A DNA stretch of 64,000 nucleotides from Halorussus halophilus (GCF_008831545.1 NZ_CP044523.1:868001-932000); one strand, 5' to 3'; positions 1-64,000 are shown, counted from the first letter of the stretch. The notes: a model not told the origin generated them from the letters alone. Translations and numbers: made by a program.

Positions 1-1466
1 CCGCCGAACATCTCGCGCATCATCGGGTGCATCTCCATCAGTTGCTCTTCTGCGATTTCCTCGTAGAGCTTGTACGTGATGGAGACGGTCAGCAGGAGAC
101 CGGTCCCGGTGACGTTCCCGATGGTGCCAAGCATGTTCGCCGCGACGGCGAGCAGGCCGACAAGCGCGCCGCCGATGACGGTCACTTGCGGGATGTAGCG
201 TTCCATAACCTTCTCGATGACGCCCGTGTTCTGGCGGAAGCCGGGAATCTGCATCCCGGAGTTCTGAATCTGCTCGGCGGTTGCTTCCGGACCCATGTCG
301 GTCGTCTCGACCCAGAAGATGGCGAAGATGGCACCGCCGATGACCATGAAAGTCAGGTCAACCAGCACGCGGATGATGATCTGCCAGGGTTCGTTACCGG
401 TGCCTGCGAGCCACCACATCCACTGCTGGGGCGACTGAATCGGCGCGAGGTAGTAGAACAGCCCACCCGTGGGTGTCCCGTCCGTGTACGTCCCTAACCA
501 GTTCGGCATCGTAGCCGGCCCGAGCTGGCTGTAGAGGATGCGCCCGAGGAACTGGAGGTTCGCTTGCAGTGCGCGCACGAGAATCATCGGCAGGACGCTC
601 GCGTAGATGAGCTTCACGGGGAAGCGACCACGAGCGCCTTTGACTCGGGCGTGGCTGAGTGGAATCTCCACCCGAACGCTCTCTGCGTAGACGACGATGG
701 CGAAGATGAGCACCGTCGTGACGAGCGCGAGGATGTCTCCGGGTCCAGTCACCAAGTACTGGATGCCACTGCCGGTCAGCAGCGACGGCACGTTCTCGGC
801 ACTACCGGTGATGATACCGATCCACGTCGGGATGAGGCCGGTCGGTCCGTCAAGGCTGGGCCACGCGAAGAGACCACCGATTAGTTTCTGGCTCACGCCT
901 GCGATAATGAACAGGCCGATACCGGAGCCGACGCCCCACTTGCTGACGATTTCGTCCATGAACAGGACGAGAATCCCGCCGACGGCGATTTGCGCGAAGA
1001 TGAGCCACTTGACGCCCATCGTGCCGCCGGGGAACGTCGCGGCTAACGCCTGGCTAGGTGGCAGGAAACTGCCAGCGAACACCATCGGCAGGCCGGTCAG
1101 GAAGATCATGAACACGACCAGCACCTTCTGCAGGCCCTGATAGAGAATCTGGTCGCGGGGGTCGTCGGTGTCGAGACCCAAGAGGTCGGCACCGCCGAGC
1201 AACTGGAGAACGATGCTCGCGGTGACGATTGGACCGATACCGAGCTGTAGAACTGTCCCTTGGCCACCCGCTAACAGCGAGCGGAACTGGCCGAATAGGT
1301 CGGAACCTTGCGCGGCTCCGTACAAGTACACGTTCGTCAGGAAGAAATACAGAACCAGCACGCCTGCCGTCCACCCGAGCTTGCGCTTGAAGGGGACGTG
1401 GCCCTCCGGACGCCGTACGGACGGCATCCGCGTGAGGACTGGTTCTGCAGCCTCTTTCCAACTCAT
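1..1466 (-). CDS. secY: Preprotein translocase subunit SecY (3' end cut by window edge)
   Basis: SecY forms the membrane channel of the Sec translocon. The start MSWKEAAEPVL at 1466 is followed by several hydrophobic membrane segments, such as the stretch around VLVLYFFLTNVYLYG. The visible C-terminus reads EEQLMEMHPMMREMFG, typical of haloarchaeal SecY, so only the last residue or two and the stop lie outside the window. It is the last gene of the ribosomal protein cluster, its usual archaeal place, 171 bp behind L15. The gap holds a T-rich tract, so SecY may also have its own weak promoter. Confidence 0.95.
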   Translation of the reverse strand, partial: MSWKEAAEPVLTRMPSVRRPEGHVPFKRKLGWTAGVLVLYFFLTNVYLYGAAQGSDLFGQFRSLLAGGQGTVLQLGIGPIVTASIVLQLLGGADLLGLDTDDPRDQILYQGLQKVLVVFMIFLTGLPMVFAGSFLPPSQALAATFPGGTMGVKWLIFAQIAVGGILVLFMDEIVSKWGVGSGIGLFIIAGVSQKLIGGLFAWPSLDGPTGLIPTWIGIITGSAENVPSLLTGSGIQYLVTGPGDILALVTTVLIFAIVVYAESVRVEIPLSHARVKGARGRFPVKLIYASVLPMILVRALQANLQFLGRILYSQLGPATMPNWLGTYTDGTPTGGLFYYLAPIQSPQQWMWWLAGTGNEPWQIIIRVLVDLTFMVIGGAIFAIFWVETTDMGPEATAEQIQNSGMQIPGFRQNTGVIEKVMERYIPQVTVIGGALVGLLAVAANMLGTIGNVTGTGLLLTVSITYKLYEEIAEEQLMEMHPMMREMFG

Positions 1467-1522
1467 ATATCCCAACTCATCGCTTGGGGGCTTGTAGGTG
1501 CTTCGCTTTGATTGCCGTGTCG

Positions 1523-1545
1523 GCCGTGCGAAGTGAGTGAACGGC
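1523..1545. repeat. Solitary small hairpin with GCGAAGTGAG-type loop
   Basis: GCCGT and ACGGC form arms around the loop GCGAAGTGAGTGA. The loop resembles those of the hairpins inside trpG and near 63.87 kb, so this looks like a single member of the same hairpin class, here between L15 and SecY. Confidence 0.45.
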
Positions 1546-1604
1546 AAGCGAATTGCTGTGCCAACAGCGGCCACACGAAACAATCGACAGCACCGCAGCT
1601 ACCC

Positions 1605-1637
1605 ACAGAAAAAGAAACGGAAAACGAAAAGACCGCG
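1605..1637 (-). terminator. T-rich tract after L15, possible partial terminator
   Basis: Directly behind the L15 stop, the minus strand carries several runs of 4-5 T. Archaeal RNA polymerase stops at oligo-T in the non-template strand, so this could attenuate transcription between L15 and SecY. No strong GC hairpin is needed or seen at this point. Confidence 0.4.
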
Positions 1638-2126
1638 TTACTCCTCGTCGTCCGAGTCGTCTTCGTCGTCTTCTGCTGCTTCCTCACCGCGCTCGCTGAG
1701 GACGGCTTCGCCGCCGTTCTCTTCGAGTACCTCGACCGCGCTGGCCGAGAAGGCGTCCGCGACGATTTCGAGTTCGTTGTGGAGTTGGTTCGCGCCGAGA
1801 ACCTTCACGGCGTCGGCGTCCCAGGCGTCCTCGACGATTTCGCGTACGTCGATTCGGTAGCCGCCGTCGGTCTCCTCGGCGAGGTCGTCTGCGGCGTACA
1901 GTGCCGCGTCCTCGTCGAGCTTCTGGAGATCGACGGTCAGGACTTCGTCCTGCACCTTCTCCGGGCGCTTGAACCCGTGTTTGCCCAGCGGTTCGTAGTT
2001 GTGGAACTCGTGTTTGGCGCGTCCCGCGCGTCCGCGACCGCCGCGGTGACCGGCACCGCGCCGGTTCTTGTGACTACCGCCGCCGTGCGTGCGAGAGCCG
2101 CGCTGTCGTCGTTTCTTGTCCGTCAT
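1638..2126 (-). CDS. rpl15: 50S ribosomal protein L15 (uL15)
   Basis: Large-subunit protein of 162 residues. The Gly/Arg/His-rich N-terminus (MTDKKRRQRGSRTHGGG, then KNRRGAGHRGGRGRAG) is the rRNA-binding extension of uL15, followed by the globular domain with the motif VKVLGAN. The last residues are strongly acidic (EEAAEDDEDDSDDEE), a haloarchaeal feature. It starts 2 bp behind the L30 stop and is translated in the same operon. Confidence 0.96.
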   Translation of the reverse strand: MTDKKRRQRGSRTHGGGSHKNRRGAGHRGGRGRAGRAKHEFHNYEPLGKHGFKRPEKVQDEVLTVDLQKLDEDAALYAADDLAEETDGGYRIDVREIVEDAWDADAVKVLGANQLHNELEIVADAFSASAVEVLEENGGEAVLSERGEEAAEDDEDDSDDEE

Positions 2127-2128
2127 GG

Positions 2129-2593
2129 TTATCGCATCGCCTTCAGGAGCGAATCGATTTGCTCGGTGTCGTGCTTACCGATTTCGCCACCCTCTTGGAC
2201 GGGGTGTTTCTGTCCGTCGTGGCCGCCACGTGGCGGGTGAAGTCGCAGCACCGGGGAGAGACCCTGCTCGCGCAGCGTCGTCTCCTCGTCGAGTAGTGCC
2301 GACGCGAGGTCGGCGATGTCGTCGTAGTCGGTGTTGTCCGCGACCCACTCGTCGTCCACGTTCTCCGAGCCTTCGAGCGGTTCGGCACGCTTTGCGACGA
2401 GCGTCTCCAGTACGTCCTGGCTCGGCTCGCCGTAGGCGGTGTAGTCGTTGACCTTGGTAATCATTCCGCGGTAGGTATCCTCGTCGGGGACCAGCGCGCA
2501 GTGATTGACCTTGTGGATGTTGAGCATCTCCAAGGTGTCCTTGGTCGTCTGAGCCATATCGACCTCGCCGCGAAGTTGGACGACTGCCTTCAT
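2129..2593 (-). CDS. rpl30: 50S ribosomal protein L30 (uL30)
   Basis: Archaeal-type long L30 of 154 residues; the bacterial protein is about 60. The N-terminus [13 protein letters not shown] and the segment LNIHKVNHCALVPD match the family, and the C-terminus has the archaeal/eukaryotic extension with the RLHPPRGGHDGQKHPVQEGG stretch. Its start overlaps the S5 stop by one base, indicating translational coupling. Confidence 0.96.
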   Translation of the reverse strand: MKAVVQLRGEVDMAQTTKDTLEMLNIHKVNHCALVPDEDTYRGMITKVNDYTAYGEPSQDVLETLVAKRAEPLEGSENVDDEWVADNTDYDDIADLASALLDEETTLREQGLSPVLRLHPPRGGHDGQKHPVQEGGEIGKHDTEQIDSLLKAMR

Positions 2594-3237
2594 CAGTCGG
2601 CCACCTCCTCGGGGTCGAGTCGCTGGCTACGCGGGCCACGCGCCTGTGCGGCGTTGTCCAAGGCGTTGTACGTCGCCTTGGCGAGGTTGAGCGTGGTCCG
2701 GGTGTTGCCGTGGCTCTTGGTCCAAGCGTTTTCGACGCCGCCCAGTTCCAGAATCTTGCGGACGGTGTCGGTCGCCGCGAGACCGAGGCCGGTCGGTGCC
2801 GGAATCAGTTCGACTTCGACACTGCCAGCCTTGCCTTCGGTCTTGCGGGCCAGCGAGTGCGGTCGTTCGCTTCGGTCTTCCCACGACCCACTGCCGCGGT
2901 TCACGCTGATCATGTTGAGCTTGGCGATGTCGATAGCCTTCTGAATCGCCCCGCCAACTTGGTCGTCGCGGCCTTCGGCGTAGCCGACGTAACCGTCGCG
3001 GTTGCCGATGGCGACGACGCAGCGGAACTTCACGCGGCGGCCGGAGTCGGTCATGCGCTGGACCATGTTGATGTCCAGCACTTCGTCTTCAATTCCCGGA
3101 AGGAGTTGATCGACGAGTTCCGGCTCCTTCAGCGGGAGTCCGGAGTTGAGGGCGTCTTCCATCGTGTCGATTTCGCCCTCGGCGACCTTGCGGCCGAGAC
3201 GGGTCTGGGGTTCCCAGCCGTTATGATTTGCACACAT
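2593..3237 (-). CDS. rps5: 30S ribosomal protein S5 (uS5)
   Basis: Small-subunit protein of 214 residues involved in decoding accuracy and mRNA entry. N-terminal motif [18 protein letters not shown], the double-stranded RNA-binding-like S5 domain ([21 protein letters not shown]) and the C-terminal domain with [14 protein letters not shown] are all visible. It lies between L18 (3 bp upstream) and L30 (1-bp overlap), the standard spc order. Confidence 0.97.
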
Positions 3238-3240
3238 ACG

Positions 3241-3792
3241 TTAGTCCTCCATGAGGTTCTCTCGCACTTCGTCGAAGTGCTCGGGTAGTTCGGTGGCGTC
3301 GAAGTCTCCGCTGTACAGCGACTCGTCGAGCTGTTCTGCGTACTCGGCGATGTGCTCGCCGCGGTTGCGCGACCAGTCTGCGAGCACGCTGTCGTTGTGC
3401 GGAATTTCGAGGCCAGCGTCGATTGCGCCTTCCTGTACTGCGAACACCTTGCTACCGGGCGTTGCGGTGTTCAGGCCGATGTCGAGGACTGCTTCCTCGT
3501 ATCCGGCGTCGAGTGCGCGTTGACCGAGCAGGAGGCCGGTCAGGTACGCGCTCGGCAGGTTGCCCGTCGGGGCTTCCCAGCCATACTCTTCGAGGTCTCC
3601 GGAGTACGCGGCCGCGACCGTGTCGTCACCGTCGGGGGCCATCGTGACCAGCTGCGCCCTGGTGTGCTGGTTGCTCTTGCGAGCGACCAGACGCGGCTTG
3701 CCCGATTTCAGCAGGCGCAACCTCTGATGGTAGTCAGTCCGGACCTCGCGCCGACGTCGCATCGGCACCGTGTATCGTGGTCCTGTTGCCAT
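3241..3792 (-). CDS. rpl18: 50S ribosomal protein L18 (uL18)
   Basis: 5S rRNA-binding protein of 183 residues. The N-terminal YTVPMRRRREVRTDYHQRL with the following KSGKPRLVARKSNQH is the uL18 5S rRNA-contact region, and the central TGLLLGQRALDAG segment also fits. The N-terminal methionine at 3792 leaves 2 bp to the L19e stop. The acidic C-terminus is usual in haloarchaea. Confidence 0.96.
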   Translation of the reverse strand: MATGPRYTVPMRRRREVRTDYHQRLRLLKSGKPRLVARKSNQHTRAQLVTMAPDGDDTVAAAYSGDLEEYGWEAPTGNLPSAYLTGLLLGQRALDAGYEEAVLDIGLNTATPGSKVFAVQEGAIDAGLEIPHNDSVLADWSRNRGEHIAEYAEQLDESLYSGDFDATELPEHFDEVRENLMED

Positions 3793-3794
3793 TG

Positions 3795-4235
3795 TTAGTA
3801 GTTACTCTCGATGTAGTTGAGCAGGTAGCGGACGCTGCGGAACTCTCCACCCTTGGCCTTGTCGTAGAGGTCGCGGTACTGCGAACTCGTGATTTCGCCT
3901 TCGGCGCGGAGTTCCTTGAGCTTCCGCCGCTGTGCTCGGATCGTCTTTTCCCACTGTTCTTTCTTGTCCTGTCGGCCGCCCGCTTTGCCGCGGCGCGAAC
4001 CGGGGCCGGTCTGGTGACCGTAGTCCCGCTTCGCCTGCCGCTCGCGTGCGCGGCCTCGGGAGTTGCCCTTCTTGTCCTTGGCCTTGATCGACCCTTCGTC
4101 TACGAGTTCGCGGATGTCCTCGCGGGTAATCGCTTCCACGATGGACCCCTGCGCTTCTGGGTCGAACCAGACGCGGTTCTGCCCGACGTCCAACACGTCG
4201 GCAGCGAGTCGCTTCTGTGCAGATAGGTCGCTCAT
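3795..4235 (-). CDS. rpl19e: 50S ribosomal protein L19e (eL19)
   Basis: Archaeal/eukaryotic-specific large-subunit protein, 146 residues. Start [18 protein letters not shown] and the basic stretch [20 protein letters not shown] are family hallmarks. It is mostly helical with long basic arms. The start overlaps the L32e stop by 4 bases (ATGA), pointing to coupled translation. Confidence 0.96.
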
Positions 4236-4939
4236 TGGTCAACCTCCACTTCGACGTAGGTCGGGTTGAGAACGCGAATGTCGCGCTCTTCTGCTTCCTC
4301 TTCGATGCGCTCGCGCTTACGAGAGCCGACTTTCGAGGCGATGCGGACCGCTTCCGTGTCGCCATCGACGCCTTCGAGGTCGTCCACATTGTGGACGTAC
4401 ACTTCTTCGAAGCCGCTCGGGTGCTTGCCGCGCACCTCGGTCGGCGTTCGGAAGCCAGCCTCGACCTTCGGGCCTTTGCCCTTGATGCCACGGCGCTGCT
4501 TGCTCAGCTTGCCGCGGGGGCGTCGCCACGAGGTCGGCGTGCGCTTCTTCTTGTGGTAGTCCTGCCGGTTGAACTGCGGCTTGCCCACGCGCTTTCGCTC
4601 GTTGAGCAGGCGCTCTTCGTTCTCCGAGAGGTCCGGCGTCTTCTCGACCAGCCCGCGTGGCTGGAGTTCGGTCTCGACGTCTTCGGCCGGTTCTTCCTCG
4701 GCCTCTTCCGTCTCGTCCTCTTCGATTTCTGCCTCGGTGTCCTCTTCGACTTCGAGTCCACCGACGTCGGCCTTGATACGCGCGGCGAGCGCGTTGCCGA
4801 TACCTTCGACGTCCGCGAGGTCGTCTTGGTCGGCGGCGGCGACGTCTTCGACGGACTCGAATCCGGCGTCTCGCAGTGCGTCGGCCTTGCTCGCGCCGAC
4901 GCCGCTGATGTCTTCGAGTTCCTGTGGTTCGTCTGCCAT
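4232..4939 (-). CDS. rpl32e: 50S ribosomal protein L32e (eL32) with N-terminal helix-hairpin-helix extension
   Basis: 235 residues, about 100 longer than a minimal eL32. Residues 1-60 contain two helix-hairpin-helix-like units ([19 protein letters not shown] and [18 protein letters not shown]), followed by a very acidic linker ([19 protein letters not shown]) and then the eL32 core from about residue 110 ([19 protein letters not shown]). The extension is common in haloarchaeal L32e; its role is not shown by the sequence. Overlaps L19e by 4 bp and follows L6 by 3 bp. Confidence 0.95.
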
Positions 4940-4942
4940 GCG

Positions 4943-5479
4943 TTAGGCACCTCCCGTCGAGGGTTTCTCGGTGATGTACACGCCGTCCTGGAAGACGCGC
5001 GTGTCCTTGCCACTGACGCGGGTCAACTGCTCGATGTCGGCGGCCGTCTGGCCGACGTCTTCGATGTTGGGTCCGCTCAGGTGCAGCGTTTCGTCGTCCA
5101 CGTTGACGTCGGTGTCACCGTGGATGTTGGTACGTCGAGCCGCCTTCTCACCGAGGAAGTTCTCGATGACGACTTCGTCGCCCTCGGCGCGGACCTGCAT
5201 CGGGAAGTGAGAGTAGAAGACTTCCATCGTGTACTCCCAGCCCTCGGTCACGCCGTGGAACATGTTCGAAATGTGACTTTCGAACGTCCCGATGGTCGCG
5301 TTCGTCTTGGCGTCCTCGACGTCGCTCTCGATGACGATAACGCCGTCGTCCACACTCACCGACACGTCGGGGTACCAGAGTCGTCGCGTGACGCTTCCGT
5401 TCGGCCCTTCGACGGTCAAGTCGAGGTGGTCTACCTCGGCGCTTACGTCGTCCGGAATCTGTAGTTCTGTTCGTGCCAT
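4943..5479 (-). CDS. rpl6: 50S ribosomal protein L6 (uL6)
   Basis: 178 residues from the start MARTELQIPDDV at 5479. The frame stays open upstream to 5512, but that would overlap S8, and MARTEL is the family start. The motif LDLTVEGPNGSVTRRLWYP and the second L6 repeat (VYITEKP near the end) identify it. uL6 binds near the sarcin-ricin loop. It sits 4 bp behind the S8 stop in spc order. Confidence 0.96.
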   Translation of the reverse strand: MARTELQIPDDVSAEVDHLDLTVEGPNGSVTRRLWYPDVSVSVDDGVIVIESDVEDAKTNATIGTFESHISNMFHGVTEGWEYTMEVFYSHFPMQVRAEGDEVVIENFLGEKAARRTNIHGDTDVNVDDETLHLSGPNIEDVGQTAADIEQLTRVSGKDTRVFQDGVYITEKPSTGGA

Positions 5480-5483
5480 TGTT

Positions 5484-5876
5484 CTAGTAGACGTACGCGA
5501 TGACTTGGCCACCGACGCCCTGGTCGCGGGCTTCGTAGTGGCTCATGACGCCGTGGCTGGTCGTGACGACGAGTGCCCCGTAGTCGCGGGCCGGGAGGAA
5601 TCGCTTCTCCCACTTCTCGAAGTCGTCGGCACCCGCAGAGTAGCGGGGCTTGACGGCGCCACAGTCGTTTATCGCGCCCTTCAGTTCGACCTCGAACTCG
5701 CCAGCTTTGCCGTCGTCGACGAACTCGAAGCCGTCGATGTACCCTCGGTCGTAGAAGACTTCGAGTACGCTGCCGATTTCGTTCGAGGCGGGTTGTACCG
5801 TGTGGTCCAGGTGTCCGACGCTCTCGGCGTTGTCGATGCCCGACAGCGCGTTGGACAGCGGATCGTTTCCTGCCAT
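5484..5876 (-). CDS. rps8: 30S ribosomal protein S8 (uS8)
   Basis: 130 residues starting [18 protein letters not shown] at 5876; the frame is open further upstream, but that part lies within S14. The C-terminal motif [24 protein letters not shown] is diagnostic for S8, which binds 16S rRNA helix 21 and is a classic operon autoregulator in bacteria. Gap of 2 bp to S14. Confidence 0.96.
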
Positions 5877-5878
5877 AG

Positions 5879-6061
5879 TTATCGATACTTCTTGAAGCCC
5901 ATGCTGCGGGCGATTTCTCGGAAGCACTGGCGACAGAGGTTGATGTCGTACTTGCCGACGAGCCCCTGTTTGCGGCCACAGCGCTGGCACTCTTCGAATT
6001 GGCCAGTGCGCTTGGCGGCGTGCTCGCCAGTCGCTTCGCTCTCGTTTTCGCTCTCGCTCAT
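5879..6061 (-). CDS. rps14: 30S ribosomal protein S14, zinc-binding type (uS14)
   Basis: Short 60-residue S14 with the zinc ribbon C25-x2-C28 (CQRC) and C43-x2-C46 (CRQC) and the C-terminal [13 protein letters not shown]. Assembles into the head of the 30S subunit. Overlaps the L5 stop by 4 bp. Confidence 0.96.
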
Positions 6062-6582
6062 TCGTTGACCTCCACGTCGAAGTTCGCTTCGAGGAACGCG
6101 ATGGCGTCCTCGGCGTTCAGCTTATGACCCGACGGAACCTGTCGCGTCACCTTATCGCGCTTCGAGATACGGTAGCCGGGGCGGACGAGGTTGACGGTGA
6201 CGTCCAGCCCGTAGATACCGATGTTCGGGTCGTACTCCTGGCTCGGGAACTCCGTGTGTTCCTCGACGCCGAAGCTGAAGTTACCCGTCTCGTCGAACTG
6301 CTTAGCCGACACGTCGGCGACCGACAGTGCAGTCTGGAGGAACTCCTCGGCGTCCTCGTCGCGCAGGGTGACCTTCGCACCGATGGGGTCGCCCTGACGG
6401 ATGCCGAACTCCGGCTTCGTGGACTTCGACAGCGTGCGGACGCTCTGCTGTCCGGTCACGCTTTCGAGGATGTCCTCTGCGTTCGCGAGTTCGCGGCCAC
6501 CCTCGCCGACGCCCATGTGGACGACGACCTTCTCGATGGTGGGTTCGCGCATCTCGTGGAAGTCAGCTTCTGCTTCGCTCAT
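6058..6582 (-). CDS. rpl5: 50S ribosomal protein L5 (uL5)
   Basis: 174 residues; binds 5S rRNA and contacts the P-site tRNA. Recognisable by [27 protein letters not shown] and the downstream [12 protein letters not shown]-like stretch ([17 protein letters not shown]). Flanked by 4-bp overlaps with S4e and S14, so translation is coupled on both sides. Confidence 0.96.
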
Positions 6583-7280
6583 TCGTCATCACCTGTGAAG
6601 TTCTCGTCGATGACGACGACGTACTCCTCGACGGTCTCGAACGTGTCGTCGTCGGTCTCGACGACGACGTTGTTCGAACCGCTGCCTGGCGTGACCTGAA
6701 TGTCGGTGACTTCACCGATGTCGCCCGCGTGGGAACCGCGGACGGCGGTCACGAGGCTGCCCTCTTCGTACGGGAAGTGGGCGACGATTTCGTCGTCGTC
6801 GTTGCTGACGACGATGGAGTCTTTCGTGTCGTACTCGCTTCCGTCCTCGATGACCAGGTTCTGGCCGTCGTGGAGGTTGAGTTGCGTCTGGCCGCCTTCG
6901 ACCAGCGTCTTGTTCTCGATCTTGGCCAGTTTGCTACCGGCGGCGTCTGCATCGACGGGGGTCAGCGCGAGCCGACCGCCCTCGTCGGGGAAGACGCGGT
7001 AGTACTCCTCGCGTTCGGTGAACGCGAGAATGTCGAACATCCCGATGGGTCGGGACTCGGAGACGCCTTCGACGCCGTTGACCAGCACGTTACCCTCGTC
7101 GAGAGCGTAGCGTGCTTCCTTCTTCGACTGGACGTACCCCAGCACGTCCCGAAGGACGATGAGGAGGGGGACGCCGTCTTCGCCGTGGGGGCCCGCGTCG
7201 GCCTTCACGGTGAAGGTCTCGGTCTTCCGTGCGACCGGCCAAGATTTCGGTACGGAGAGTCGTTTCTGGTGGTTGCTCAT
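6579..7280 (-). CDS. rps4e: 30S ribosomal protein S4e (eS4)
   Basis: Archaeal/eukaryotic small-subunit protein of 233 residues. The order is an N-terminal S4e region ([17 protein letters not shown]), an S4-like RNA-binding stretch ([17 protein letters not shown]), the central domain (GMFDILAF) and a C-terminal KOW motif ([18 protein letters not shown]). Four-base overlaps with L24 and L5. Confidence 0.96.
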
Positions 7281-7633
7281 TCGTTCTCACCCTCAAGTCG
7301 CGCCTCGCGGCGGTCGTCTTCGAGGTCGAGTTCGGTCACGCGAAGGTTGCTCGCGTCGAGCGGGCGAAGCACTTCTTCGCCGTCTGCTTTCTCGACGGTG
7401 ACATCTTCGACGAACACGACCTCGTCACGCAGGTCAACGCTCTCGACTTCGGCTTCTTCGCCTGCGAAGTCGCCGCGAAGGATTTCGACGGTGTCGCCCG
7501 CGTTGACGCGGACGCTCCGCTGGTCGTACTCCTCGCGGAGGTCGTCGGAAAGCGTCGAACTGACCTGCTTGTGCCGCTCGTGGAGCGAGGCGTTCGATTT
7601 CTGGTTTCGCTGTTTGCTCGGTTGTTCAGTCAT
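7277..7633 (-). CDS. rpl24: 50S ribosomal protein L24 (uL24)
   Basis: 118 residues with a KOW motif ([23 protein letters not shown]) and the haloarchaeal basic N-terminus ([19 protein letters not shown]). An assembly-initiator protein near the exit tunnel. Overlaps L14 and S4e by 4 bp each. Confidence 0.95.
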
Positions 7634-8028
7634 ACTATCATCGTCGCGGTACTCGCGATACTTCCGAACCGCTCTGCGACCTCCCGCGCGATGGGACCCT
7701 TGATTTCGGTCCCGCGCGGTTCCTCCATCTCGTCGATGATGACGGCAGCGTTGTCTTCGAACTTGACGCGCTGACCGTCGGGACGACGGATGGATTTTCG
7801 CTGGCGGACGATGACGGCTTCGAGTACCTGCCGACGCATTTCGGGGGTACCCTTCGTCACCGACACCGTCACCTTGTCGCCGATGCCCGCGAGCGGGTGG
7901 CGACTTTTCGTGCCAGAGTAGCCGGAGACGCTGATGACCTTGACTTCTCGTGCGCCGGTGTTGTCGGCACAGTTCAGCAGGGAGCCTTTTTCGAGGCCCT
8001 GCGTCACGTCAGCTTTGAGTGCTTCCAT
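7630..8028 (-). CDS. rpl14: 50S ribosomal protein L14 (uL14)
   Basis: 132 residues. [20 protein letters not shown] and the motif [20 protein letters not shown] are the uL14 signature. It lies at the subunit interface. One-base overlap with S17 and 4-base overlap with L24. Confidence 0.96.
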
Positions 8029-8360
8029 CAGTCGTCACCTCCGGCCGCCGTCGTCTCGACGACGACGTGGCTCTTGGTCTTCGAAAGCGGTCTTGTCTCT
8101 GCGATACGAACCGTGTCGCCGACTTCCAGTTCCAGGCATTCCGGCGCGTGTGCCGGGACGCGCGACCGACGTTTCATGAATCGGTCGTACTTCGGAACCG
8201 GAACGTCGTATTCGCGTTCGACGATCACGGTCTTGTCCATGTCTGTGGAGGCGACTTCACCTTCGAGCGTCTGACCGCGCACGGAAAGCGTTCCGTGGAA
8301 CGGGCAGTTCTCGTCGGAGCAGGTCTCCTCCGGTTCTTCTACGTTCAGTCCTATCGCCAT
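8028..8360 (-). CDS. rps17: 30S ribosomal protein S17 (uS17)
   Basis: 110 residues with an OB fold. The archaeal N-terminal region has the short motif [12 protein letters not shown], followed by the core ([21 protein letters not shown]) and the [16 protein letters not shown]-like end ([17 protein letters not shown]). The first codons overlap the end of the RNase P gene by 10 bp. Confidence 0.96.
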
Positions 8361-8734
8361 CGTGATTCACCGTTAGTTTCGGTGCGCAGTGCGGGGCGCG
8401 AGAGCAGACGCCCGCCATCCACCGTAACGTAGGCCACGCCCTCGCAAAGACCAGACTGACCGGAGCGGACTCCGGCAGTTTCCGACCCAAGTTTGGACGC
8501 AGTCCCCGACTCGTTGGCCGAGTCGGCAGCTTCATCTGTAAGCGCGAACTCGAAGGTTGCGCCCCGCTTTGGCACCTGTCGCACCCGGTCGGCAGACGCG
8601 ACACTCAACGTGCCCTGCGTCTCCGCGACGACCGTTCCCTCGATTCCGACGAGGGTGTCGTTGGTCGCCGCGACGACGCGGACGGGCAGTCCGTTGAGTT
8701 CGTGTCGCGTCAGCGTCTCGGGTGTGAGTGGCAT
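8351..8734 (-). CDS. rnp1: Ribonuclease P protein component 1 (Rpp29/Pop4 type)
   Basis: 127 residues from [16 protein letters not shown] at 8734; the open frame upstream lies inside L29. The Sm-like core reads [18 protein letters not shown] and [12 protein letters not shown], as in archaeal Rpp29, a protein subunit of RNase P that helps position pre-tRNA. Residues about 75-105 are a low-complexity Ser/Gly insertion. The gene sits between L29 and S17, its usual archaeal location, which ties tRNA processing to ribosome synthesis. Confidence 0.93.
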
Positions 8735-8744
8735 TGTCGTGTGG

Positions 8745-8960
8745 TTATTCTTCGTCGCTGAGGTCGCCTTCCTCGCGCTGAATCGTCTTGATTCGCGCGA
8801 TGGTGCGACGCAGTTCGCTGAAGCGACCGGGGTCCTCGGGGGCACCACCGGCGGCCTTGACGGCCTTCGCGTTCAGCAGTTCGTTTTCGAGGTCTTCGAG
8901 TTCGGCCTCCCGCTCGGCGGGGGTCATGTCTCGAATCTCTTCGGTGTGCAGGATCGCCAT
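8745..8960 (-). CDS. rpl29: 50S ribosomal protein L29 (uL29)
   Basis: 71-residue two-helix protein near the tunnel exit: [18 protein letters not shown] followed by [10 protein letters not shown] and [13 protein letters not shown]. One-base overlap with S3 upstream and a 10-bp gap to rnp1. Confidence 0.95.
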
Positions 8961-9874
8961 TATTCCTCACTCTCCTCGGACTCGTCGTCCATTTCGTCGA
9001 GGAGTTCTTCGGCTTCCTGTTCGACCTCTTCTTCGAGTTCGTCCAGTTCTTCTTCGACCGACGTGTCCGAGTCCTCCTCGGCCGTCTCGGTCTCGTCCTC
9101 GATGACTTCCTCGACGACGTCCTCGTCTACCTCTTCGGCACCGGGTTCGGCCGATTCCGCTTCGGCATCTTCCTCGGTACGAAGCTCTTCGAGTTCCTCG
9201 TCAGTTGGCTCGTCGAGGAGCTCTTCGAGACCTTCCTCGTTGGCCTCGACGGCCTCCGGGACGAGTTCTTCGGGGCTCGCGCCCTCCTCGATTTCGAAGT
9301 CGTCGGGGAGGTTGGCTCCCGGCGGGATGATTTTGACGTCTACGCCGATGGTACCGAGCTTCATCACTGCGACGCCCTGACCGTGGTCAACGATGTCCTC
9401 GGCGGGTTCGCCGTTGTGCTTGATGTAGCCGCGGTTGAACTTCTCTACGCGCGAGCGAGCGCCCGTGACCTTGCCGGACAGGACGATCTCCGCGCCCAGC
9501 GCGCCCGAATCCATGATTCGGTCGATGGTCGTGTGACCCGCCTTGCGGAAGTACCAGCCACGCTCCAGTGCGTTGGCCAGTCGGTCCGCGACGATGCGGG
9601 CGTTCAGGTCCGGCTCGTCCACCTCTTGGACGTCGATTTGCGGGTCTTCGAGGTCGAACCGCTCTTCGAGCTGGGTGGTAATCTTCCGGATGTTCTTCCC
9701 GCCCTTGCCGATGACCATGCCGGGTTTCTCGGCCTTGAGCACGATTTGGGTGCCCATCGGCGTCTTGGCGACGTCCATGCCGCCGTAGCCTGCGCGGCCG
9801 AGTTCGTCGGCGAAGTACTCGTCTATCTGCGACCGTTGCAGGCCGTCTTCGATGAACTCGTGTTCGTCTGCCAT
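8960..9874 (-). CDS. rps3: 30S ribosomal protein S3 (uS3) with long acidic tail
   Basis: 304 residues. The type II KH domain carries the [12 protein letters not shown] loop at about 54-65, then the S3 C-terminal domain ([36 protein letters not shown]). From about residue 214 on there is a nearly uninterrupted Glu/Asp-rich tail of some 90 residues, longer than in non-halophiles. S3 forms part of the mRNA entry channel. Single-base overlaps with L22 and L29. Confidence 0.96.
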
Positions 9875-10335
9875 TATTCGTCAACCTCCTTCAGGATGAG
9901 TTCGACGTCTACCTCGGGGGTATTCCACGCAGACGCACGACCCATCGCGCGGGGCTTGCGCCCCTGCACTTCGCCGATTTTGTGGGCGGCGACGTGCATG
10001 ATTTCCATCGATTCGCCGTCGAAGCCCTGCTCGTCTGCGTTGTTGACGACGTTCTCGATGAGGTCGAGGAACGCCTCGCTGGCTTTCTCGGGGTATCGCC
10101 CGGCGTCCCAACCGTCGATGTCGCTCCGATGACCGACACCGCTGTTGTGCTGTTTGAACGGGACCGAGCGTTCGCCGTCGATGACCTGTTGCAGGTACGA
10201 CTGGGCGTCCGCCGCGGTCTTGCCCTTGATTTCGCGGGCGATGGCTTTGCTGTGCTTGTGGCTCATGTGCCGCTCCCGGAGCATACCCTTGGCCGTGGTG
10301 TCCGGGTCGGCATCGACGCTGTAGCTGATTCCCAT
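9874..10335 (-). CDS. rpl22: 50S ribosomal protein L22 (uL22)
   Basis: 153 residues. MGISYSVDADPDTTAKGM is the haloarchaeal start; RERHMSHKHSKAIAREIKG and the conserved end (MGRASAWNTPEVDVEL) identify uL22, which lines the peptide exit tunnel. Gap of 3 bp from S19. Confidence 0.96.
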   Translation of the reverse strand: MGISYSVDADPDTTAKGMLRERHMSHKHSKAIAREIKGKTAADAQSYLQQVIDGERSVPFKQHNSGVGHRSDIDGWDAGRYPEKASEAFLDLIENVVNNADEQGFDGESMEIMHVAAHKIGEVQGRKPRAMGRASAWNTPEVDVELILKEVDE

Positions 10336-10338
10336 GGT

Positions 10339-10764
10339 TTACTTGAGTGGCACGAACTTCGAGGACCGGGTCGCACCGATACCGGCCTGCCCGTGTTCAA
10401 CCGACTTGCGGGTCAGCTGGAACTCGCCGAGGTAGTGGCCGAGCATCTCCGGTTCGACTCGCACGCGCTCGAAGCTCTCGCCGTTGTAGACGGCGAACGT
10501 CTTGTCTACGAACTCCGGCAGAATCGGCATGTTGCGCAGGTGCGTTCGAATCGGGTCGTTGGCCGACCCTTCCTCGGTCGCCTCTCGGGCGTCCTCAAGC
10601 AGCTTCTCCTGTTCTGTGGAGAGGCCGCGTTCGATGGTTCGCCGCTGTCGTGCGGGAAGCAGTTCCGCGACTTCGTCCAGGCTCATGTCCTGCAGTTCGT
10701 CGAGGTCGTAGCCACGGAAGGTGAACTCACCTTCGCGGCCGGTTCGGTATTCGTTTCCGCTCAT
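10339..10764 (-). CDS. rps19: 30S ribosomal protein S19 (uS19)
   Basis: 141 residues. The N-terminal half contains the archaeal extension ([27 protein letters not shown]) and the C-terminal half the core ([21 protein letters not shown], then [14 protein letters not shown]). Located in the head of the 30S subunit. Three-bp gaps on both sides. Confidence 0.96.
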
Positions 10765-10767
10765 GGG

Positions 10768-11487
10768 TTAGTTACCTCCCCGTCCCGTTCGGCGGGACGA
10801 GATGTCACCGACCTTCCGGCCCGGCGGGGCGTCCCGCGAGACGGACTTCGGACGGCCGGGGTGCTGGCGGCCACCGCCACCGAACGGGTGGTCCACCGCG
10901 TTCATCGCGACGCCACGAACGTTCGGCCACTTCGTGCCGCGCGCTTTCATCTTGTGGTGCTTGTTCCCTGCCTTGACCATCGGCTTCTCCGTTCGACCGC
11001 CACCGGCGACGACGCCGATAGTGGCACGGCAGTCCGGCGAGAGTCGCTTGACTTCGCCGCTGGGGAGTTCGACGACCGCAGCATCGCGGTCGTGCGTGAT
11101 GAGGTTCGCACTGACGCCCGACGCACGGGCGAACTTGCCGCCGTCGCCAGACTGGCGCTCGACGTTGCAGACCGGAACCCCTTCCGGGATTTCGGCCAGC
11201 GGCAAGGTGTTACCCTCTTTTATCTCGGCACTGACGCCGAGCTGAATCTCTTCGCCGACCCCGACACCCTCGGCGACGAGGATGAGTCGCTGGTCGCCGT
11301 CCTCGAACTCGACGGCGGCGACCGGCGCGCTACGCGCGGGGTCGTGCTCGATATCGACGACCGTCCCGCTGACAGTATCGACGTCTTCGGGTTTCTTGTG
11401 CGTGAGGTCCGCCTTGTATCGGTGCGACGGAGCGCGGAACGTCGAGCTACCGCGACCACGTCGCTGTCCTTGAATTCGTCGTCCCAT
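10768..11487 (-). CDS. rpl2: 50S ribosomal protein L2 (uL2)
   Basis: 239 residues. MGRRIQGQRRGRGSSTF and the conserved peptidyl-transferase-proximal segment GVAMNAVDHPFGGGGRQHPG, including the functionally important His, are present. uL2 is needed for subunit association and peptidyl transfer. Confidence 0.97.
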   Translation of the reverse strand: MGRRIQGQRRGRGSSTFRAPSHRYKADLTHKKPEDVDTVSGTVVDIEHDPARSAPVAAVEFEDGDQRLILVAEGVGVGEEIQLGVSAEIKEGNTLPLAEIPEGVPVCNVERQSGDGGKFARASGVSANLITHDRDAAVVELPSGEVKRLSPDCRATIGVVAGGGRTEKPMVKAGNKHHKMKARGTKWPNVRGVAMNAVDHPFGGGGRQHPGRPKSVSRDAPPGRKVGDISSRRTGRGGN

Positions 11488-11490
11488 GTG

Positions 11491-11745
11491 TCAGAACACC
11501 CCGATTCTGGACGCGACTTCCTGTGCGTCGTCGTCCTCGGAGAGCGTCACCGTGGCCTTCTTCGTGCCCTTCATCGTGACCTGCGTGTTGATCTTCTCGA
11601 TGGTGACGTCGTACTGGTTCTCGATTGCGTCTTGAATCTCGGGCTTGTTGGCGTCCAAGTGGACGATGAACTGGAGCTTGTTCTGGAAGTCCATCTCGTT
11701 CATCGCTTTCTCGGTCACCCACGGGTACTCGATGATTCCGCTCAT
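11491..11745 (-). CDS. rpl23: 50S ribosomal protein L23 (uL23)
   Basis: 84-residue tunnel-exit protein that docks SRP and the translocon. [22 protein letters not shown] and [22 protein letters not shown] match the family. Overlaps the L4 stop by 4 bp. Confidence 0.95.
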
Positions 11746-12488
11746 CGGTCGCTCACCTCTTCGAGAGCACTCTCGGTCCAGACGGTGAGTCGGCCGGGGT
11801 GGGCACCGGGCGCGAGGTCCTCCGCGTTGACCTCTGCGGCGGTCGCCACGTCGGCACCCGCGAGGTTGCGGGCGGCCTTCGAGGGTTCCTCGCTCGTGAC
11901 GAACAGCACGGACTTCGGCGTCCGGTACTTGCGGCCACGGAGTTTACCCTGCCCGGCGCGGATGGACTTGTTGTCCTCCGCGCGCTGGATGTCGTCAGAC
12001 ACGCCGACTGCTTCGAGGAAGGAGACGACCTCCTTCGTCTTGACGAGGTCCTCGAAGTCGTCGCTCACGACGAGCGGGAGTTCGAGGTCGTCGTCGAAGC
12101 GGTGACCGCGGTCTGCGACGAGTTCGGCGTCCGTCGTCGCTGCGATGGCGCTTCGGATCGCCTTCTTTCGCTCTTTCGTGTTGATGTCGAGCGTTCGGTC
12201 CTTCTCTTCTTTCGGCGGGTGGGCCTTGCGGCCCCCGACGGCCTGGGGCACTCGTGCCGCCTGACCGTTCGTTCGGGGGACGTGGGCCATGCCCCGGCCG
12301 CTGCCGGGCGACTCTGCCGACGTTCGCATGCCAGCGTAGTCGTCAGCGCCGTAGTCCTGCTTACGGTTTGCCTGCGCGGCGAGGACTGCTCGCTTGATGA
12401 GGTCCGGCCGGACGGTTTCTGCGAACACGTCCGGCAGGTCCACGGAGCCGTCTTCCTCGCCGTCGAGGTTTCGGATTGTTGCTTGCAT
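11742..12488 (-). CDS. rpl4: 50S ribosomal protein L4 (archaeal L4e/uL4)
   Basis: 248 residues. The extended rRNA-binding loop ([38 protein letters not shown]) and the C-terminal Rossmann-like globular region are characteristic. The loop reaches into the exit tunnel. L4 lies 3 bp behind L3. Confidence 0.96.
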
Positions 12489-12491
12489 GTG

Positions 12492-13508
12492 TTATCCCTG
12501 ATTGGATTGGCTACTGACGTAGCGTACCTCGGGGTCGAGGCGTGGTTGGTCGTTCGGTCGAATGGCCGGTCGGAAACGCAGGAGTCGCTTGTCGGGACCG
12601 GGGAGCGAACCTTTGACCAGCGAGTACTGGCCGGAGACTTCGCCGTAGTTGACGAAGCCGCCATCGACGTTGATGTCGTCGCCCTCACCGAGGTCGATGA
12701 GGCGCTTGTTGAGTTCGGTTCGCTGGTGGTAGCCGGTCTGACCCTGCTGGGGAACGGTCGAGCGCACGCGGGATGGGTTCCACGGGCCAAGGTTGCCGAT
12801 ACGTCGCCGCCAACCCTGACGGGCGTGTTTGCCCTTCCGCTTCTGGACGCCCCATCGCTTGACGGGGCCTTGCGTGCCTTTCCCTTTGGTGACGCCGCTC
12901 ACGTCCATGTACTCGCCCGCGCGGAACACGTCGTTCATCTCGTGTTCGCCGCCGTCTTCGAGCAGTTCGAGCGCGAAGTCGGCGCGGTCGCCGAGCGACC
13001 CACCGCCGACGCGAGTCTCCATCACGTCGGGCTTCTTCTTCGGGACGCTGGCGATGTCGCTCGGGACGGTGTGGGTGACGACGCGGAGGTCCGCGACGTC
13101 ACCGTTTTCGAGCGCGTCTCGCAGTTCATTCTCCGCCGCGTCGGCATCGTGGTCTTCGGGCACGTCGAGCGTGCGCGAGAGTTCCTCGTGGAACTCCGAA
13201 CCCCACACTTCCGTCAGCGGCTTCTTCCCGTACGGCGTATCTTCGTAGGCTCGCAGAGCGACAGCTCTCATCGGCGGCGTCTCCACGATGGTGACGGGTA
13301 CGGACTCCTCCATCCCCTCGCGTGGGGAGTTGGATTCGTCGTTGACCATCACGACGTGGGTCATGCCGGCCTTGTAACCCGCGAAGCCCTGAAGGGACGG
13401 ATTGCCGTCTCCTTCGGGCCACGAGTTGAAACGCGGGACCTCGCTGGCCGCACGCGTTCGAGGGCCAAACCCTAACGAACCTTTGCGTGGTCTGCTTGCT
13501 TGAGGCAT
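12492..13508 (-). CDS. rpl3: 50S ribosomal protein L3 (uL3)
   Basis: 338 residues, archaeal/eukaryotic length. MPQASRPRKGSLGFGPR at the start, then GFAGYKAGMTHVVMV, and the W-finger region VTKGKGTQGPVKRWGVQKRKGKHARQGWRR near the peptidyl transferase centre. First ribosomal gene of the cluster, 4 bp behind the SPOUT methyltransferase. Confidence 0.97.
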   Translation of the reverse strand: MPQASRPRKGSLGFGPRTRAASEVPRFNSWPEGDGNPSLQGFAGYKAGMTHVVMVNDESNSPREGMEESVPVTIVETPPMRAVALRAYEDTPYGKKPLTEVWGSEFHEELSRTLDVPEDHDADAAENELRDALENGDVADLRVVTHTVPSDIASVPKKKPDVMETRVGGGSLGDRADFALELLEDGGEHEMNDVFRAGEYMDVSGVTKGKGTQGPVKRWGVQKRKGKHARQGWRRRIGNLGPWNPSRVRSTVPQQGQTGYHQRTELNKRLIDLGEGDDINVDGGFVNYGEVSGQYSLVKGSLPGPDKRLLRFRPAIRPNDQPRLDPEVRYVSSQSNQG

Positions 13509-13512
13509 CGTA

Positions 13513-14403
13513 TCACTTCTCTTTGAGGTTCAGGCAGGCGAGCGTTGCGAACATCGCTTCTTCAGTTCGCACCACTTGACTGCCTTGATTCGGGATCGCG
13601 TTCAGCCAGAGGTCAAACCGGCCGGGTGCGCCGGATTCGACGTTGGATTTCGCGTCCGCCTCGTCCCCCGACTTCTCGCTCGGCCAATCGGCGGCGAGTG
13701 AGTCAGTCGGGAGGTCGAGTATCTCCGGCAGCCCGCGTCCGGGAGAGCCGAACACGACGGTCATTCCGTCCTGTCGGGTGCGGCCGACCAGTTCAGTCAG
13801 CCGCCCGGTCGTCAACTCGACCCCGTGGCGGGACGTCGCTATGCGAACGCCCGCGTCGTCGCGGTCGAGGGCTGTCGGAAGGTCCGTGCGCGTCACTGTG
13901 AACCCCGACTGGGGTTCGTCCACCAGTTTCGCACGGACCGGACTTCGCGAAGAGATCCTGACGGTTACGCGCTTCCCCTCGGCGACCTCCATTTTCGGAG
14001 GCACGACGAGCGAAATCGGGTGTTGCAGTCCGCAATTGACCCGAACGCGCCCTTCAGGTCCGACCTCGGTCACGATTCCCTGTCTTAACGACCCCGAACC
14101 CTCGGATTCGGAGCCGGTCTGTGAGGGAGCGCGGAGCGGCGGGAGGACGCCCGCGTACTCTAATTCGTCGCGCTTCCCGAATACCTCCTTTCGAAGGTAG
14201 GGCGGTGTCGCGGCGTATTCCAACACGGTGCTTACGAATCCGCCTCCCCAGTTCCGTTCGCCGTCGGGGTCTGGAAAGACCCCGAGGCGGTCTGCCCGGA
14301 AGACCGTCGCCGCGCGGGCGACGTAGCCGATTTTGCGAGTTGCCTCACGTTTGTCCTCGGCTTCCCGGACGAGGGAAGACGGCACGAGTACGCTGACAGT
14401 CAT
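13513..14403 (-). CDS. Putative RNA uridine methyltransferase, SPOUT1/C9orf114 family
   Basis: 296 residues. The N-terminal strand-helix (MTVSVLVPSSLVREAEDKREATRKIGYVARAATVF) and C-terminal knot segments (MTVVFGSPGRGLPEIL and NAIPNQGSQVVRTEEAMFATL) fit the SPOUT (alpha/beta knot) family of C9orf114. An OB-like insert lies between, around residues 110-165. The family is annotated as RNA N3-uridine methyltransferase; the substrate here is not known. It is the first gene of the operon, behind a good TATA box, so an RNA-modifying enzyme heads the ribosomal superoperon. Confidence 0.85.
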   Translation of the reverse strand: MTVSVLVPSSLVREAEDKREATRKIGYVARAATVFRADRLGVFPDPDGERNWGGGFVSTVLEYAATPPYLRKEVFGKRDELEYAGVLPPLRAPSQTGSESEGSGSLRQGIVTEVGPEGRVRVNCGLQHPISLVVPPKMEVAEGKRVTVRISSRSPVRAKLVDEPQSGFTVTRTDLPTALDRDDAGVRIATSRHGVELTTGRLTELVGRTRQDGMTVVFGSPGRGLPEILDLPTDSLAADWPSEKSGDEADAKSNVESGAPGRFDLWLNAIPNQGSQVVRTEEAMFATLACLNLKEK

Positions 14404-14458
14404 CCCGTGACGCTTCGACGCCCCGTCACTAGACTGTAGCGAATCTTTTCTGCTTGGT

Positions 14459-14468
14459 CCTTAAAAGG
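14459..14468 (-). promoter_or_regulatory. Promoter of the ribosomal protein superoperon (TATA box CTTTTAAGG)
   Basis: On the minus strand ATCCTTTTAAGG is a near-ideal haloarchaeal TATA element with a BRE-like purine/pyrimidine context. Transcription would begin about 14437, leaving a leader of some 34 nt before the SPOUT gene start at 14403. Confidence 0.65.
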
Positions 14469-14632
14469 ATGTTCTTTCTCGTTCGGTCGTGGGGCGGGTT
14501 CTCACGCCCCGAGCGTCGAGAAATCGCGGGTTGAATCGTGTTATGGCTTCCCGAATCTAGGTGGATTCGAAAGTGTTTTTAGTACACCGGCAGTACGTAG
14601 GAATGCGTTCGGAAGGACGCAATCGCAAGCCC

Positions 14633-14703
14633 GCGTCGGTAGTGTAGTGGTATCACGTGACCTTGCCATGGTCACAACCTGGGTTCAAATCCCAGCCGAC
14701 GCA
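14633..14703 (+). tRNA. tRNA-Gly (anticodon GCC)
   Basis: 71-nt cloverleaf: acceptor GCGTCGG pairs with CCGACGC, followed by discriminator A at 14703. The anticodon stem TGACC/GGTCA encloses TTGCCAT with anticodon GCC. The T arm CTGGG-TTCAAAT-CCCAG is perfect. CCA is not encoded. A TATA-like GTTTTTAG at 14575-14582 lies about 50 bp upstream. Confidence 0.95.
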
Positions 14704-14950
14704 CTTCTCTCGAACTCACCTTCTCGAAGAGCTTCGTCTCTCAGTTACCGGAAAGCAAGCCGACAGCATGTACACGTGCGCGCGCCGCTCGCGTACGCGA
14801 AGATGAAAATTAACAGCACCTCGCGCTCGTAGCTATTTAAGAATACAGTGCCTGACGACGGTTCGACGCACCGTACGCGCCGCCTGTAGGAGCGTACGAA
14901 CCGCATTACAAAGTCCGAACCGCCCGTTGGTGTAATTGCAGACGCGACGG

Positions 14951-15021
14951 GCGCTGGTAGTGTAGTGGTATCACGTGACCTTCCCATGGTCGCAACCTAG
15001 GTTCAAATCCTGGCCAGCGCA
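14951..15021 (+). tRNA. tRNA-Gly (anticodon CCC)
   Basis: 71-nt cloverleaf: acceptor GCGCTGG with CCAGCGC and discriminator A. The anticodon loop TTCCCAT gives anticodon CCC. The D arm and anticodon stem are almost identical to the GCC tRNA-Gly 250 bp upstream, suggesting duplication followed by change of the anticodon. The T stem has one U-G wobble. A TATTTAAG box at 14834-14841 lies in the gap between the two genes. Confidence 0.95.
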
Positions 15022-15063
15022 CTTCTCTCGTTTTCCCTCGATTCAACTGTTCCGTTTCCAGAG

Positions 15064-15999
15064 TTACGCCGATTCGCGGGCGGCGTCTATCCTTTCTGCC
15101 CACGCCGGTTTACTGGGTCTCTCGACGGTGTAGTCCACCTCGAAGTAGTGGGTCCAGACAAACGGCGTCCCCGAATCGCGGTAGTGGGCGTGGAACGTTA
15201 CGTCGGCGAGTTGGGCGCGGCCGTTCGAATCCACGAGAAGGTAGCCACTCGCGTTCTCGACTTCGAGGAGTTCGCCCTCACCCTTCTCGAAGGCGGTCCG
15301 GTCTACGATGACCTCGAACCGCCGCATCTGCTCGCCTTCGTGTTGCATCCGTCCATTCTCTTTGAACTTCACGAGACCAAAGCCGCCCGTGGCGGTCACG
15401 TACTCGATACTCCCGCGCAGTTGCGAGTACGCGCCCGGCCGGGGGTAGGGGTAGTCACCTTCACCGTAGGCGTCGAACCGATGGGCGTCTTCGTGGTGTT
15501 GCCGGTACGTCATCTCGTAGCCTTTCGGCTGAGGCTGCTGGTACGGCCCGAACTTCGTCCCGTATATTTTCTGTGTGTACGCACGCGTGAGCGAGCCATC
15601 GTCAGTAAACGTCCGATAGTGACGACGCTGATCGACGGGACCGTACCGTTGGCGCTCCGCCGGAATCGCACTCGTTCGAACGGACCGTAGCACGTAAGAC
15701 TTCGATTGCGGGTCGAACCAGAGCGTCTCGGTGCCGTTGCGATGGACCACGTCGCCGTCGGTATTCTGCGTTCGGGTGAACTCGTAGCTGATTTCGTAGC
15801 CGGTCCGGTTCGCCGCGAGTTCGGTAAGCTTTGGGGCAGCGTCGATGGCCACCGGTTTCTTCGAGTGGACGAACGGGGGAGAATCTTGGAACTCCACGGG
15901 CCGCTGGAAGTACGTCGGGAACTGCGTGTACGCGAGTGCACCACTGCTGAGGAGTGCAACGACTAGTATTCCGGCGAAGATTCGTTTGTACCCGAGCAT
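15064..15999 (-). CDS. Membrane-anchored or secreted protein of unknown function
   Basis: 311 residues. The N-terminus MLGYKRIFAGILVVALLSSGALAY is a signal peptide or signal anchor. The rest is soluble, rich in Tyr and beta-strand-like alternation (RTGYEISYEFTRTQ, TLWFDPQSKSYVL, GSIEYVTATGGFGLVKF, TFHAHYRDSGTPFVWTHYFEVDYTV). It resembles haloarchaeal secreted proteins with lipoprotein-carrier-like folds, but I cannot name a family with confidence. Convergent with tRNA-Gly(CCC), with its stop 43 bp beyond the tRNA. Confidence 0.75.
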   Translation of the reverse strand: MLGYKRIFAGILVVALLSSGALAYTQFPTYFQRPVEFQDSPPFVHSKKPVAIDAAPKLTELAANRTGYEISYEFTRTQNTDGDVVHRNGTETLWFDPQSKSYVLRSVRTSAIPAERQRYGPVDQRRHYRTFTDDGSLTRAYTQKIYGTKFGPYQQPQPKGYEMTYRQHHEDAHRFDAYGEGDYPYPRPGAYSQLRGSIEYVTATGGFGLVKFKENGRMQHEGEQMRRFEVIVDRTAFEKGEGELLEVENASGYLLVDSNGRAQLADVTFHAHYRDSGTPFVWTHYFEVDYTVERPSKPAWAERIDAARESA

Positions 16000-16029
16000 A
16001 CGGAGAGGTCAGAATAATAGACGATATAG

Positions 16030-16368
16030 TTACCTATCGAGAAGGAGAACAGAACTCGTCTGGGTTTCGGACCCACACGGCGTAGGGAATCGCCGCCCTC
16101 GTATCGAGACGCCGCGCGAAGTCGTTGCAGACTTCAACCGACTGACGAAGGCGCCGCCCGCCTCCGGAGTCAACAGCGCCCCGGCGAACGAGATGACCGC
16201 AGTTTCGGCCGTCCCGCCGACCGTCGAGGCGACTGTCACGAGCAAAACCAACAGTGGGAGTAGCGACACCAGCGCGTGGTACGCGATGCTGCCTGCCAAG
16301 AAGGTAATCTGCTCGGCGCGCAACTCGTGGACGACCGCTCTGCCGACAGAAATCCCTCGTTCGACGCG
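16030..16368 (-). pseudogene. Remnant of a YihY/BrkB-family membrane protein
   Basis: The frame reads SVGRAVVHELRAEQITFLAG followed by SIAYHALVSLLPLLVLLV, the conserved first membrane segment of YihY/UPF0761 (BrkB-like) proteins, which are about 280-400 residues long. After about 80 recognisable residues the frame becomes unrelated sequence and stops at 16030; nothing of the later membrane segments follows. No ATG or GTG precedes the conserved part in frame, only a TTG at 16323. I read this as a decayed 5' fragment. Confidence 0.7.
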
Positions 16369-16419
16369 GCTTATGCGGGAAACTTCGACGGGAACCGAAA
16401 AAAAGCGCGTGGGCAGAAG

Positions 16420-19400
16420 TTACGGCGACCGACGCCGGGCGAGCAGTGCGAGCGCGACGAGTGCCCCGAGCGTCACGGGAACGCCGAAGCCGGGGATGGA
16501 CCCGTTGTTCTCGCCGGTGTTCGATTCGTCTTCGCCCGCACTCTCGTCGTCATCACCCGTCGTCGTGTTCGTCTCACCCGCGACGGAGAGCGCGCCAGCA
16601 CTCGTGTCGCCGACGACGATTTCGTGCTCGCCAGCGGCGAACGCGCGGTCGAACTCGACCGTCGTCGTCTCGCCAACTCCCAGTTCGACGGACTTGGTAG
16701 CGACGACGTTCCCATCGACGTTGAGTTCGGCGGTGTACGTCCCCGCTCCGTCGCCGACGTTCTCGACGGTTGCGGACACGGTCACCGACTCACCCGTCGC
16801 GACCGAGGTTGCGTCGAGGCTCGCGTCTCGAACTTCGAACGACGGCGTCTGGAGACCCACCGCGTACGTCCCGGTGGAACTGGCCGCCGCTCGGTAGACG
16901 TGTGAACCGTCGCTCGTCTCGACGAACGTCGTGTCGAGTTTCGTCCAGCTACCCGCGTCGTACCGGTAGAGTGCGACGTTCTCCGGCGCGGCCGTCTCGC
17001 CGGTCGGGACGGCGAATCGGACGCGCAGTTCGTCTATTTCCTTGTCAGCAATGTACTCCGGCGTCACGGTCACGTAGCCGAGTGACTCGCTGGCAGCGTC
17101 GAACGCCGTGACACTGTCCGGCGGACTCGTCGCCGTCTCCGCATCGAGGATGAACCGTGGCAGTGCCTCGGAACTCTTCGGCGTGACTCGGAGCGACTCG
17201 AACGTCGCGGTCCCAGCACCAAAGCCGTCGGGAAGTTGCGCTCGTGCGGGTGACCCCGACCGGGCGCTTGCGATGCGGATAGTTGCGTGGTCCTGCGTAA
17301 GTTCGGTCACTTCGACCAGCACCGAGGGTGGCGGGACGTTAGCACCGCCGCCACCTCCGCCGCCAGAACCGCCCGAAGATTTCTCCGCGACTGTGAACTC
17401 GAACGTGTGCCACTCCCCGTTACCCGCGGCGTCTTCGAGGAACACCTCTAGCGTGTGTGTGCTCCCGCTCGCCAGCGAGGCCGGTGGGGTGTAGGACACC
17501 TGCCGGTCCGAAACGAAGGAGTTGCCCGTCACGTCCACGCCGTCGAATCGCACGCGGACTGCACTCGTGGCGACACCGCTAACGTCGTCGGCGATGTCCA
17601 CTGTGAGCGTGGTGGGGTCGTCGCTGGCGGGTATCTCGCCGTCCGGAACGGTACCGAGGACGGTCGGTGATGCGTCGTCGGTCTCGACGCTGAACGACGA
17701 GGTGTAGTTGACCGCGTTCCCCGCTTCGTCGGTGACCTCTACCCGCGCCGTGTAGGTTCCACTCGAAAGACCAGTCGCGTTGTAGCGCACGAACTCGCTG
17801 GTGACGTTCGTCTTCGAGTCACTGGTGACTTCGGTGCCGTCGAAGTACACCTCGACTGCGCTCGTGTTGACACCGCTGATGGTGTCGCTGTAGTTGAACT
17901 CGACGCTCGCGTGGGACGTTCCCCAATCGAGGGTGGTGCCATCGAGCGTCTTCCGGTCGAGCGTCGGCGCGTCGTCGTCGTCCACGACTGCACCGTACGT
18001 CGAGAAGTGCGTGACGTTCGTCACCCAGTAGGTGTCCTTCTTGCCATCGACCGTGACGTTACGAACTGACGTGTCCTGCACTTCCCACGTACCTGCGTTC
18101 CCGTTCGCGCTCTCGTTGTAGTAGCGGATGTTCACGTCCTTCCGGGCGATACCTGGCGGGAGACTCGCGTCGTCCACCGGAATGCCGATGGTCGCGTTGT
18201 CGAGGTTCGCGTCCAGTTTCGAGCCGAGTTCGCCGTTCAGGAAGTTCAATCCCGCGAGGTTCCGCGAGAGCGGCGCGAGCGCCGACCGACTCTCGGTGAT
18301 GGTGACGGTGTCATTGATGGACTTGTTGGTTCGGAACTTGATGAACAGGCCGGACTTCTCCAAGACGACGGTGACTTCGCGGTCCGTCGTCGAGACCGTC
18401 CGCATCTCCGCGGTCGAGTTGGCCGTGCCGGTGTTGCCCGCGAGGTCCGTCCCGTTCACCGTGGCGTTGTACGTCCCGCCGGTCTCGGTCCGCGAGAACG
18501 TTCCCTCCCAGACGTCGCCGTTCTTCGTCAGCGTGACCGTGACGTTAGAGCCGTCTGGCTTGCCGACGCGAACGTCCGAGATGGAATCGAGTCGCTCGTT
18601 GGCCGAGACGACGACTTTCCCGGTCGAGGAATTGACCTGCGTGATGGTCGCACCGAGGTCAGGGGCCGTTCGGTCGAGGACGACGGTGGTGTTCGTCGTG
18701 GTCCGGTTGACGTTCCAGTGGCGGTCCACGCCGACGAGTTCGACGGTGTAGTTCCCGTCGTCTGGGAGGTCGCTCAGGTTCTCGGTCACGGACCAGTCGG
18801 TTCCGTCCGTCGTCTCTGCGAGTTTGCCGACCCGGTAGTTGGTGAAGTTAGCCGACAACACCACGGCGACGAAGCGAGCGTCTCCGGGCGTCCCGTTTGC
18901 GGTGACCGCCGCGGTCACCGTGTCGTTCGTGTAAACAGGGCCGTCTGGGGCTGCCGGGAAGTCGCTCGTGCCGAGTCCAGTGAGGTCCATCGTCGGGTCA
19001 CGAGCGTCCACGCGAACGGCGTCGAAGGTCGTCGCTTCGACCGTGCTGCCTCGCTCGTCAGCTGCGCGGACAGCGAGGTCGAGCGTGCCAGTGAGTTCGC
19101 CGAAGGACTCGCTGACGTTGAACGTCGCTTTGTAGGCGTTCGTGTCCGTCGAATCGTAGATGCGTTCGACGGACGCCGACTTCCAGTTGTTCGTGTCGTT
19201 GCCGAACGGGACGACGGCGGCGTTGTTGCCGACCTGCATCGTCGCATCGGTCGCGTCACCGTCCGTCGAGAAGATGACGTGCAGTCGTTCGCCGACAGTA
19301 CTGTTCGCCGACATTCCAGTGACCTCGACCGACTTCACGTTCGGTGGCTGATAATCTTCGCCGGGGACGTACGTCCCGGTGTACGTCGTCACCGTCCGGG

Positions 19401-22400
19401 TCGAGAGCTGCGTCGCGCCGTTGTTCCCGATGGCAGTGAGTTCAATTTCGGTGTCGGGCGCAGGGTCGAGTGATTCGATTCCGAACGCTGAATCGTCCGT
19501 GAACGTCTTCTCGATCTCCGTCGTGCCGTTCAGACTGAGTCGAACTCGGTCGGACGCTCCGTCTTCGAAGTCGCGCGAACCTTGCCCGACTTGCGGCGCA
19601 ACGTAGTAGTAGACGTCGCCATCGTCTAAGACGTTGAAGTACGCGTCGCCGACGTACGGATGTTGGTTCAGCGTACTCTCGTAACCTCCAAATTCGGTCC
19701 CGTAGTAGCCCGTGTACGACGTGCTGAGTTGCCACGGGGTCGTCGCCCCCACTTCGGAAGTCGCACCGACGCCGTGCGACGCGATACCGTCGTTCAGATA
19801 GATAGTCTGTTGGCGGCGGTCACCGATGCCGTCCGTGACGCTGTACTGGAACGACGAGTCGAACCAGGTGACTCCTTCGGCCGTCATCGTAACGTTGTAC
19901 GACTCACCTCGAGTCGTTCGATAGTAGGTCATGTTCTTGGCCACGAGTTCGGTCGGATCGACGGTCGTCGTTCGACTGTCGCTGACGCCATCGACCTTGT
20001 GGACGAAGTGGTACATCGTCGCGGCACTGAAGTTGTCCTCGGTGCCCATCGCGGAACTTGGCACCAACAATCGTTCGACGGCGGCGTCGAGGGTCGAACT
20101 CTGACTGAATCGAACAGCCGTGGAGTCGGCGAACGGGTTCGTGATGCTAGCGCCGTAGTCGCCGTACGAAGTCTCCTCGACGTAGTTCACTTCCACGCTT
20201 CGCGTCGAAAGCGAACTGTGGTCGTTTGCCGCGTTGAGCTTCGAGGTGTCCAACTCGTAGGTGACGGTGTTCGACTCGTCGAGCGTGACTTGTTCGTCGC
20301 CATCGACGGTCACCGTCTTCGAGATGACTATCGGTTGTTCGGTCTGCTCCTGAATGCCGTCCGAGATGACGTGGTACTCGCCGCTTCCCAAGACGTGGTA
20401 CGTGGTCGAAGAGCCGTTGAGTTGGTCGAGTCCCTGCTGACCGACCGTGTCGAACGTGCCGAGTTCGTCGGCGAACAGCCACACGAAATCGCCCTCGGTG
20501 GACGTTCCGTCCAGACCGCTCTTCTCGACGGTCACTTCGTTCGCGCGGACGAACCCGAAGATGGTCGAGTGACCCTCGCCGAGCGAGAGTCGCCCTGAGT
20601 ACACGCCGGTAGTCGTGTTCGTGTACACCGTCAGGTTGAGGTGCGCTTTGCCGCCCGCCGGAACGGTGAGTTTCGACTCGTTGAGCGTCACGTGCGCGTT
20701 CGCTCCGCTCTCGATAGCCGTCGCGGTCGCGGAGGGTGAGAGCGTCACATCCGAGTCTCCGAGATTTCGCACCGTCACGTTCCGAGAGGACGTCGTGTCG
20801 TTACCGAACGTTCCGAAGTCTATCGTGCCGGACGAGACGACGAGGTCCGTCGCTAACGCGTCGGAGGCGTTTATCTCGCCAGCACCCTGCGTGTACACGT
20901 CCTCCGAGTCGAGCGGGTCTGCGGTCGTCGTGAGGACGCTCTTGACGCGCTCGGGCGACCAGTTCGGGTGCTTTTCGAGCAACAGCGCCGCGACACCACT
21001 GACCGCAGGCGTGGACATACTCGTGCCGCTGTAGCCGACGAAGGAGCGGTCGTACCCTGCGTCGCTCGACGCGGTACTCATCACGCCCACGCCCGGCGCG
21101 AGGACGTTCGGCTTGAGATAGTGGCCGTACGGCGTCGGCCCGCGCGAGGAGAACCACGCCACGTCACCGTCACTGGCGTCGGTCGCACCGACCGTGAGCG
21201 CCTTCGATTGGATGCCGGGCGTGTTCACGGTTCCGTAGCCCGGGCCGCTGTTTCCGGCGGAAGTCACGACCAGCGTCCCGTTCTCGACGGCGGCGTTCAC
21301 CGCCTCTGTGTAGCGGTCGTTGGACCGCGCGTAGTTGACCTGTCCACCGATGCTCATGCTGATGACGTCGGCGTTGTTGTTGGTCGCGTACTCGATGCCG
21401 CTGATTATCCACGAGGTGTAGCCCCAACCCTGCGAGTTCAACACGCGAACGTCCATGAGACTCGCGTTCGGGGCCATCCCGGTGTACGTCTCGTTGTCGC
21501 TGGCGACGATGCCTGCGACGTGCGTCCCGTGGCCGCGCGGGTCCGGAGCCGTGTTCGGCGTGTCGTCCGTGAAGTCTCGCTGGTCCACGACGCGGTCGAT
21601 GGCGGGATGCGATTCGTCGATACCGCTGTCAACGATGGCGATTTTCATGTCGTTGCCGCTGACGCCGTACGTCTGGCGTGCGCTCGACGCGGAGACTGCC
21701 TCGTCGGTGGACTGGAGGTCGAGTTTGTACTTCACGTCGAGCGAGACCTGCTCGATGCTGTCGTCGGCCGCGAGGTCGGCGTACGCTGCCTTCGAGTGGC
21801 CCTTGTCGATGGCTCCGGCCGCGGCGTCGATACTGTCGAGCGTCGCGCGCCGGTCGGTTCCGGCGACCGAATCGAGCATTCCGCCGGTGTCGGAACTGCT
21901 AGCGACGAAGAAGTGGTCGCGCTCGGCCTCACTGACGATGATAGGGAGAGTGTCGGTTTCGTCGTCGGCGAGGTTCTGTGACCGGAGGAAATCGACGTCG
22001 AACAGCTGTCTGTCGAACTTCGAGAAATCGACACCGACGGGGAAGACATACGTCGCGTTGCCCGTCGAGACCTTTCGCATCTGTTCGTCGCTGGAGACCC
22101 GGTACTCCGTTCCGTTGTCGGTTTCGACGACAGTCACGGTCTGACCCGTGATGAGGGTCACTCGTTCGGTCGTCGCGTTCTCCGGTATGGTCGATTGGTT
22201 CGTCGCCGCCGTCGTCTCGCCGCCGGAGTCACTCGACTGTGACCCGTTCTCAGAGAGCGTCGAAACGCGTGCGTCTGAGAGCGTCGCGGGATGACTACCG
22301 TGCACGTCGAGTGTCTCAGATTCGATAAGTTTCGAGCTCTCCGTCGGCGTCGTGTCTTCGAAGCCGATAGCGGGAGCGACGGCACCACTGAGAAGAAGTG

Positions 22401-22458
22401 TAGAGACGAGAACTGCCATCACTGCCCGACTCGAACTGCGAGTTGGTTCGCCTGTCAT
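16420..22458 (-). CDS. Giant subtilisin-like (S8) surface protease with PGF-CTERM anchor
   Basis: 2012 residues. Signal peptide 1-32; propeptide-like region to about 260; S8 catalytic domain about 265-530 with Asp277 (IAIVDSGID), His310 (HGTHVAG), Asn403 of the oxyanion hole (SAGNSGPG) and Ser480 (GTSMSTPAVSG), so the triad is complete. Long beta-rich regions follow, including Ig-like modules (DDDDAPTLDRKTLDG and DDASPTVLGTVPDGE) and a CARDB-like module near 1870-1950. A Thr/Asp/Glu-rich linker leads to PGF at 1989-1991, a hydrophobic helix and RRR, the archaeosortase-processed PGF-CTERM signal. Far larger than halolysins (about 400-530 residues). Likely S-layer-attached. Confidence 0.9.
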   Translation of the reverse strand: MTGEPTRSSSRAVMAVLVSTLLLSGAVAPAIGFEDTTPTESSKLIESETLDVHGSHPATLSDARVSTLSENGSQSSDSGGETTAATNQSTIPENATTERVTLITGQTVTVVETDNGTEYRVSSDEQMRKVSTGNATYVFPVGVDFSKFDRQLFDVDFLRSQNLADDETDTLPIIVSEAERDHFFVASSSDTGGMLDSVAGTDRRATLDSIDAAAGAIDKGHSKAAYADLAADDSIEQVSLDVKYKLDLQSTDEAVSASSARQTYGVSGNDMKIAIVDSGIDESHPAIDRVVDQRDFTDDTPNTAPDPRGHGTHVAGIVASDNETYTGMAPNASLMDVRVLNSQGWGYTSWIISGIEYATNNNADVISMSIGGQVNYARSNDRYTEAVNAAVENGTLVVTSAGNSGPGYGTVNTPGIQSKALTVGATDASDGDVAWFSSRGPTPYGHYLKPNVLAPGVGVMSTASSDAGYDRSFVGYSGTSMSTPAVSGVAALLLEKHPNWSPERVKSVLTTTADPLDSEDVYTQGAGEINASDALATDLVVSSGTIDFGTFGNDTTSSRNVTVRNLGDSDVTLSPSATATAIESGANAHVTLNESKLTVPAGGKAHLNLTVYTNTTTGVYSGRLSLGEGHSTIFGFVRANEVTVEKSGLDGTSTEGDFVWLFADELGTFDTVGQQGLDQLNGSSTTYHVLGSGEYHVISDGIQEQTEQPIVISKTVTVDGDEQVTLDESNTVTYELDTSKLNAANDHSSLSTRSVEVNYVEETSYGDYGASITNPFADSTAVRFSQSSTLDAAVERLLVPSSAMGTEDNFSAATMYHFVHKVDGVSDSRTTTVDPTELVAKNMTYYRTTRGESYNVTMTAEGVTWFDSSFQYSVTDGIGDRRQQTIYLNDGIASHGVGATSEVGATTPWQLSTSYTGYYGTEFGGYESTLNQHPYVGDAYFNVLDDGDVYYYVAPQVGQGSRDFEDGASDRVRLSLNGTTEIEKTFTDDSAFGIESLDPAPDTEIELTAIGNNGATQLSTRTVTTYTGTYVPGEDYQPPNVKSVEVTGMSANSTVGERLHVIFSTDGDATDATMQVGNNAAVVPFGNDTNNWKSASVERIYDSTDTNAYKATFNVSESFGELTGTLDLAVRAADERGSTVEATTFDAVRVDARDPTMDLTGLGTSDFPAAPDGPVYTNDTVTAAVTANGTPGDARFVAVVLSANFTNYRVGKLAETTDGTDWSVTENLSDLPDDGNYTVELVGVDRHWNVNRTTTNTTVVLDRTAPDLGATITQVNSSTGKVVVSANERLDSISDVRVGKPDGSNVTVTLTKNGDVWEGTFSRTETGGTYNATVNGTDLAGNTGTANSTAEMRTVSTTDREVTVVLEKSGLFIKFRTNKSINDTVTITESRSALAPLSRNLAGLNFLNGELGSKLDANLDNATIGIPVDDASLPPGIARKDVNIRYYNESANGNAGTWEVQDTSVRNVTVDGKKDTYWVTNVTHFSTYGAVVDDDDAPTLDRKTLDGTTLDWGTSHASVEFNYSDTISGVNTSAVEVYFDGTEVTSDSKTNVTSEFVRYNATGLSSGTYTARVEVTDEAGNAVNYTSSFSVETDDASPTVLGTVPDGEIPASDDPTTLTVDIADDVSGVATSAVRVRFDGVDVTGNSFVSDRQVSYTPPASLASGSTHTLEVFLEDAAGNGEWHTFEFTVAEKSSGGSGGGGGGGANVPPPSVLVEVTELTQDHATIRIASARSGSPARAQLPDGFGAGTATFESLRVTPKSSEALPRFILDAETATSPPDSVTAFDAASESLGYVTVTPEYIADKEIDELRVRFAVPTGETAAPENVALYRYDAGSWTKLDTTFVETSDGSHVYRAAASSTGTYAVGLQTPSFEVRDASLDATSVATGESVTVSATVENVGDGAGTYTAELNVDGNVVATKSVELGVGETTTVEFDRAFAAGEHEIVVGDTSAGALSVAGETNTTTGDDDESAGEDESNTGENNGSIPGFGVPVTLGALVALALLARRRSP

Positions 22459-22489
22459 TCTATCGTTCAGTGACAGATATCAGCAACAA

Positions 22490-22500
22490 TATTTAAATCC
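22490..22500 (-). promoter_or_regulatory. TATA box of the S8 protease gene
   Basis: GGATTTAAAT on the minus strand lies 32-42 bp upstream of the start at 22458. The expected start site is about 22468, so the mRNA leader would be only about 10 nt. Confidence 0.6.
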
Positions 22501-22617
22501 AGCCCGGATTATCACAGCGAATAACGATAGCCGTAAGTACGATAGGCGGACCTGACAACCGGTCAACCGTACGACCGACCCACCAGCACTTACGTCTCGG
22601 CGAGCGTACGTCCGACC

Positions 22618-22929
22618 ATGACCGCAATCGCACTGCTCAGCGTCGCCCCAGTCACCGAAGAGAGTATGGCCGGAGAAGTCGCCAAGGCCGTCGCCGCGCT
22701 GGACGACTTCGACGTGTCCTACGAGACGAACCCCATGGGCACCGTCATCGAAGCCGACACCGTGGACGAACTGTTCGCCGCCGCGCAGGCGGCTCACGAA
22801 GCAGTTGACGGGGACCGCGTGAGTACGTTCTTGAAGATTGACGACAAGCGCACGCGCGAGCAACGCGCGCAAGACAAAGTCGATGCCGTCGAGGAGGCGC
22901 TCGGTCGGGAGGCGAAACGGGAGCGATAG
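22618..22929 (+). CDS. MTH1187-family thiamine-binding protein (DUF77)
   Basis: 103 residues. MTAIALLSVAPVTEESMAGEVAKAV and VSYETNPMGTVIEAD match the MTH1187/YkoF-like fold, whose members bind thiamine or related ligands in the cytoplasm. The C-terminal helix is charged. It is a single gene, with only a weak TATA-like element (ACTTACG) about 27 bp upstream, consistent with a leaderless transcript. Confidence 0.85.
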   Translation: MTAIALLSVAPVTEESMAGEVAKAVAALDDFDVSYETNPMGTVIEADTVDELFAAAQAAHEAVDGDRVSTFLKIDDKRTREQRAQDKVDAVEEALGREAKRER

Positions 22930-23138
22930 TAGGCCGAGCAACCGACAGCGAAAGCCGACTGACCAACCGAACGGGGGACTTTCGAGGTGGACGCAGTCAT
23001 CGAAACTCCTGCGATTCGTTGCGCGTCGAGAGTAGCCGTTGCAGCAGTCACAGTTTCGTTCGTGTCGTCAGAAACGCTTCCACATCGGACTGATACTGAC
23101 TAATAAACTGTTTACCGGATGGCGACCAATCCCCGCGT

Positions 23139-24071
23139 ATGGAGAGTCTCAACCGGAACGCGCTCGAACTCGCCGACGAGGCACTCGACTTCGCCGAGGA
23201 GTTAGACATCGGAGCAGTCGAGTTGGACAACGGAGCCACGGTCCTCGACTTCGGCCACGACTTCGACGGCGGTGTCGAAGCAGGCCTGCTACTGGCAGAA
23301 CTCCAAACTGCCGGGCTGGCGACCGTGCAGTCCCGACTGGACGAAGTCGCTGGCGCGCCCATCCCCACCGTCGAACTGAACGCCGACCACCCCGCGCTGG
23401 CACTGCTCTGCTCGCAGAAGGCTGGCTGGGAGGTCAGCACCGAAGACTACGAAGGACTCGGGAGCGGCCCCGCACGCGCACTCGTCGCCGAGGAAGACGA
23501 GTTCGCCCGCGTGGGCTACGCCGACGAGTTCGACTTCGCCGTGCTGTCGCTCGAAAGCGACGACTACCCGACCGAATCGGTCGCCGAACACGTCGCCGAC
23601 CTCACCGGCGTGGAGACGAGTAGCATCTTCCTCGCGTCGGTACCGACCGCGAGCGTCGCGGGGAGCGTCAGCATCGCCTCCCGCGCTGCCGAGATGGCCG
23701 TCTTCCGCCTCTCCGAGTTGGGCTACGACCCGCTGGACGTGGTGAGCGTCACGGGGTCGGCACCGGTCGCTCCCGTCGCCGGGAGTGAGGAAGCCGCCAT
23801 CGCGCGCACGAATGACGCGCTGGCTTACGGTGGGCGAGTTCACCTAACCGTCCGCGAGGAGTTCGACCGCTTCGACGAAATCGTCTCGACCGCAAACGAG
23901 GAGTACGGGACGCCGTTTGCCGACATCTTCGCCGACGCCGACTGGGACTTCTACGACGTAGACGAGAGCGTCTTCGCACCAGCGCAGGCGACAGTGGACG
24001 TGCTGGGCGGCGATACGTACGTCCTCGGCGAACGCGACGAAGACCTGTTGGCCGAGAGTTTCGACCTCTAA
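23139..24071 (+). CDS. mch: Methenyltetrahydromethanopterin cyclohydrolase
   Basis: 310 residues, normal family length. Mch interconverts methenyl- and formyl-tetrahydromethanopterin; in haloarchaea, which are not methanogens, the cofactor is thought to be a folate and the enzyme to serve C1 metabolism. Family segments are visible: LNRNALELADEALDFAEEL, DFGHDFDGGVEAG, ALLCSQKAGWEV, SIASRAAEMAVFRLSELGYD and VTGSAPVAPV. Followed after 3 bp by a winged-helix protein, likely one operon. Confidence 0.93.
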   Translation: MESLNRNALELADEALDFAEELDIGAVELDNGATVLDFGHDFDGGVEAGLLLAELQTAGLATVQSRLDEVAGAPIPTVELNADHPALALLCSQKAGWEVSTEDYEGLGSGPARALVAEEDEFARVGYADEFDFAVLSLESDDYPTESVAEHVADLTGVETSSIFLASVPTASVAGSVSIASRAAEMAVFRLSELGYDPLDVVSVTGSAPVAPVAGSEEAAIARTNDALAYGGRVHLTVREEFDRFDEIVSTANEEYGTPFADIFADADWDFYDVDESVFAPAQATVDVLGGDTYVLGERDEDLLAESFDL

Positions 24072-24074
24072 GCC

Positions 24075-24563
24075 ATGCGCTTCAAACTGGTTCCCGAACC
24101 TCCAGCAGACCTCGACTTCGTCGCGGACGCTCAGCGCGCGGTGCCGCTGGTGCCGGGAAGCGAAGACGACTGCTGTGCCCGGATGCTCGACCGCACGAAT
24201 CTGACGACCCGCGACGAAGCCCGGACGTGGCTCACGTTCCTGCGCGCGCTAGGACTTGCGGAGGAAGGAAAGTCGGGGTTCACCCGGACGCGAGCGGACC
24301 CCGACCGGGAGTTTCTGGCCGCGCAGTTCGAGGAGCGCGTCTTCGGCGTTCCGGTGGTGTTGGCAGTTCTGGAAGAGGCGAAGGGACCCCTCTCGACAGA
24401 GGCCGTCTTCGAGCAGTTCCGCGAGGAGGTTCCGACGTGGGAACACCACAAGAATCCGAACTCGTGGGCCGAAATCTGGGGCGAACGCGTGGAGTACATT
24501 CTGGACTGGTGCGTGCTTCTGGGACTCGCTGAGAAGACGGGCGGCGGATACGTGGCGGACTGA
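24075..24563 (+). CDS. Winged-helix-like protein of unknown function downstream of mch
   Basis: 162 residues starting 3 bp after mch. Two winged-helix-like units can be made out: LTTRDEARTWLTFLRALGLAEEGKSGFTRT (about 40-70) and LSTEAVFEQFREEV...WAEIWGERVEYILDWCVLLGLAEKTGGGY (about 105-160). No catalytic motif. Its tight spacing with mch suggests shared expression. I do not know a characterised relative. Confidence 0.75.
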   Translation: MRFKLVPEPPADLDFVADAQRAVPLVPGSEDDCCARMLDRTNLTTRDEARTWLTFLRALGLAEEGKSGFTRTRADPDREFLAAQFEERVFGVPVVLAVLEEAKGPLSTEAVFEQFREEVPTWEHHKNPNSWAEIWGERVEYILDWCVLLGLAEKTGGGYVAD

Positions 24564-24607
24564 CGGTCGGGAGTTCTCGAATTTCTGCGGACATGCGATG
24601 CGAAGGT

Positions 24608-24752
24608 CACACCACCGCACAGCAGACGCGTGAAATCTGGCCGCGCCGCGGCCAGATTTCGTCGCGTCCCTTTTTTTGGTCCAGATTTTTTGCCGGAGCG
24701 GTGCGCGAGGGCCTCCGACCCTCAGCGCACCCGACGGCAAAAAGGTGGATGG
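24608..24752 (+). repeat. Modular hairpin repeat, copy D (5' part divergent)
   Basis: The 3' module is the shared one: GGTCCAGATTTTTTGCCGG, a variable hairpin (GTGCGC...GCGCAC), then CCGACGGCAAAAAGGTGGAT. The outer arms TTTTTGCCG and CGGCAAAAA pair. It fills most of the 226-bp gap between the winged-helix gene and the DUF255 gene. Confidence 0.6.
24633..24676 (+). terminator. Perfect GC-rich palindrome followed by T run
   Basis: Arms AAATCTGGCCGCG (24633-24645) and CGCGGCCAGATTT (24647-24659) are exactly complementary around one base. A run of seven T follows at about 24668-24674. This is a plausible terminator for the mch operon and is also the first hairpin of the modular repeat. Confidence 0.55.
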
Positions 24753-24789
24753 CAAGACCCATCCGGACCCACTGCTAATCCCCGAACAT

Positions 24790-26451
24790 ATGGACGAAAG
24801 CGCCGAGCAGACCAAAGTCGAGTGGCGCGAGTGGGGCCCGGACGCCTTCACCGAGGCACAGGACGAAGACAAACCAGTCCTGCTCTCGCTGTCGGCGACG
24901 TGGTGTTCGTGGTGTCACCAGATGGACCGCGAAGCGTACAGCAACCCCATGGTCGCGGCGAACGTCAACGACTCGTTCGTCCCGGTTCGGGTAGACATCG
25001 ACCGCCAACCCAGAGTTCGAGAGCGATACAACATGGGCGGCTTTCCGTCGAACGTCTTCGCGACGCCGGAGGGCGAACTGCTGACCGGAGCGACCTACCT
25101 CGAAACCGATGGCATGCGCCAGATAGTCGAGCGCATTCGTGACCTCTGGACGCACAAGGGCCGGGACGCCGCCCGCGTCCCGCGGAGCCTGCGCGAAAAA
25201 CCGCCCGAGGGCGAAGTCACCGAGGAAATCGAACGTCTCGTCGGTGGCCAACTGGACGAGAAGTACGACGCCGACTTCGGTGGGTGGGGCGACAGTCAGA
25301 AGTTCCCCATGCCCCGGACCATCGAGTTTGCCCTGAAACGCGAGCGCCAGCAGGCACGCAGTACGCTCGCGGCGATTCAGAACGCGCTACTGGACGATTA
25401 CGACGGCGGGTTCTTCCGCTTCGCGGAGGGCCAAGACTGGTCGGAGGTACACCACGAGAAACTGCTCTCGACGAACGCCGCGCTCGTTCGCGCGTTTGCC
25501 GAGGGTTACCTCTACACTGGCGAAGAGGAGTACCACGACGCCGCTCGACAGACGGTCGAGTATTTGACGACGACTCTCTGGAACGACGAGCGAGACGCCT
25601 TCGCTGGCAGTCAGGCACCCGGAGAGGACTACTACGAGCGCGACCCGAGCGACCGCGAGACCACGGAATCGCCACCTGTAGACCAGACGGTCTTCGCCGA
25701 CTGGAACGCGATGGCCGTCGATGCGTTGCTGACGTTCTCTGCCTACACTGACGACGAACGCGCCCGCAACTACGCCGAACGCGCGCTGGACTCCCTGCTG
25801 GACGAACTGGTCGAAGACGGCGAAGTGACCCACTTCGAAGCAGTCGCTGAATCAGACGAAGCCAGCGAGTCCGGCCTGCTGGCCGACCACGCGAACCTGC
25901 TCGCAGCGCTGACGACCGCTCAGCAGGTCCTCGGCGGCGACCGATATCTCGACGTCGCCGAACGGGTCGCCGACCACGCAATCGAGACCCTGCAACTCGA
26001 CGGTGGGGCGTTCGTGGACGGTCCCGATTCCGGGCCGGGGATGCTCGACAGGCCTATGCGACCGCTCGACGACAACGCCGAGATGGCCATCGCACTAGTG
26101 GACCTCGCCCTGCTGACCGGGGACGAGGACTACCAGACCGCGGCCGAGGACGCCCTCGCCGCGTTCGCGGGGGCGGCCGACCGTTTCGGGGTGCAGGTCG
26201 CAAACTACGCGACTGCCGCGGCCCGAGTGTGCCAGACGCCGCTGACCATCGAAGTCGCAGACGATGCCGGGTCGGACCTGCATCGGGCCGCACTCCGGAT
26301 GGCCGACCACGAGAAGGTAGTCGTGCCCGACGCGACCAGTGAGGACGACACTATCGAAGACGGAAGTGCCTACGTCGTGCGCGACGGCGAGCGTTCCAGC
26401 CCTGCAACAACGCCCGACGAGTTGAGTAGCCTCGTCGCGGACGGAGTGTAG
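24790..26451 (+). CDS. DUF255 thioredoxin-domain protein (YyaL/SSP411 family)
   Basis: 553 residues from MDESAEQTKVEWREWG at 24790; the frame is open upstream but runs through the repeat. N-terminal thioredoxin-like domain (about 1-120) with a CxxC at 39-42 (TWCSWCHQMD), then an alpha/alpha-barrel-like region with GGGFFRF-type (GGFFRFAEGQDWSEVHHEKLL) and FADWNAMAVDALL motifs as in the YyaL/SPATA20 family. Bacterial members are usually near 680 residues, so this one is short at the C-terminus. The function of the family is unclear. Confidence 0.87.
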   Translation: MDESAEQTKVEWREWGPDAFTEAQDEDKPVLLSLSATWCSWCHQMDREAYSNPMVAANVNDSFVPVRVDIDRQPRVRERYNMGGFPSNVFATPEGELLTGATYLETDGMRQIVERIRDLWTHKGRDAARVPRSLREKPPEGEVTEEIERLVGGQLDEKYDADFGGWGDSQKFPMPRTIEFALKRERQQARSTLAAIQNALLDDYDGGFFRFAEGQDWSEVHHEKLLSTNAALVRAFAEGYLYTGEEEYHDAARQTVEYLTTTLWNDERDAFAGSQAPGEDYYERDPSDRETTESPPVDQTVFADWNAMAVDALLTFSAYTDDERARNYAERALDSLLDELVEDGEVTHFEAVAESDEASESGLLADHANLLAALTTAQQVLGGDRYLDVAERVADHAIETLQLDGGAFVDGPDSGPGMLDRPMRPLDDNAEMAIALVDLALLTGDEDYQTAAEDALAAFAGAADRFGVQVANYATAAARVCQTPLTIEVADDAGSDLHRAALRMADHEKVVVPDATSEDDTIEDGSAYVVRDGERSSPATTPDELSSLVADGV

Positions 26452-26535
26452 AAGCCACCTTTCTTTGTCAACCTCCGGCCCTCAAATCGGGAAACCGGCC
26501 GGAAGTTTATGTAGCGGGAGCGTTTTCACCGAGAT

Positions 26536-27348
26536 ATGGCGAGTTTGCGAGACCTCGGTCTCTCTGAGTACGAAGCGCGCGCCTACCGGTCGCTACTGAG
26601 TACCGCGCCGACAACAGCCAAGGAGTTGTCTCGCGTCAGCGACGTACCGATGGGCCGCATCTACGACGTGCTGTCGAGCCTCGAAACGCAGAACTTAGCA
26701 CGCTCGCAGAACGCGAGCAGACCCAAGAAGTACGTCGCGGTCGAACCCGAGACCGCGCTGAACCGACTACTGGACGACAAACTGGACGAACTGAGCGAGC
26801 AGGCACAACAGTACGAAGGTATCGTAGAGGACCTGACCGACGAGTTGGACGCCGCGGAACCGGTCGAAGAGCAGTTCTGGACCGCCGCGGTCGGTCCCGA
26901 GGAGTCCGTCGATTTGCTGGTCGAACGACTCGACGCCGCCGACGAACGCATCGTCATGGTCGCCGGTCGCACCTCCGCGCAGTTCGACCTCGGGAACGTC
27001 GGCGAACTCGTCGCCGAGCATCTGGAGACGGCGCTGGACCGCGGCGTCGAGGTGTCGCTTCTGCTCGCACCCGACGTGGTCGAGACGCTCCCGGACAGCG
27101 TCGGCGAACGCTACACCGAGACGCTCGCGGACCATCCGCGGTTCACCGTCAGAACCGCACAAGGCCTACAAGGCACCTTCAACCTCATCGACGGTGTCGA
27201 GGTCTGTATCGAAGTCGCGAATCCGCTGAGTCCCGGCGAGACGTTCGCCATGATAGACCTGAAAGACCCCGAGTTCACGGCGGACGTGCGCGAGGAGTTC
27301 GCGCCGCGTTGGGAGGACGCCGAGGCGCTGTCAGTCTTGGAACCGTAA
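26536..27348 (+). CDS. TrmB-family transcriptional regulator
   Basis: 270 residues. N-terminal winged helix (LGLSEYEARAYRSLLSTAPTTAKELSRVSDVPMGRIYDVLSSLE), a coiled-coil linker around 75-110 (DKLDELSEQAQQYEGIVEDL) and a C-terminal effector domain (about 120-270) of the TrmB type. TrmB proteins regulate sugar and central metabolism genes in haloarchaea. A TATA element (AGTTTATG) about 29 bp upstream makes the gene probably leaderless. The ligand is unknown. Confidence 0.88.
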   Translation: MASLRDLGLSEYEARAYRSLLSTAPTTAKELSRVSDVPMGRIYDVLSSLETQNLARSQNASRPKKYVAVEPETALNRLLDDKLDELSEQAQQYEGIVEDLTDELDAAEPVEEQFWTAAVGPEESVDLLVERLDAADERIVMVAGRTSAQFDLGNVGELVAEHLETALDRGVEVSLLLAPDVVETLPDSVGERYTETLADHPRFTVRTAQGLQGTFNLIDGVEVCIEVANPLSPGETFAMIDLKDPEFTADVREEFAPRWEDAEALSVLEP

Positions 27349-27403
27349 CAGTTTCCGCGCCCAATCATCGCCTTTTTCGCCGTGCGACTCTCTCTGTCCA
27401 GAT

Positions 27404-28747
27404 ATGCAGACGCTCGCATTCGACGGCCGAATGGGCGCGAGCGGCGACATGCTCCTCGCCGCACTTCTGGCCGCGGGGGCCGACCCCGACGCCCTCGCTC
27501 CCGTCGAGGACGCCCTACCGGTTCGCTACGAAGTCGGCGAGACGACCAAGTGTGGCATCTCGGCGACGACGGTGTCCGTACTGTTGGACGACGATGACCG
27601 CGAACGCGAGGACATCGAACACGCCCATCCTCACGACGAAGACGGACATGGCCATAGCCACGACCATTCGCACGCCGACCACTCGCACGATGAGGGCGGC
27701 CATGGCCACAGCCACGACGACCACCATACGCACGACCACTCTCACGCAGAAGGGTCAGGCCCGAACCGGACCTACGCCGAAGTGGTCGAAATCGTCGAGT
27801 CGATGGGTCTTCCAGCAAGCGTCGAGTCCGACGCGAGGGCAATTTTCGAGATTCTGGGGGAAGCAGAGGCGAGCGTCCACGGCACGGACCTGCAATCCAC
27901 GCACTTCCACGAAGTCGGTGCGGACGACGCCATCGCAGACATCGTCGGCGCGTCCCTGCTCGTCGCCGACCTCGACCCCGACCGCGTGGTCACGACGCCG
28001 CTCTCGACGGGCGGGGGCGACGTGGAGATGAGCCACGGCGTCTACCCCGTGCCGACGCCCGCCGTGGTCGAAATCGCCGAGCGCGCCGACTGGCAACTGC
28101 AGGGCGGCCCGGTCGAAGCCGAACTGCTGACGCCGACGGGAGCGGCCATCCTCGCGCACTTCGCCGACGGCGTCGAGTCGCTCCCCTCCCTGCGAGTCGA
28201 GTCGTCGGGCTACGGTGCTGGCGGCTACGATTTTTCTGTGCATCCGAACGTTCTGCGCGCGATGGTCGGCGAGAGCGAGGGCAGTCTCACGCCCGACGAC
28301 GTTGCGGTCCTCGAAACGAATCTGGACGACGCGTCGCCCGAAATCCTCGGTGGCTTGCAGGAGAGTCTGACGGAAGTCGGGGCACGAGACGTCTCTATCG
28401 TCCCGCTCACGATGAAGAAGTCCCGGCCGGGCCACCTCGTGAAGGTCATCTGCAAGCCCGAAGACGCCGGACGAGTCGCGCGCCGACTCGCCAAGGAGAC
28501 GGGGACACTCGGCGTTCGACAAGGTGGTGCGAGTCACCGCTGGATTGCGGACAGAGAGTTCGAGACTGCCGAGGTGGAAATCGCTGGAGAGCATTACGAA
28601 GTCGAGGTGAAGATAGCAAGTGACGACGAAGGCGAGGTGTACGACGTGAGTGCGGAGTACGACGATTGTGCGGAAGTGGCGAAGGAGACGGGGGTTGCAG
28701 TCCGGGAGGTACTACGCCGGGCGGAGCGCGAGATACGGCAGAGGTAG
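27404..28747 (+). CDS. larC: Nickel-pincer cofactor/nickel insertion protein LarC with His-rich loop
   Basis: 447 residues. MQTLAFDGRMGASGDMLLAALLAAGAD is the LarC start. A His/Asp-rich stretch at about 73-115 (repeats of HGHSHDH type) is the metal-handling loop. VHGTDLQSTHFHEVGADDAIADIVG, MSHGVYPVPTPAVVEI and VLETNLDDASPEILGG follow. LarC adds nickel to the pincer cofactor of lactate racemase-type enzymes. No larA, larB or larE is present in the window, so its client enzyme is elsewhere. Confidence 0.9.
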   Translation: MQTLAFDGRMGASGDMLLAALLAAGADPDALAPVEDALPVRYEVGETTKCGISATTVSVLLDDDDREREDIEHAHPHDEDGHGHSHDHSHADHSHDEGGHGHSHDDHHTHDHSHAEGSGPNRTYAEVVEIVESMGLPASVESDARAIFEILGEAEASVHGTDLQSTHFHEVGADDAIADIVGASLLVADLDPDRVVTTPLSTGGGDVEMSHGVYPVPTPAVVEIAERADWQLQGGPVEAELLTPTGAAILAHFADGVESLPSLRVESSGYGAGGYDFSVHPNVLRAMVGESEGSLTPDDVAVLETNLDDASPEILGGLQESLTEVGARDVSIVPLTMKKSRPGHLVKVICKPEDAGRVARRLAKETGTLGVRQGGASHRWIADREFETAEVEIAGEHYEVEVKIASDDEGEVYDVSAEYDDCAEVAKETGVAVREVLRRAEREIRQR

Positions 28748-28789
28748 CAAACGACGGCGGTGAAGCTTCGAACTTCGACAGTCACGTTC

Positions 28790-28813
28790 GGAGAAAGAAT
28801 TTATTCTAGAACG
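28790..28813 (+). promoter_or_regulatory. Promoter motif of CHAT gene 1 (GAAAGAATTTATTCT)
   Basis: The sequence contains the inverted repeat AGAAT-TT-ATTCT overlapping a TATA-like TTTATT. With 27 bp spacing, transcription would start at or next to the start codon at 28825. The GAAAGAATTT core recurs before the second CHAT gene. Confidence 0.5.
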
Positions 28814-28824
28814 AACATACGGTA

Positions 28825-30906
28825 ATGCAGAGCCAGCGGAGACAACTCATGCAACCGCAATTCAACACCCTCGACGACGACATCGGTCTCGAAGTCGTAG
28901 ACCCCATCGAGGGACAGCGGTTCGTCTTCCACACATCCGAGGACGTGACACCGACCGCGTCCGGAACCGAGGAGTTCTTCTACCCTGTTTCGTCGGCCTG
29001 TGAGATCACGACCACCGAACTGCGCCTCGGTCATCCCGTCGCGACTATGGTTCACGACGCTGTCACCGGCGAGTTCCGCAGAGAGTTGGGGAATCCCGAC
29101 AGAGCGTCGTTTCGAGGGGGCGAGTATCTGGTTGGATTGTCGGCAGTCGTCAAACTCTACGTCCGAATCGGTGCGGAGTTCGACATCGAAACACGCCCGG
29201 CGTACACGAGTCTTCGATTCGGCGAGCCGACACGCGTACAGATTGGAGCGCGGTCGTACCACTCCTCACCCAACGCGACGGTGACGGTACCCGACGACCC
29301 CGAGGGCCTCATGCGCGCCGTCTCGACGTTCGGGTCGGCACTCAAGGCGACGAGTTGTGAGCGGTCGTGGCCGACGCTCCGCGGGCACCCACCCCGTCTC
29401 GAACGCGGCGAGACGCTCGACGTGCCAGCCGAAATCTCCCCGCCCCAGACGGGTGTGACGATATTCGTTCCAGACACGTACAGCGACGTCTACGCCGTCG
29501 CTCCGCTCGCGTACTACCTCGGTGCGGAGGTTCGGAGCGGCACACCGCCTCGACTGACCACAGAGACCGGGTTCGTGTACCGACTCGACACGGACCGGGG
29601 CGTCGTCGAGGAAGCGATTCGAGTGTTGAAGCAACTGTTCACGTTCGACTGCCTCGTTCGGACGGAAGGCTACAACCAGAGCACGCTCTACGAACGGACT
29701 CTCGTCGAATCGCGACTCGACCGACCGTTCGACTTCGAAGCGCTGTACGAGGCCTCGCTCGCCGAACAAGTCGAGCGGTATCTCTCGGTCCCCTACGCGA
29801 CTATCGAAGACGCGATACCGACCTGGAATCGCTCCGTCCACCTCCGTCCCAACGAGGAAGGCGTCGAACTGCTCCCACACGTCGTCAACGACCTGTCTGT
29901 CGTGCGGCCGACGACGACGGCAGATTCGACGGAACACGTCGCGAGCAGGGAGTACAGGAAGAAGGCGATGCGCGAGTTCAAACGAAACACTCCGGGAGAG
30001 GAACGGAGCAGCACTCACTCCACCCGCGAGTACGTCCCACTACCGGACGTTGACGCCGTCGAACAGGCGTGGGTCGGCGAGGAAGTTCCCGAACGGGGTA
30101 CGAAACTCCTCGAACGACCATTCGAACGCGAACTGACGAAGACGGAAGACAGCAGCTTCCACGTAGTCGTCGTCTGCAACGACACTGAGATGCTCTTCGA
30201 GGGCGAGCGAGCGCTCGAACGATACGGTCGGAACGACGTCGCTTCCTTCGACGTGGATTACTACACCGACGTTTCCACCGACGAATTGGGACGATTCCTG
30301 GCGATCGACGCCGACCTCTTCCACTACATCGGCCACATCGACGACGACGGGTTCGAGTGTTCGGACGGCACGTTCGACGCGGCCAGTGTCCGCTCGACTG
30401 GCGCGACCGTCGCGCTCCTCAACGCCTGTCGGTCGTACGATCAGGGAATGGAACTAATCGAATCCGGGGCGAACGCAGTCATCGTGAGCTTGGGCGACGT
30501 GGAGAATCAGGCGGCCGCGGAAGTCGGCGAGAAGTTCGCGGGCTTGCTGAACAACGGGTTCGGCGTGGGCGTCGCGCTCGAAGTCGTCATCGAACACAGC
30601 TCCATCGGCCGCCAGTACATCACGCTCGGCAATCCGAACGCGAGTGCCACACAGACCAAAAACACGGTTCCCGCCGTCGTCGAGATTCGCGGCGACGACC
30701 CAGTCGAGATGCGCCACTGCATCTATCCTCGGCAGGGAAGCCAGTGCCAGATGGGTGAAATCGCCGTCTCGTCGGTGATAGACGACGAACTGTACTACCT
30801 CTCGCCAGCAGAAATAGTGGGGACGAACGTCGAGCGTGCAGCGATCAAAGAGCGGACGAGCGATACGAATTTGGTTATCGAGGACGGCGAATTCACGTGG
30901 TACTGA
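28825..30906 (+). CDS. CHAT-domain (caspase-like) protein, paralog 1
   Basis: 693 residues. The C-terminal region (about 440-620) fits the CHAT peptidase fold: DLFHYIGH with His504, LLNACRSYDQG with Cys535, then ESGANAVIVSLGDVENQAAAEVGEKFAGLLNNGFGVGVALEVV, which aligns with the usual CHAT sequence after the Cys. The N-terminal 430 residues (MQPQFNTLDDDIGLEVVDPIEG onward) match only the neighbour and no domain I know; no TPRs or membrane segments are seen. The start may be Met9 (28849), where the paralog begins. It ends with VIEDGEFTWY, mirrored in paralog 2. Confidence 0.8.
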   Translation: MQSQRRQLMQPQFNTLDDDIGLEVVDPIEGQRFVFHTSEDVTPTASGTEEFFYPVSSACEITTTELRLGHPVATMVHDAVTGEFRRELGNPDRASFRGGEYLVGLSAVVKLYVRIGAEFDIETRPAYTSLRFGEPTRVQIGARSYHSSPNATVTVPDDPEGLMRAVSTFGSALKATSCERSWPTLRGHPPRLERGETLDVPAEISPPQTGVTIFVPDTYSDVYAVAPLAYYLGAEVRSGTPPRLTTETGFVYRLDTDRGVVEEAIRVLKQLFTFDCLVRTEGYNQSTLYERTLVESRLDRPFDFEALYEASLAEQVERYLSVPYATIEDAIPTWNRSVHLRPNEEGVELLPHVVNDLSVVRPTTTADSTEHVASREYRKKAMREFKRNTPGEERSSTHSTREYVPLPDVDAVEQAWVGEEVPERGTKLLERPFERELTKTEDSSFHVVVVCNDTEMLFEGERALERYGRNDVASFDVDYYTDVSTDELGRFLAIDADLFHYIGHIDDDGFECSDGTFDAASVRSTGATVALLNACRSYDQGMELIESGANAVIVSLGDVENQAAAEVGEKFAGLLNNGFGVGVALEVVIEHSSIGRQYITLGNPNASATQTKNTVPAVVEIRGDDPVEMRHCIYPRQGSQCQMGEIAVSSVIDDELYYLSPAEIVGTNVERAAIKERTSDTNLVIEDGEFTWY

Positions 30907-30916
30907 CAGGTGGTCG

Positions 30917-30935
30917 TGAAGAAAGAATTTTTCTT
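30917..30935 (+). promoter_or_regulatory. Promoter motif of CHAT gene 2 (AAGAAAGAATTTTTCTT)
   Basis: AAGAAA-GAATT-TTTCTT is a perfect inverted repeat 34-52 bp upstream of the start at 30969. It shares GAAAGAATTT with the first CHAT gene, suggesting a common regulator or a duplicated promoter. Confidence 0.45.
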
Positions 30936-30968
30936 GCCGTAGACGTACACTAAATTAGAACCACGAGA

Positions 30969-33083
30969 ATGCAACCGCAGTTCGACTCCCTCGACGACGA
31001 CACAGGATTGGAGGTCGTGGACCCCATCGAGGGCAAGCGGTTCGTCTTCTACACGCCCGAGGAGGTGACGCCGACCGAAGCGAGTACTGACGAATTCTAT
31101 TATCCTGTCTCTAGTGCGTGTCGGATCACGGCGTCAGAACTTCGCCTTCCTCGCTCTGTCGTGACGACCGTCAGGGACGGCTACGATGGCAGTTATCTCG
31201 AAAAAGTAGATGTCCCCTCTACAGGAGAATTCACGAAGGGATATTATTTGATAGATATTGACGCAAGTATCAAGATATATCTCCGAACCGATGCGGGTTT
31301 CGAAATCACGAACCGAGGCAAACGCTCGGTCATCGACTTCGATAGTCTGGCCGAACTCTCCGTCGGCGCTCGGTCTCACCACTGCTCTCCCAGCGAGACG
31401 ATAACGGTTCCCGACGACCCTATGGCACTCATGGACGCGGTTTCTGTGTTTGGGTCTGTCCTGAAGACGACGAGTTGTGAACGCTCGTGGCCGACACTTC
31501 GCGGTCATCCACCCCGTCTTGAACGTGGTGACAGGCTGTCGATACCAGACAGTATCTCGATGCCGGATACGGGCGTGACGATACACGTCCCACCCTGTTA
31601 CGAGTACGTCTACCCCGTCGCACCGCTTGCCCACTACGTTGGTGCCAAAGTGCGGTCGGGAGACCCGCCACGACTCACCACCGAGAACGGCTTCATCCAT
31701 CGATTCGACACTGAGCGTGGCGTCGTCGAGGAGATAATTCGAGTGCTGAAACAGGTCTTCTTCTTCGATTGCGTCGTCCGAACTGAAGGATACGACCAGA
31801 GCGAACTTCACCAGCGAACGATGGTAGAAGACCGAGCGGAAGTCGAGTTCAATTTCTCGGCACTGTACGACGCGTCACTCCCAGATCAGATAGAGCGATA
31901 TCTGTCCGTCCCGTTCGAAGCCGTCGAAGATATTGTCCCAACATGGGACCGCTCCGTCCACCTCCGACCAGACGCTGACGGTCTCGACTTGCTTCCGTAC
32001 GTCGTCAACGACCTATCGCTCGTCCGACCAGAGGTCCCCCGAGAATCGACGAAGTGGTCACCAAACCAAAGACGAAGACAGCAGGCTATCAGCACGTTCA
32101 AACGAAACGAAAGCTCGAACAACGAACGTTCTGGTGCGGAGGGAGACAGACGAGACGACGAACAGACCAGACGTTCGCATCGAATTCTCGGCTCTGAGCA
32201 GTACGTCCCGCTTCCGGAAGTAGACGCCGTAGAACAGGCGTGGGTTGGGGGAGAGACGCCGGAACGTGGTTCGAAACTGATCGCGGAAGCGTTCGAACGC
32301 CAGCAGACAGGCTCCGAGGACAGCACCTTTCGCGTGATTGTCGTCTGTAACGACACGGAAATGGTTAAGGAGAAAGAGAAAGCGCTTGAACGGTACGGCC
32401 GTTACGACGTGATTTCTGCTGACGTGAATTTCCACACGAACGTCTCGACAGCGAAATTTCGACAGTTACTGGCTAAGGAGACAGACCTCTTTCACTACAT
32501 CGGGCACATCAACAGAGAAGGGTTCGAATGCTCAGACGGAGTCTTCGACGCCGAAGCGCTTAACTCGACTGGGGCGTCAGCGGTTCTCCTCAACGCCTGT
32601 CAGTCGTACGAACAGGGAGTTACGTTAGTCGAATGTGGGGCAAACGCGGTCGTCGTCAGTTTAGGTGATGTCGAGAACGGCGGCGCCGTCGCTGTCGGTG
32701 AAAAGTTTGCCGGTCTGTTGAATTATGGGTACACCGTCGGTGCTGCGTTAGAAGTGGTGATTGAACACACATTTATCGGTAGACAGTACATCGTCGTCGG
32801 CGACCCCGGAACAAGCGTCGCTCAAATCCGTAGTTCGGTGCCGGCACTGTTCCATCTCACGACGAACGATAACGGTACTCTCGATGTCTCTCACCAGATG
32901 TACACGAACCGACAAACTCAGGTGCAGATGGGGTCGGTGGCCGTCTCGTATCTCGTGGACCAGGGGACCCACTATCTCCCACCCACGACAATCGAAGGAA
33001 CGGACATCAAACGGTCTGCAGTCGAATCAGAGCTTCTCGACACCGCCCCCGTCATCGAAGACGGCGAATTCACGTGGCACTGA
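30969..33083 (+). CDS. CHAT-domain (caspase-like) protein, paralog 2
   Basis: 704 residues, co-linear with paralog 1 along the whole length. Catalytic candidates are His513 (DLFHYIGH) and Cys544 (LLNACQSYEQG). The conserved N-terminal blocks include VDPIEGKRFVFYTPEEVTP, ERSWPTLRGHPPRLERGD and NDLSLVRPE. The region 355-410 is a charged, poorly conserved linker. Codon use is more AT-rich than in paralog 1 (for example GAATTCTATTATCC and ATATATCTCC), which suggests relaxed selection or separate acquisition. It ends 11 bp before a convergent gene. Confidence 0.8.
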   Translation: MQPQFDSLDDDTGLEVVDPIEGKRFVFYTPEEVTPTEASTDEFYYPVSSACRITASELRLPRSVVTTVRDGYDGSYLEKVDVPSTGEFTKGYYLIDIDASIKIYLRTDAGFEITNRGKRSVIDFDSLAELSVGARSHHCSPSETITVPDDPMALMDAVSVFGSVLKTTSCERSWPTLRGHPPRLERGDRLSIPDSISMPDTGVTIHVPPCYEYVYPVAPLAHYVGAKVRSGDPPRLTTENGFIHRFDTERGVVEEIIRVLKQVFFFDCVVRTEGYDQSELHQRTMVEDRAEVEFNFSALYDASLPDQIERYLSVPFEAVEDIVPTWDRSVHLRPDADGLDLLPYVVNDLSLVRPEVPRESTKWSPNQRRRQQAISTFKRNESSNNERSGAEGDRRDDEQTRRSHRILGSEQYVPLPEVDAVEQAWVGGETPERGSKLIAEAFERQQTGSEDSTFRVIVVCNDTEMVKEKEKALERYGRYDVISADVNFHTNVSTAKFRQLLAKETDLFHYIGHINREGFECSDGVFDAEALNSTGASAVLLNACQSYEQGVTLVECGANAVVVSLGDVENGGAVAVGEKFAGLLNYGYTVGAALEVVIEHTFIGRQYIVVGDPGTSVAQIRSSVPALFHLTTNDNGTLDVSHQMYTNRQTQVQMGSVAVSYLVDQGTHYLPPTTIEGTDIKRSAVESELLDTAPVIEDGEFTWH

Positions 33084-33094
33084 CCTCGCCGTAG

Positions 33095-33829
33095 CTACTC
33101 TTCTCGGTGCTCGTCCATCGCTTCCTCCAGTGTCAACTCCCCATAAGCGACTCGCCGGGCCAACTCCTCGTCGATCTCGCGGTTCTCCTCGGACTGCTCA
33201 CGAGACCGATTCTTGATAACCTGTAGCTCTCCTGCGGTCGGTTCGATGTCGCGGTCTTCGACGCGTTCGCCCTCTAACTGGGCGATGTTGACCGCCGCCA
33301 GCACGTCGCCCATGCCGCGTGCTCCGGTGCCGAGATACGGCGTCGTCCCAGTCTCGTCTACGAGTTCGACGGGCACGTCTTCTAGTTCTCGGATGAGTTT
33401 CGCGCCTTGCAAGCGCGCGCCGTCGCCGATGCGGACGAGCGGGTCCGCGGCGTCGGTGACCTCCTCGCGGACGACCTCCGCCACGTCTCCTAGTGGAACG
33501 TGGAAGGCCGCCACGATGGTTTCGCCGGACAGCACTGCGACGCCTGGTCTGGTTCCGGGGTCGATGCCGACGACGAGTTGGCCCTCGCCGCCGCGGAGAG
33601 TGACTAACGCCTCCTCGACTGCTCGTCTCGGGTTCTCCGGGTCGGCGACGACTGTCGGCAGGTCGGTCTCGAATTCGTCGCCGTCGTCCGCCGAGCGGAC
33701 GAGAACCGTCGCAGACTCCGGCAACTCTTCGCCGGGTTCGACGGTGGTGAACGTCACGCCGCGGTCACGTAATTCGTTGACGACACCGTGGTACACTTCG
33801 AAGTCCGCTGTGGCGACGACGACTGTCAC
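33095..33829 (-). CDS. RuvC-like RNase H-fold protein divergent from radB
   Basis: 244 residues from the GTG at 33829 (VTVVVATADFEVYHGVVNEL); the frame is open to 33922 but that would cross the shared promoter and the radB start. From about residue 85 an RNase H-like fold begins with VVGIDPGTRPGVAVL (Asp90), as in RuvC strand 1, followed by VRIGDGARLQGAKLIREL and the C-terminal GMGDVLAAVNIAQLEG. The last 40 residues are a charged helix. A nuclease or resolvase activity is inferred, not shown. Confidence 0.7.
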   Translation of the reverse strand: MTVVVATADFEVYHGVVNELRDRGVTFTTVEPGEELPESATVLVRSADDGDEFETDLPTVVADPENPRRAVEEALVTLRGGEGQLVVGIDPGTRPGVAVLSGETIVAAFHVPLGDVAEVVREEVTDAADPLVRIGDGARLQGAKLIRELEDVPVELVDETGTTPYLGTGARGMGDVLAAVNIAQLEGERVEDRDIEPTAGELQVIKNRSREQSEENREIDEELARRVAYGELTLEEAMDEHREE

Positions 33830-33850
33830 GATCCAGATTTCGACGCCGAG

Positions 33851-33860
33851 ACTAATTAGT
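33851..33860. promoter_or_regulatory. Palindromic TATA box ACTAATTAGT serving two divergent genes
   Basis: A perfect 10-bp palindrome. On the minus strand it lies 27 bp from the GTG start at 33829, the spacing of a leaderless gene. On the plus strand the predicted start site near 33882 leaves a leader of about 26 nt before the radB GTG, or coincides with an in-frame TTG at 33881. Confidence 0.5.
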
Positions 33861-33907
33861 CGTGCCGAATCCAGACGTTTTTGGCGGGGTACGACCAAGC
33901 GACGAAC

Positions 33908-34603
33908 GTGAACGAAGAGCACATCTCGACCGGGTGCGCCCCACTGGACGACCTGTTAGACGGTGGCTTCGAGCGCGGGACCGTCACGCAGGTCTACGGT
34001 CCGCCCGCCGCTGGCAAGACGAACGTCGCGCTGGGTGCGGCGGTCGATGTCGCCGCGGAAGGTGGGACGGCCGTCTACATCGACACGGAAGGACTCTCGC
34101 TGACGCGCTTCGAGCAGGTCGCGTCGGCACGCGCCGACGACGTGGAGGCGCTCACTTCTCGCATCATCATCGAGGAGGCCTACGACTTCGACGAGCAGGA
34201 AGAAGCAGTCAAGGACGCGGCCGAGTTCGCCGAGCGCGCAGACCTCGTCGTCCTCGACAGTGCGACCGGATTCTACCGACTGAAGCGCAGCGAGGACACG
34301 GAAGGTGGCGAGGCACTCCGAGGCGTCGCCCGGCAGGTCACGCATTTGCTCTCGTTGGCGCGCAAGCACGACCTCGCAGTCGTCCTAACCAATCAGGTGT
34401 ACACCGACCCGGACAGCGACCGCACACGACCGCTCGGCGGCCACACGCTGGAACACTGGACTGGCACCGTCGTCCGTATCGAGCGATTCCGTGGTGGCAA
34501 TCGGCGGGCAACACTCGAAAAGCACCGAGCCAAGCCCGCGGGCGAGAACGCGCAGTTCCAGATTACCGACACTGGACTCGACAGTGTCGATAGCGGGCTC
34601 TGA
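33908..34603 (+). CDS. radB: DNA repair and recombination protein RadB
   Basis: 231 residues from the GTG at 33908 ([23 protein letters not shown]); a TTG nine codons upstream is the alternative start. A RecA/RadA-family ATPase core without the N-terminal domain of RadA: Walker A GPPAAGKT at 31-38, Walker B LVVLDSA, and the L2-proximal VVLTNQVYTD. RadB is the archaeal RadA paralog that assists recombination. Divergent from a RuvC-like gene with a shared promoter. Confidence 0.93.
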   Translation: MNEEHISTGCAPLDDLLDGGFERGTVTQVYGPPAAGKTNVALGAAVDVAAEGGTAVYIDTEGLSLTRFEQVASARADDVEALTSRIIIEEAYDFDEQEEAVKDAAEFAERADLVVLDSATGFYRLKRSEDTEGGEALRGVARQVTHLLSLARKHDLAVVLTNQVYTDPDSDRTRPLGGHTLEHWTGTVVRIERFRGGNRRATLEKHRAKPAGENAQFQITDTGLDSVDSGL

Positions 34604-34694
34604 CGGTCGAATTCTATTTCTGGACGCTACACTGCGACGGGTGCGAGAGCGCCGAATCGGTCGGCGCGAAGAAACGAGTCGTCTGCGAGAACCG

Positions 34695-35069
34695 TTATTC
34701 GTCGAGCAGGACTGCGTTCACGTTGCCCGTCTGGCCGGGGCGGGACGTGACGCGGGCCTTGCCTTCCGTCGTGACGATGACTGCGCCCTTCGTGACGATG
34801 TTACGACGAACGTAGTTCGGGTTCGCGTCGTTCTCGCTCACGTCCTGAATCGTGGCTTCGACGGTTTCGCCGCCGGTCGCGACGTTAGCGACGTCCGTGG
34901 AGAGCGCGCGGGTCTTCTGGGTGTTGCCGCGCGTGTCGAGGACGCGGAACGTCGGCTCGCCGACGGTCGTCTCGGTCGGCTGACGGCCCAGTTCGTGCTT
35001 CTTCTTCTTGTGCTGCGGGCGGAGTCGGCCACCCGTTCGGCTGCGCGTGGAGCGTCCTTGGTCTTTCAT
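34695..35069 (-). CDS. rps8e: 30S ribosomal protein S8e (eS8)
   Basis: 124 residues from MKDQGRSTRSRTGGRLRP at 35069; the upstream open frame is not part of the family. HKKKKHELGRQPTETTVG and the C-terminal NIVTKGAVIVTTEGKARVTSRPGQ are eS8 hallmarks. Single gene, convergent with radB. Confidence 0.95.
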   Translation of the reverse strand: MKDQGRSTRSRTGGRLRPQHKKKKHELGRQPTETTVGEPTFRVLDTRGNTQKTRALSTDVANVATGGETVEATIQDVSENDANPNYVRRNIVTKGAVIVTTEGKARVTSRPGQTGNVNAVLLDE

Positions 35070-35101
35070 ACCCGGAAACTGGCCGCAGGCACACTTGAAT
35101 G

Positions 35102-35228
35102 CCACGTTTTTATTGCGAGTGGGTCGCCGCCGCCGACCCACTCGACAAAACCTGGACTAAAAGCACTGCGTCACCTCCTCCGACAGGCCTTCGGCCTGCC
35201 TCCGAAGGTTCCTTGGCCCGCTCGCGGT
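35102..35228 (-). repeat. Modular hairpin repeat, copy E (minus orientation)
   Basis: Read on the minus strand: ACCGCGAGCG, GGCCAAGGAACC, a hairpin GGCAGGCC-GAA-GGCCTGTC, GGAGGAGGTGACGCAGTG, CTTTTAGTCCAGGTTTTGTCGAG, a hairpin TGGGTCG...CGACCCA, and CTCGCAATAAAAACGTGG. It lies between S8e and the DUF502 gene. Its end overlaps the region where the S8e promoter should be. Confidence 0.7.
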
Positions 35229-35290
35229 AGGAGAAATCAGACACAACTTCAGAACTGCACTGCGACCCCTACCGCACGGCACCGCACGGT

Positions 35291-36109
35291 TCACTCCTCG
35301 CTCTCGTCGCCGTCGCTCTTTTCGGTCGTGATGGCGTTCTGGAGGTCCATGTCGGTTAGTTTGTCGAGGTCACCCATCGTGAGTTGTTGTATCTGGTCGG
35401 GGCCGTCTCCCGAGGCGATGCCGCTCGTGAGGATGCTTCGGACACCTTCCTCGATGGTCATATCGACATCGTAAATCTTGCTTCGCGGAACGTGCGTGAG
35501 AAAGCCACCGGTCACGGGGTTCGGAGCCATTGGGATGAACATCGTCACCATCTCGTCGTGGCCCGTCGCCTCTTCGACGGTTTCGGGCGCGCTCGCGGTT
35601 TCGAACCCGATGACGTAGATGTCTTCGTCCAACGCCTGCACGAGTTTTATCTCCTGGAAGTTCTCCGCGCCCTCGTCCAACATCACGTCGCCCATCCGAC
35701 GGAAGCTCTTGTACACCGTGCCGATACCTGGTATCGATGCGATTGCGAGGTCGAAAAAGCGAATGACTCGATTGCCGAACTCGTGACGGCCGACGAACCC
35801 GACGAGAATGACAATTCCGAGAAGGACGAAAATCGCGATGAGTTCGGTGAGGAAGTGAACGACTTCGGAGTAGACGCCGATTTCGATGAGCAGGTTGATG
35901 ACTTCGACCCGCTCGAACGCTTGGATGATGCCGAACCACTGGAGCAGTTCGATGAACGGTTGGAGTGCGTCGGTGACGAAGTCCAACCCCATCTGGATGA
36001 GGTACACCGTTACCACTAACGGCAGGATGATAGCGACACCCGTCATCAGCACGTCGAGCGCGCTCTCGTACAACGTCTCGTCGTCCGACCGCCCAGTTGG
36101 CCCGTCCAC
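35291..36109 (-). CDS. DUF502 family membrane protein
   Basis: 272 residues with two membrane segments, at about 20-45 (VLMTGVAIILPLVVTVYLI) and 85-110 (LIAIFVLLGIVILVGFVG), followed by the DUF502 core (IPGIGTVYKSFRRMGD and VTMFIPMAPNPVTGGFLTHVPRSKI). The C-terminus is acidic and cytoplasmic. Function unknown in the family. It begins about 200 bp from repeat copy A. Confidence 0.88.
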   Translation of the reverse strand: MDGPTGRSDDETLYESALDVLMTGVAIILPLVVTVYLIQMGLDFVTDALQPFIELLQWFGIIQAFERVEVINLLIEIGVYSEVVHFLTELIAIFVLLGIVILVGFVGRHEFGNRVIRFFDLAIASIPGIGTVYKSFRRMGDVMLDEGAENFQEIKLVQALDEDIYVIGFETASAPETVEEATGHDEMVTMFIPMAPNPVTGGFLTHVPRSKIYDVDMTIEEGVRSILTSGIASGDGPDQIQQLTMGDLDKLTDMDLQNAITTEKSDGDESEE

Positions 36110-36305
36110 GAATAGACGGACACAGGCCTCATAAAAACGAGTTTCCCTATTCGATTGCTTTTCGTTCGAAAGGAAGGCGGTGCAGTCTGCCGATTTTGGG
36201 TCGAGGCACGAAGAAGACGCGCCGAAAAATGTCGGCCGATGAAAACTCTACCTGCGGGGCGGTTTGGCGCGGTACGGATGCGGTCGCGGAAAGTTCAGTC
36301 ACTCC

Positions 36306-36469
36306 ACCGCGAGCGGAGGCGAGATTCCTTCGGAATCTCGCCGAGCGAGCGCGTCCGAGGAACCGTCGAAGGAGGCCGCAAAGCGGCCTCCGGAGGCGGT
36401 GACGATGTGATTTTGATCCACATTTTATCGAGCATTCGCCAGAGGCGAATGCTCGCAATAAAAAGGTGG
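36306..36469 (+). repeat. Modular hairpin repeat, copy A
   Basis: Order: ACCGCGAGCG, hairpin GGCGAGATTCC-TTC-GGAATCTCGCC, GAGCGAGCGCGTCCGAGGAACC, hairpin GGAGGCCGC-AAA-GCGGCCTCC, GGAGGCGGTGACGATGTG, ATTTTGATCCACATTTTATCG, hairpin GCATTCGCC-AGA-GGCGAATGC, CTCGCAATAAAAAGGTGG. It ends 3 bp from the phoU stop codon. The rest of the 363-bp gap (36110-36305) shows nothing else clear apart from A-rich stretches upstream of the DUF502 start. Confidence 0.75.
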
Positions 36470-36472
36470 TTC

Positions 36473-37150
36473 CTAGTAGATGAGTTCGTCGCTGTTCTCG
36501 ACCATGTAGAGGGTTCGGGCGGCGATGTTGACCGCGTGGTCGCCGATGCGCTCGATGTCCCGAATCGTGAGCAGGAGTCGAGAGACGTCCTGAAGTAGGG
36601 TCTCGATTTCTTCTTCGGAGTTGTCCTTCAGTTCGGTCTCTATGAGGTCGCGGACGACGATTTCGCTCGCGCGCTCACAGAGCGAGTCGAGGTCGTCGTC
36701 GCGTTCGGCGATGTGGAAACAGCCGTCGGTGTCTTCCTCGGCGTAGGCGTCCATCGCGTCCTCGATCATGTCGAGGGTGAGTCCGCCCAGTTCTTGGATG
36801 TCCACCTCGGGGAACACGTCGCGGTCGGCTTCGAGCGTGTACTCGCCGAGGTTCGTCGCGAGGTCGCCGATGCGCTCTAAGTCGGTGATGATCTTGAACG
36901 AGGCGGCGATGAATCGCAGGTCGCTGGCGACCGGTTGCTGGAGCGCCAGCAGATCGATGCAGTCCTGTTCCAGTTCGAGATACAGTTCGTTGACTTCCTC
37001 GTCGCCGTCGATGACCTCCCACGCTTCCTCTTCGTCTTTCTGTTCGAGTGCCGATAGCCCCATCCGAAGTCGTTCCATCACGACTTCGCTCATGTAGAGG
37101 ACGTTCTCGCGGAGGTCCTCCAGTTGTTTCTGATAGTCTTCTCGTGGCAT
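36473..37150 (-). CDS. phoU: Phosphate signalling protein PhoU (downstream copy)
   Basis: 225 residues made of two three-helix PhoU repeats. MPREDYQKQLEDLRENVLYMSEVV, the metal-binding-type motif DLERIGDLATNLGEY (about 90-105) and RDIERIGDHAVNIAARTLYMVE near the end are typical. PhoU tunes phosphate uptake by the Pst transporter. It lies in the pst direction, 54 bp behind a second phoU that is clearly its paralog. Confidence 0.92.
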   Translation of the reverse strand: MPREDYQKQLEDLRENVLYMSEVVMERLRMGLSALEQKDEEEAWEVIDGDEEVNELYLELEQDCIDLLALQQPVASDLRFIAASFKIITDLERIGDLATNLGEYTLEADRDVFPEVDIQELGGLTLDMIEDAMDAYAEEDTDGCFHIAERDDDLDSLCERASEIVVRDLIETELKDNSEEEIETLLQDVSRLLLTIRDIERIGDHAVNIAARTLYMVENSDELIY

Positions 37151-37204
37151 AGTTTGGTGTCTGTGTATCTGTGATGTGTATCTGTGTGTTGTACTTTTCC
37201 CTCG

Positions 37205-37885
37205 TCACTCGATGAGCGAGGCGTCGCTCTCGACCATGTAGTAGGTGCGGGCCGCGACGTTGACCGCGTGGTCGCCGACCCGCTCTAAGTCCCGAATCGT
37301 CAGCAGTACCTGCGACACGTCTTGCATCAGCAGTTCGATTGCCTCCTCGTCGGCGTCTGTGGCGAGTTCGGTTTCGATGAGATCGCGGACGACGGTTTCG
37401 CTCGCGCGTTCGCAGTGGGTGTCGAGGTCGTCGTCTCTCTCCGCGACCGCACGACACGCTTCGCCGTCGCGTTCGTCGTAGGCGGTGAGTGCGCCCTCGA
37501 CCATCGAAATTGCTCGTTCGCCCAGTTCGGTCACGTCTACGTCCGCCAGCGTGTCGCCATCCGCGTACAGTGCGTACTCGCCGAGATTGACGGCCAAGTC
37601 CGCAATTCGCTCCAAATCGGTGATAATCTTGAACGAGGCGGCGACGAGTCGGAGGTCGCTGGCGACCGGTTGTTGGAGCGCCAGCAAGTCGATGCAGTCC
37701 TGCTCGACGGCGAGGTACCGGTCGTTGACCGCGTCGTCGCCGTCGATGACCCGCCACGCGAGTTCGTGGTCGGTTCTGTCGAGCGCCTCCAGACCGAGTC
37801 GGAGACGCCGAATCACGAGGTCTCCCATGGCGAGCACGTCCTCGCGAAGCGCTTCGAGTTGGTCTTGGTAACTGGGTCGGGACAT
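37205..37885 (-). CDS. phoU: Phosphate signalling protein PhoU (upstream copy)
   Basis: 226 residues, a close tandem paralog of the next gene; both share DLLALQQPVASDLRLVAASFKIITDLERI and the RDLERVGDHAVNVAARTYYMVE end. Both PhoU repeats are intact. Separated from pstB by a 420-bp gap holding a tandem repeat and modular repeat copy B, so it is probably transcribed from its own promoter as well as by read-through from pst. Confidence 0.92.
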   Translation of the reverse strand: MSRPSYQDQLEALREDVLAMGDLVIRRLRLGLEALDRTDHELAWRVIDGDDAVNDRYLAVEQDCIDLLALQQPVASDLRLVAASFKIITDLERIADLAVNLGEYALYADGDTLADVDVTELGERAISMVEGALTAYDERDGEACRAVAERDDDLDTHCERASETVVRDLIETELATDADEEAIELLMQDVSQVLLTIRDLERVGDHAVNVAARTYYMVESDASLIE

Positions 37886-38028
37886 GTGGCGGAGTTTCGA
37901 CGTAGTTGGGTCGCTGACGGTATTACTCTGTTCCCGCAGGCGGTGCCTGCCGACGTTCAGGCTGTGATTGACCGTGGGTCATCGTAGTGCTGTCTGCGGT
38001 TTGCGGTGGTTGCTGTGCTGTTTGTGAT

Positions 38029-38060
38029 GCGGTTGCTGTGAGGTGCGGTTGCTGTGAGGT
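38029..38060. repeat. Tandem 16-bp repeat, two exact units plus degenerate flanks
   Basis: GCGGTTGCTGTGAGGT occurs twice head to tail, within a 120-bp stretch (about 37985-38105) of related GT-rich units such as GCGGTTGCTGTGCGGT. It lies upstream of the phoU pair. No reading frame is supported here. Confidence 0.7.
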
Positions 38061-38120
38061 GCGGTGCAGTGTGGTCGCGGTTGCTGTGCGGTCTGTCGCG
38101 GTTCTTGTCCAAGCTACTGT

Positions 38121-38300
38121 ACCGCGAGCGGAGTAGGGCGCAGAGCGCGCCTCACGGAGCGAGCGCGTCCGAGGAACCGTCGAAGGAGGCCGCAAAGCGG
38201 CCTCCGGAGGCGGTGACGACGTGATTTTCATCAACGTTTTGCCAGCGAGGTCGTGTGGAAGCCAACGGCTTCCACCGACCGAGCGCAGCAAAAGGTTGAA
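38121..38300 (+). repeat. Modular hairpin repeat, copy B
   Basis: Order: ACCGCGAGCG, a short variable part, GAGCGAGCGCGTCCGAGGAACC, hairpin GGAGGCCGC-AAA-GCGGCCTCC, GGAGGCGGTGACGACGTG, ATTTTCATCAACGTTTTGCC, hairpin TGGAAGCC-AAC-GGCTTCCA, GAGCGCAGCAAAAGGTTGAA. The central block is almost base-for-base identical to copy A. It ends 5 bp from the pstB stop. Confidence 0.75.
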
Positions 38301-38305
38301 GCGTT

Positions 38306-39214
38306 TTATCCGAATTTACCCGTGATGTAGTCTTCGACGCGCTGACTCTCCGGGTTCTCGAAGATTTTGTCCGTGTCGTCGTACTCGACCAGTTCGCCAC
38401 CAGTCAGGAAGACGGCGGTCTGGTCCGAAATACGAGCGGCCTGCTGCATGCTGTGGGTGACGACGATGACCGTGTAGTCCTCGGCGAGTTGTTCGATGAG
38501 GTCTTCGATTTTCGCCGTGGCGATGGGGTCGAGTGCGGACGCCGGTTCGTCCATCAGGAGGACTTCAGGGTCGGTCGCCAGCGCGCGGGCGATGCACAGC
38601 CGTTGTTGCTGACCCCCAGAGAGGCCGAGCGCGTTGTCGTCCAGTCGGTCGCTCACCTCGTCCCAAATCGCCGCCTTGCGGAGCGACTGCTCGACGAGTT
38701 CGTCTTCTTTCTCCTTGTTCGCGCGGCCGAGGAGTTTGTCGAGCAGGCCGTCGTTGATTTCGCCGTGTTTGCGCGGGCCGTAGGAGATGTTGTCCCGAAT
38801 CGACTTCGGGAACGGGTTCGGCGACTGGAACACCATGCCGACGCGCTTGCGCAGTTCCACGAGATTGATGCCGTCCTGATAGATTTCCTCGCCGTCGAGT
38901 TCGACCGAGCCGTCGATTTCGGCGACGTTGATTCGGTCGTTCATGCGGTTCAGACACCGCAGGTACGTGGACTTCCCACAGCCGGACGGCCCGATGAGTG
39001 CCGTGACGCTGTTCTTCGGGATGTCCATCGAAACCGACTTCAGCGCGTGGTCGTCGCCGTAGTGTACGTCCAAGTCTTCGACCGACAGCTTCGGTGCGCC
39101 GTCGAAGTCGTACTCGATCCACTCGTCCTGGATTTGCTCTTCGGTCTCGCCGCTGACGGTCGTCTGACTGGTCTGTTCGTCCTCCTCGCTGGCTTGGAAC
39201 TCTGCGTTGCTCAT
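38306..39214 (-). CDS. pstB: Phosphate ABC transporter ATP-binding protein PstB
   Basis: 302 residues from [14 protein letters not shown] at 39214, chosen because it overlaps the pstA stop by 4 bp. The first 55 residues are an acidic extension. ABC motifs: Walker [11 protein letters not shown]-loop [10 protein letters not shown], signature [15 protein letters not shown], Walker [15 protein letters not shown]-loop VTHSMQQ. Energises phosphate import by PstCA. Confidence 0.96.
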
Positions 39215-40833
39215 TGTTGTAGTTTCCTCCGGAAGTAGATCCGCGAAACGATTCCCACCGCGTAGAACGACAGCACGACGGTGAGTAGTACTAACGCCGT
39301 CGCCCACGCGAACTTGGGGTCGCTGCTGACGACGCCCGCGGTGATGGTCGCGTACAGTTTGTACGGTAGTGCGCTGATTCCCTCAAGCAGTGCCGGGTTG
39401 GCGACGAACGGTGGGTTGGACGTGAACTGGAAGCCAGCCAGTACCTTCGGTGCCGTCGGCGACTGCGGACTCCCCGCGGCGACGAGCAGCAGGGGAGCCG
39501 TCTCGCCTGCGATGCGGCCGACGCCGAGGATGACTCCCGTGATGACACCGGGCATCGCCGCTGGAAGGACGACGCTCTTGATGGTCTCCCACTGGCTGAC
39601 GCCGAGTGCCGCGCTGGCGTCACGGTACTCGTCGGGTACCGTTTTGATGGCTTCCCGACTGGTGATGAGCACCAGCGGCAGGAGCATGAACCCGAGGACG
39701 AGTTGTCCGGCCAACAGCGACAGGGTGTTGCCGAGTCGGGGCACCAAGAAGGCGTAGCCGAACAGGCCGTAGACGATGGACGGCGTACTCCACAGGCCGT
39801 TCGTGGCGATTTCGACCACGCGCGTGAATCCACCCTGTTCGGCGTACTCGGTGAGGAAGACGGCCGCACCGACGCCCAGCGGCACCGCGAACAACACGGC
39901 CCCGATGACTAGCCAGACAGTGCCGACGATGGAGGGCATCACGCCGTTCATCACGTCGTTCGACAGCGAGTAGCCGTTCATCGTGAACGGCCAGTAGAAC
40001 CAGACGCCGGGCATCTCGAAGATGACGAACCGGTCGAGTCCGGGCACGTGGAACCAGAACGCTGGTTCGGTGAACAGGCCGAGTTTGATGCCCTCGACCA
40101 TGCGCGAGAAGCCCTTGCGAGCGACGAACAGGACGAGGAGCAACAGGACGCCGAGCATCCCGAAGGCGTTGAGACCGACGAGCAGGTACGCGCCCGCTTG
40201 CCGACCACGAGTGCCGAAGCCTTCGTGGGCTTTCGCGGCGGCCCACCCGACGACCAGTGCCGAGAAGATCGTCAAGATAGGGACGACGACGGGACCGGTG
40301 AACGCCGCCGAGAATCCCTCGGGGTCCCACTCCCACTCGGCCGTCAGCGTGTTCGTCAACAGGAGCGCGCCGAGACCCAGCGAGAGGAGTCCCGCCGGGA
40401 GTGTCGAACCGACGTCCTCTCGCGGGAGGACCGTCGCGGCTCCGACGCCGACGCCCGCGAGGACGGCTATCGGAAGCCAGCCGAACGCACTCAGCCCGAG
40501 CGATTGGGAGGCGACGAGGCCACCCGCGACGACGCCGAGTAACCCGAACAGTCCACCAGTCACCAGTCCGGCGCTCCGGTCGGGCGTCGTCTCGATAAGT
40601 TCGGCCCGCGAAGCGATGCCGAGTCCGAGGACGCCCAGACCGCTCGCGGCGAGTGCCAGGCCGTAGAGGTCGAACAGTGCGATACCGAAGAAGCTCCCCT
40701 CGACTTCCGTCCACTGGAAGATGGCCGCGAAGCCGAGAATCATCGACACGACGCTGAGACCGACGACGCCGCCAGCGACGCGTTCGGCGAGCGAAGACTC
40801 GTCGGCGACCAGTGAGTGTGTGTCGTAGCTCAT
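39211..40833 (-). CDS. pstA: Phosphate ABC transporter permease PstA with long N-terminal membrane extension
   Basis: 540 residues, while typical PstA is about 280-300. Residues 1-210 contain roughly six extra hydrophobic segments (for example [17 protein letters not shown] and [16 protein letters not shown]). The permease core begins around 290 ([29 protein letters not shown]) and includes the EAA-type cytoplasmic loop ([28 protein letters not shown]). Overlaps pstC and pstB by 4 bp each. Confidence 0.94.
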
Positions 40834-41903
40834 TGTTTCCCTCCGAGTTTGCGTTTCATGTGTGCCTCGATGAGTTGCGACCCGACGGAGAGGAAGAGGA
40901 CGGTGACGAACAGGACGACGCCCGCGGCGAACAGCGCGGACATCTGGAGACCGCTCGCGTTACCGTACTGGCCCGCGATGAGGCTGGTCAGCGTCTCGGT
41001 TCCGGCGAACACGTCGTACACCGGGTCTGGAAGCACCTGCTGGTGGGGCAACATCACAGTCACGGCCATCGTCTCGCCGACTGCGCGGCCGACACCGAGC
41101 AGGACTGCCGCCGAGACGCCGGAGAAAGACGCCGGGATGGTGACGCTCTTGATTGTCTGCCAGTCGGTCGAACCGAGCGCCAGCGACCCGCTCTTCATGG
41201 ACTCCGGGACGCTGTCGATGGCGTCCTCGGCCACCGAGACGACCGTCGGGAGCGCCATCACTCCGATGACGAGTGCGGCCCCGAAGAGGCTCCCGAAGTT
41301 CGCCAGCTGAAACTCTTCCATCATGTACGTGTTGATGATGACGTAGCCGATGTATCCGTAGACGATGGACGGAACACCCGCGAGAATTTCGACGCCGGGC
41401 TTGATGATTTCGCGCGCCCAGCGCGGCGCGATTTCGCTGATGAAGAGTGCGCCTGCGACGCCGAGAGGGCCTGCAATCAGCATCGCCAACAGGGTCGTCA
41501 GGAGCGTGCCCCACATCATCGGGACCAGCGAATAGATGTGAGCGTTCGTGTCCCACAGCGGCCCGCTCGTCTTCGTGACGATGTCCAGCCCCATCTTCTG
41601 GAAGATTGGGACCGACCGAATCATCAGGTAAATCGTGATGAGGCCGAGGATGAGGACCGTCGAGGCGGTCATCAGGAACATCAGCAACTTCGCGGTGTTG
41701 GCTTGGTAGGCGAACCAGCCGTAGGCCGCAGCACCGACGAAGACCAACAGTGGGAACACCGTCAACTCGGCCGCGAGGAGGAACGTGACGAGTGCGGCCA
41801 GTACCGCAGCGACGGCGACACCGTTGACCAGTCGCGCGCCACGGTCCATCTCCTCGACGGACGTGCGAGCGGACCGGACGTGCGCGTCGATGCTCTCCAT
41901 CAT
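40830..41903 (-). CDS. pstC: Phosphate ABC transporter permease PstC
   Basis: 357 residues with about eight membrane segments. SLVPMMWGTLLTTLLAMLIAGPLGVAGALFISEIAPRW and the EAA loop (SLALGSTDWQTIKSVTIPASFSGVSAAVLLGVGRAVGETM) are typical. Overlaps pstS and pstA by 4 bp each, so the transporter subunits are translationally coupled. Confidence 0.95.
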   Translation of the reverse strand: MMESIDAHVRSARTSVEEMDRGARLVNGVAVAAVLAALVTFLLAAELTVFPLLVFVGAAAYGWFAYQANTAKLLMFLMTASTVLILGLITIYLMIRSVPIFQKMGLDIVTKTSGPLWDTNAHIYSLVPMMWGTLLTTLLAMLIAGPLGVAGALFISEIAPRWAREIIKPGVEILAGVPSIVYGYIGYVIINTYMMEEFQLANFGSLFGAALVIGVMALPTVVSVAEDAIDSVPESMKSGSLALGSTDWQTIKSVTIPASFSGVSAAVLLGVGRAVGETMAVTVMLPHQQVLPDPVYDVFAGTETLTSLIAGQYGNASGLQMSALFAAGVVLFVTVLFLSVGSQLIEAHMKRKLGGKQ

Positions 41904-42991
41904 TTCGTGTCTGGGAGCTTCCCGAGTTGGTTCTCACGTCGTTTCTTGGTCAACTTCGCGTAGCCCGCGGGCTTGACGAAGCGTTCCTGTCCGAACTCGC
42001 TGACGACCATCCGCAGGAAGGCGGCTTCTTTCTTCGAGGTGCCTTCGTACGTGTAGCAGTGGAGGTCGCGCGACAGCGGATAGCCTTTGTCCGCGAGGTT
42101 CTTGCCGGGTTCGTACACTTTCCCGTCGAACTCCAACTTGACCGTCGCGGTCCCGCTCGACACGAACGCGAGTGCCATGTAGGCGATGGCGTTGTTGGAC
42201 TTCTGGACCAGCGTCTTGACTTGCTGGTTCTGGCCCTTACGCGAGTCCACGCCGGGCATCTTCGCGTCCGCAGAGCCGAGCATGTTCAGTCGGAAGGCGG
42301 TGTCGGTGCCCGACCCAACCGAACGGCCGACGACCTGCATCTCCTTGTCTTCACCGTTGTACGAAGGAATCTCCGACCAGTTCTCGATTTCGCCTTTGTA
42401 GATTTTCCGCACTTGGTCGGCGGTGAGTTTCGTGACGCCTGCTTCCTTGATTTCGTTGCTGACGACGATAGGCTGGGCGTCCACGCCGACGACGTGGTTC
42501 TTGAACTTGTTCAGTTCTTCCTCGCTCGCCTCGGGGAGTTCCGCATCGACCGGCGCACTCGCGTTGCCGATGTCCACGAGGCCGTTCTTCAGCTTCTCCA
42601 GTCCGGTCCCGGAGTGGCTAAGTCCGACCGACGCGCTGAACGGGGGAGTCGAACCGGAGCCTTCGAAGCCGTAGAGACCGCCCCAGTAGTTCGCCAGTCG
42701 CTTGTCGGTCTGGATGCCGTACTCGCTCGGCCCCCAGTATTCCTTGTCCTCGGCCGGTGGGTTCGACGTCCACACTGACGCGGCTTTGTTGGCGATGGGG
42801 TACACCGTCGAGGAACCGCCCGCCCGCAGTTGTTCAGACGACCCGCTTCCAGACTCCCCGGACGAGGTATCCTCGCTCCCGGCACCACCTGGTGGCGTCC
42901 GGCTCGTGCTGACACAGCCAGCGAGCGATGCCACGGCGGCGCTCCCTCCGAGGAGAACGGTTCGACGGCCGACAGAGGGGTTCTCCCGCAT
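41900..42991 (-). CDS. pstS: Phosphate-binding lipoprotein PstS
   Basis: 363 residues. The N-terminus has a twin-arginine motif (GRRTVLLGG) and a lipobox ASLAGC with Cys26, so it is exported by Tat and anchored by lipid outside the cell. A Ser/Gly/Glu linker leads to the binding domain: RAGGSSTVYPIANKAA, GLSHSGTGLEKL and VGRSVGSGTDTAFR carry the Ser/Thr/Arg phosphate ligands. First gene of the pstSCAB operon. Confidence 0.95.
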   Translation of the reverse strand: MRENPSVGRRTVLLGGSAAVASLAGCVSTSRTPPGGAGSEDTSSGESGSGSSEQLRAGGSSTVYPIANKAASVWTSNPPAEDKEYWGPSEYGIQTDKRLANYWGGLYGFEGSGSTPPFSASVGLSHSGTGLEKLKNGLVDIGNASAPVDAELPEASEEELNKFKNHVVGVDAQPIVVSNEIKEAGVTKLTADQVRKIYKGEIENWSEIPSYNGEDKEMQVVGRSVGSGTDTAFRLNMLGSADAKMPGVDSRKGQNQQVKTLVQKSNNAIAYMALAFVSSGTATVKLEFDGKVYEPGKNLADKGYPLSRDLHCYTYEGTSKKEAAFLRMVVSEFGQERFVKPAGYAKLTKKRRENQLGKLPDTK

Positions 42992-43260
42992 TACGATTTG
43001 GTTGCCGAAGACGAAGTAAATACCCTACTATTATTTCTATATATGTTTATTTATGCATTAGTAGCTCCGCGCCGACAGCTCACGGGAAAACCCAAAAACA
43101 GCTACAATACGGTATTGGACAGTTTATCGCCGTTTTCAACCATCGAAGCGTCGCAGATTCTCCGAATATTATTCGTGAATTATCGTTCTCTCGGCGCGGG
43201 GGGCACGACACGTATATAGATTTGAATAGATTTATTGTGGGCTGTCGCTGACCTTCGTAC
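42992..43260. promoter_or_regulatory. Divergent control region between pstSCAB and the AbrB-PhoU regulator
   Basis: For pstS, TATTTAC on the minus strand (about 43014-43021) sits 27 bp from the start codon, consistent with a leaderless mRNA; an AT-rich block (43031-43060, TATATATGTTTATTTATG) lies behind it. For the plus gene, GATTTATTG (43228-43236) has the same 27-bp spacing to 43261. Between them are overlapping palindromes CGAAT-ATT-ATTCG (43163-43175) and ATTC-GT-GAAT (43171-43180), candidate operators for phosphate control. Confidence 0.6.
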
Positions 43261-44262
43261 ATGGAGACACGGAAAGTGCAGGTGACCGGCGGTTCGACGT
43301 TCACCGTCTCGATTCCGAAAGGCTGGGCGACCGAAAACGGCATCGAGGCCGGTGAGAAAGTCGAGTTCCACCCGGAGGGCGACTCCCTGTTGCTCTCGCC
43401 TCGGACGGGCGAGGAGACGGTCGAGGGGACCGTCGATATCTCCGACCTCGAAGGGCCACAACTCACGCGCACGGTGTTCACCCTGTACGTGAGCGGATTC
43501 GACATCATCAACCTCGAAGCGACGAGGGTGACGCCCGACCAGCGCCGGACGATTCGAGACGCGACGCAGGGACTCGTCGGTCTCGAAGTCATCGAAGAAA
43601 CCGGCGACCGAGTGGTACTGCAAGACCTGCTCGACTCCTCGGAGTTGTCGATTCACAACGCCATCACGCGGATGCGCCTCGTCTCGATAACGATGCTCCA
43701 AGACGCCGTAACCGCGCTGACCGAAAACGACGACGACCTCGCGACCGACGTCATCGAGCGCGACGACGACGTGGACCGCCTCTGGTTCATGATTTCACGC
43801 GTGTTCCGCTCGGCACTTCGGAACCCGAGTACGGCCGCCGACATCGGCCTGCCCCGCGAAACGTGTTTCGACTACCACTCTAGTGCGCGACAACTCGAAC
43901 GGGTCGCCGACCACGCCGCGAAAATCGGTCAGTTCACGCGCGAAATCGAAGACGTGCCAGACGAAGTGTCGGAGGCGATTACCGACCTGCACGAAGAGGC
44001 GGCCGACATCGTGGAGATGGGCATGGACGCCCTGCTCGAAGAGGACGGCACCAAAGCCACCGAACTCGCCAACGAGACGCGCGAACGAGTCCGCGAGATG
44101 GACAAGCACACGCGAAAGGTGGACGACCTCATCCGAGAGTTGGACGCCCAGCGCGCCCAGTCGCTGAGTCTCATCGTAGACTCGCTGTCGCGGAGCGCCG
44201 ACTACGGCGGTAACATCGCCGAGACGGCTCTCCAGAAGGCCGCGCCACGTCCGGAAAATTAA
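43261..44262 (+). CDS. AbrB-PhoU fusion phosphate uptake regulator
   Basis: 333 residues. The N-terminal SpoVT/AbrB-type domain (3-48, RKVQVTGGSTFTVSIPKGWATENGIEAGEKVEF) is a DNA-binding fold; the C-terminal two thirds are PhoU-like helical repeats (DYHSSARQLERVADHAAKIGQF and SLSRSADYGGNIAE). This links DNA binding to Pst signalling. Divergent from pstS, so it probably regulates the operon and itself. Confidence 0.9.
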   Translation: METRKVQVTGGSTFTVSIPKGWATENGIEAGEKVEFHPEGDSLLLSPRTGEETVEGTVDISDLEGPQLTRTVFTLYVSGFDIINLEATRVTPDQRRTIRDATQGLVGLEVIEETGDRVVLQDLLDSSELSIHNAITRMRLVSITMLQDAVTALTENDDDLATDVIERDDDVDRLWFMISRVFRSALRNPSTAADIGLPRETCFDYHSSARQLERVADHAAKIGQFTREIEDVPDEVSEAITDLHEEAADIVEMGMDALLEEDGTKATELANETRERVREMDKHTRKVDDLIRELDAQRAQSLSLIVDSLSRSADYGGNIAETALQKAAPRPEN

Positions 44263-44297
44263 ACGAGAAGTGGGACGCTTCGGTCGGGTTCGACCAA

Positions 44298-45440
44298 CTA
44301 CAGTTCGCCGAGTTTTCGCAGGAGTTGCCCTTCGTACTCGCGGTCGCTTTCCAGACCTTTGAGTTCGATGACGTTGCGCTCTAGCTTGTCGCGCGCGACG
44401 TTGAACGCCTGTTCGGCACCGTACCCCTCGCCAGAGCCAGCGACCTGCCCGCGGTTCGTACGCAGGCGAATCTTACACTGGATGAGCGGCGTGCCACGGA
44501 GTTTCTCTTTGTGTTCGTGGAAGCGGACGTGGGCGTGTTTGACCTGCATCTTCTGGTACTTGTCGGCGATTTCCTCGACGCCTGCACGGACGGACTCGCG
44601 CGTGAGCGTCTCCAGCAGGTTGATGTTCGTGATCTGCACGTCCATCACGTCCTCCTCGGTGTAGGAGAGCGCACGAAGCACGTCGGTTTTCGTGATGACG
44701 CCACCGACGACGCGGTCGTCGTCTTCGGGCGTGACGATGAGTCCGGAGAAGTTGTTTTCGAACATCTCTTCGACGGCTTCGCGGACGGTCTCGCCGCGCG
44801 AGATGGTGATGACGCCCGAGGACATCACGTCGTACACCGGCAGGTCGAGCATCCGGTCGCCTTCGCCGGAGCGGTCCCCGCGCGTGGTCTTCTGGACGTT
44901 TCGCGTCGCGAAGTCCACGAGGTCTTGGGTCGTGACGACGCCAGTCAGGAAACCGTCGTCGTCCACGACGGGGAGTCGAGAGATGCCGTGTTCGCGCAAC
45001 AGGTTGATTGCCTGTCCGAGCGTCGCGTCCTCGGGGATGCTAATCGGGTCCTCCGAGTAGATTTGCTCGACGGTTAGCGTGTCGAGATGTTCGATGACAG
45101 CGTCCAAGATGAGGTCGCCGTCGATGATGCCCCAGAGTTGGTCGGATTCGAAGACGGGCGCTACTTTCGTTCCACCCTCGACGAGCGCGCGAGCGACGTC
45201 GCGGACGTTGTCGGTGCGCTCGACTTTCGGCGCGGGTTTCGTCATCGTCTCGACCTTGGTGTGGTCTTCGACGTGCGAACGCAGAAGCTGCTTCTGCGTG
45301 ACGACGCCTTCGTACGTGCCTGCTCGGGTCACGATGATGCCCTTCGGATTCTCTTCTTCGAACACCGCTCGGGCCTTCCCCATGTTCGATTCGGCCTCAA
45401 GCTCGATGTAATCCGTCGTTGCAATATCAGCGATGTCCAT
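44298..45440 (-). CDS. Four-CBS protein with C-terminal HPF/S30AE-like domain
   Basis: 380 residues from the ATG at 45440; a GTG six codons upstream is possible. Four CBS motifs cover about 1-270 (for example HGISRLPVVDDDGFLTGVVTTQDL and NNFSGLIVTPEDDDRVVGGVI), a module that senses adenine nucleotides. Residues 275-380 (MDVQITNINLLETLTRE then KHAHVRFHEHKEK and IQCKIRLRTNRGQV...AFNVARDKLERNV) resemble the beta-alpha-beta-beta-beta-alpha HPF/S30AE ribosome-hibernation fold. This suggests energy-dependent control of ribosomes. Confidence 0.8.
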   Translation of the reverse strand: MDIADIATTDYIELEAESNMGKARAVFEEENPKGIIVTRAGTYEGVVTQKQLLRSHVEDHTKVETMTKPAPKVERTDNVRDVARALVEGGTKVAPVFESDQLWGIIDGDLILDAVIEHLDTLTVEQIYSEDPISIPEDATLGQAINLLREHGISRLPVVDDDGFLTGVVTTQDLVDFATRNVQKTTRGDRSGEGDRMLDLPVYDVMSSGVITISRGETVREAVEEMFENNFSGLIVTPEDDDRVVGGVITKTDVLRALSYTEEDVMDVQITNINLLETLTRESVRAGVEEIADKYQKMQVKHAHVRFHEHKEKLRGTPLIQCKIRLRTNRGQVAGSGEGYGAEQAFNVARDKLERNVIELKGLESDREYEGQLLRKLGEL

Positions 45441-45527
45441 CTTCGAGTAGAACGACACGGCCTACGCTATTGAAACTTACCGCAGGTCGGCGGGGGATTT
45501 TTGCTGCAACCGGTCGAAGTAGACCGG

Positions 45528-45866
45528 ATGATACCCGACATCGGAGCGGCTTTCGGCCCGTACACGTATGTCGTAACAGAAATCGTGTGGGGCGCACTCG
45601 CAGTAGTGTTACTCTATCGAGCCGCCGCGTTTCGACAGGCGGCCCGCACTGTCTCGGTATTGTACCCTATCGCGTACCTCTGGGACTGGTACACACTGCA
45701 TGTCGGCGTGTTCGCCATTCGGCTCCGGACCGGAATCGACTTTCTCGGCATTCCAATCGAAGAACACGTCTTCATGCTCGTCGTCCCCGCGCTCGTCGTC
45801 GGGTTTCACGAGAACCTGCGCCAGATGTTCGACGAAGACGCGAAAACTCCCGGAAACAGCGAGTAA
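45528..45866 (+). CDS. Single-domain lycopene cyclase-like membrane protein
   Basis: 112 residues from MIPDIGAAFGPYTYV at 45528. Three membrane segments and the motif GIPIEEHVFMLVVPALVVG, in which PIEE matches the acid cluster of the CrtYc/CrtYd/CarR-type lycopene cyclase domain. Genuine archaeal CrtY has two such domains in about 270 residues. Here one domain stands alone with no other carotenoid gene nearby, so the activity is uncertain; it may need a partner or homodimer. Confidence 0.7.
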   Translation: MIPDIGAAFGPYTYVVTEIVWGALAVVLLYRAAAFRQAARTVSVLYPIAYLWDWYTLHVGVFAIRLRTGIDFLGIPIEEHVFMLVVPALVVGFHENLRQMFDEDAKTPGNSE

Positions 45867-46016
45867 GGAGTGGTTACTCCCGTAAGACGGCCTCCTCGTC
45901 TCTTTTACGAACTGTTCGTAAGCATAGATTTCCCCTGGGTAAACGGTGAATAACAAAGGCTAATCCGAGCGATGATTTCAATCCATGCTGGGTTACGAGC
46001 AAGGGGTGGCATATTA

Positions 46017-46694
46017 ATGAGCACCATTGGTGACTCTCCGACGACGAACGCCGAGCCTGAAGAAACGCCGGGACAGGGGAAGGGAAAGACTGTCACGACC
46101 AAGCAGGTCTCTGACAACGTTACCGAACAGACGCCCGAGGCCGAGGCGGAACCGGAACCGCTCTCGCGCGATCTGGTCTTCGATGTGCTGAAGAATCGCC
46201 GACGCCGGTACGCCCTTCACTACCTCCGTCGCGCGGAAGAGTCGGTCCAACTGTCCGAACTGGCAGAGCAGGTGGCGGCGTGGGAGAACGGCATCGCTAT
46301 CGAAGCGATCTCCGCGGCCGAGCGAAAGCGCGTGTACACGGCACTGTACCAGTCCCACCTCCCGAAACTTGACGACGCCGGTATCGTGGATTACAACCAG
46401 AACCGCGGCATCGTCGAACTCTCGGAGGCGGCCGAACAACTCGACGTGTATCTGGACATGAACACCAAGCCGAGCGTCGAGTGGTACAACTGGTATCTCG
46501 GACTCGCGGTCGGTGGCATCGGACTGCTCTCCGCCGCGTTCCTCGGACTGCCACCGTTCTCGATGGTCGGCGGCGTCCTCGTCGCCGCGCTGGTAGTCGT
46601 CGCCTTCGCCGCAGTGGCAGTCGCACACACGTACCACGCCCGACTCCTCCCGTCGGACGGAGGTGAAACACCGCCGGAGATTCAGGAGTCCTGA
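46017..46694 (+). CDS. DUF7344-like winged-helix protein with C-terminal membrane hairpin
   Basis: 225 residues from MSTIGDSPTTNAEP at 46017, preceded by GGGGTGG 8 nt upstream, a plausible Shine-Dalgarno. After a disordered acidic N-terminus comes a winged helix (about 50-140: LVFDVLKNRRRRYALHYLRRAEESVQLSELAEQVAAWE and VYTALYQSHLPKLDDAGIVDY) and two membrane segments (155-205). It resembles haloarchaeal DUF7344 regulators. Followed 3 bp later by the DUF7504-like gene. Confidence 0.75.
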   Translation: MSTIGDSPTTNAEPEETPGQGKGKTVTTKQVSDNVTEQTPEAEAEPEPLSRDLVFDVLKNRRRRYALHYLRRAEESVQLSELAEQVAAWENGIAIEAISAAERKRVYTALYQSHLPKLDDAGIVDYNQNRGIVELSEAAEQLDVYLDMNTKPSVEWYNWYLGLAVGGIGLLSAAFLGLPPFSMVGGVLVAALVVVAFAAVAVAHTYHARLLPSDGGETPPEIQES

Positions 46695-46697
46695 TCG

Positions 46698-47249
46698 ATG
46701 AGCGAGGGGGTCCCCGCGACGGAAGGCGAACGCGCAGGTGGAGCGGGTCGCTCGCCGGGCACACAGTCGCTCGTTAGAGTAGCTCCCGGCGAGAACCCGC
46801 TCTCCGCACTCCCCGAACGTGCGTACGAGAACCTCCTCGTGCTAGCGACGAAGAGCCAGCCGAACCGAATCGAACGACGACTGACCGACGACGGGCGAGC
46901 CGTCCAGAACGTTGGGGTCGTCCCAGTCGCACCCGTGGCATCGGACTACGGTGGCGATCTCTGGACGACCGACAGCGTGCAACCGGGTGACTTGACCGGC
47001 ATCGGAATGCGGTTTTCTGACGCCATCGAACACGTCGAGCGCAACGCTGGCTGGGTGTTCGTGGACGCGCTTTCGGTGCTGTTCATGTACGCCGACGACG
47101 TGCGGGTGTGTCGGTTCTTCCAGACGCTCGCCGGACGAGCGCGAGCGCGTGGTGTGCAGGGCGTCTACTGCGTCAACCCGACTGCTGTTGGCGAGGAGAC
47201 GTACGAGCGACTCCGCGGACTCTGCGACGTCGAGTGCGACATGGCCTGA
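46698..47249 (+). CDS. DUF7504-like protein, degenerate RecA-type fold
   Basis: 183 residues. ENLLVLATKSQPNRIERRL and WVFVDALSVLFMYADDVRVCRFFQTLAGRARARGVQGVYCVNP recall RAD55/RecA-like domains, with a Walker B-like strand (VFVDAL), but the Walker A loop is missing. In haloarchaea such proteins accompany DUF7344 regulators, as here. ATP hydrolysis is unlikely; a signalling or scaffold role is inferred. Confidence 0.65.
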   Translation: MSEGVPATEGERAGGAGRSPGTQSLVRVAPGENPLSALPERAYENLLVLATKSQPNRIERRLTDDGRAVQNVGVVPVAPVASDYGGDLWTTDSVQPGDLTGIGMRFSDAIEHVERNAGWVFVDALSVLFMYADDVRVCRFFQTLAGRARARGVQGVYCVNPTAVGEETYERLRGLCDVECDMA

Positions 47250-47371
47250 TTGGTTGGATTGGTAGCCCTGCGTGGTGGCAGGGCTGGCCTGACCGCGCTC
47301 GCGTCGTGGGGTTTCGTGGAGTGTATGGTGGTCGCGTGGCTGCTGCGGTTGCGGTCGGAAGTAGTGATTCT

Positions 47372-47604
47372 ACCGCGAGCGAAACGTGGCGCGCTCTGCG
47401 TGCCACGTGGAGCGAGCGGGCCAAGGAACCCTTGGAGGAGCGCCTTCGGCGCAATGGAGAGGGTGACGACGTGTCTTCCTGAGCGGACGCGAAGGAAGGC
47501 TCGGAAGACGCGGTTTGTCTTCCGGTGCTTTTCATCAACGTTTTACCAGCGAGGGAACCAGAAGCCGAAGGCTTCTGGCGACTGAGTGCAGTAAAACGTT
47601 GATG
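47372..47604 (+). repeat. Modular hairpin repeat, copy C (longest)
   Basis: ACCGCGAGCG, hairpin CGTGGC...GCCACG, GAGCGAGCGGGCCAAGGAACC, a degenerate middle (GGTGACGACGTGTC, with an extra insert of about 50 bp), TTTTCATCAACGTTTTACC, hairpin CCAGAAGCC-GAA-GGCTTCTGG, GTGCAGTAAAACGTTGATG. The outer arms CATCAACGTTTTAC and GTAAAACGTTGATG are perfectly complementary. It occupies the 513-bp gap before tRNA-Val, ending where the tRNA fragment begins. Confidence 0.75.
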
Positions 47605-47623
47605 GGTTTGGGCAGATTTGAAC
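47603..47623 (-). repeat. 21-bp duplicate of the tRNA-Val 3' end (att-like)
   Basis: This segment is identical to 47763-47783, the acceptor and T-arm end of tRNA-Val. An inverted partial copy, GGTTCAAATCTGCC, lies at 47676-47689. Together they frame a 160-bp relic with no complete gene. Confidence 0.7.
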
Positions 47624-47762
47624 CTCGCCGAGACGTTCTTGCTCGGCTTCGCCTGCGCGAGCGTGCGACTCGTCTGGTTCAAATCTGCCAAACGAACGAT
47701 TCTCCGCTCACAGAGTTGCGAGCGCACGAGGCGCTCGCAGTGTAGTTCGCGGAAGGAAATAG

Positions 47763-47836
47763 TGGGTTTGGGCAGATTTGAACTGCCGGCCTCCTCCATG
47801 TCAAGGAGGTGTCATAACCAACTAGACCACAAACCC
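47763..47836 (-). tRNA. tRNA-Val (anticodon GAC)
   Basis: 74-nt cloverleaf on the minus strand. Acceptor GGGTTTG pairs with CAAACCC, followed by discriminator A. The anticodon stem CCTCC/GGAGG encloses TTGACAT, anticodon GAC. T arm GGCAG-TTCAAAT-CTGCC. No encoded CCA. Confidence 0.95.
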
Positions 47837-47985
47837 AGTCGGCCTCGTGCTTCGTCTGCATTCATGCGTTGCCCGCGGGGATAAATGAGGCTTTCGAATT
47901 CAGATACAGTCCGGCGATTAACGATGAAGGACGGGTCGTCGTCGGAACTCCCATTTAATAGCGTCCGCGTCGTTGCTCTGTTGGC

Positions 47986-48726
47986 ATGGCTCACGTCGAG
48001 ACACACGCAGACGTCGAACTGGACGAACCGACGCTGTTGGAAGGAATGCCCGGCATCGGTCTCGTCGGGAAGATAGCGACAGACCACGTCATCTCCGAGT
48101 TAGAGATGGTCTACTTCGGAAGCCTTCACTGTCCGGGACTCCCGCAGGTCGCGGTGTACGACTCCGGAAGTTCGAACCTCTATCCGCCGGTGCGACTGTA
48201 CGCCAGCGAGGAACACGACCTCGTCGTACTACGGAGCGACGTCGCCGTCTCACCGACTGAGGTGTCCGAATTTGCGACGTGCGTCTCGGGGTGGATCGAA
48301 GAACAGCAGGCGCTTCCGATTTACGTCAGCGGACTTCCAACCGACGTTTCGGGAACCGAAGACCGAGCACTGTACGGCGTTGCGACTGGTGACGCCGAAG
48401 AACGCTTAGCAGGCCACGACATCGAACCGCCAGCAACCGACGGTGTCTGGAGTGGCCCGACAGGTGCCCTACTCGGCCGAGCGGGAGAAGTCGATATGGA
48501 CGCCGTCGGTCTCATCGTGGAGAGCGACCCGCAGTTCCCGGACCCAGAAGCCGCCTGTGTGTACATCAATCGCGCAATCAACCCGATTGCCGGTGTCGAG
48601 ATAGACGACAGCGGACTCCGCGAGCGCGCCGAGGAGATTCGCCAAGAGAAACAGCAGTTCGCGCAGCAGATGGGCCAGAACAACGACGACAGCTCGCGCG
48701 TCGAAGCGCGTGGGATGTACCAGTAA
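47986..48726 (+). CDS. PAC2-type proteasome assembly chaperone family protein
   Basis: 246 residues. LLEGMPGIGLVGKIATDHVISELEM, the GLPTDVSGTED segment and PTGALLGRAGEVDMDAVGLIVES match the archaeal PbaB-like PAC2 family; a C-terminal coiled helix (RERAEEIRQEKQQFAQQM) follows. A TATA element (CATTTAAT, 47952-47959) sits 27 bp from the start, so the gene is probably leaderless. Confidence 0.88.
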   Translation: MAHVETHADVELDEPTLLEGMPGIGLVGKIATDHVISELEMVYFGSLHCPGLPQVAVYDSGSSNLYPPVRLYASEEHDLVVLRSDVAVSPTEVSEFATCVSGWIEEQQALPIYVSGLPTDVSGTEDRALYGVATGDAEERLAGHDIEPPATDGVWSGPTGALLGRAGEVDMDAVGLIVESDPQFPDPEAACVYINRAINPIAGVEIDDSGLRERAEEIRQEKQQFAQQMGQNNDDSSRVEARGMYQ

Positions 48727-48849
48727 CCTCTCCCTCCCGGCCGATTTTCGACTCGATTCGCCGAGACACCGCTCCCTTCGCGGCGACACGTTTAAGTTGA
48801 TGTACGATTTTGTGCATTGTAAGACGAAGAAGTACACTGGTGTTCCCAA

Positions 48850-49854
48850 ATGCAGGAATTCATCGAACGCGTTACCGACGGAGCAGACCTCACGGTCCCA
48901 GAGGCACGGACTGCCGCGACGCGCGTCTTCGAGGGCGCGACAGAAGCACAAATCGGGGCGTTACTCGCCGCGCTCCGAGCGAAAGGAGAGACGGAGGCCG
49001 AAATCGCAGGGTTCGCACAGGGGATGCGCGACGCCGCGCGAACCATCGACCCCGACCGAACGCCGCTGGTCGATACCTGCGGCACCGGCGGCGACGACTA
49101 CGACAGTATCAACGTCTCCACGACGAGTGCTATCGTTGCTTCTGGTGCTGGCGTTCCCGTCGCCAAGCACGGCAACTACTCTGTCTCTTCTTCCTCTGGA
49201 AGTGCAGACGTTCTCGACGAACTCGGTGTCGAAATCGACGCCGAACCGCCCGCAGTCGAAGCGAAAATCGAAGACGACGGCATCGGGTTCATGCTCGCAC
49301 CCGTCTTCCATCCCGCGATGAAGGCCGTCATCGGCCCACGGAAAGAACTGGGAATGCGAACGCTGTTCAACGTCCTCGGGCCGCTTACGAACCCCGCTGG
49401 CGCAGACGCCCAAATCGTCGGCGTTTACGACTCTGATCTCGTGCCAGTCATGGGTCGCGCACTTGCTCACATGCCTGTCGAACGCGCACTCGTCGTCCAC
49501 GGTTCTGGAATGGACGAAATCGCCGTTCACGACGAGACGACCGTCGCAGAGGTACGCGGCGAGGAAATCGAAGAGTACACGCTCACTCCCGAGGACCTCG
49601 GACTTTCTCGCCACGACGTGGAAGCCGTCGCAGGTGGCTCCCCCGAAGCGAACGCGGCCGACCTCCGCGGCATCGTAGAGGGCGACGTAACCGGCGCGAA
49701 ACGCGACATCATCCTCGCCAACGCAGGGGCAGCAATCTACATCGCCGGAGTCGCAGACACGCTCGAAGAGGGAGTCGAGCAAGCCGCAAAGTCTATCGAC
49801 AGCGGCGCTGCCGCCGAAAAGTTGGCGGACCTCTCCCAGACCGTGACAGCATGA
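48850..49854 (+). CDS. trpD: Anthranilate phosphoribosyltransferase
   Basis: 334 residues. PRPP-binding motif VDTCGTGGDDYDSINVST (about 76-93), then KHGNYSVSSSSGSADVLDELG and FNVLGPLTNPAGADAQIVGVY. Transfers phosphoribose to anthranilate in tryptophan synthesis. First gene of trpDFEG; a TATA-like GTTTAAGT (48788-48795) lies about 60 bp upstream. Overlaps trpF by ATGA. Confidence 0.96.
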   Translation: MQEFIERVTDGADLTVPEARTAATRVFEGATEAQIGALLAALRAKGETEAEIAGFAQGMRDAARTIDPDRTPLVDTCGTGGDDYDSINVSTTSAIVASGAGVPVAKHGNYSVSSSSGSADVLDELGVEIDAEPPAVEAKIEDDGIGFMLAPVFHPAMKAVIGPRKELGMRTLFNVLGPLTNPAGADAQIVGVYDSDLVPVMGRALAHMPVERALVVHGSGMDEIAVHDETTVAEVRGEEIEEYTLTPEDLGLSRHDVEAVAGGSPEANAADLRGIVEGDVTGAKRDIILANAGAAIYIAGVADTLEEGVEQAAKSIDSGAAAEKLADLSQTVTA

Positions 49855-50567
49855 CACCGGAAAAGACGACGCGCCGGGAGACGACGACCCCGGAGACGAC
49901 ACAGGCCAAGACGACGCGAACGAAAATTTGTGGCATCGCGTGCGACGAGGATGCCGCGGTCGCCATCGACGCAGGCGCAGACGCAGTCGGCTTTCTGGTA
50001 GAGGTACCGGTCGATTCACCGCGCGAAATTTCGCCCGAACGTGCCGCCGAACTCGCTTCCGAGGTCCCGCCGTTCGTGACGAGTGTCTTGGTGACGATGC
50101 CCGGGACGCCAGAACGGGCGGTCGAACTCGCCCGAACTGTCGAACCGGACGCTATCCAGATTCACGGCGAGTTCGGTGTGGGCGACTTGGCGTACCTGTC
50201 TGCCAGCGTGGAGGCGAGCGTCGTGAAAGTCGTGGACGCAACGACCCCTGAAGCAGCGCGCCGCTACGACGAGGTCGCCGACGCGTTGCTGGTTGATTCC
50301 GTAGACGACGACGGTGCAGGTGGCACGGGCGAAACTCACGACTGGGAACGAACCCGCGAAGTTGCAGATAGCCTCGACTCGCCGGTCGTCCTTGCAGGTG
50401 GGTTAACCCCCGAAAACGTCGGCGAGGCCGTCCGAGCAGTCGAACCTTTCGCGGTCGATGTGGCAAGCGGAATCGAGTCGGAGAGCGCCGACGGTCGCAA
50501 GGACCCCGACGCAGTCTCCGAGTTCGTCGAGAACGCGAAGTACGCCTTCAACGTGCCGACGCTATGA
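49851..50567 (+). CDS. trpF: Phosphoribosylanthranilate isomerase
   Basis: 238 residues. The TIM-barrel enzyme proper starts at about residue 22 (TRTKICGIACDEDAAVAIDAGADAVGFL), with Cys of the KICG motif as catalytic base and the phosphate loop near VVLAGGLTPENV. The first 22 residues form a Thr-rich extension (TTRRETTTPETTQ) not needed for the fold. Overlaps trpD and trpE by 4 bp each. Confidence 0.94.
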   Translation: MTPEKTTRRETTTPETTQAKTTRTKICGIACDEDAAVAIDAGADAVGFLVEVPVDSPREISPERAAELASEVPPFVTSVLVTMPGTPERAVELARTVEPDAIQIHGEFGVGDLAYLSASVEASVVKVVDATTPEAARRYDEVADALLVDSVDDDGAGGTGETHDWERTREVADSLDSPVVLAGGLTPENVGEAVRAVEPFAVDVASGIESESADGRKDPDAVSEFVENAKYAFNVPTL

Positions 50568-52210
50568 CGCCGGAACTGCCTGCATTGAAGCCGACACGCG
50601 AGAAATTCGTCTCTCTCACGGAGAGCGACGACCCCGTCGTCGCGCGCCTCGAAGTCGAACTCGACGTGGAAACCACGCCACTCGCCGCGTACGCCGCGCT
50701 GACTGGGCGGTCGGGAGAGACAGACGTGGACGCGTCAGAGTACGCCTTCTTGCTTGAAAGCGCCGAGAAGACGGCCTCCAGCGACCCCGACGGCGCGTTC
50801 AAACCGGGGTCATCCGGCGAGCGCCACGCCCGCTACTCGTACGTGGGGTACGACCCCGAAGCAGTCGTCACCGTCGCTCCCGACGAAGTTACGGTCGAAT
50901 CGCTCGGTGGCCGGGCCGCGGAGTACGTCGAAGACACCGGCCTGAACGACGCGGGCGACACGCTCGACACGCTCCGGGCGGCCCTGCCGAACGTCGAGCG
51001 TCGCGGATTCCCCGAGGACCCCGACCGCCAGCACTTCGAAGGTGGTCTCGTCGGCTTCTTGGCCTACGACGCGGTGTACGACCTCTGGTTGGACGAGGTC
51101 GGCGTGGAGCGACCAGCGTCGGAGTTCCCGGACGCGCAGTTCGTGCTGAACACGAAGACGGTCGCGTTCGACCACGTCGAGGAGTCCGCGTCGCTGGTGT
51201 TCACGCCCGTCGTCGGTCCTGACGCCGATGCCGAATCGGTGTACGACGAACTGGAGAGAGAAGCCGAGCGCGTCGCCGAACTGCTCGATAGCGCAACCGA
51301 GCCAGACACTGGTGGATTCGTTCGAGAGTCGGAGATGGCCGGACCGCGCGAGGAGTACGAAGACGCGGTCCGGAAGGCTAAGGAACACGTCCTCGACGGC
51401 GACATATATCAGGGCGTCATCTCCCGAAAGCGCGAACTCCGAGGCGACATCGACACGCTCGGTCTCTACGAGTCGCTCCGCGAGGTGAACCCGTCGCCGT
51501 ACATGTACGTCCTCGGCTACGGCGACCGGTCCATCGTCGGGTCGAGTCCCGAGACGCTCGTCTCGGTTCGGGACCGCGAAGTCACGTCGAACCCAATCGC
51601 TGGCACTTGCTCGCGCGGAGCGAGTCCAGTCGAAGACCGGCGACTTGCGGGCGAGATGCTCGCCGACGACAAGGAGCGCTCGGAACACACCATGCTGGTG
51701 GACCTCGCTCGGAACGACGTGCGGCGCGTCTGCGAGGCGGGAAGCGTCGAAGTCGAGGAGTTCATGAACGTGCTGAAGTACAGTCACGTCCAGCACATCG
51801 AGAGTACGGTCTCGGGGCGTCTCTCCGAAGACGCCGACGCGTTCGACGCGACGAGGGCGTCGTTCCCCGCGGGAACGCTCTCGGGCGCGCCGAAGATTCG
51901 CGCCATGGAGATAATCGACGACCTCGAACGTGCGCCCAGAGGCCCCTACGGCGGCGGCGTCGGCTACTATTCGTGGACCGGAGACGCCGACTTCGCTATC
52001 GTCATTCGCACTGCGACTATCGAGTCAACGAGAGACGAGACGGGGAAGGAACTCGACCGCGTGACCGTCCAAGCAGGCGCAGGAATCGTCGCAGACAGTG
52101 AGCCAACCGCCGAGTACGAAGAGACGGAAAAGAAGATGGACGGCGTCCTCACAGCACTGGAGGCGATAGAAGTCGCTCCTGAACCCTCCGCGCCGGAGGT
52201 GAGTCGATGA
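50564..52210 (+). CDS. trpE: Anthranilate synthase component I
   Basis: 548 residues. N-terminal domain with YVGYDPEAVVTV-type strands, C-terminal chorismate-binding domain with KEHVLDGDIYQGVISRK, SPYMYVLGYGDRSIVGSSPETLV, HTMLVDLARNDVRRV and FPAGTLSGAPKIRAMEIID. Converts chorismate to anthranilate with ammonia from TrpG. Overlaps both neighbours by ATGA. Confidence 0.96.
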   Translation: MTPELPALKPTREKFVSLTESDDPVVARLEVELDVETTPLAAYAALTGRSGETDVDASEYAFLLESAEKTASSDPDGAFKPGSSGERHARYSYVGYDPEAVVTVAPDEVTVESLGGRAAEYVEDTGLNDAGDTLDTLRAALPNVERRGFPEDPDRQHFEGGLVGFLAYDAVYDLWLDEVGVERPASEFPDAQFVLNTKTVAFDHVEESASLVFTPVVGPDADAESVYDELEREAERVAELLDSATEPDTGGFVRESEMAGPREEYEDAVRKAKEHVLDGDIYQGVISRKRELRGDIDTLGLYESLREVNPSPYMYVLGYGDRSIVGSSPETLVSVRDREVTSNPIAGTCSRGASPVEDRRLAGEMLADDKERSEHTMLVDLARNDVRRVCEAGSVEVEEFMNVLKYSHVQHIESTVSGRLSEDADAFDATRASFPAGTLSGAPKIRAMEIIDDLERAPRGPYGGGVGYYSWTGDADFAIVIRTATIESTRDETGKELDRVTVQAGAGIVADSEPTAEYEETEKKMDGVLTALEAIEVAPEPSAPEVSR

Positions 52211-52884
52211 CGGTCGAGCAGGCACGGAGTTCGACAGCGGCGACGGATACTCGGGTACTGTTCGTGGACAACTTCGACTCGTTCACCTACAACCTCGTGG
52301 AGTACACGAGCGAACACGCCGAGACAGAAGTCCTTCGAAACACGGTCTCGCTCGACGAGGTCCGAGCGTTCGACCCCGAGGCAATCGTCATCTCGCCGGG
52401 GCCGGGGCACCCAGAGAACGAGCGGGACGTGGGTGTCACGCTCGACGTGCTTCGAGAAGTCAGCCCGGAAGTACCGACGCTCGGCGTCTGTTTGGGTCTC
52501 GAAGCGGCGGTCTACGCATACGGCGGGAGCGTCGGCCGGGCACCCGAACCGGTTCACGGCAAGGCGTTCCCCGTGTCTCACGACGGGCGGGGCGTCTATC
52601 GAGGTCTCGACCAAGGGTTCCGTGCCGGACGGTATCACTCGCTGGTCGCGACCGAAGTGCCGGACTGTTTCGAGGTGACGGCGACGACGGACCACGGCGT
52701 CTCCGCAAACGAAGTGAGCGGAGGCTCGTCGGGCGAGCGTAGCGAGTCCGACGGCGGGATAGAGTTGGTGATGGGCGTTCGGCACCGAGAGTATCCCATC
52801 GAGTGCGTACAGTTCCACCCCGAGAGCGTGCTCACTGCGGTGGGTCACGACGTGATTCGGAACTTCGTCTCGGACGTGAGATAG
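52207..52884 (+). CDS. trpG: Anthranilate synthase component II (glutamine amidotransferase)
   Basis: 225 residues. Class I amidotransferase: Cys95 (LGVCLGLEA), His204 and Glu206 (FHPES). The usual Gln in the nucleophile elbow (CLGxQ) is Glu here. Residues about 165-182 (SANEVSGGSSGERSESDGG) are an insertion encoded by two DNA hairpins (arms CTCCGC/GCGGAG and CGTCGG/CCGACG). It lies in a surface stretch before the His-containing strand, so activity may be kept. Last gene of trpDFEG. Confidence 0.93.
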   Translation: MTVEQARSSTAATDTRVLFVDNFDSFTYNLVEYTSEHAETEVLRNTVSLDEVRAFDPEAIVISPGPGHPENERDVGVTLDVLREVSPEVPTLGVCLGLEAAVYAYGGSVGRAPEPVHGKAFPVSHDGRGVYRGLDQGFRAGRYHSLVATEVPDCFEVTATTDHGVSANEVSGGSSGERSESDGGIELVMGVRHREYPIECVQFHPESVLTAVGHDVIRNFVSDVR

Positions 52885-53062
52885 CGGTCGCTGGGGCTCG
52901 TTTTGGCTCCCCTCTTTCGAGGTACTCGGACTACTGGTTCCAGACGGTCGATACTGTAGAGAGAGCGGAACCGATACAGTGCGTCCGCGAGAAGTTGGTT
53001 CGGGCTTCGTACTTGAACGTTCGCGCTATCGTCGTTCGGTCACTGTCGTCTCAGTGACTGGC

Positions 53063-53245
53063 TCAGAGTCCGAAAATCGTCAGTAGGTACAAGATTCCCA
53101 CGACGACCACGGCCACGAACAGTAGTCGCCACGCGAGACTTAGGACCAGTCGGCCGACGAACACGACGCCCAGCAGGATGACAAGTGCGACGAGCAACTG
53201 CCCGAGCGGGGTCGCCGTCAGCCCAGCCAAGAGAGTGAGTAGCAT
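53063..53245 (-). CDS. Small two-helix membrane protein
   Basis: 60 residues from the ATG at 53245 (MLLTLLAGLTATPLGQLLVALVILLG), almost entirely hydrophobic, with two membrane segments separated by RLVLSLAWR. A TTG 14 codons upstream is an alternative start. No known family. Convergent with trpG, 178 bp from its end; the bases between (52885-53062) hold no feature I can support. Confidence 0.6.
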   Translation of the reverse strand: MLLTLLAGLTATPLGQLLVALVILLGVVFVGRLVLSLAWRLLFVAVVVVGILYLLTIFGL

Positions 53246-53649
53246 ACTTAAATCAAGGTGATCGGGGTGGGTAAACGTGTCGGCCAACGCTAATCTGGTC
53301 GGATTTTCGGAATCGCGGGACTCAAGCGCGGTAATGGCTAATTACTGAAGTCCCGTTCAGCGACCTGACTACTTTCGGCCCGGTCTGCATACTCTTATTA
53401 TCCCTCGTATCTAAGCTCAGAGCGAACATCAAGAGCCGCGAATGCGCCCGTCGTTTCGGCGACGAAAACGTTCGCAACCGACAACAATTTCGACCAGTGG
53501 CATCACAGTCCAATTAAATTTGTAGTAGTGAAATTCAGACAGTAAAGACTAATAGGTGGCCTCAGAATGAAATCTCCGTCCCGAATGAATCGCGTTACAC
53601 CACTTCCAGTAGCAGGAATCGACAGACAGACGCGTGAGGTGTCCCACTC
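53246..53649. other. 404-bp intergenic region before nrdJ
   Basis: Contains a TATA-like AATTAAATT at 53511-53519 and a second AT-rich block (ACTAATAGG, 53548-53556), either of which could drive nrdJ. This implies a leader of about 70-110 nt, long for a haloarchaeal gene. No cobalamin riboswitch fold was recognised by eye. The left half (53290-53500) shows nothing clear. Confidence 0.5.
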
Positions 53650-53653
53650 ATGA
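53567..53653 (+). CDS. Possible 28-residue upstream leader ORF of nrdJ
   Basis: ATG at 53567, sequence MKSPSRMNRVTPLPVAGIDR and eight further residues, stop TGA overlapping the nrdJ ATG as ATGA. The overlap would couple translation to nrdJ. It is short and may be chance; an internal ATG at 53585 is a second possible start. Confidence 0.3.
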   Translation: MKSPSRMNRVTPLPVAGIDRQTREVSHS

Positions 53654-56600
53654 GCGGTGCGGGCGAACTCACGGCCGAAGAGATTACCCTTCCTATCAAG
53701 CGAACGGAAGGCGTAACCTTAGAAGAGCGCCTGACCGGCAACGCGTACCACAACATCCTCCCTGCGCGTTACCTCCGGAAGAACGCCGACGGCAAGCACA
53801 TCGAGGAACAAGAGGACCTCTTCCCGCGCGTCGCAAAGAACATCGCGCTGGCTGAAGCGGTCTACGAAGCCCAAAAACAGGACGAGGAGATTACGGTCAC
53901 GCCCGACCAACTCAAGCCCGACCACCCGCGACGAGACGAACTCGCCGCCGAAGTGTTCGGCAAGGGCACCACCGCCGAGGACGACGCCGAGACCACGCTC
54001 TCCATCTACAACGTCAACAAGTTCGCGTACGACACCGTGGTTCCGGAACTCCCCGACGAGGTTCGCGCGCACGTCGAGGACACCCGTGACGAGTTCGAGG
54101 ACCTGATGTCGAAACTATCCTTCATGCCGAACTCGCCGACGCTGATGAACGCTGGCGACGAACTCCAGCAGCTCTCTGCGTGTTTCGTGGACTCGCCGGG
54201 CGACGACATCACGGACATCCATCAGACCGCTAAGGAAGCCGCGGAGGTCTTCCAATCCGGCGGCGGCATGGGCTACGCCTTCTGGAAGCTCCGACCGTAC
54301 GGCGACGCCGTGGGTTCGACCGGCGGTATCGCCTCCGGTCCCATCACGTTCATGCGCACGTACGACCAGATGTGCGAGACCATCGCGCAGGGTGGCGCAC
54401 GCCGTGGTGCCCAGATGGGCGTCATGCGCGTCTCGCACCCGGACGTGATTCAGTTCATCCACGCGAAGAACAAGGACGTGAGCCTCGCGCGTAGCCTCCG
54501 ACTCAACGACCCGGACGACTACACGCACAACTCCTTCGCAGATGCCTTAGAGGAAGCACGGGAACTCATCGACGACGACGGCAAGGTGCCCAAGCACCTC
54601 CGCAACGCCGCGGAGGGCCACCTCTCGAACTTCAACATCTCGGTGGGCGTCACCGACGACTTCATGGAAGCTCTCAAAGCGGGCGAGGAGTTCACCTTCA
54701 CGAATCCTCGGACGGAAGAGCCGCACGTCGCCACCGAACACACCAAAGAACTGTACGAGATGTTCGACCTCGGCGAACACGTCGAGGTCGGCGAGGAACT
54801 CTCGATTCCGGCAGACCTGCTGTGGGACCGCATCGTCTCCGGTGCCCACGAGAACGGCGAACCGGGCGTCATCTACCTCGAACGAGTGAACAAGGAACAT
54901 TCCTTCGACGTGGAGGAACACCCGGACCACCGGATTCTGGCGACCAACCCGTGTGGCGAACAGCCGCTCGAAGAGTACGAGGCGTGCAACCTCGGCCACA
55001 TCAACCTCTCGACGCTCGCCGACACCGACGCCCCCGACTGGCGCGTCTGGTACGACGAGAACGGCGACGATTACGAGAGCTTCGCAGACGCAGTTGACGC
55101 GTTCCTCATCGACGCCATCGACTACGAGGAGTTCGACTACCGCATCGACTACGGTACCCGCTTCTTGGAGAACGTCGTCACGATGTCGGACTTCCCGGTC
55201 GAGAAAATCGAAGAGAAGGTCCGCGACATGCGGAAAATCGGTCTCGGCGTCATGGGTCTCGCGCAACTGTACGTCCAACTGGGCGTCGAGTACGGTAGCG
55301 AGGCTGGTAACGAAATCGCCCGGCAGTTGATGCGCCACATCAACCACGAGAGCAAGTGGGCGTCCCACGAACTCGCCGAGGAGCGCGGGTCGTTCAACGA
55401 CTGGGGAGACAGCAAGTACGCCGACCCCACTCGCTACCCCGACTGGTTCGAGAAGCAGACCGGCCTGAAACCCGAGAAGTGGAAAGAAGGCTTCGCGGTT
55501 CGGAACCACAACACGACGACCATCGCACCGACGGGCACGACTTCGATGGTCGGTAACACCACGGGTGGCTGTGAACCCATCTACAACGTCGCCTACTACA
55601 AGAACGTCTCCGACGACGTGCAGGGCGACGAGATGCTCGTGGAGTTCGACGACTACTTCCTCCGCGTGCTGGAGGACAACGACATCGACGTGGACGAAGT
55701 GAAGAAGGAAGCCCAAGAACAGATGGCCGAAAACGAGTTCGACGGCGTCGAAGGCCTCACGACGGTGCCGGACGCCATCGGCGAACTGTTCGTCGTCACC
55801 GCCGACCTCACCGGCAAGGAACACGCCGCAGTCCAGTGTGCTTGCCAAGAGGGCGTGGACTCCGCAATCAGCAAGACCTGCAACTTCCCGAACTCCGCTA
55901 GCAAGGCGGACATGCAGGAAGTGTACGAGTACATCTACGATAACGGCGGCAAGGGCGTCACCGTCTACCGCGACGGCACTCGCAGCAAACAGGTGCTGAC
56001 GACCCGCGCCGACAACAAGGAGTTCGCCGACGAGAGCGAGGCCGCGGAGGCACTCGTCGAGCAGATTCACGACGTGTTCGGCGGCATCGAAGGCTTCCTC
56101 GACAACGAGGACGTTCGTGCATCCCTCGACACCGAAGTCGAGGGCCTACTAGCCGCCGCAGACGGCCAAGTCGAACTCGGCAAGAAGCGCCCGCGCCCGG
56201 ACGTGCTCCACGGCATCACCCAGCGCATCGACACCGGCTACGGCAAGGTGTACGTCAACATCAACGAAGACGACGACGGCCGTCCGTTCGAACTGTTCGC
56301 CAACATCGGCAACTCCGGTGGCTTCACGGCCTCGTTCACCGAGGCACTGGCGAAGACGATTTCGACCGCACTCCGCTCGGGCGTGGACCCCGAGGAAATC
56401 GCCGACGAGTTACAGGGCATCCGCAGTCCGAAGGTTGCGTGGGACAAGGGCGAGCAGATCAACTCCATCCCGGACGCAATCGGCACGGCGATGCGTCGTT
56501 ACCTCGACGGCGAGGTGAACAAGGCGTATCCGCAACAGCAGAACCTCACCGAAGTCGAGGAGACCGACGCGAGCGCCGGTTCGGCGTCGAACGACGAAAG

Positions 56601-56751
56601 CGGCGCTGAGGCGACCTCCGGCAAGGAAGCCGACCAGCAGGACATCATTGCCTCGGGCGAGAGTCCCGAATGTCCGAGCTGTGGCTCGCTGTCGCTGTAC
56701 TACTCCGAAGGCTGCAAGACCTGCGAGTCCTGTGGCTGGTCGGAGTGCTGA
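53650..56751 (+). CDS. nrdJ: Adenosylcobalamin-dependent ribonucleotide reductase (class II)
   Basis: 1033 residues. Reduces ribonucleotides for DNA synthesis using a coenzyme B12 radical. Cys178 (LSACFVDSP) and Cys435 (NPCGEQPLEEYEACNLGHINL) are the redox and thiyl-radical sites; PTGTTSMVGNTTGGCEPIYN is the PTG loop. A C-terminal domain (about 840-940) precedes the zinc-ribbon-like CPSCGSLSLYYSEGCKTCESCGWSEC that carries the re-reducing cysteines. Single gene. Confidence 0.96.
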   Translation: MSGAGELTAEEITLPIKRTEGVTLEERLTGNAYHNILPARYLRKNADGKHIEEQEDLFPRVAKNIALAEAVYEAQKQDEEITVTPDQLKPDHPRRDELAAEVFGKGTTAEDDAETTLSIYNVNKFAYDTVVPELPDEVRAHVEDTRDEFEDLMSKLSFMPNSPTLMNAGDELQQLSACFVDSPGDDITDIHQTAKEAAEVFQSGGGMGYAFWKLRPYGDAVGSTGGIASGPITFMRTYDQMCETIAQGGARRGAQMGVMRVSHPDVIQFIHAKNKDVSLARSLRLNDPDDYTHNSFADALEEARELIDDDGKVPKHLRNAAEGHLSNFNISVGVTDDFMEALKAGEEFTFTNPRTEEPHVATEHTKELYEMFDLGEHVEVGEELSIPADLLWDRIVSGAHENGEPGVIYLERVNKEHSFDVEEHPDHRILATNPCGEQPLEEYEACNLGHINLSTLADTDAPDWRVWYDENGDDYESFADAVDAFLIDAIDYEEFDYRIDYGTRFLENVVTMSDFPVEKIEEKVRDMRKIGLGVMGLAQLYVQLGVEYGSEAGNEIARQLMRHINHESKWASHELAEERGSFNDWGDSKYADPTRYPDWFEKQTGLKPEKWKEGFAVRNHNTTTIAPTGTTSMVGNTTGGCEPIYNVAYYKNVSDDVQGDEMLVEFDDYFLRVLEDNDIDVDEVKKEAQEQMAENEFDGVEGLTTVPDAIGELFVVTADLTGKEHAAVQCACQEGVDSAISKTCNFPNSASKADMQEVYEYIYDNGGKGVTVYRDGTRSKQVLTTRADNKEFADESEAAEALVEQIHDVFGGIEGFLDNEDVRASLDTEVEGLLAAADGQVELGKKRPRPDVLHGITQRIDTGYGKVYVNINEDDDGRPFELFANIGNSGGFTASFTEALAKTISTALRSGVDPEEIADELQGIRSPKVAWDKGEQINSIPDAIGTAMRRYLDGEVNKAYPQQQNLTEVEETDASAGSASNDESGAEATSGKEADQQDIIASGESPECPSCGSLSLYYSEGCKTCESCGWSEC

Positions 56752-56904
56752 CTGACGGACGGTAAGCAGTCACTCTATTTTTGTTCGGCCGGAGAAGTTA
56801 CGTGAGGCGATAGCTTACAACCGTCGGTCTATGTGTTCGTGGGGGATTAGTGGAAGTGACACGAAGTGGTGTAGAGCAGGTATCAGATGGGGGAGTGGAT
56901 TCAG

Positions 56905-58152
56905 ATGGGGCGACTGAAGACGCCAACACGGCGCGGTCTCGCGCTCGTCACCCTCGGACTCGTCCTCGTCGTCGTCGCGTTCGGGGGTAGTTGGGCGTTC
57001 GCGCCCGACGCCCGGACCGTCTCGAACTCGGTGGACGTGAACAACACGACGACACTCGTCGGTGTGCAGGGTCCGGGACCGAACGGGAACGTGACAGCGC
57101 TCGACGGCAAGGGCGACGTGCGCTGGACCATCGGTAATATCATCAGCTATCAGGACGTCTCGCACATGGAGAACGGCTCCGTGTTGGCGACGTTCGCCGC
57201 GGGTCACTACCTCGACTGCGGACCGTACGAACCGCCCTGCAAGCGCACTGGCGTCCGCATCATCGAACCAGACCCCGAACCACACGTCGTCTACCAGTGG
57301 AGCTACCCGGTCAAGACGCGAGAGGACAGCGAGGTACACGACGCAGAGATTCTCCCGTCCGGCAACTTGCTCGTCGCCGACATGGAGTGGGAGAGCATCT
57401 TCGTCCTGAACATGACGACCCGCGAGCGGGTCTGGACGTGGAACGCCAGCGACCACTACGACGCGCCGCCGGACCCACGAAGCGAAGATTGGCTCCACAT
57501 CAACGACGTGGACCGCATCGGCGACGGTCGATACCTCGTCTCGGTTCGCAACACCAATCAACTGCTCATCGTCGAGCGCGGGAAGGGCGTCGTCGATATC
57601 ATCAACGAGAACCGTGACGTAGAGGTGCTGGACAAACAGCACAATCCTCACTGGCTCGGTAACGGAACGGTGCTAGTTGCGGATTCGGAGAATCATCGCG
57701 TTGTGGAACTGCGCGAGAACGAGTCTACGGGGAAGTGGGAGGTCGGCTGGGCAATCGCAAAAGTCGGTGGGATTCCGCTCGACTGGCCGCGAGACGCCGA
57801 CAGACTGCCCAACGGCAACACGCTGATTACCGACAGTCGAAACAACCGCGTGGTCGAAATCTACCCGAACGGGAGCGTCGTGGCGAGTTACGTCGTTCCC
57901 TCGCTCCCCTACGAGGCCGACCGAGTGCCGTACGGCGAGTCGGTCGGTAGGGGGTACGAGCGAGACCGGCAGACAGACTTGGGCCTGTTCGACAAGCAGA
58001 TACCGGTTCTCTCGACGTTGCTCGCGGCCGCTCGCCACGTCGTCGCACTGCCCTACTGGGTGTCGGAACTGCACGTCCTCGTGGTGTTGGTCGCGGGAGT
58101 GCTGTGGGTGGTTGGTGGGGTGATGATAGTTCGGGGTCGGTTGCGGGGATGA
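56905..58152 (+). CDS. Arylsulfotransferase-like beta-propeller protein, membrane anchored at both ends
   Basis: 415 residues from the ATG at 56905, which has GGGGGAG 9 nt upstream; an ATG at 56887 adds six residues. N-terminal signal anchor (RRGLALVTLGLVLVVVAFGG), then propeller repeats of the ASST type (VHDAEILPSGNLLVADME, HINDVDRIGDGRYLVSVRN, HNPHWLGNGTVLVADSENHRVVEL, RDADRLPNGNTLITDSRNNRVVEI), and a C-terminal membrane helix (LHVLVVLVAGVLWVVGGVMIV). The His-containing repeats fit arylsulfotransferase, but the substrate is unknown. Confidence 0.8.
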   Translation: MGRLKTPTRRGLALVTLGLVLVVVAFGGSWAFAPDARTVSNSVDVNNTTTLVGVQGPGPNGNVTALDGKGDVRWTIGNIISYQDVSHMENGSVLATFAAGHYLDCGPYEPPCKRTGVRIIEPDPEPHVVYQWSYPVKTREDSEVHDAEILPSGNLLVADMEWESIFVLNMTTRERVWTWNASDHYDAPPDPRSEDWLHINDVDRIGDGRYLVSVRNTNQLLIVERGKGVVDIINENRDVEVLDKQHNPHWLGNGTVLVADSENHRVVELRENESTGKWEVGWAIAKVGGIPLDWPRDADRLPNGNTLITDSRNNRVVEIYPNGSVVASYVVPSLPYEADRVPYGESVGRGYERDRQTDLGLFDKQIPVLSTLLAAARHVVALPYWVSELHVLVVLVAGVLWVVGGVMIVRGRLRG

Positions 58153-58174
58153 GAACGTTGCGGAGGTGAGCGAA

Positions 58175-58462
58175 CTACTTCATCGTCACGTACGTCAGGA
58201 ACCCGAGCGCGACGAGTTGGAGGCCGCGAAGCACCAGCACCGCCTGCTGAACGGTCGGGTCGCCCGAGTACAGCATCTTCATGCTGAAGAAGAAGTAGAT
58301 GGCGACGACGTTCTCCACGAGCATCACGGAACCGAACGCGACGAGACCGAGGACCAGCGGCGTGCGGAACTTGCGGTAGTTGCGCACCCAGACCGCGGTC
58401 AGCAGGGTCAACAGGAGGATGTTCACGACCGCTAGTCCACTCGCTATCTGTATCGAACTCAT
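58175..58462 (-). CDS. Small three-helix membrane protein next to a winged-helix regulator
   Basis: 95 residues with three membrane segments (SGLAVVNILLLTLLTAVWV, TPLVLGLVAFGSVMLVENVVAIYFFFSM and VLVLRGLQLVALGFLTYVTM). Its start overlaps the stop of the regulator by 4 bp, so the two are made together; the membrane protein may sense a signal for it. Resembles small haloarchaeal membrane proteins of unknown function. Confidence 0.7.
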   Translation of the reverse strand: MSSIQIASGLAVVNILLLTLLTAVWVRNYRKFRTPLVLGLVAFGSVMLVENVVAIYFFFSMKMLYSGDPTVQQAVLVLRGLQLVALGFLTYVTMK

Positions 58463-58734
58463 TCTATCTGCTCCATGATTTCCTCGAATGCGTCTCGGTG
58501 CTGCTCGAACTGGTCGGTGAGGAAGTACAGTTTCCCGTACTCGTTGTTCCCGGCCTCGACCACGCCGTGGTCTGCGAGCATGTCGAGGTGGTGTCGAATC
58601 GTCTTGTATCGCACGTCGAGCACGTCCGCGAGTTGGTTCGCGTTCCGTGGGCGCTCGGAGAGAGCCTGAATAATCCGCGCACGGTTCTCGCCGCCACGGG
58701 TCGCCGTGAGTAGATACCAGAGCGCCTTGTCCAT
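58459..58734 (-). CDS. ArsR-type winged-helix transcriptional regulator
   Basis: 91 residues. NRARIIQALSERPRNANQLADVLDVRYKTIRHHLDMLADHGVVEAG is a classic winged helix with a wing at YGKLYFLTDQF. No metal-binding Cys pair is present. It follows the molybdoenzyme gene by 40 bp on the same strand and may control the operon. Confidence 0.85.
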   Translation of the reverse strand: MDKALWYLLTATRGGENRARIIQALSERPRNANQLADVLDVRYKTIRHHLDMLADHGVVEAGNNEYGKLYFLTDQFEQHRDAFEEIMEQIE

Positions 58735-58774
58735 CGACTAGTCACTCTATTGTGTGTCATGCGGGCAGATATAT

Positions 58775-60295
58775 TTAGGGCTCGATACGCTTGCTGACCC
58801 ACCCGGTGGGACCGCTCGGGAACGACTTGCGCTTTTCCTTCGGTTGTAGGGTCCCCGTGCCGTCAGTGGCCCGGACGACGACTTCGTGGGGGTCACTCGC
58901 TTCGTAGGTGTACTCCCACTGTCGCCACACGTCCTCGCCGGGAAGTTTCTCCGAGAGCGTCGCGTCCGACCACGAGTTGCCACCGTCGGTCGAAACTTCG
59001 ACGCGCTCGATGCCGCGCGTTCCGGCGTAGGCCTGCCCGCCGACCTGAATCGTGCCGTCGTCGCGCACGTTCGTCGCGTAGAGCTTTGCGACGGTCTCGA
59101 CGGGGCCAGTACCGTGCCAGCCTCGGCGTTCCCAGTAACCGTTCTGCTCTTTCTCCAGCACCTCGATTTCGGTGAGCCACTTGACGTTGATTTCGCCCCA
59201 GTGGCCGGGTATCAGCGCCCGGACAGGGTGGCCGTGGCCGCGGGGGAGTGGGTCGCCGTTCATCCCGTAGGCCAGAAAGCCGTTGCGGAGGGCCGACAGC
59301 GGGAACTCTTCGAAGTAGTCGTCCGCGGCACGGAGCATCACGCAGCACTCGTCGGGCAGGCCACCAGCCTCGTCGAGGAGGTCCATGACCGGTACGCCCG
59401 TCCAGAGCGCGTTGTCCATCTTCTTGCCGTTGAGTGAGTCGCCGACGCAGCGAAGGGTCACGAACCGGTTCTCGGCGGGGAGACTGGTCAGGTCCTCGTA
59501 GTCGAACTCCATCTCCTCTTCGACGGCACCAGTGACTTTGAGGCTCCACGAGTCGGCTTCCAGCGAGGGGTCCACGTTGCTAATGTCTACCTGGTAGAAC
59601 TTCTCGCTGACCAGCGGTTCGAGACCATCGACCGACAGCGACTTCGAGTCGGCGTCCGCGAGGAGCGACTCGACTTCGCTCGACTCGTCGCCTTGCGTAC
59701 CGCTGGGGTCCGAGTTCGGGCCGTCCAAAGCACTGCTCGGTTGCGAAGTACTGCCCTGCTGTGCGCCGAGGACAGCACTGACGCCGCCAAAAGCCAGCGT
59801 GCCAGCGACGGCACCCAAGACGCGCCGCCGCGCCGAGGAGGACGACGAGTCACCGCTCCCGGCACTGAGTTGCCCGACGGTGAGGACGAGAGCGGCACCG
59901 ACACCAGCGGCGAGTGCGGAGGTCACTGCTCCCGTAAGTGCGACGGCCACTGCCACGCAGGCTAGTCCCGCAAACGGCGGGGACGGGAGCGAGAACTTGT
60001 TGGCGAGCAACGTCCCGAGACCTGCCGCCACCGCGAACAGGGAGACGGTAAGCGCGAGAGCCAGCAGGAGACTCAGTTGGTGACCGAGGTCACCGAGTGT
60101 CTGGATAGACCACGCGACGACTGCGTCGGGCGTGGTCGCGACGACGAAGGCACTGACCGGTGCAGCGACCCACTCCGGGGTGAATCCGACCGCCGCGTAG
60201 GACCCCGCGAGAGCCGCGACACCGGCGAACAGCGCGAGAGCGCCGTCGCTAGCGACTTCGAACGTGTGGTCGTCCGTCGGACGGTCGTGGGTCAT
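58775..60295 (-). CDS. Membrane-anchored sulfite-oxidase-family molybdoenzyme
   Basis: 506 residues. Residues 1-180 hold about five hydrophobic segments, the last after a twin-arginine-like RRRVLGAVAGTLAFGG. The catalytic domain (about 230-400) has the molybdenum ligand Cys283 (TLRCVGDSLNGKKMDNALWTG) and GHGHPVRALIPGHWG; a C-terminal dimerisation domain (about 420-490) has VEVSTDGGNSWSDATL. The family includes sulfite oxidases and YedY/MsrP methionine-sulfoxide reductases; the dimerisation domain favours the sulfite oxidase branch. It starts 1 bp after the Met-rich surface protein gene. Confidence 0.88.
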   Translation of the reverse strand: MTHDRPTDDHTFEVASDGALALFAGVAALAGSYAAVGFTPEWVAAPVSAFVVATTPDAVVAWSIQTLGDLGHQLSLLLALALTVSLFAVAAGLGTLLANKFSLPSPPFAGLACVAVAVALTGAVTSALAAGVGAALVLTVGQLSAGSGDSSSSSARRRVLGAVAGTLAFGGVSAVLGAQQGSTSQPSSALDGPNSDPSGTQGDESSEVESLLADADSKSLSVDGLEPLVSEKFYQVDISNVDPSLEADSWSLKVTGAVEEEMEFDYEDLTSLPAENRFVTLRCVGDSLNGKKMDNALWTGVPVMDLLDEAGGLPDECCVMLRAADDYFEEFPLSALRNGFLAYGMNGDPLPRGHGHPVRALIPGHWGEINVKWLTEIEVLEKEQNGYWERRGWHGTGPVETVAKLYATNVRDDGTIQVGGQAYAGTRGIERVEVSTDGGNSWSDATLSEKLPGEDVWRQWEYTYEASDPHEVVVRATDGTGTLQPKEKRKSFPSGPTGWVSKRIEP

Positions 60296-60296
60296 C

Positions 60297-60812
60297 TTAT
60301 CGGCCTCGTGCAGCGTAGAGTACGATTGCGACGAATGCGAGGAGGACGGTCACGACACCGAATCCGGGCGCGAATGCCCCCGAATCGTCACCGTCGTTGG
60401 CGGTCGAATTGTCGTCATCCATTGCGGTGGTGTCTCCCATCTCGTCGCTCGTGGTCTCCATCGAATCGTCCATGGTCTCGGTCGAGTTCGCCATGGTCGT
60501 CTCGTCCATACCATCACTCATGTTACCGTCGGACATGGTGGTTTCGTTCATCGAGTCGTCCATCGTCTCGTTGCCCATACTCGTCTCGTTCGCCATCGAG
60601 GAATCGTTACCCATCGTCGTTTCGTCGACCATCGTCTCGTTACCCATTCCGTCACCAGTGGTCGTCTCGTTCATCCCGTCCTGTGCGGTGATGGGAGCGA
60701 GGGAGACGACGCCAGCAGAGGCTGTGTTACTACTAGCGGCACTCACTGTAATCGGGGCGAGGCAGAGAGCCGACACGACTATTCCGAACACGACTGCGCT
60801 TCTAACACGCAT
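60297..60812 (-). CDS. Methionine-rich PGF-CTERM surface protein
   Basis: 171 residues from MRVRSAVVFGIVVSALCLAP at 60812 (signal peptide to about residue 25). Residues 46-131 contain 16 Met in 86 positions, in imperfect units such as MGNETM, MNETTM and DDSM, with many N-x-S/T sequons for glycosylation and many Asp/Glu. PGF at 149-151, a hydrophobic helix and RGR form a PGF-CTERM anchor. Directly followed (1 bp) by the molybdoenzyme. It could be an oxidisable Met sink or a glycosylated stalk. Confidence 0.8.
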   Translation of the reverse strand: MRVRSAVVFGIVVSALCLAPITVSAASSNTASAGVVSLAPITAQDGMNETTTGDGMGNETMVDETTMGNDSSMANETSMGNETMDDSMNETTMSDGNMSDGMDETTMANSTETMDDSMETTSDEMGDTTAMDDDNSTANDGDDSGAFAPGFGVVTVLLAFVAIVLYAARGR

Positions 60813-60948
60813 ATTCCGAGCTTCGACGTGGGCATAAAAAGCAATTTTTCGAACTCTCGCCCACTCTGTGGGCACTCTCTGGGCACTCTGTTCCAATTCT
60901 CTTCCAAATTCCGGTACGCGTAAGGGGAGTGGAAACGAACCAGCTGAC

Positions 60949-61110
60949 ATGAGCGACGGTGGCAGTAGTACAAGTGAAAACGAGGACGGCGCGGAAGTTG
61001 CGGGCGGTCGTCCGTGCCCCATCTGCGAAGAGCCGATGTACCACCGTCACTGTAAGTACGTCTGTCCGCAACACGGCGTCGTCTACGACTGTAGCGACAC
61101 GTTCTACTAG
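60949..61110 (+). CDS. Zinc-finger microprotein
   Basis: 53 residues from MSDGGSSTSENEDGA at 60949. CPIC...H-x2-H-C...C-x2-H (GRPCPICEEPMYHRHCKYVCPQHGVVYDC) offers two CxxC-like metal knuckles. It resembles haloarchaeal zinc-finger microproteins of the HVO_2523 type, from memory only. Ends immediately against the convergent TVP38 gene with no spacer. Confidence 0.75.
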   Translation: MSDGGSSTSENEDGAEVAGGRPCPICEEPMYHRHCKYVCPQHGVVYDCSDTFY

Positions 61111-61755
61111 CTACTGAGCAGTCATCGTTCGGTATGCAGGTCCAGCAAGCAGTGCGACTGCGACCGCGCCCGCCGCGACTATCAGTTCCCAGCCGATTGC
61201 GCTCAGTCCGCCGACGGACAGGGTTTCGAGCGAACTGCCCGCGAGTACGGCCGCGACGGTCCACGGAATTTCGCCGATTGCGGTCCCGAGGACGAACGCG
61301 CCGGTCGAGACGCCCGACAGTCCGGCGGCCGCCGACACCGGGTCCGAGGGCGCTGGCGCGAGTCGAGAGGCGATCATTCCCCGAAGGTCACCCGTCGCGT
61401 CGAAAAAGCGCTGTCCGGAGTCGCCGAGTCGGCCCACGAGACCCGTCCCGCCATCGACGTAGCGGGCGAACAGAAACGGCAACAAGGCACTCGCAGTCGT
61501 CCCGGCCAGTGCGACCGGAAATCCCGCGACTGCACCGTAGCCGTAGCCTGCCAGAATTGCCACCAGTGTCGTCGGCCACGCGAACAGCGGTCGGACGAGA
61601 TAGACGCCAACGAGGACCGTGCCGAACAGGAGTGGCCGGTCAGCGACAGTTCGAACCGTCTCGACCAGTCGGTCCGGAGACACCAGCAAACTCGCGGCGA
61701 CGACGCCCGCGAGGAGAGCCAAACCAACTACCTGCCGACGCACGAACTCCGCCAT
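61111..61755 (-). CDS. TVP38/TMEM64 (VTT domain) membrane protein
   Basis: 214 residues with about five membrane segments. LFAWPTTLVAILAGYGYGAVAGFPVALAGTTASALLPFLFARYV is the VTT core and RLAPAPSDPVSAAAGLSGVSTGAFVLGTAIGEIPWTVA the second conserved half. Family members are thought to be DedA-like lipid or ion transporters or scramblases. No operon partner. Confidence 0.87.
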   Translation of the reverse strand: MAEFVRRQVVGLALLAGVVAASLLVSPDRLVETVRTVADRPLLFGTVLVGVYLVRPLFAWPTTLVAILAGYGYGAVAGFPVALAGTTASALLPFLFARYVDGGTGLVGRLGDSGQRFFDATGDLRGMIASRLAPAPSDPVSAAAGLSGVSTGAFVLGTAIGEIPWTVAAVLAGSSLETLSVGGLSAIGWELIVAAGAVAVALLAGPAYRTMTAQ

Positions 61756-61863
61756 CGGCGCGTGATTCGCGTCGGGGTGATAACTCCCTTTTGGCTCGTG
61801 GTCGTGCGAGAGAACGGACAGTCGCGGAAGTTTTAATCAGACTGGCGACCGATTTCGAAGTCG

Positions 61864-62268
61864 ATGGCCGACGAGTCTGCTCCCAACGCCGACGCCGACA
61901 CGGTCGCCGAAGACGACTCGGACCCGGTCGAGGTGGGCGTCGAACTGCTCTCGAAGCTCGAACACCCCGAACTGTCGGTCGCTGAGGCCGTAGACCGCAT
62001 CGAGACGGTGACGACCCATCCGGCGACGACCCGAACGATTCTGGACGAGGCTGAGAAGCGGGGCATCATCGACCGGGAGGACGGCATCATTCGACCCTCC
62101 GGCGGAGGCTACGTGAGCTTCGAGAGCGAAATCGTAATCAAAGAAGGCGACTTCGACTGTCGGCGTTGCGGCGCGAGCATCTCCAAGGGTCACTTCATGA
62201 AACTCGACGCGGGGGAGCATGGCCCGTTCGGGCCGGAGTGCATCCGGAAAGTGACTGGTCGAGACTGA
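61864..62268 (+). CDS. DUF5830-like winged-helix/zinc-binding protein
   Basis: 134 residues. An acidic N-terminus, a winged-helix-like region (about 35-85: EHPELSVAEAVDRIETVTTHPATTRTILDEAEKRGIIDRED) and a C-terminal zinc-binding part (CRRCGASISKGHFMKL and GPFGPECIRKVTG) with Cys-x2-Cys and further His/Cys ligands. The function is not known. Convergent with the next gene, 21 bp apart. Confidence 0.75.
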   Translation: MADESAPNADADTVAEDDSDPVEVGVELLSKLEHPELSVAEAVDRIETVTTHPATTRTILDEAEKRGIIDREDGIIRPSGGGYVSFESEIVIKEGDFDCRRCGASISKGHFMKLDAGEHGPFGPECIRKVTGRD

Positions 62269-62289
62269 CTCGACGGCACTCGCTCGCTC

Positions 62290-63483
62290 TCAGCGGCCGC
62301 GACTCAGTTCTTCGATGAGCGTCTCTATGGTGCGCTGTTGCTCTTCGAGCAGTTCGTTCTGGCGCTCGACCATCTCGGTGAGCGCGTCGAGTCGCTCTTC
62401 GGTGTCCCCCTCACGGAGACTCGAACTCGCAGGTTCGAACCCGGACTCGGCGAAGCCACCGTCCGCGTCGGCACTTTCGGTGTTCTCCGCGCTCGACTCG
62501 GTGACTGCCGCACTCCCTCCTTGCGCGACAGTTTCGGTCGTCTCCTCGGTCGCTTGCGCGTCTGACTGCTCGGCGTCGGAACTCGCCGTTGGGTCCGACT
62601 CGTTCTCTCCGGCGTCAGTTTCGGGGCCGTCCGCGTCTGCGGCGAGCGGGTCCTCGTCGGCCGTCTCCTCGACGCGCTCACCGGTCGTTACGTCCGCGTC
62701 GTCGTCGATTATCGCGCCGTTGTCGTCCAACTCTGGCGGATTCGCTTCGATGGGGTCTACGCCACCGCCCGCGAGCGGGTCGTTTTCGGAAGCCGGTTCG
62801 TCGTCCGCGTCGGGGGTACCTTCGGCGTCGGCGTGTTCTTCTGCCTCGGCGTGCGCGCGGGCGAACTCCTCGTAGGAGGCGACGTCGTGATACGCGAGCA
62901 GCGCGCGCTCGATGCGTTCCCGGACCTCGCGGGTCTGGTCGCTCGGGGTCTTGATACGCTGGGGCCGTCCGTCTGACTCGATGATAATCTGGGAGGAGAC
63001 GTTCCCCTCTTCGACTTCGAGGGCGGTCACGTCGGCGAACGGGAACTCCTCGAAGTCTTGGTCCCAGACGGCCGCGCCGACGTGTTTGACCACGCGGTCG
63101 CTCGTAATGACGAGCGTGAGTTCGCTGAACTGGTAGGTCTGCTTGACCGTCTCGTCGGGACCGGTCACGTCCGCGGCGTTCAGTACGCCAGCGAGTACCG
63201 GGTGGAGTGCTTCGTAGAGGCGGTTCGAGGGTATCTTGAATTTCTCGGTGCCCTCGATACCGTAGTCGAGGCTGACCGACGACTTGCGTCGGCCTTCCGA
63301 GATTTCGATGCGCTCTGCGCCGTGTGGGTACTCGTCTACGGACTCGTCGCTGAGGAGTCCGTCCGCACGGTAGATTAGCGTACGCGAGGGCGTCACGAAG
63401 AGGGCGTCTTCGCCCCCGAGTGAGACTTGGGCCGCGACCTGTTCGCCGTCGAGTCGGGACTGCACGATACCGGGAACGCTCAT
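62290..63483 (-). CDS. PH-like domain protein with disordered acidic linker and coiled-coil end
   Basis: 397 residues. Residues 1-200 contain two beta-rich, PH-like halves (ALFVTPSRTLIYRADGLLSDESVDEYPHGAERIEI and LTLVITSDRVVKHVGAAVWDQDFEEFPFADVTALEVEEGNVSSQI). About 205-345 is a very acidic low-complexity linker, and the last 40 residues (EERLDALTEMVERQNELLEEQQRTIETLIEEL) form a coiled coil. It looks like the haloarchaeal DUF7115 group, identified from memory. Perhaps a membrane-surface or complex-forming protein. Confidence 0.7.
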   Translation of the reverse strand: MSVPGIVQSRLDGEQVAAQVSLGGEDALFVTPSRTLIYRADGLLSDESVDEYPHGAERIEISEGRRKSSVSLDYGIEGTEKFKIPSNRLYEALHPVLAGVLNAADVTGPDETVKQTYQFSELTLVITSDRVVKHVGAAVWDQDFEEFPFADVTALEVEEGNVSSQIIIESDGRPQRIKTPSDQTREVRERIERALLAYHDVASYEEFARAHAEAEEHADAEGTPDADDEPASENDPLAGGGVDPIEANPPELDDNGAIIDDDADVTTGERVEETADEDPLAADADGPETDAGENESDPTASSDAEQSDAQATEETTETVAQGGSAAVTESSAENTESADADGGFAESGFEPASSSLREGDTEERLDALTEMVERQNELLEEQQRTIETLIEELSRGR

Positions 63484-63632
63484 GTGCAGGTATGTTTAGC
63501 CCCCCGTCATAAATCCGCCGGGTGGCCGGTCGGCTACTGGTCACTTTATCGAGTAAAATCCCCGTGCGAAACGGTGCCGGAGCAGGCCGAGATGAGAACT
63601 TTAAAGGCTACCACCTCCCTACCGAAAAGTGA

Positions 63633-63784
63633 GCCCGGGTGGCTTAGCTGGACATAGCGCCGCACTCATAGGGTTCTGAGATTCGGTGCGTTTCAGGCCT
63701 TGGAAGCCTCCCATGTCTACGAGGACCGCCGAGCCTCGTACCTGAGACATGCGGAGATCGAGGGTTCGGAGCCCTCCCCGGGCA
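63633..63784 (+). tRNA. Elongator tRNA-Met (anticodon CAT) with 78-nt intron
   Basis: Exon 1 63633-63670 and exon 2 63749-63784 give a 74-nt tRNA: acceptor GCCCGGG/CCCGGGC, discriminator A, D arm GCT/AGC, anticodon stem CCGCA/TGCGG, T arm GAGGG-TTCGGAG-CCCTC. The intron 63671-63748 sits at the canonical position 37/38. The intron-borne elongator tRNA-Met is a known haloarchaeal trait; a CAT anticodon could in principle also be tRNA-Ile2. Confidence 0.88.
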
Positions 63785-63832
63785 TTTTCACATTCATCAC
63801 GAATCTCGTGTGAGTGATAACGCTGAAAAATG

Positions 63833-63916
63833 ACCGCGAATAGGCGAAGAGCCCGTAGGTTCTCGGCGAACGGAGTGAGCCGAGAGCAGGAAAGGCGAGC
63901 GAAGCGAGTCTTTCCG
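63833..63916 (+). repeat. Hairpin repeat, copy F (related, divergent)
   Basis: Starts with ACCGCGA, followed by hairpins CTCGGC-GAACGGAGTGA-GCCGAG and GGAAAG...CTTTCC whose loops (GCGAGCGAAGCGAG) resemble those in trpG. It lies between tRNA-Met and a copy of its 3' end. The last 60 bases of the window beyond it contain further CGCTCGCTCC-type runs but no gene start that I can support. Confidence 0.5.
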
Positions 63917-63939
63917 TGGTTCGGAGCCCTCCCCGGGCA
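63917..63939 (+). repeat. 23-bp duplicate of the tRNA-Met 3' end (att-like)
   Basis: Identical to 63763-63785, the T arm and acceptor end of tRNA-Met. The copies are 154 bp apart. This is the typical footprint of integrase-mediated insertion at a tRNA gene; any integrated element would lie to the right of the window. Confidence 0.7.
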
Positions 63940-64000
63940 TCAATTTTCGATTCGTCGCTCGCTCCGTCGAGCTACTGCTCGCTCTCTCGTTCGAGCGTCT

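Follow-up and report, generated by a model that had tools for sequence, protein, structure and literature searches.

A methionine-rich surface protein linked to a membrane-anchored SUOX-family molybdoenzyme across haloarchaea may form part of a surface oxidant buffer

Azospira suillum and perchlorate-reduction islands encode a methionine-rich peptide, MrpX, together with YedY/YedZ (MsrPQ). Azospira and Brucella both place such a peptide and MsrP/Q under joint ECF sigma/anti-sigma control, and the systems defend against HOCl (PMC4623255, PMC8315932). The peptide of the Brucella BcrXQP system was described as an MXKDX repeat protein (PMC8315932). Sco3746, which has five membrane segments and two b hemes held by conserved His residues, is inserted by both Sec and Tat with its Moco domain outside; the available part of that paper mentions euryarchaeal members of this type and gives no physiological role for Sco3746 (PMC5449189). 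A 2018 review listed no known role in methionine sulfoxide (MetO) reduction or methionine repair for archaeal enzymes of the sulfite-oxidase (SUOX) family (PMC6211008), and two papers on hypochlorite in Haloferax (PMC6267482, PMC9426492) leave SUOX enzymes of the kind described below unmentioned.

We analyzed a 64-kb window (the whole stretch of DNA under study) on a 3.6-Mb haloarchaeal contig, in which four minus-strand genes follow one another with spacings of 1, 40 and -4 bases, in the order Met-rich protein, SUOX enzyme, winged helix, TM95 (Table 1). Like MrpX-MsrPQ and BcrXQP, the locus sets a small exported Met-rich protein beside a SUOX-fold molybdoenzyme, theirs being in a stress operon. 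An earlier sequence-only reading of this DNA had reported that the SUOX gene lies 1 bp downstream of the Met-rich gene and is followed by winged-helix and small membrane protein genes overlapping by 4 bp, and the coordinates agreed on both points, with the SUOX gene beginning (60295) one base past the stop codon of the Met-rich gene (60297). The A/T-rich element GAAAAATTGCTTTTTATG, read by eye, ends about 20 bases 5' of the ATG of the Met-rich gene and is likely, from its sequence, to be a promoter fitting a leaderless haloarchaeal transcript; a bacterial promoter scan of the locus was uninformative for archaea.

Table 1. Positions, within the window, of the four genes, the putative promoter and two neighboring genes
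Feature	Position	Strand	Description
Met-rich surface protein	60297..60812	-	Signal peptide, 86-aa array, divergent PGF-CTERM-like anchor
SUOX-fold molybdoenzyme	58775..60295	-	Membrane-anchored; Cys283 Mo ligand; weak Mo-co dimerisation domain
Winged helix-turn-helix regulator	58459..58734	-	ArsR-like, 91 aa
TM95	58175..58462	-	Small membrane protein, three hydrophobic segments
Likely promoter	60813..60850	-	A/T-rich GAAAAATTGCTTTTTATG element, putative, read by eye
Neighboring gene	56887..58152	+	Arylsulfotransferase/NHL-type membrane protein
Neighboring gene	53650..56751	+	Ribonucleotide-reductase-like

We read this operon, with modest confidence, as a rechargeable surface oxidant buffer that combines a Met sink with an attached sulfoxide reductase. 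An anchored, exposed and disordered Met array would react with strong oxidants (candidates being hypohalous acids, peroxides and chlorite-type species) before other surface proteins did, and the SUOX enzyme, with its Mo domain on the array's side of the membrane, would turn the methionine sulfoxides of the array back into methionine. The winged helix and TM95 (the HTH-TM95 pair) may tune expression to membrane conditions. We infer both the sulfoxide-reductase activity of the enzyme and the link to chloride or hypochlorite. We know of no earlier system in Archaea that joins a MetO-recycling SUOX enzyme to a sacrificial Met array; if the reading is true, it would provide a concrete two-part system protecting an archaeal cell surface.

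The Met-rich protein (171 aa) contains 17 Met, 16 of them within the 86 residues 47-132, exactly as the sequence-only reading had counted. It has hydrophobic segments at 5-23 and 147-165, with no folded domain, and its array consists of Met, Asp, Glu, Thr, Ser and Asn. PGFG, a hydrophobic segment and Arg follow in that order at the C-terminus, but the PGF-CTERM model (TIGR04126, cut-off 24.5 bits) gave 14.8-18.3 bits, with 14.8 bits for this protein, making the anchor a divergent, below-threshold PGF-CTERM. A structure prediction made from the window protein and one homolog reached a pLDDT of 38 and the model was set aside, and a DNA pattern for the Met spacing yielded nothing useful. The 90 residues before the anchor contain 14 Met, compared with 0-3 (mean 0.7) in the same stretch of 20 other PGF-CTERM proteins of the genome. 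Similarly, linker-like 50-aa windows across 464 kb of the genome (window included) contained 0-3 Met compared with 10 of 50 in the Met-rich protein, in a scan with a GC3 filter below which the array's own ORF fell. A whole-protein search of the genome with the Met-rich protein found no second array of this sort.

Forty arrays collected across haloarchaea averaged 18% Met and 31% Asp plus Glu, along with Thr, Ser, Gly and Asn, while His (0.1%), Cys (0.5%) and Lys (0.2%) were nearly absent. The methionines usually came one per 4-6 residues and numbered up to 29 in one domainless array, and array lengths differed widely. When stand-alone arrays were aligned, four Met columns and one Asp column came out near-invariant, in repeats that self-align easily. 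Arrays keep their Met and acidic surroundings and little else, and the expectation that Met density would be kept while the remainder of the array varied was borne out. Four architectures occupied the slot directly upstream of SUOX: a domainless array flanked by a signal peptide and, at the C-terminus, a PGF/TM anchor; a domainless Tat-type lipoprotein consisting of the array alone (L134, L136, L137, L142 and L381 from Halobaculum); and lipoproteins in which an array or stalk accompanies either a spondin domain or a DUF7482 domain. Since neither of the first two contains a folded domain, "linker" is an insufficient description. Additionally, in L150 and L257 Met-rich acidic stretches occurred as loops within the spondin-like domain, besides the stalk.

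These compositions bear on two other explanations. The array could be no more than a common type of glycosylated stalk that became Met-rich by drift through repeat expansion, as the nine N-x-S/T sequons and low complexity of the window protein and the clear tandem repeats of some arrays (L134, L137, L359) might suggest. We consider this highly improbable, given that unrelated architectures at this one locus are repeatedly Met-enriched, across 10 families, that 20 other anchored stalks of the genome show no such enrichment, and that several arrays stand without any domain. The related caveat raised in the sequence-only reading, that the Met-rich region may be a glycosylated, passive linker, loses force, since in many arrays there is no folded domain that could be linked. 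Known proteins use Met clusters to bind soft metals, so the Met/acid array might instead bind Cu(I) or Ag(I) as part of a metal-tolerance module, and the regulator does resemble ArsR-type winged helices. That explanation is very unlikely in view of the near absence of His and Cys from the 40 arrays and of any Cys from the regulator; moreover, the conserved module includes no metal transporter gene, and the molybdoenzyme partner would be left unexplained.

We evaluated how often array and enzyme occur together in a sample of 104 haloarchaeal SUOX loci. A Met array was located directly upstream of SUOX on the same strand in 41 of these (21 genera, 10 families), and the HTH-TM95 pair lay beside SUOX in 71 (35 genera, 10 families), downstream in 70 and divergent in L136. 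Arrays preceded 40 of the 71 HTH-TM95-linked enzymes versus 1 of the 33 unlinked ones, or, counted by genus, 20 of 35 versus 1 of 19. Fisher's test for linkage against array, computed with 39 of 71 and uncorrected for relatedness, gave p = 5e-8; a test of independent pairs never ran in the opposite direction, with too few pairs for significance. The SUOX tree called for a minimum of 18 changes in the Met trait, indicating many gains or losses in the same slot, and within the window's own genus the two species of L044 and L055 retain SUOX but lack array, HTH and TM95 alike. Scans of the neighborhoods of array-less loci did not find a Met array outside the slot. When 293 genomes were searched with a model built from 14 arrays, 28 of the 30 best matches lay directly upstream of SUOX on the same strand, a proportion that the model's origin in enzyme-adjacent arrays may favor. 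The other two were Met-rich linkers in large PGF-CTERM proteins of one genus (L374 in G087 and L379 in G058), where the linker is acidic, with 8 Met in 50 residues, and SUOX is not adjacent.

It is near certain that the association of array and SUOX is real, old and selective for methionine. The adjacency to which the sequence-only reading had drawn attention is thus conserved across 10 families and holds in the 40 linked loci, but it does not extend to 31 linked loci or to nearly all unlinked ones, and some Met-rich stalks occur away from SUOX. The 31 linked loci without an array imply that SUOX has another or a wider job.

Spondin proteins served as a natural control for these findings; we identified them with our own alignment, Pfam Spond_N being too insensitive. 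Those encoded directly upstream of SUOX had 3-7 Met in the final 45 residues of the stalk (the stalk of L241 was clipped by the method and is Met-rich at full length), versus mostly 0-2 in the 51 encoded elsewhere, including those beside HTH-TM95 without SUOX (p = 2e-4). Four or five exceptions were Met-rich away from SUOX (L246, L248, L257, L265, L267), and their genomes carry SUOX at another place. The Met-rich spondin lipoprotein L246 lies on a 4.2-kb contig (G155:C219) and may have its SUOX partner on a different short contig; its separation from SUOX is probably an assembly break. DUF7482 lipoproteins broke the rule, with mostly 2-8 stalk Met at any location, and about a dozen genomes had Met-rich ones away from SUOX. 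The SUOX list did not include a few genomes whose stalks had a moderate Met content. The spondin exceptions and the DUF7482 stalks together show that Met-rich stalks are not exclusive to the SUOX neighborhood.

The SUOX enzyme (506 aa) matched PF00174 with 135 bits and, as the sequence-only reading had proposed, carried a C-terminal dimerisation domain (PF03404, 38.6 bits, cut-off 22.7) and a Mo ligand, Cys283, that proved invariant in 104 of 104 homologs. The YedY label given by that reading could not be kept in its strict sense. Against the MsrP model NF003767 (cut-off 207 bits) the enzyme scored 52.9 bits and E. coli MsrP 504, and a PF01794 search, positive in E. coli, found no MsrQ-type protein in the genome. 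The enzyme is a member of a distinct membrane-anchored family that, unlike MsrP, carries membrane segments itself, has a dimerisation domain and does without MsrQ. It shares the SUOX fold, Cys Mo ligand and Mo-co dimerisation domain with SorA, SorT and SoxC, but falls far under their family cut-offs (111.8 of 600, 94.6 of 570 and 110.8 of 420 bits, respectively) and lacks two sulfite-site arginines, those of the RNH/RNN and CxGNxR motifs: the window enzyme and its homologs have FYxVDI instead of YIRNH and CVG[E/D]xLNG instead of CSGNGR. PDB entries 4pw3, 5k3x and 5wa0 have R, K and Q at the first of these arginines, suggesting that it was mutated in structural work as a residue of the active site.

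The place of the first motif is taken by NNFYEF in MsrP, and the haloarchaeal SUOX profile aligned with YedY (1xdq) from the FY motif on, while alignments with sulfite oxidases mostly started later. Cys283 and FY[E/Q] are conserved in the family and align with MsrP, but the positions of N45 and E104, which we take to be residues with roles in MsrP, do not coincide. The lost arginines and the alignment of the FY motif with YedY favor a substrate other than sulfite, without proving that it is MetO. We regard it as quite unlikely that the enzyme oxidizes sulfite or another small substrate, with the Met-rich protein as a docking stalk or spacer that has no redox role. Its nearest PDB sequences are mostly sulfite oxidases and dehydrogenases, its dimerisation domain is a sulfite-oxidase trait, and many homologs occur without an array. 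However, such a role does not fit the absence of both arginines, and the same genome encodes five other SUOX proteins (a 56%-identical paralog without the module, two SorT-like and two short), of which the SorT-like L001 retains both YIRNH and CSGNGR; nor would a spacer account for a preference for Met over the Thr, Ser and Glu of ordinary haloarchaeal linkers.

A simple hydropathy scan placed six hydrophobic segments at the N-terminus of the enzyme, the sixth following a twin Arg (156-157) that is invariant in the family. In having membrane segments at the N-terminus, a conserved twin Arg ahead of the final one and a molybdenum domain at the C-terminus, the enzyme resembles Sco3746, whose heme-binding His residues, however, have no counterpart: the family alignment showed no conserved His in the membrane segments. 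The absence of both MsrQ and conserved His speaks against the oxidant-buffer reading, which needs a source of electrons. The twin-Arg motif, taken with the Sec/Tat precedent of Sco3746, would place the Mo domain outside the cytoplasm, on the same side as the array. If the oxidant-buffer reading is true, a role would furthermore be assigned to a family of membrane molybdoenzymes whose annotation stops at "molybdopterin-dependent oxidoreductase", next to a "hypothetical protein" (e.g. WP_284063680.1, Halobaculum).

TM95 matched no Pfam family above cut-off. Its SMKMLYSGDP loop, predicted to connect segments 2 and 3, is well conserved, but the second Met of this loop is often, though not always, lost in TM95 proteins without SUOX. 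We also observed HTH-TM95 beside spondin or DUF7482 secreted proteins with no SUOX near (L153-L155, L160, L162, L315, L316, L320), where the pair looks like a general regulator or sensor of such surface proteins. The array, along with the Met loop of TM95, might accordingly be a sensor and not a sink, reporting surface oxidation to the winged helix while SUOX resets the signal. In its favor, nothing marks array-bearing SUOX loci better than HTH-TM95, which is found with spondin proteins too where SUOX is absent; the TM95 loop is conserved, and bacterial HprS detects HOCl via periplasmic Met (PMC10151825). Nevertheless we judge this possibility unlikely: the number of Met in the largest domainless array exceeds what a sensor needs, array length is highly variable, and the loop Met does not persist consistently in the absence of SUOX.

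Returning to the oxidant-buffer reading, the archaeal module is best read as an independently assembled counterpart of MrpX-MsrP(Q) and not as a member of the MrpX/BcrXQP class, since both its Met-rich protein and its SUOX enzyme fail the family tests. The MXKDX model (TIGR02953, cut-off 41 bits) did not match the window protein and gave 11.6 bits for a haloarchaeal lipoprotein array (the query approximating L134 with a slightly different N-terminus). Unlike the MXKDX peptide of Brucella, the haloarchaeal array is acidic, almost without Lys, and anchored to membrane or lipid, and its operon has HTH-TM95 in place of the ECF sigma factors of MrpX-MsrPQ and BcrXQP. If true, this would represent convergent evolution of sacrificial Met proteins.

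Membrane SUOX enzymes with 35-40% identity over the catalytic core were also found on actinobacterial plasmids (L383, L384, L386-L390), and a related one on a Thermus plasmid (L385); such genes lie beside fasciclin lipoproteins and anti-sigma genes, and a sigma-70 gene is located beside the Thermus and Arthrobacter enzymes. Unlike the domainless arrays, the actinobacterial partner is exported and has a folded fasciclin domain; several carry Met in the stalk, few to six in number, and sigma/anti-sigma regulators replace HTH-TM95. The literature searched contained no description of this actinobacterial cluster. We regard these loci as a second echo of the same theme in few plasmid records, which make a small and uneven sample. 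Tentatively, and thinking it somewhat more apt to be wrong than right, we propose a third, widespread class of envelope MetO recycling, independent of MrpX/MsrPQ, in which archaeal and actinobacterial membrane SUOX enzymes without MsrQ would act on surface proteins with sacrificial Met arrays.

Neighboring ASST-like, VTT or zinc-finger genes were dropped as an explanation of the module, being mostly unconserved with it beyond close relatives. The arylsulfotransferase/NHL-type gene is convergent to the module, an adjacency kept only in close relatives. The ribonucleotide-reductase-like gene also lies near SUOX in L041-L046, L061, L064, L071 and L074, in several families and even where HTH-TM95 is missing, suggesting that this chromosomal position is ancient.
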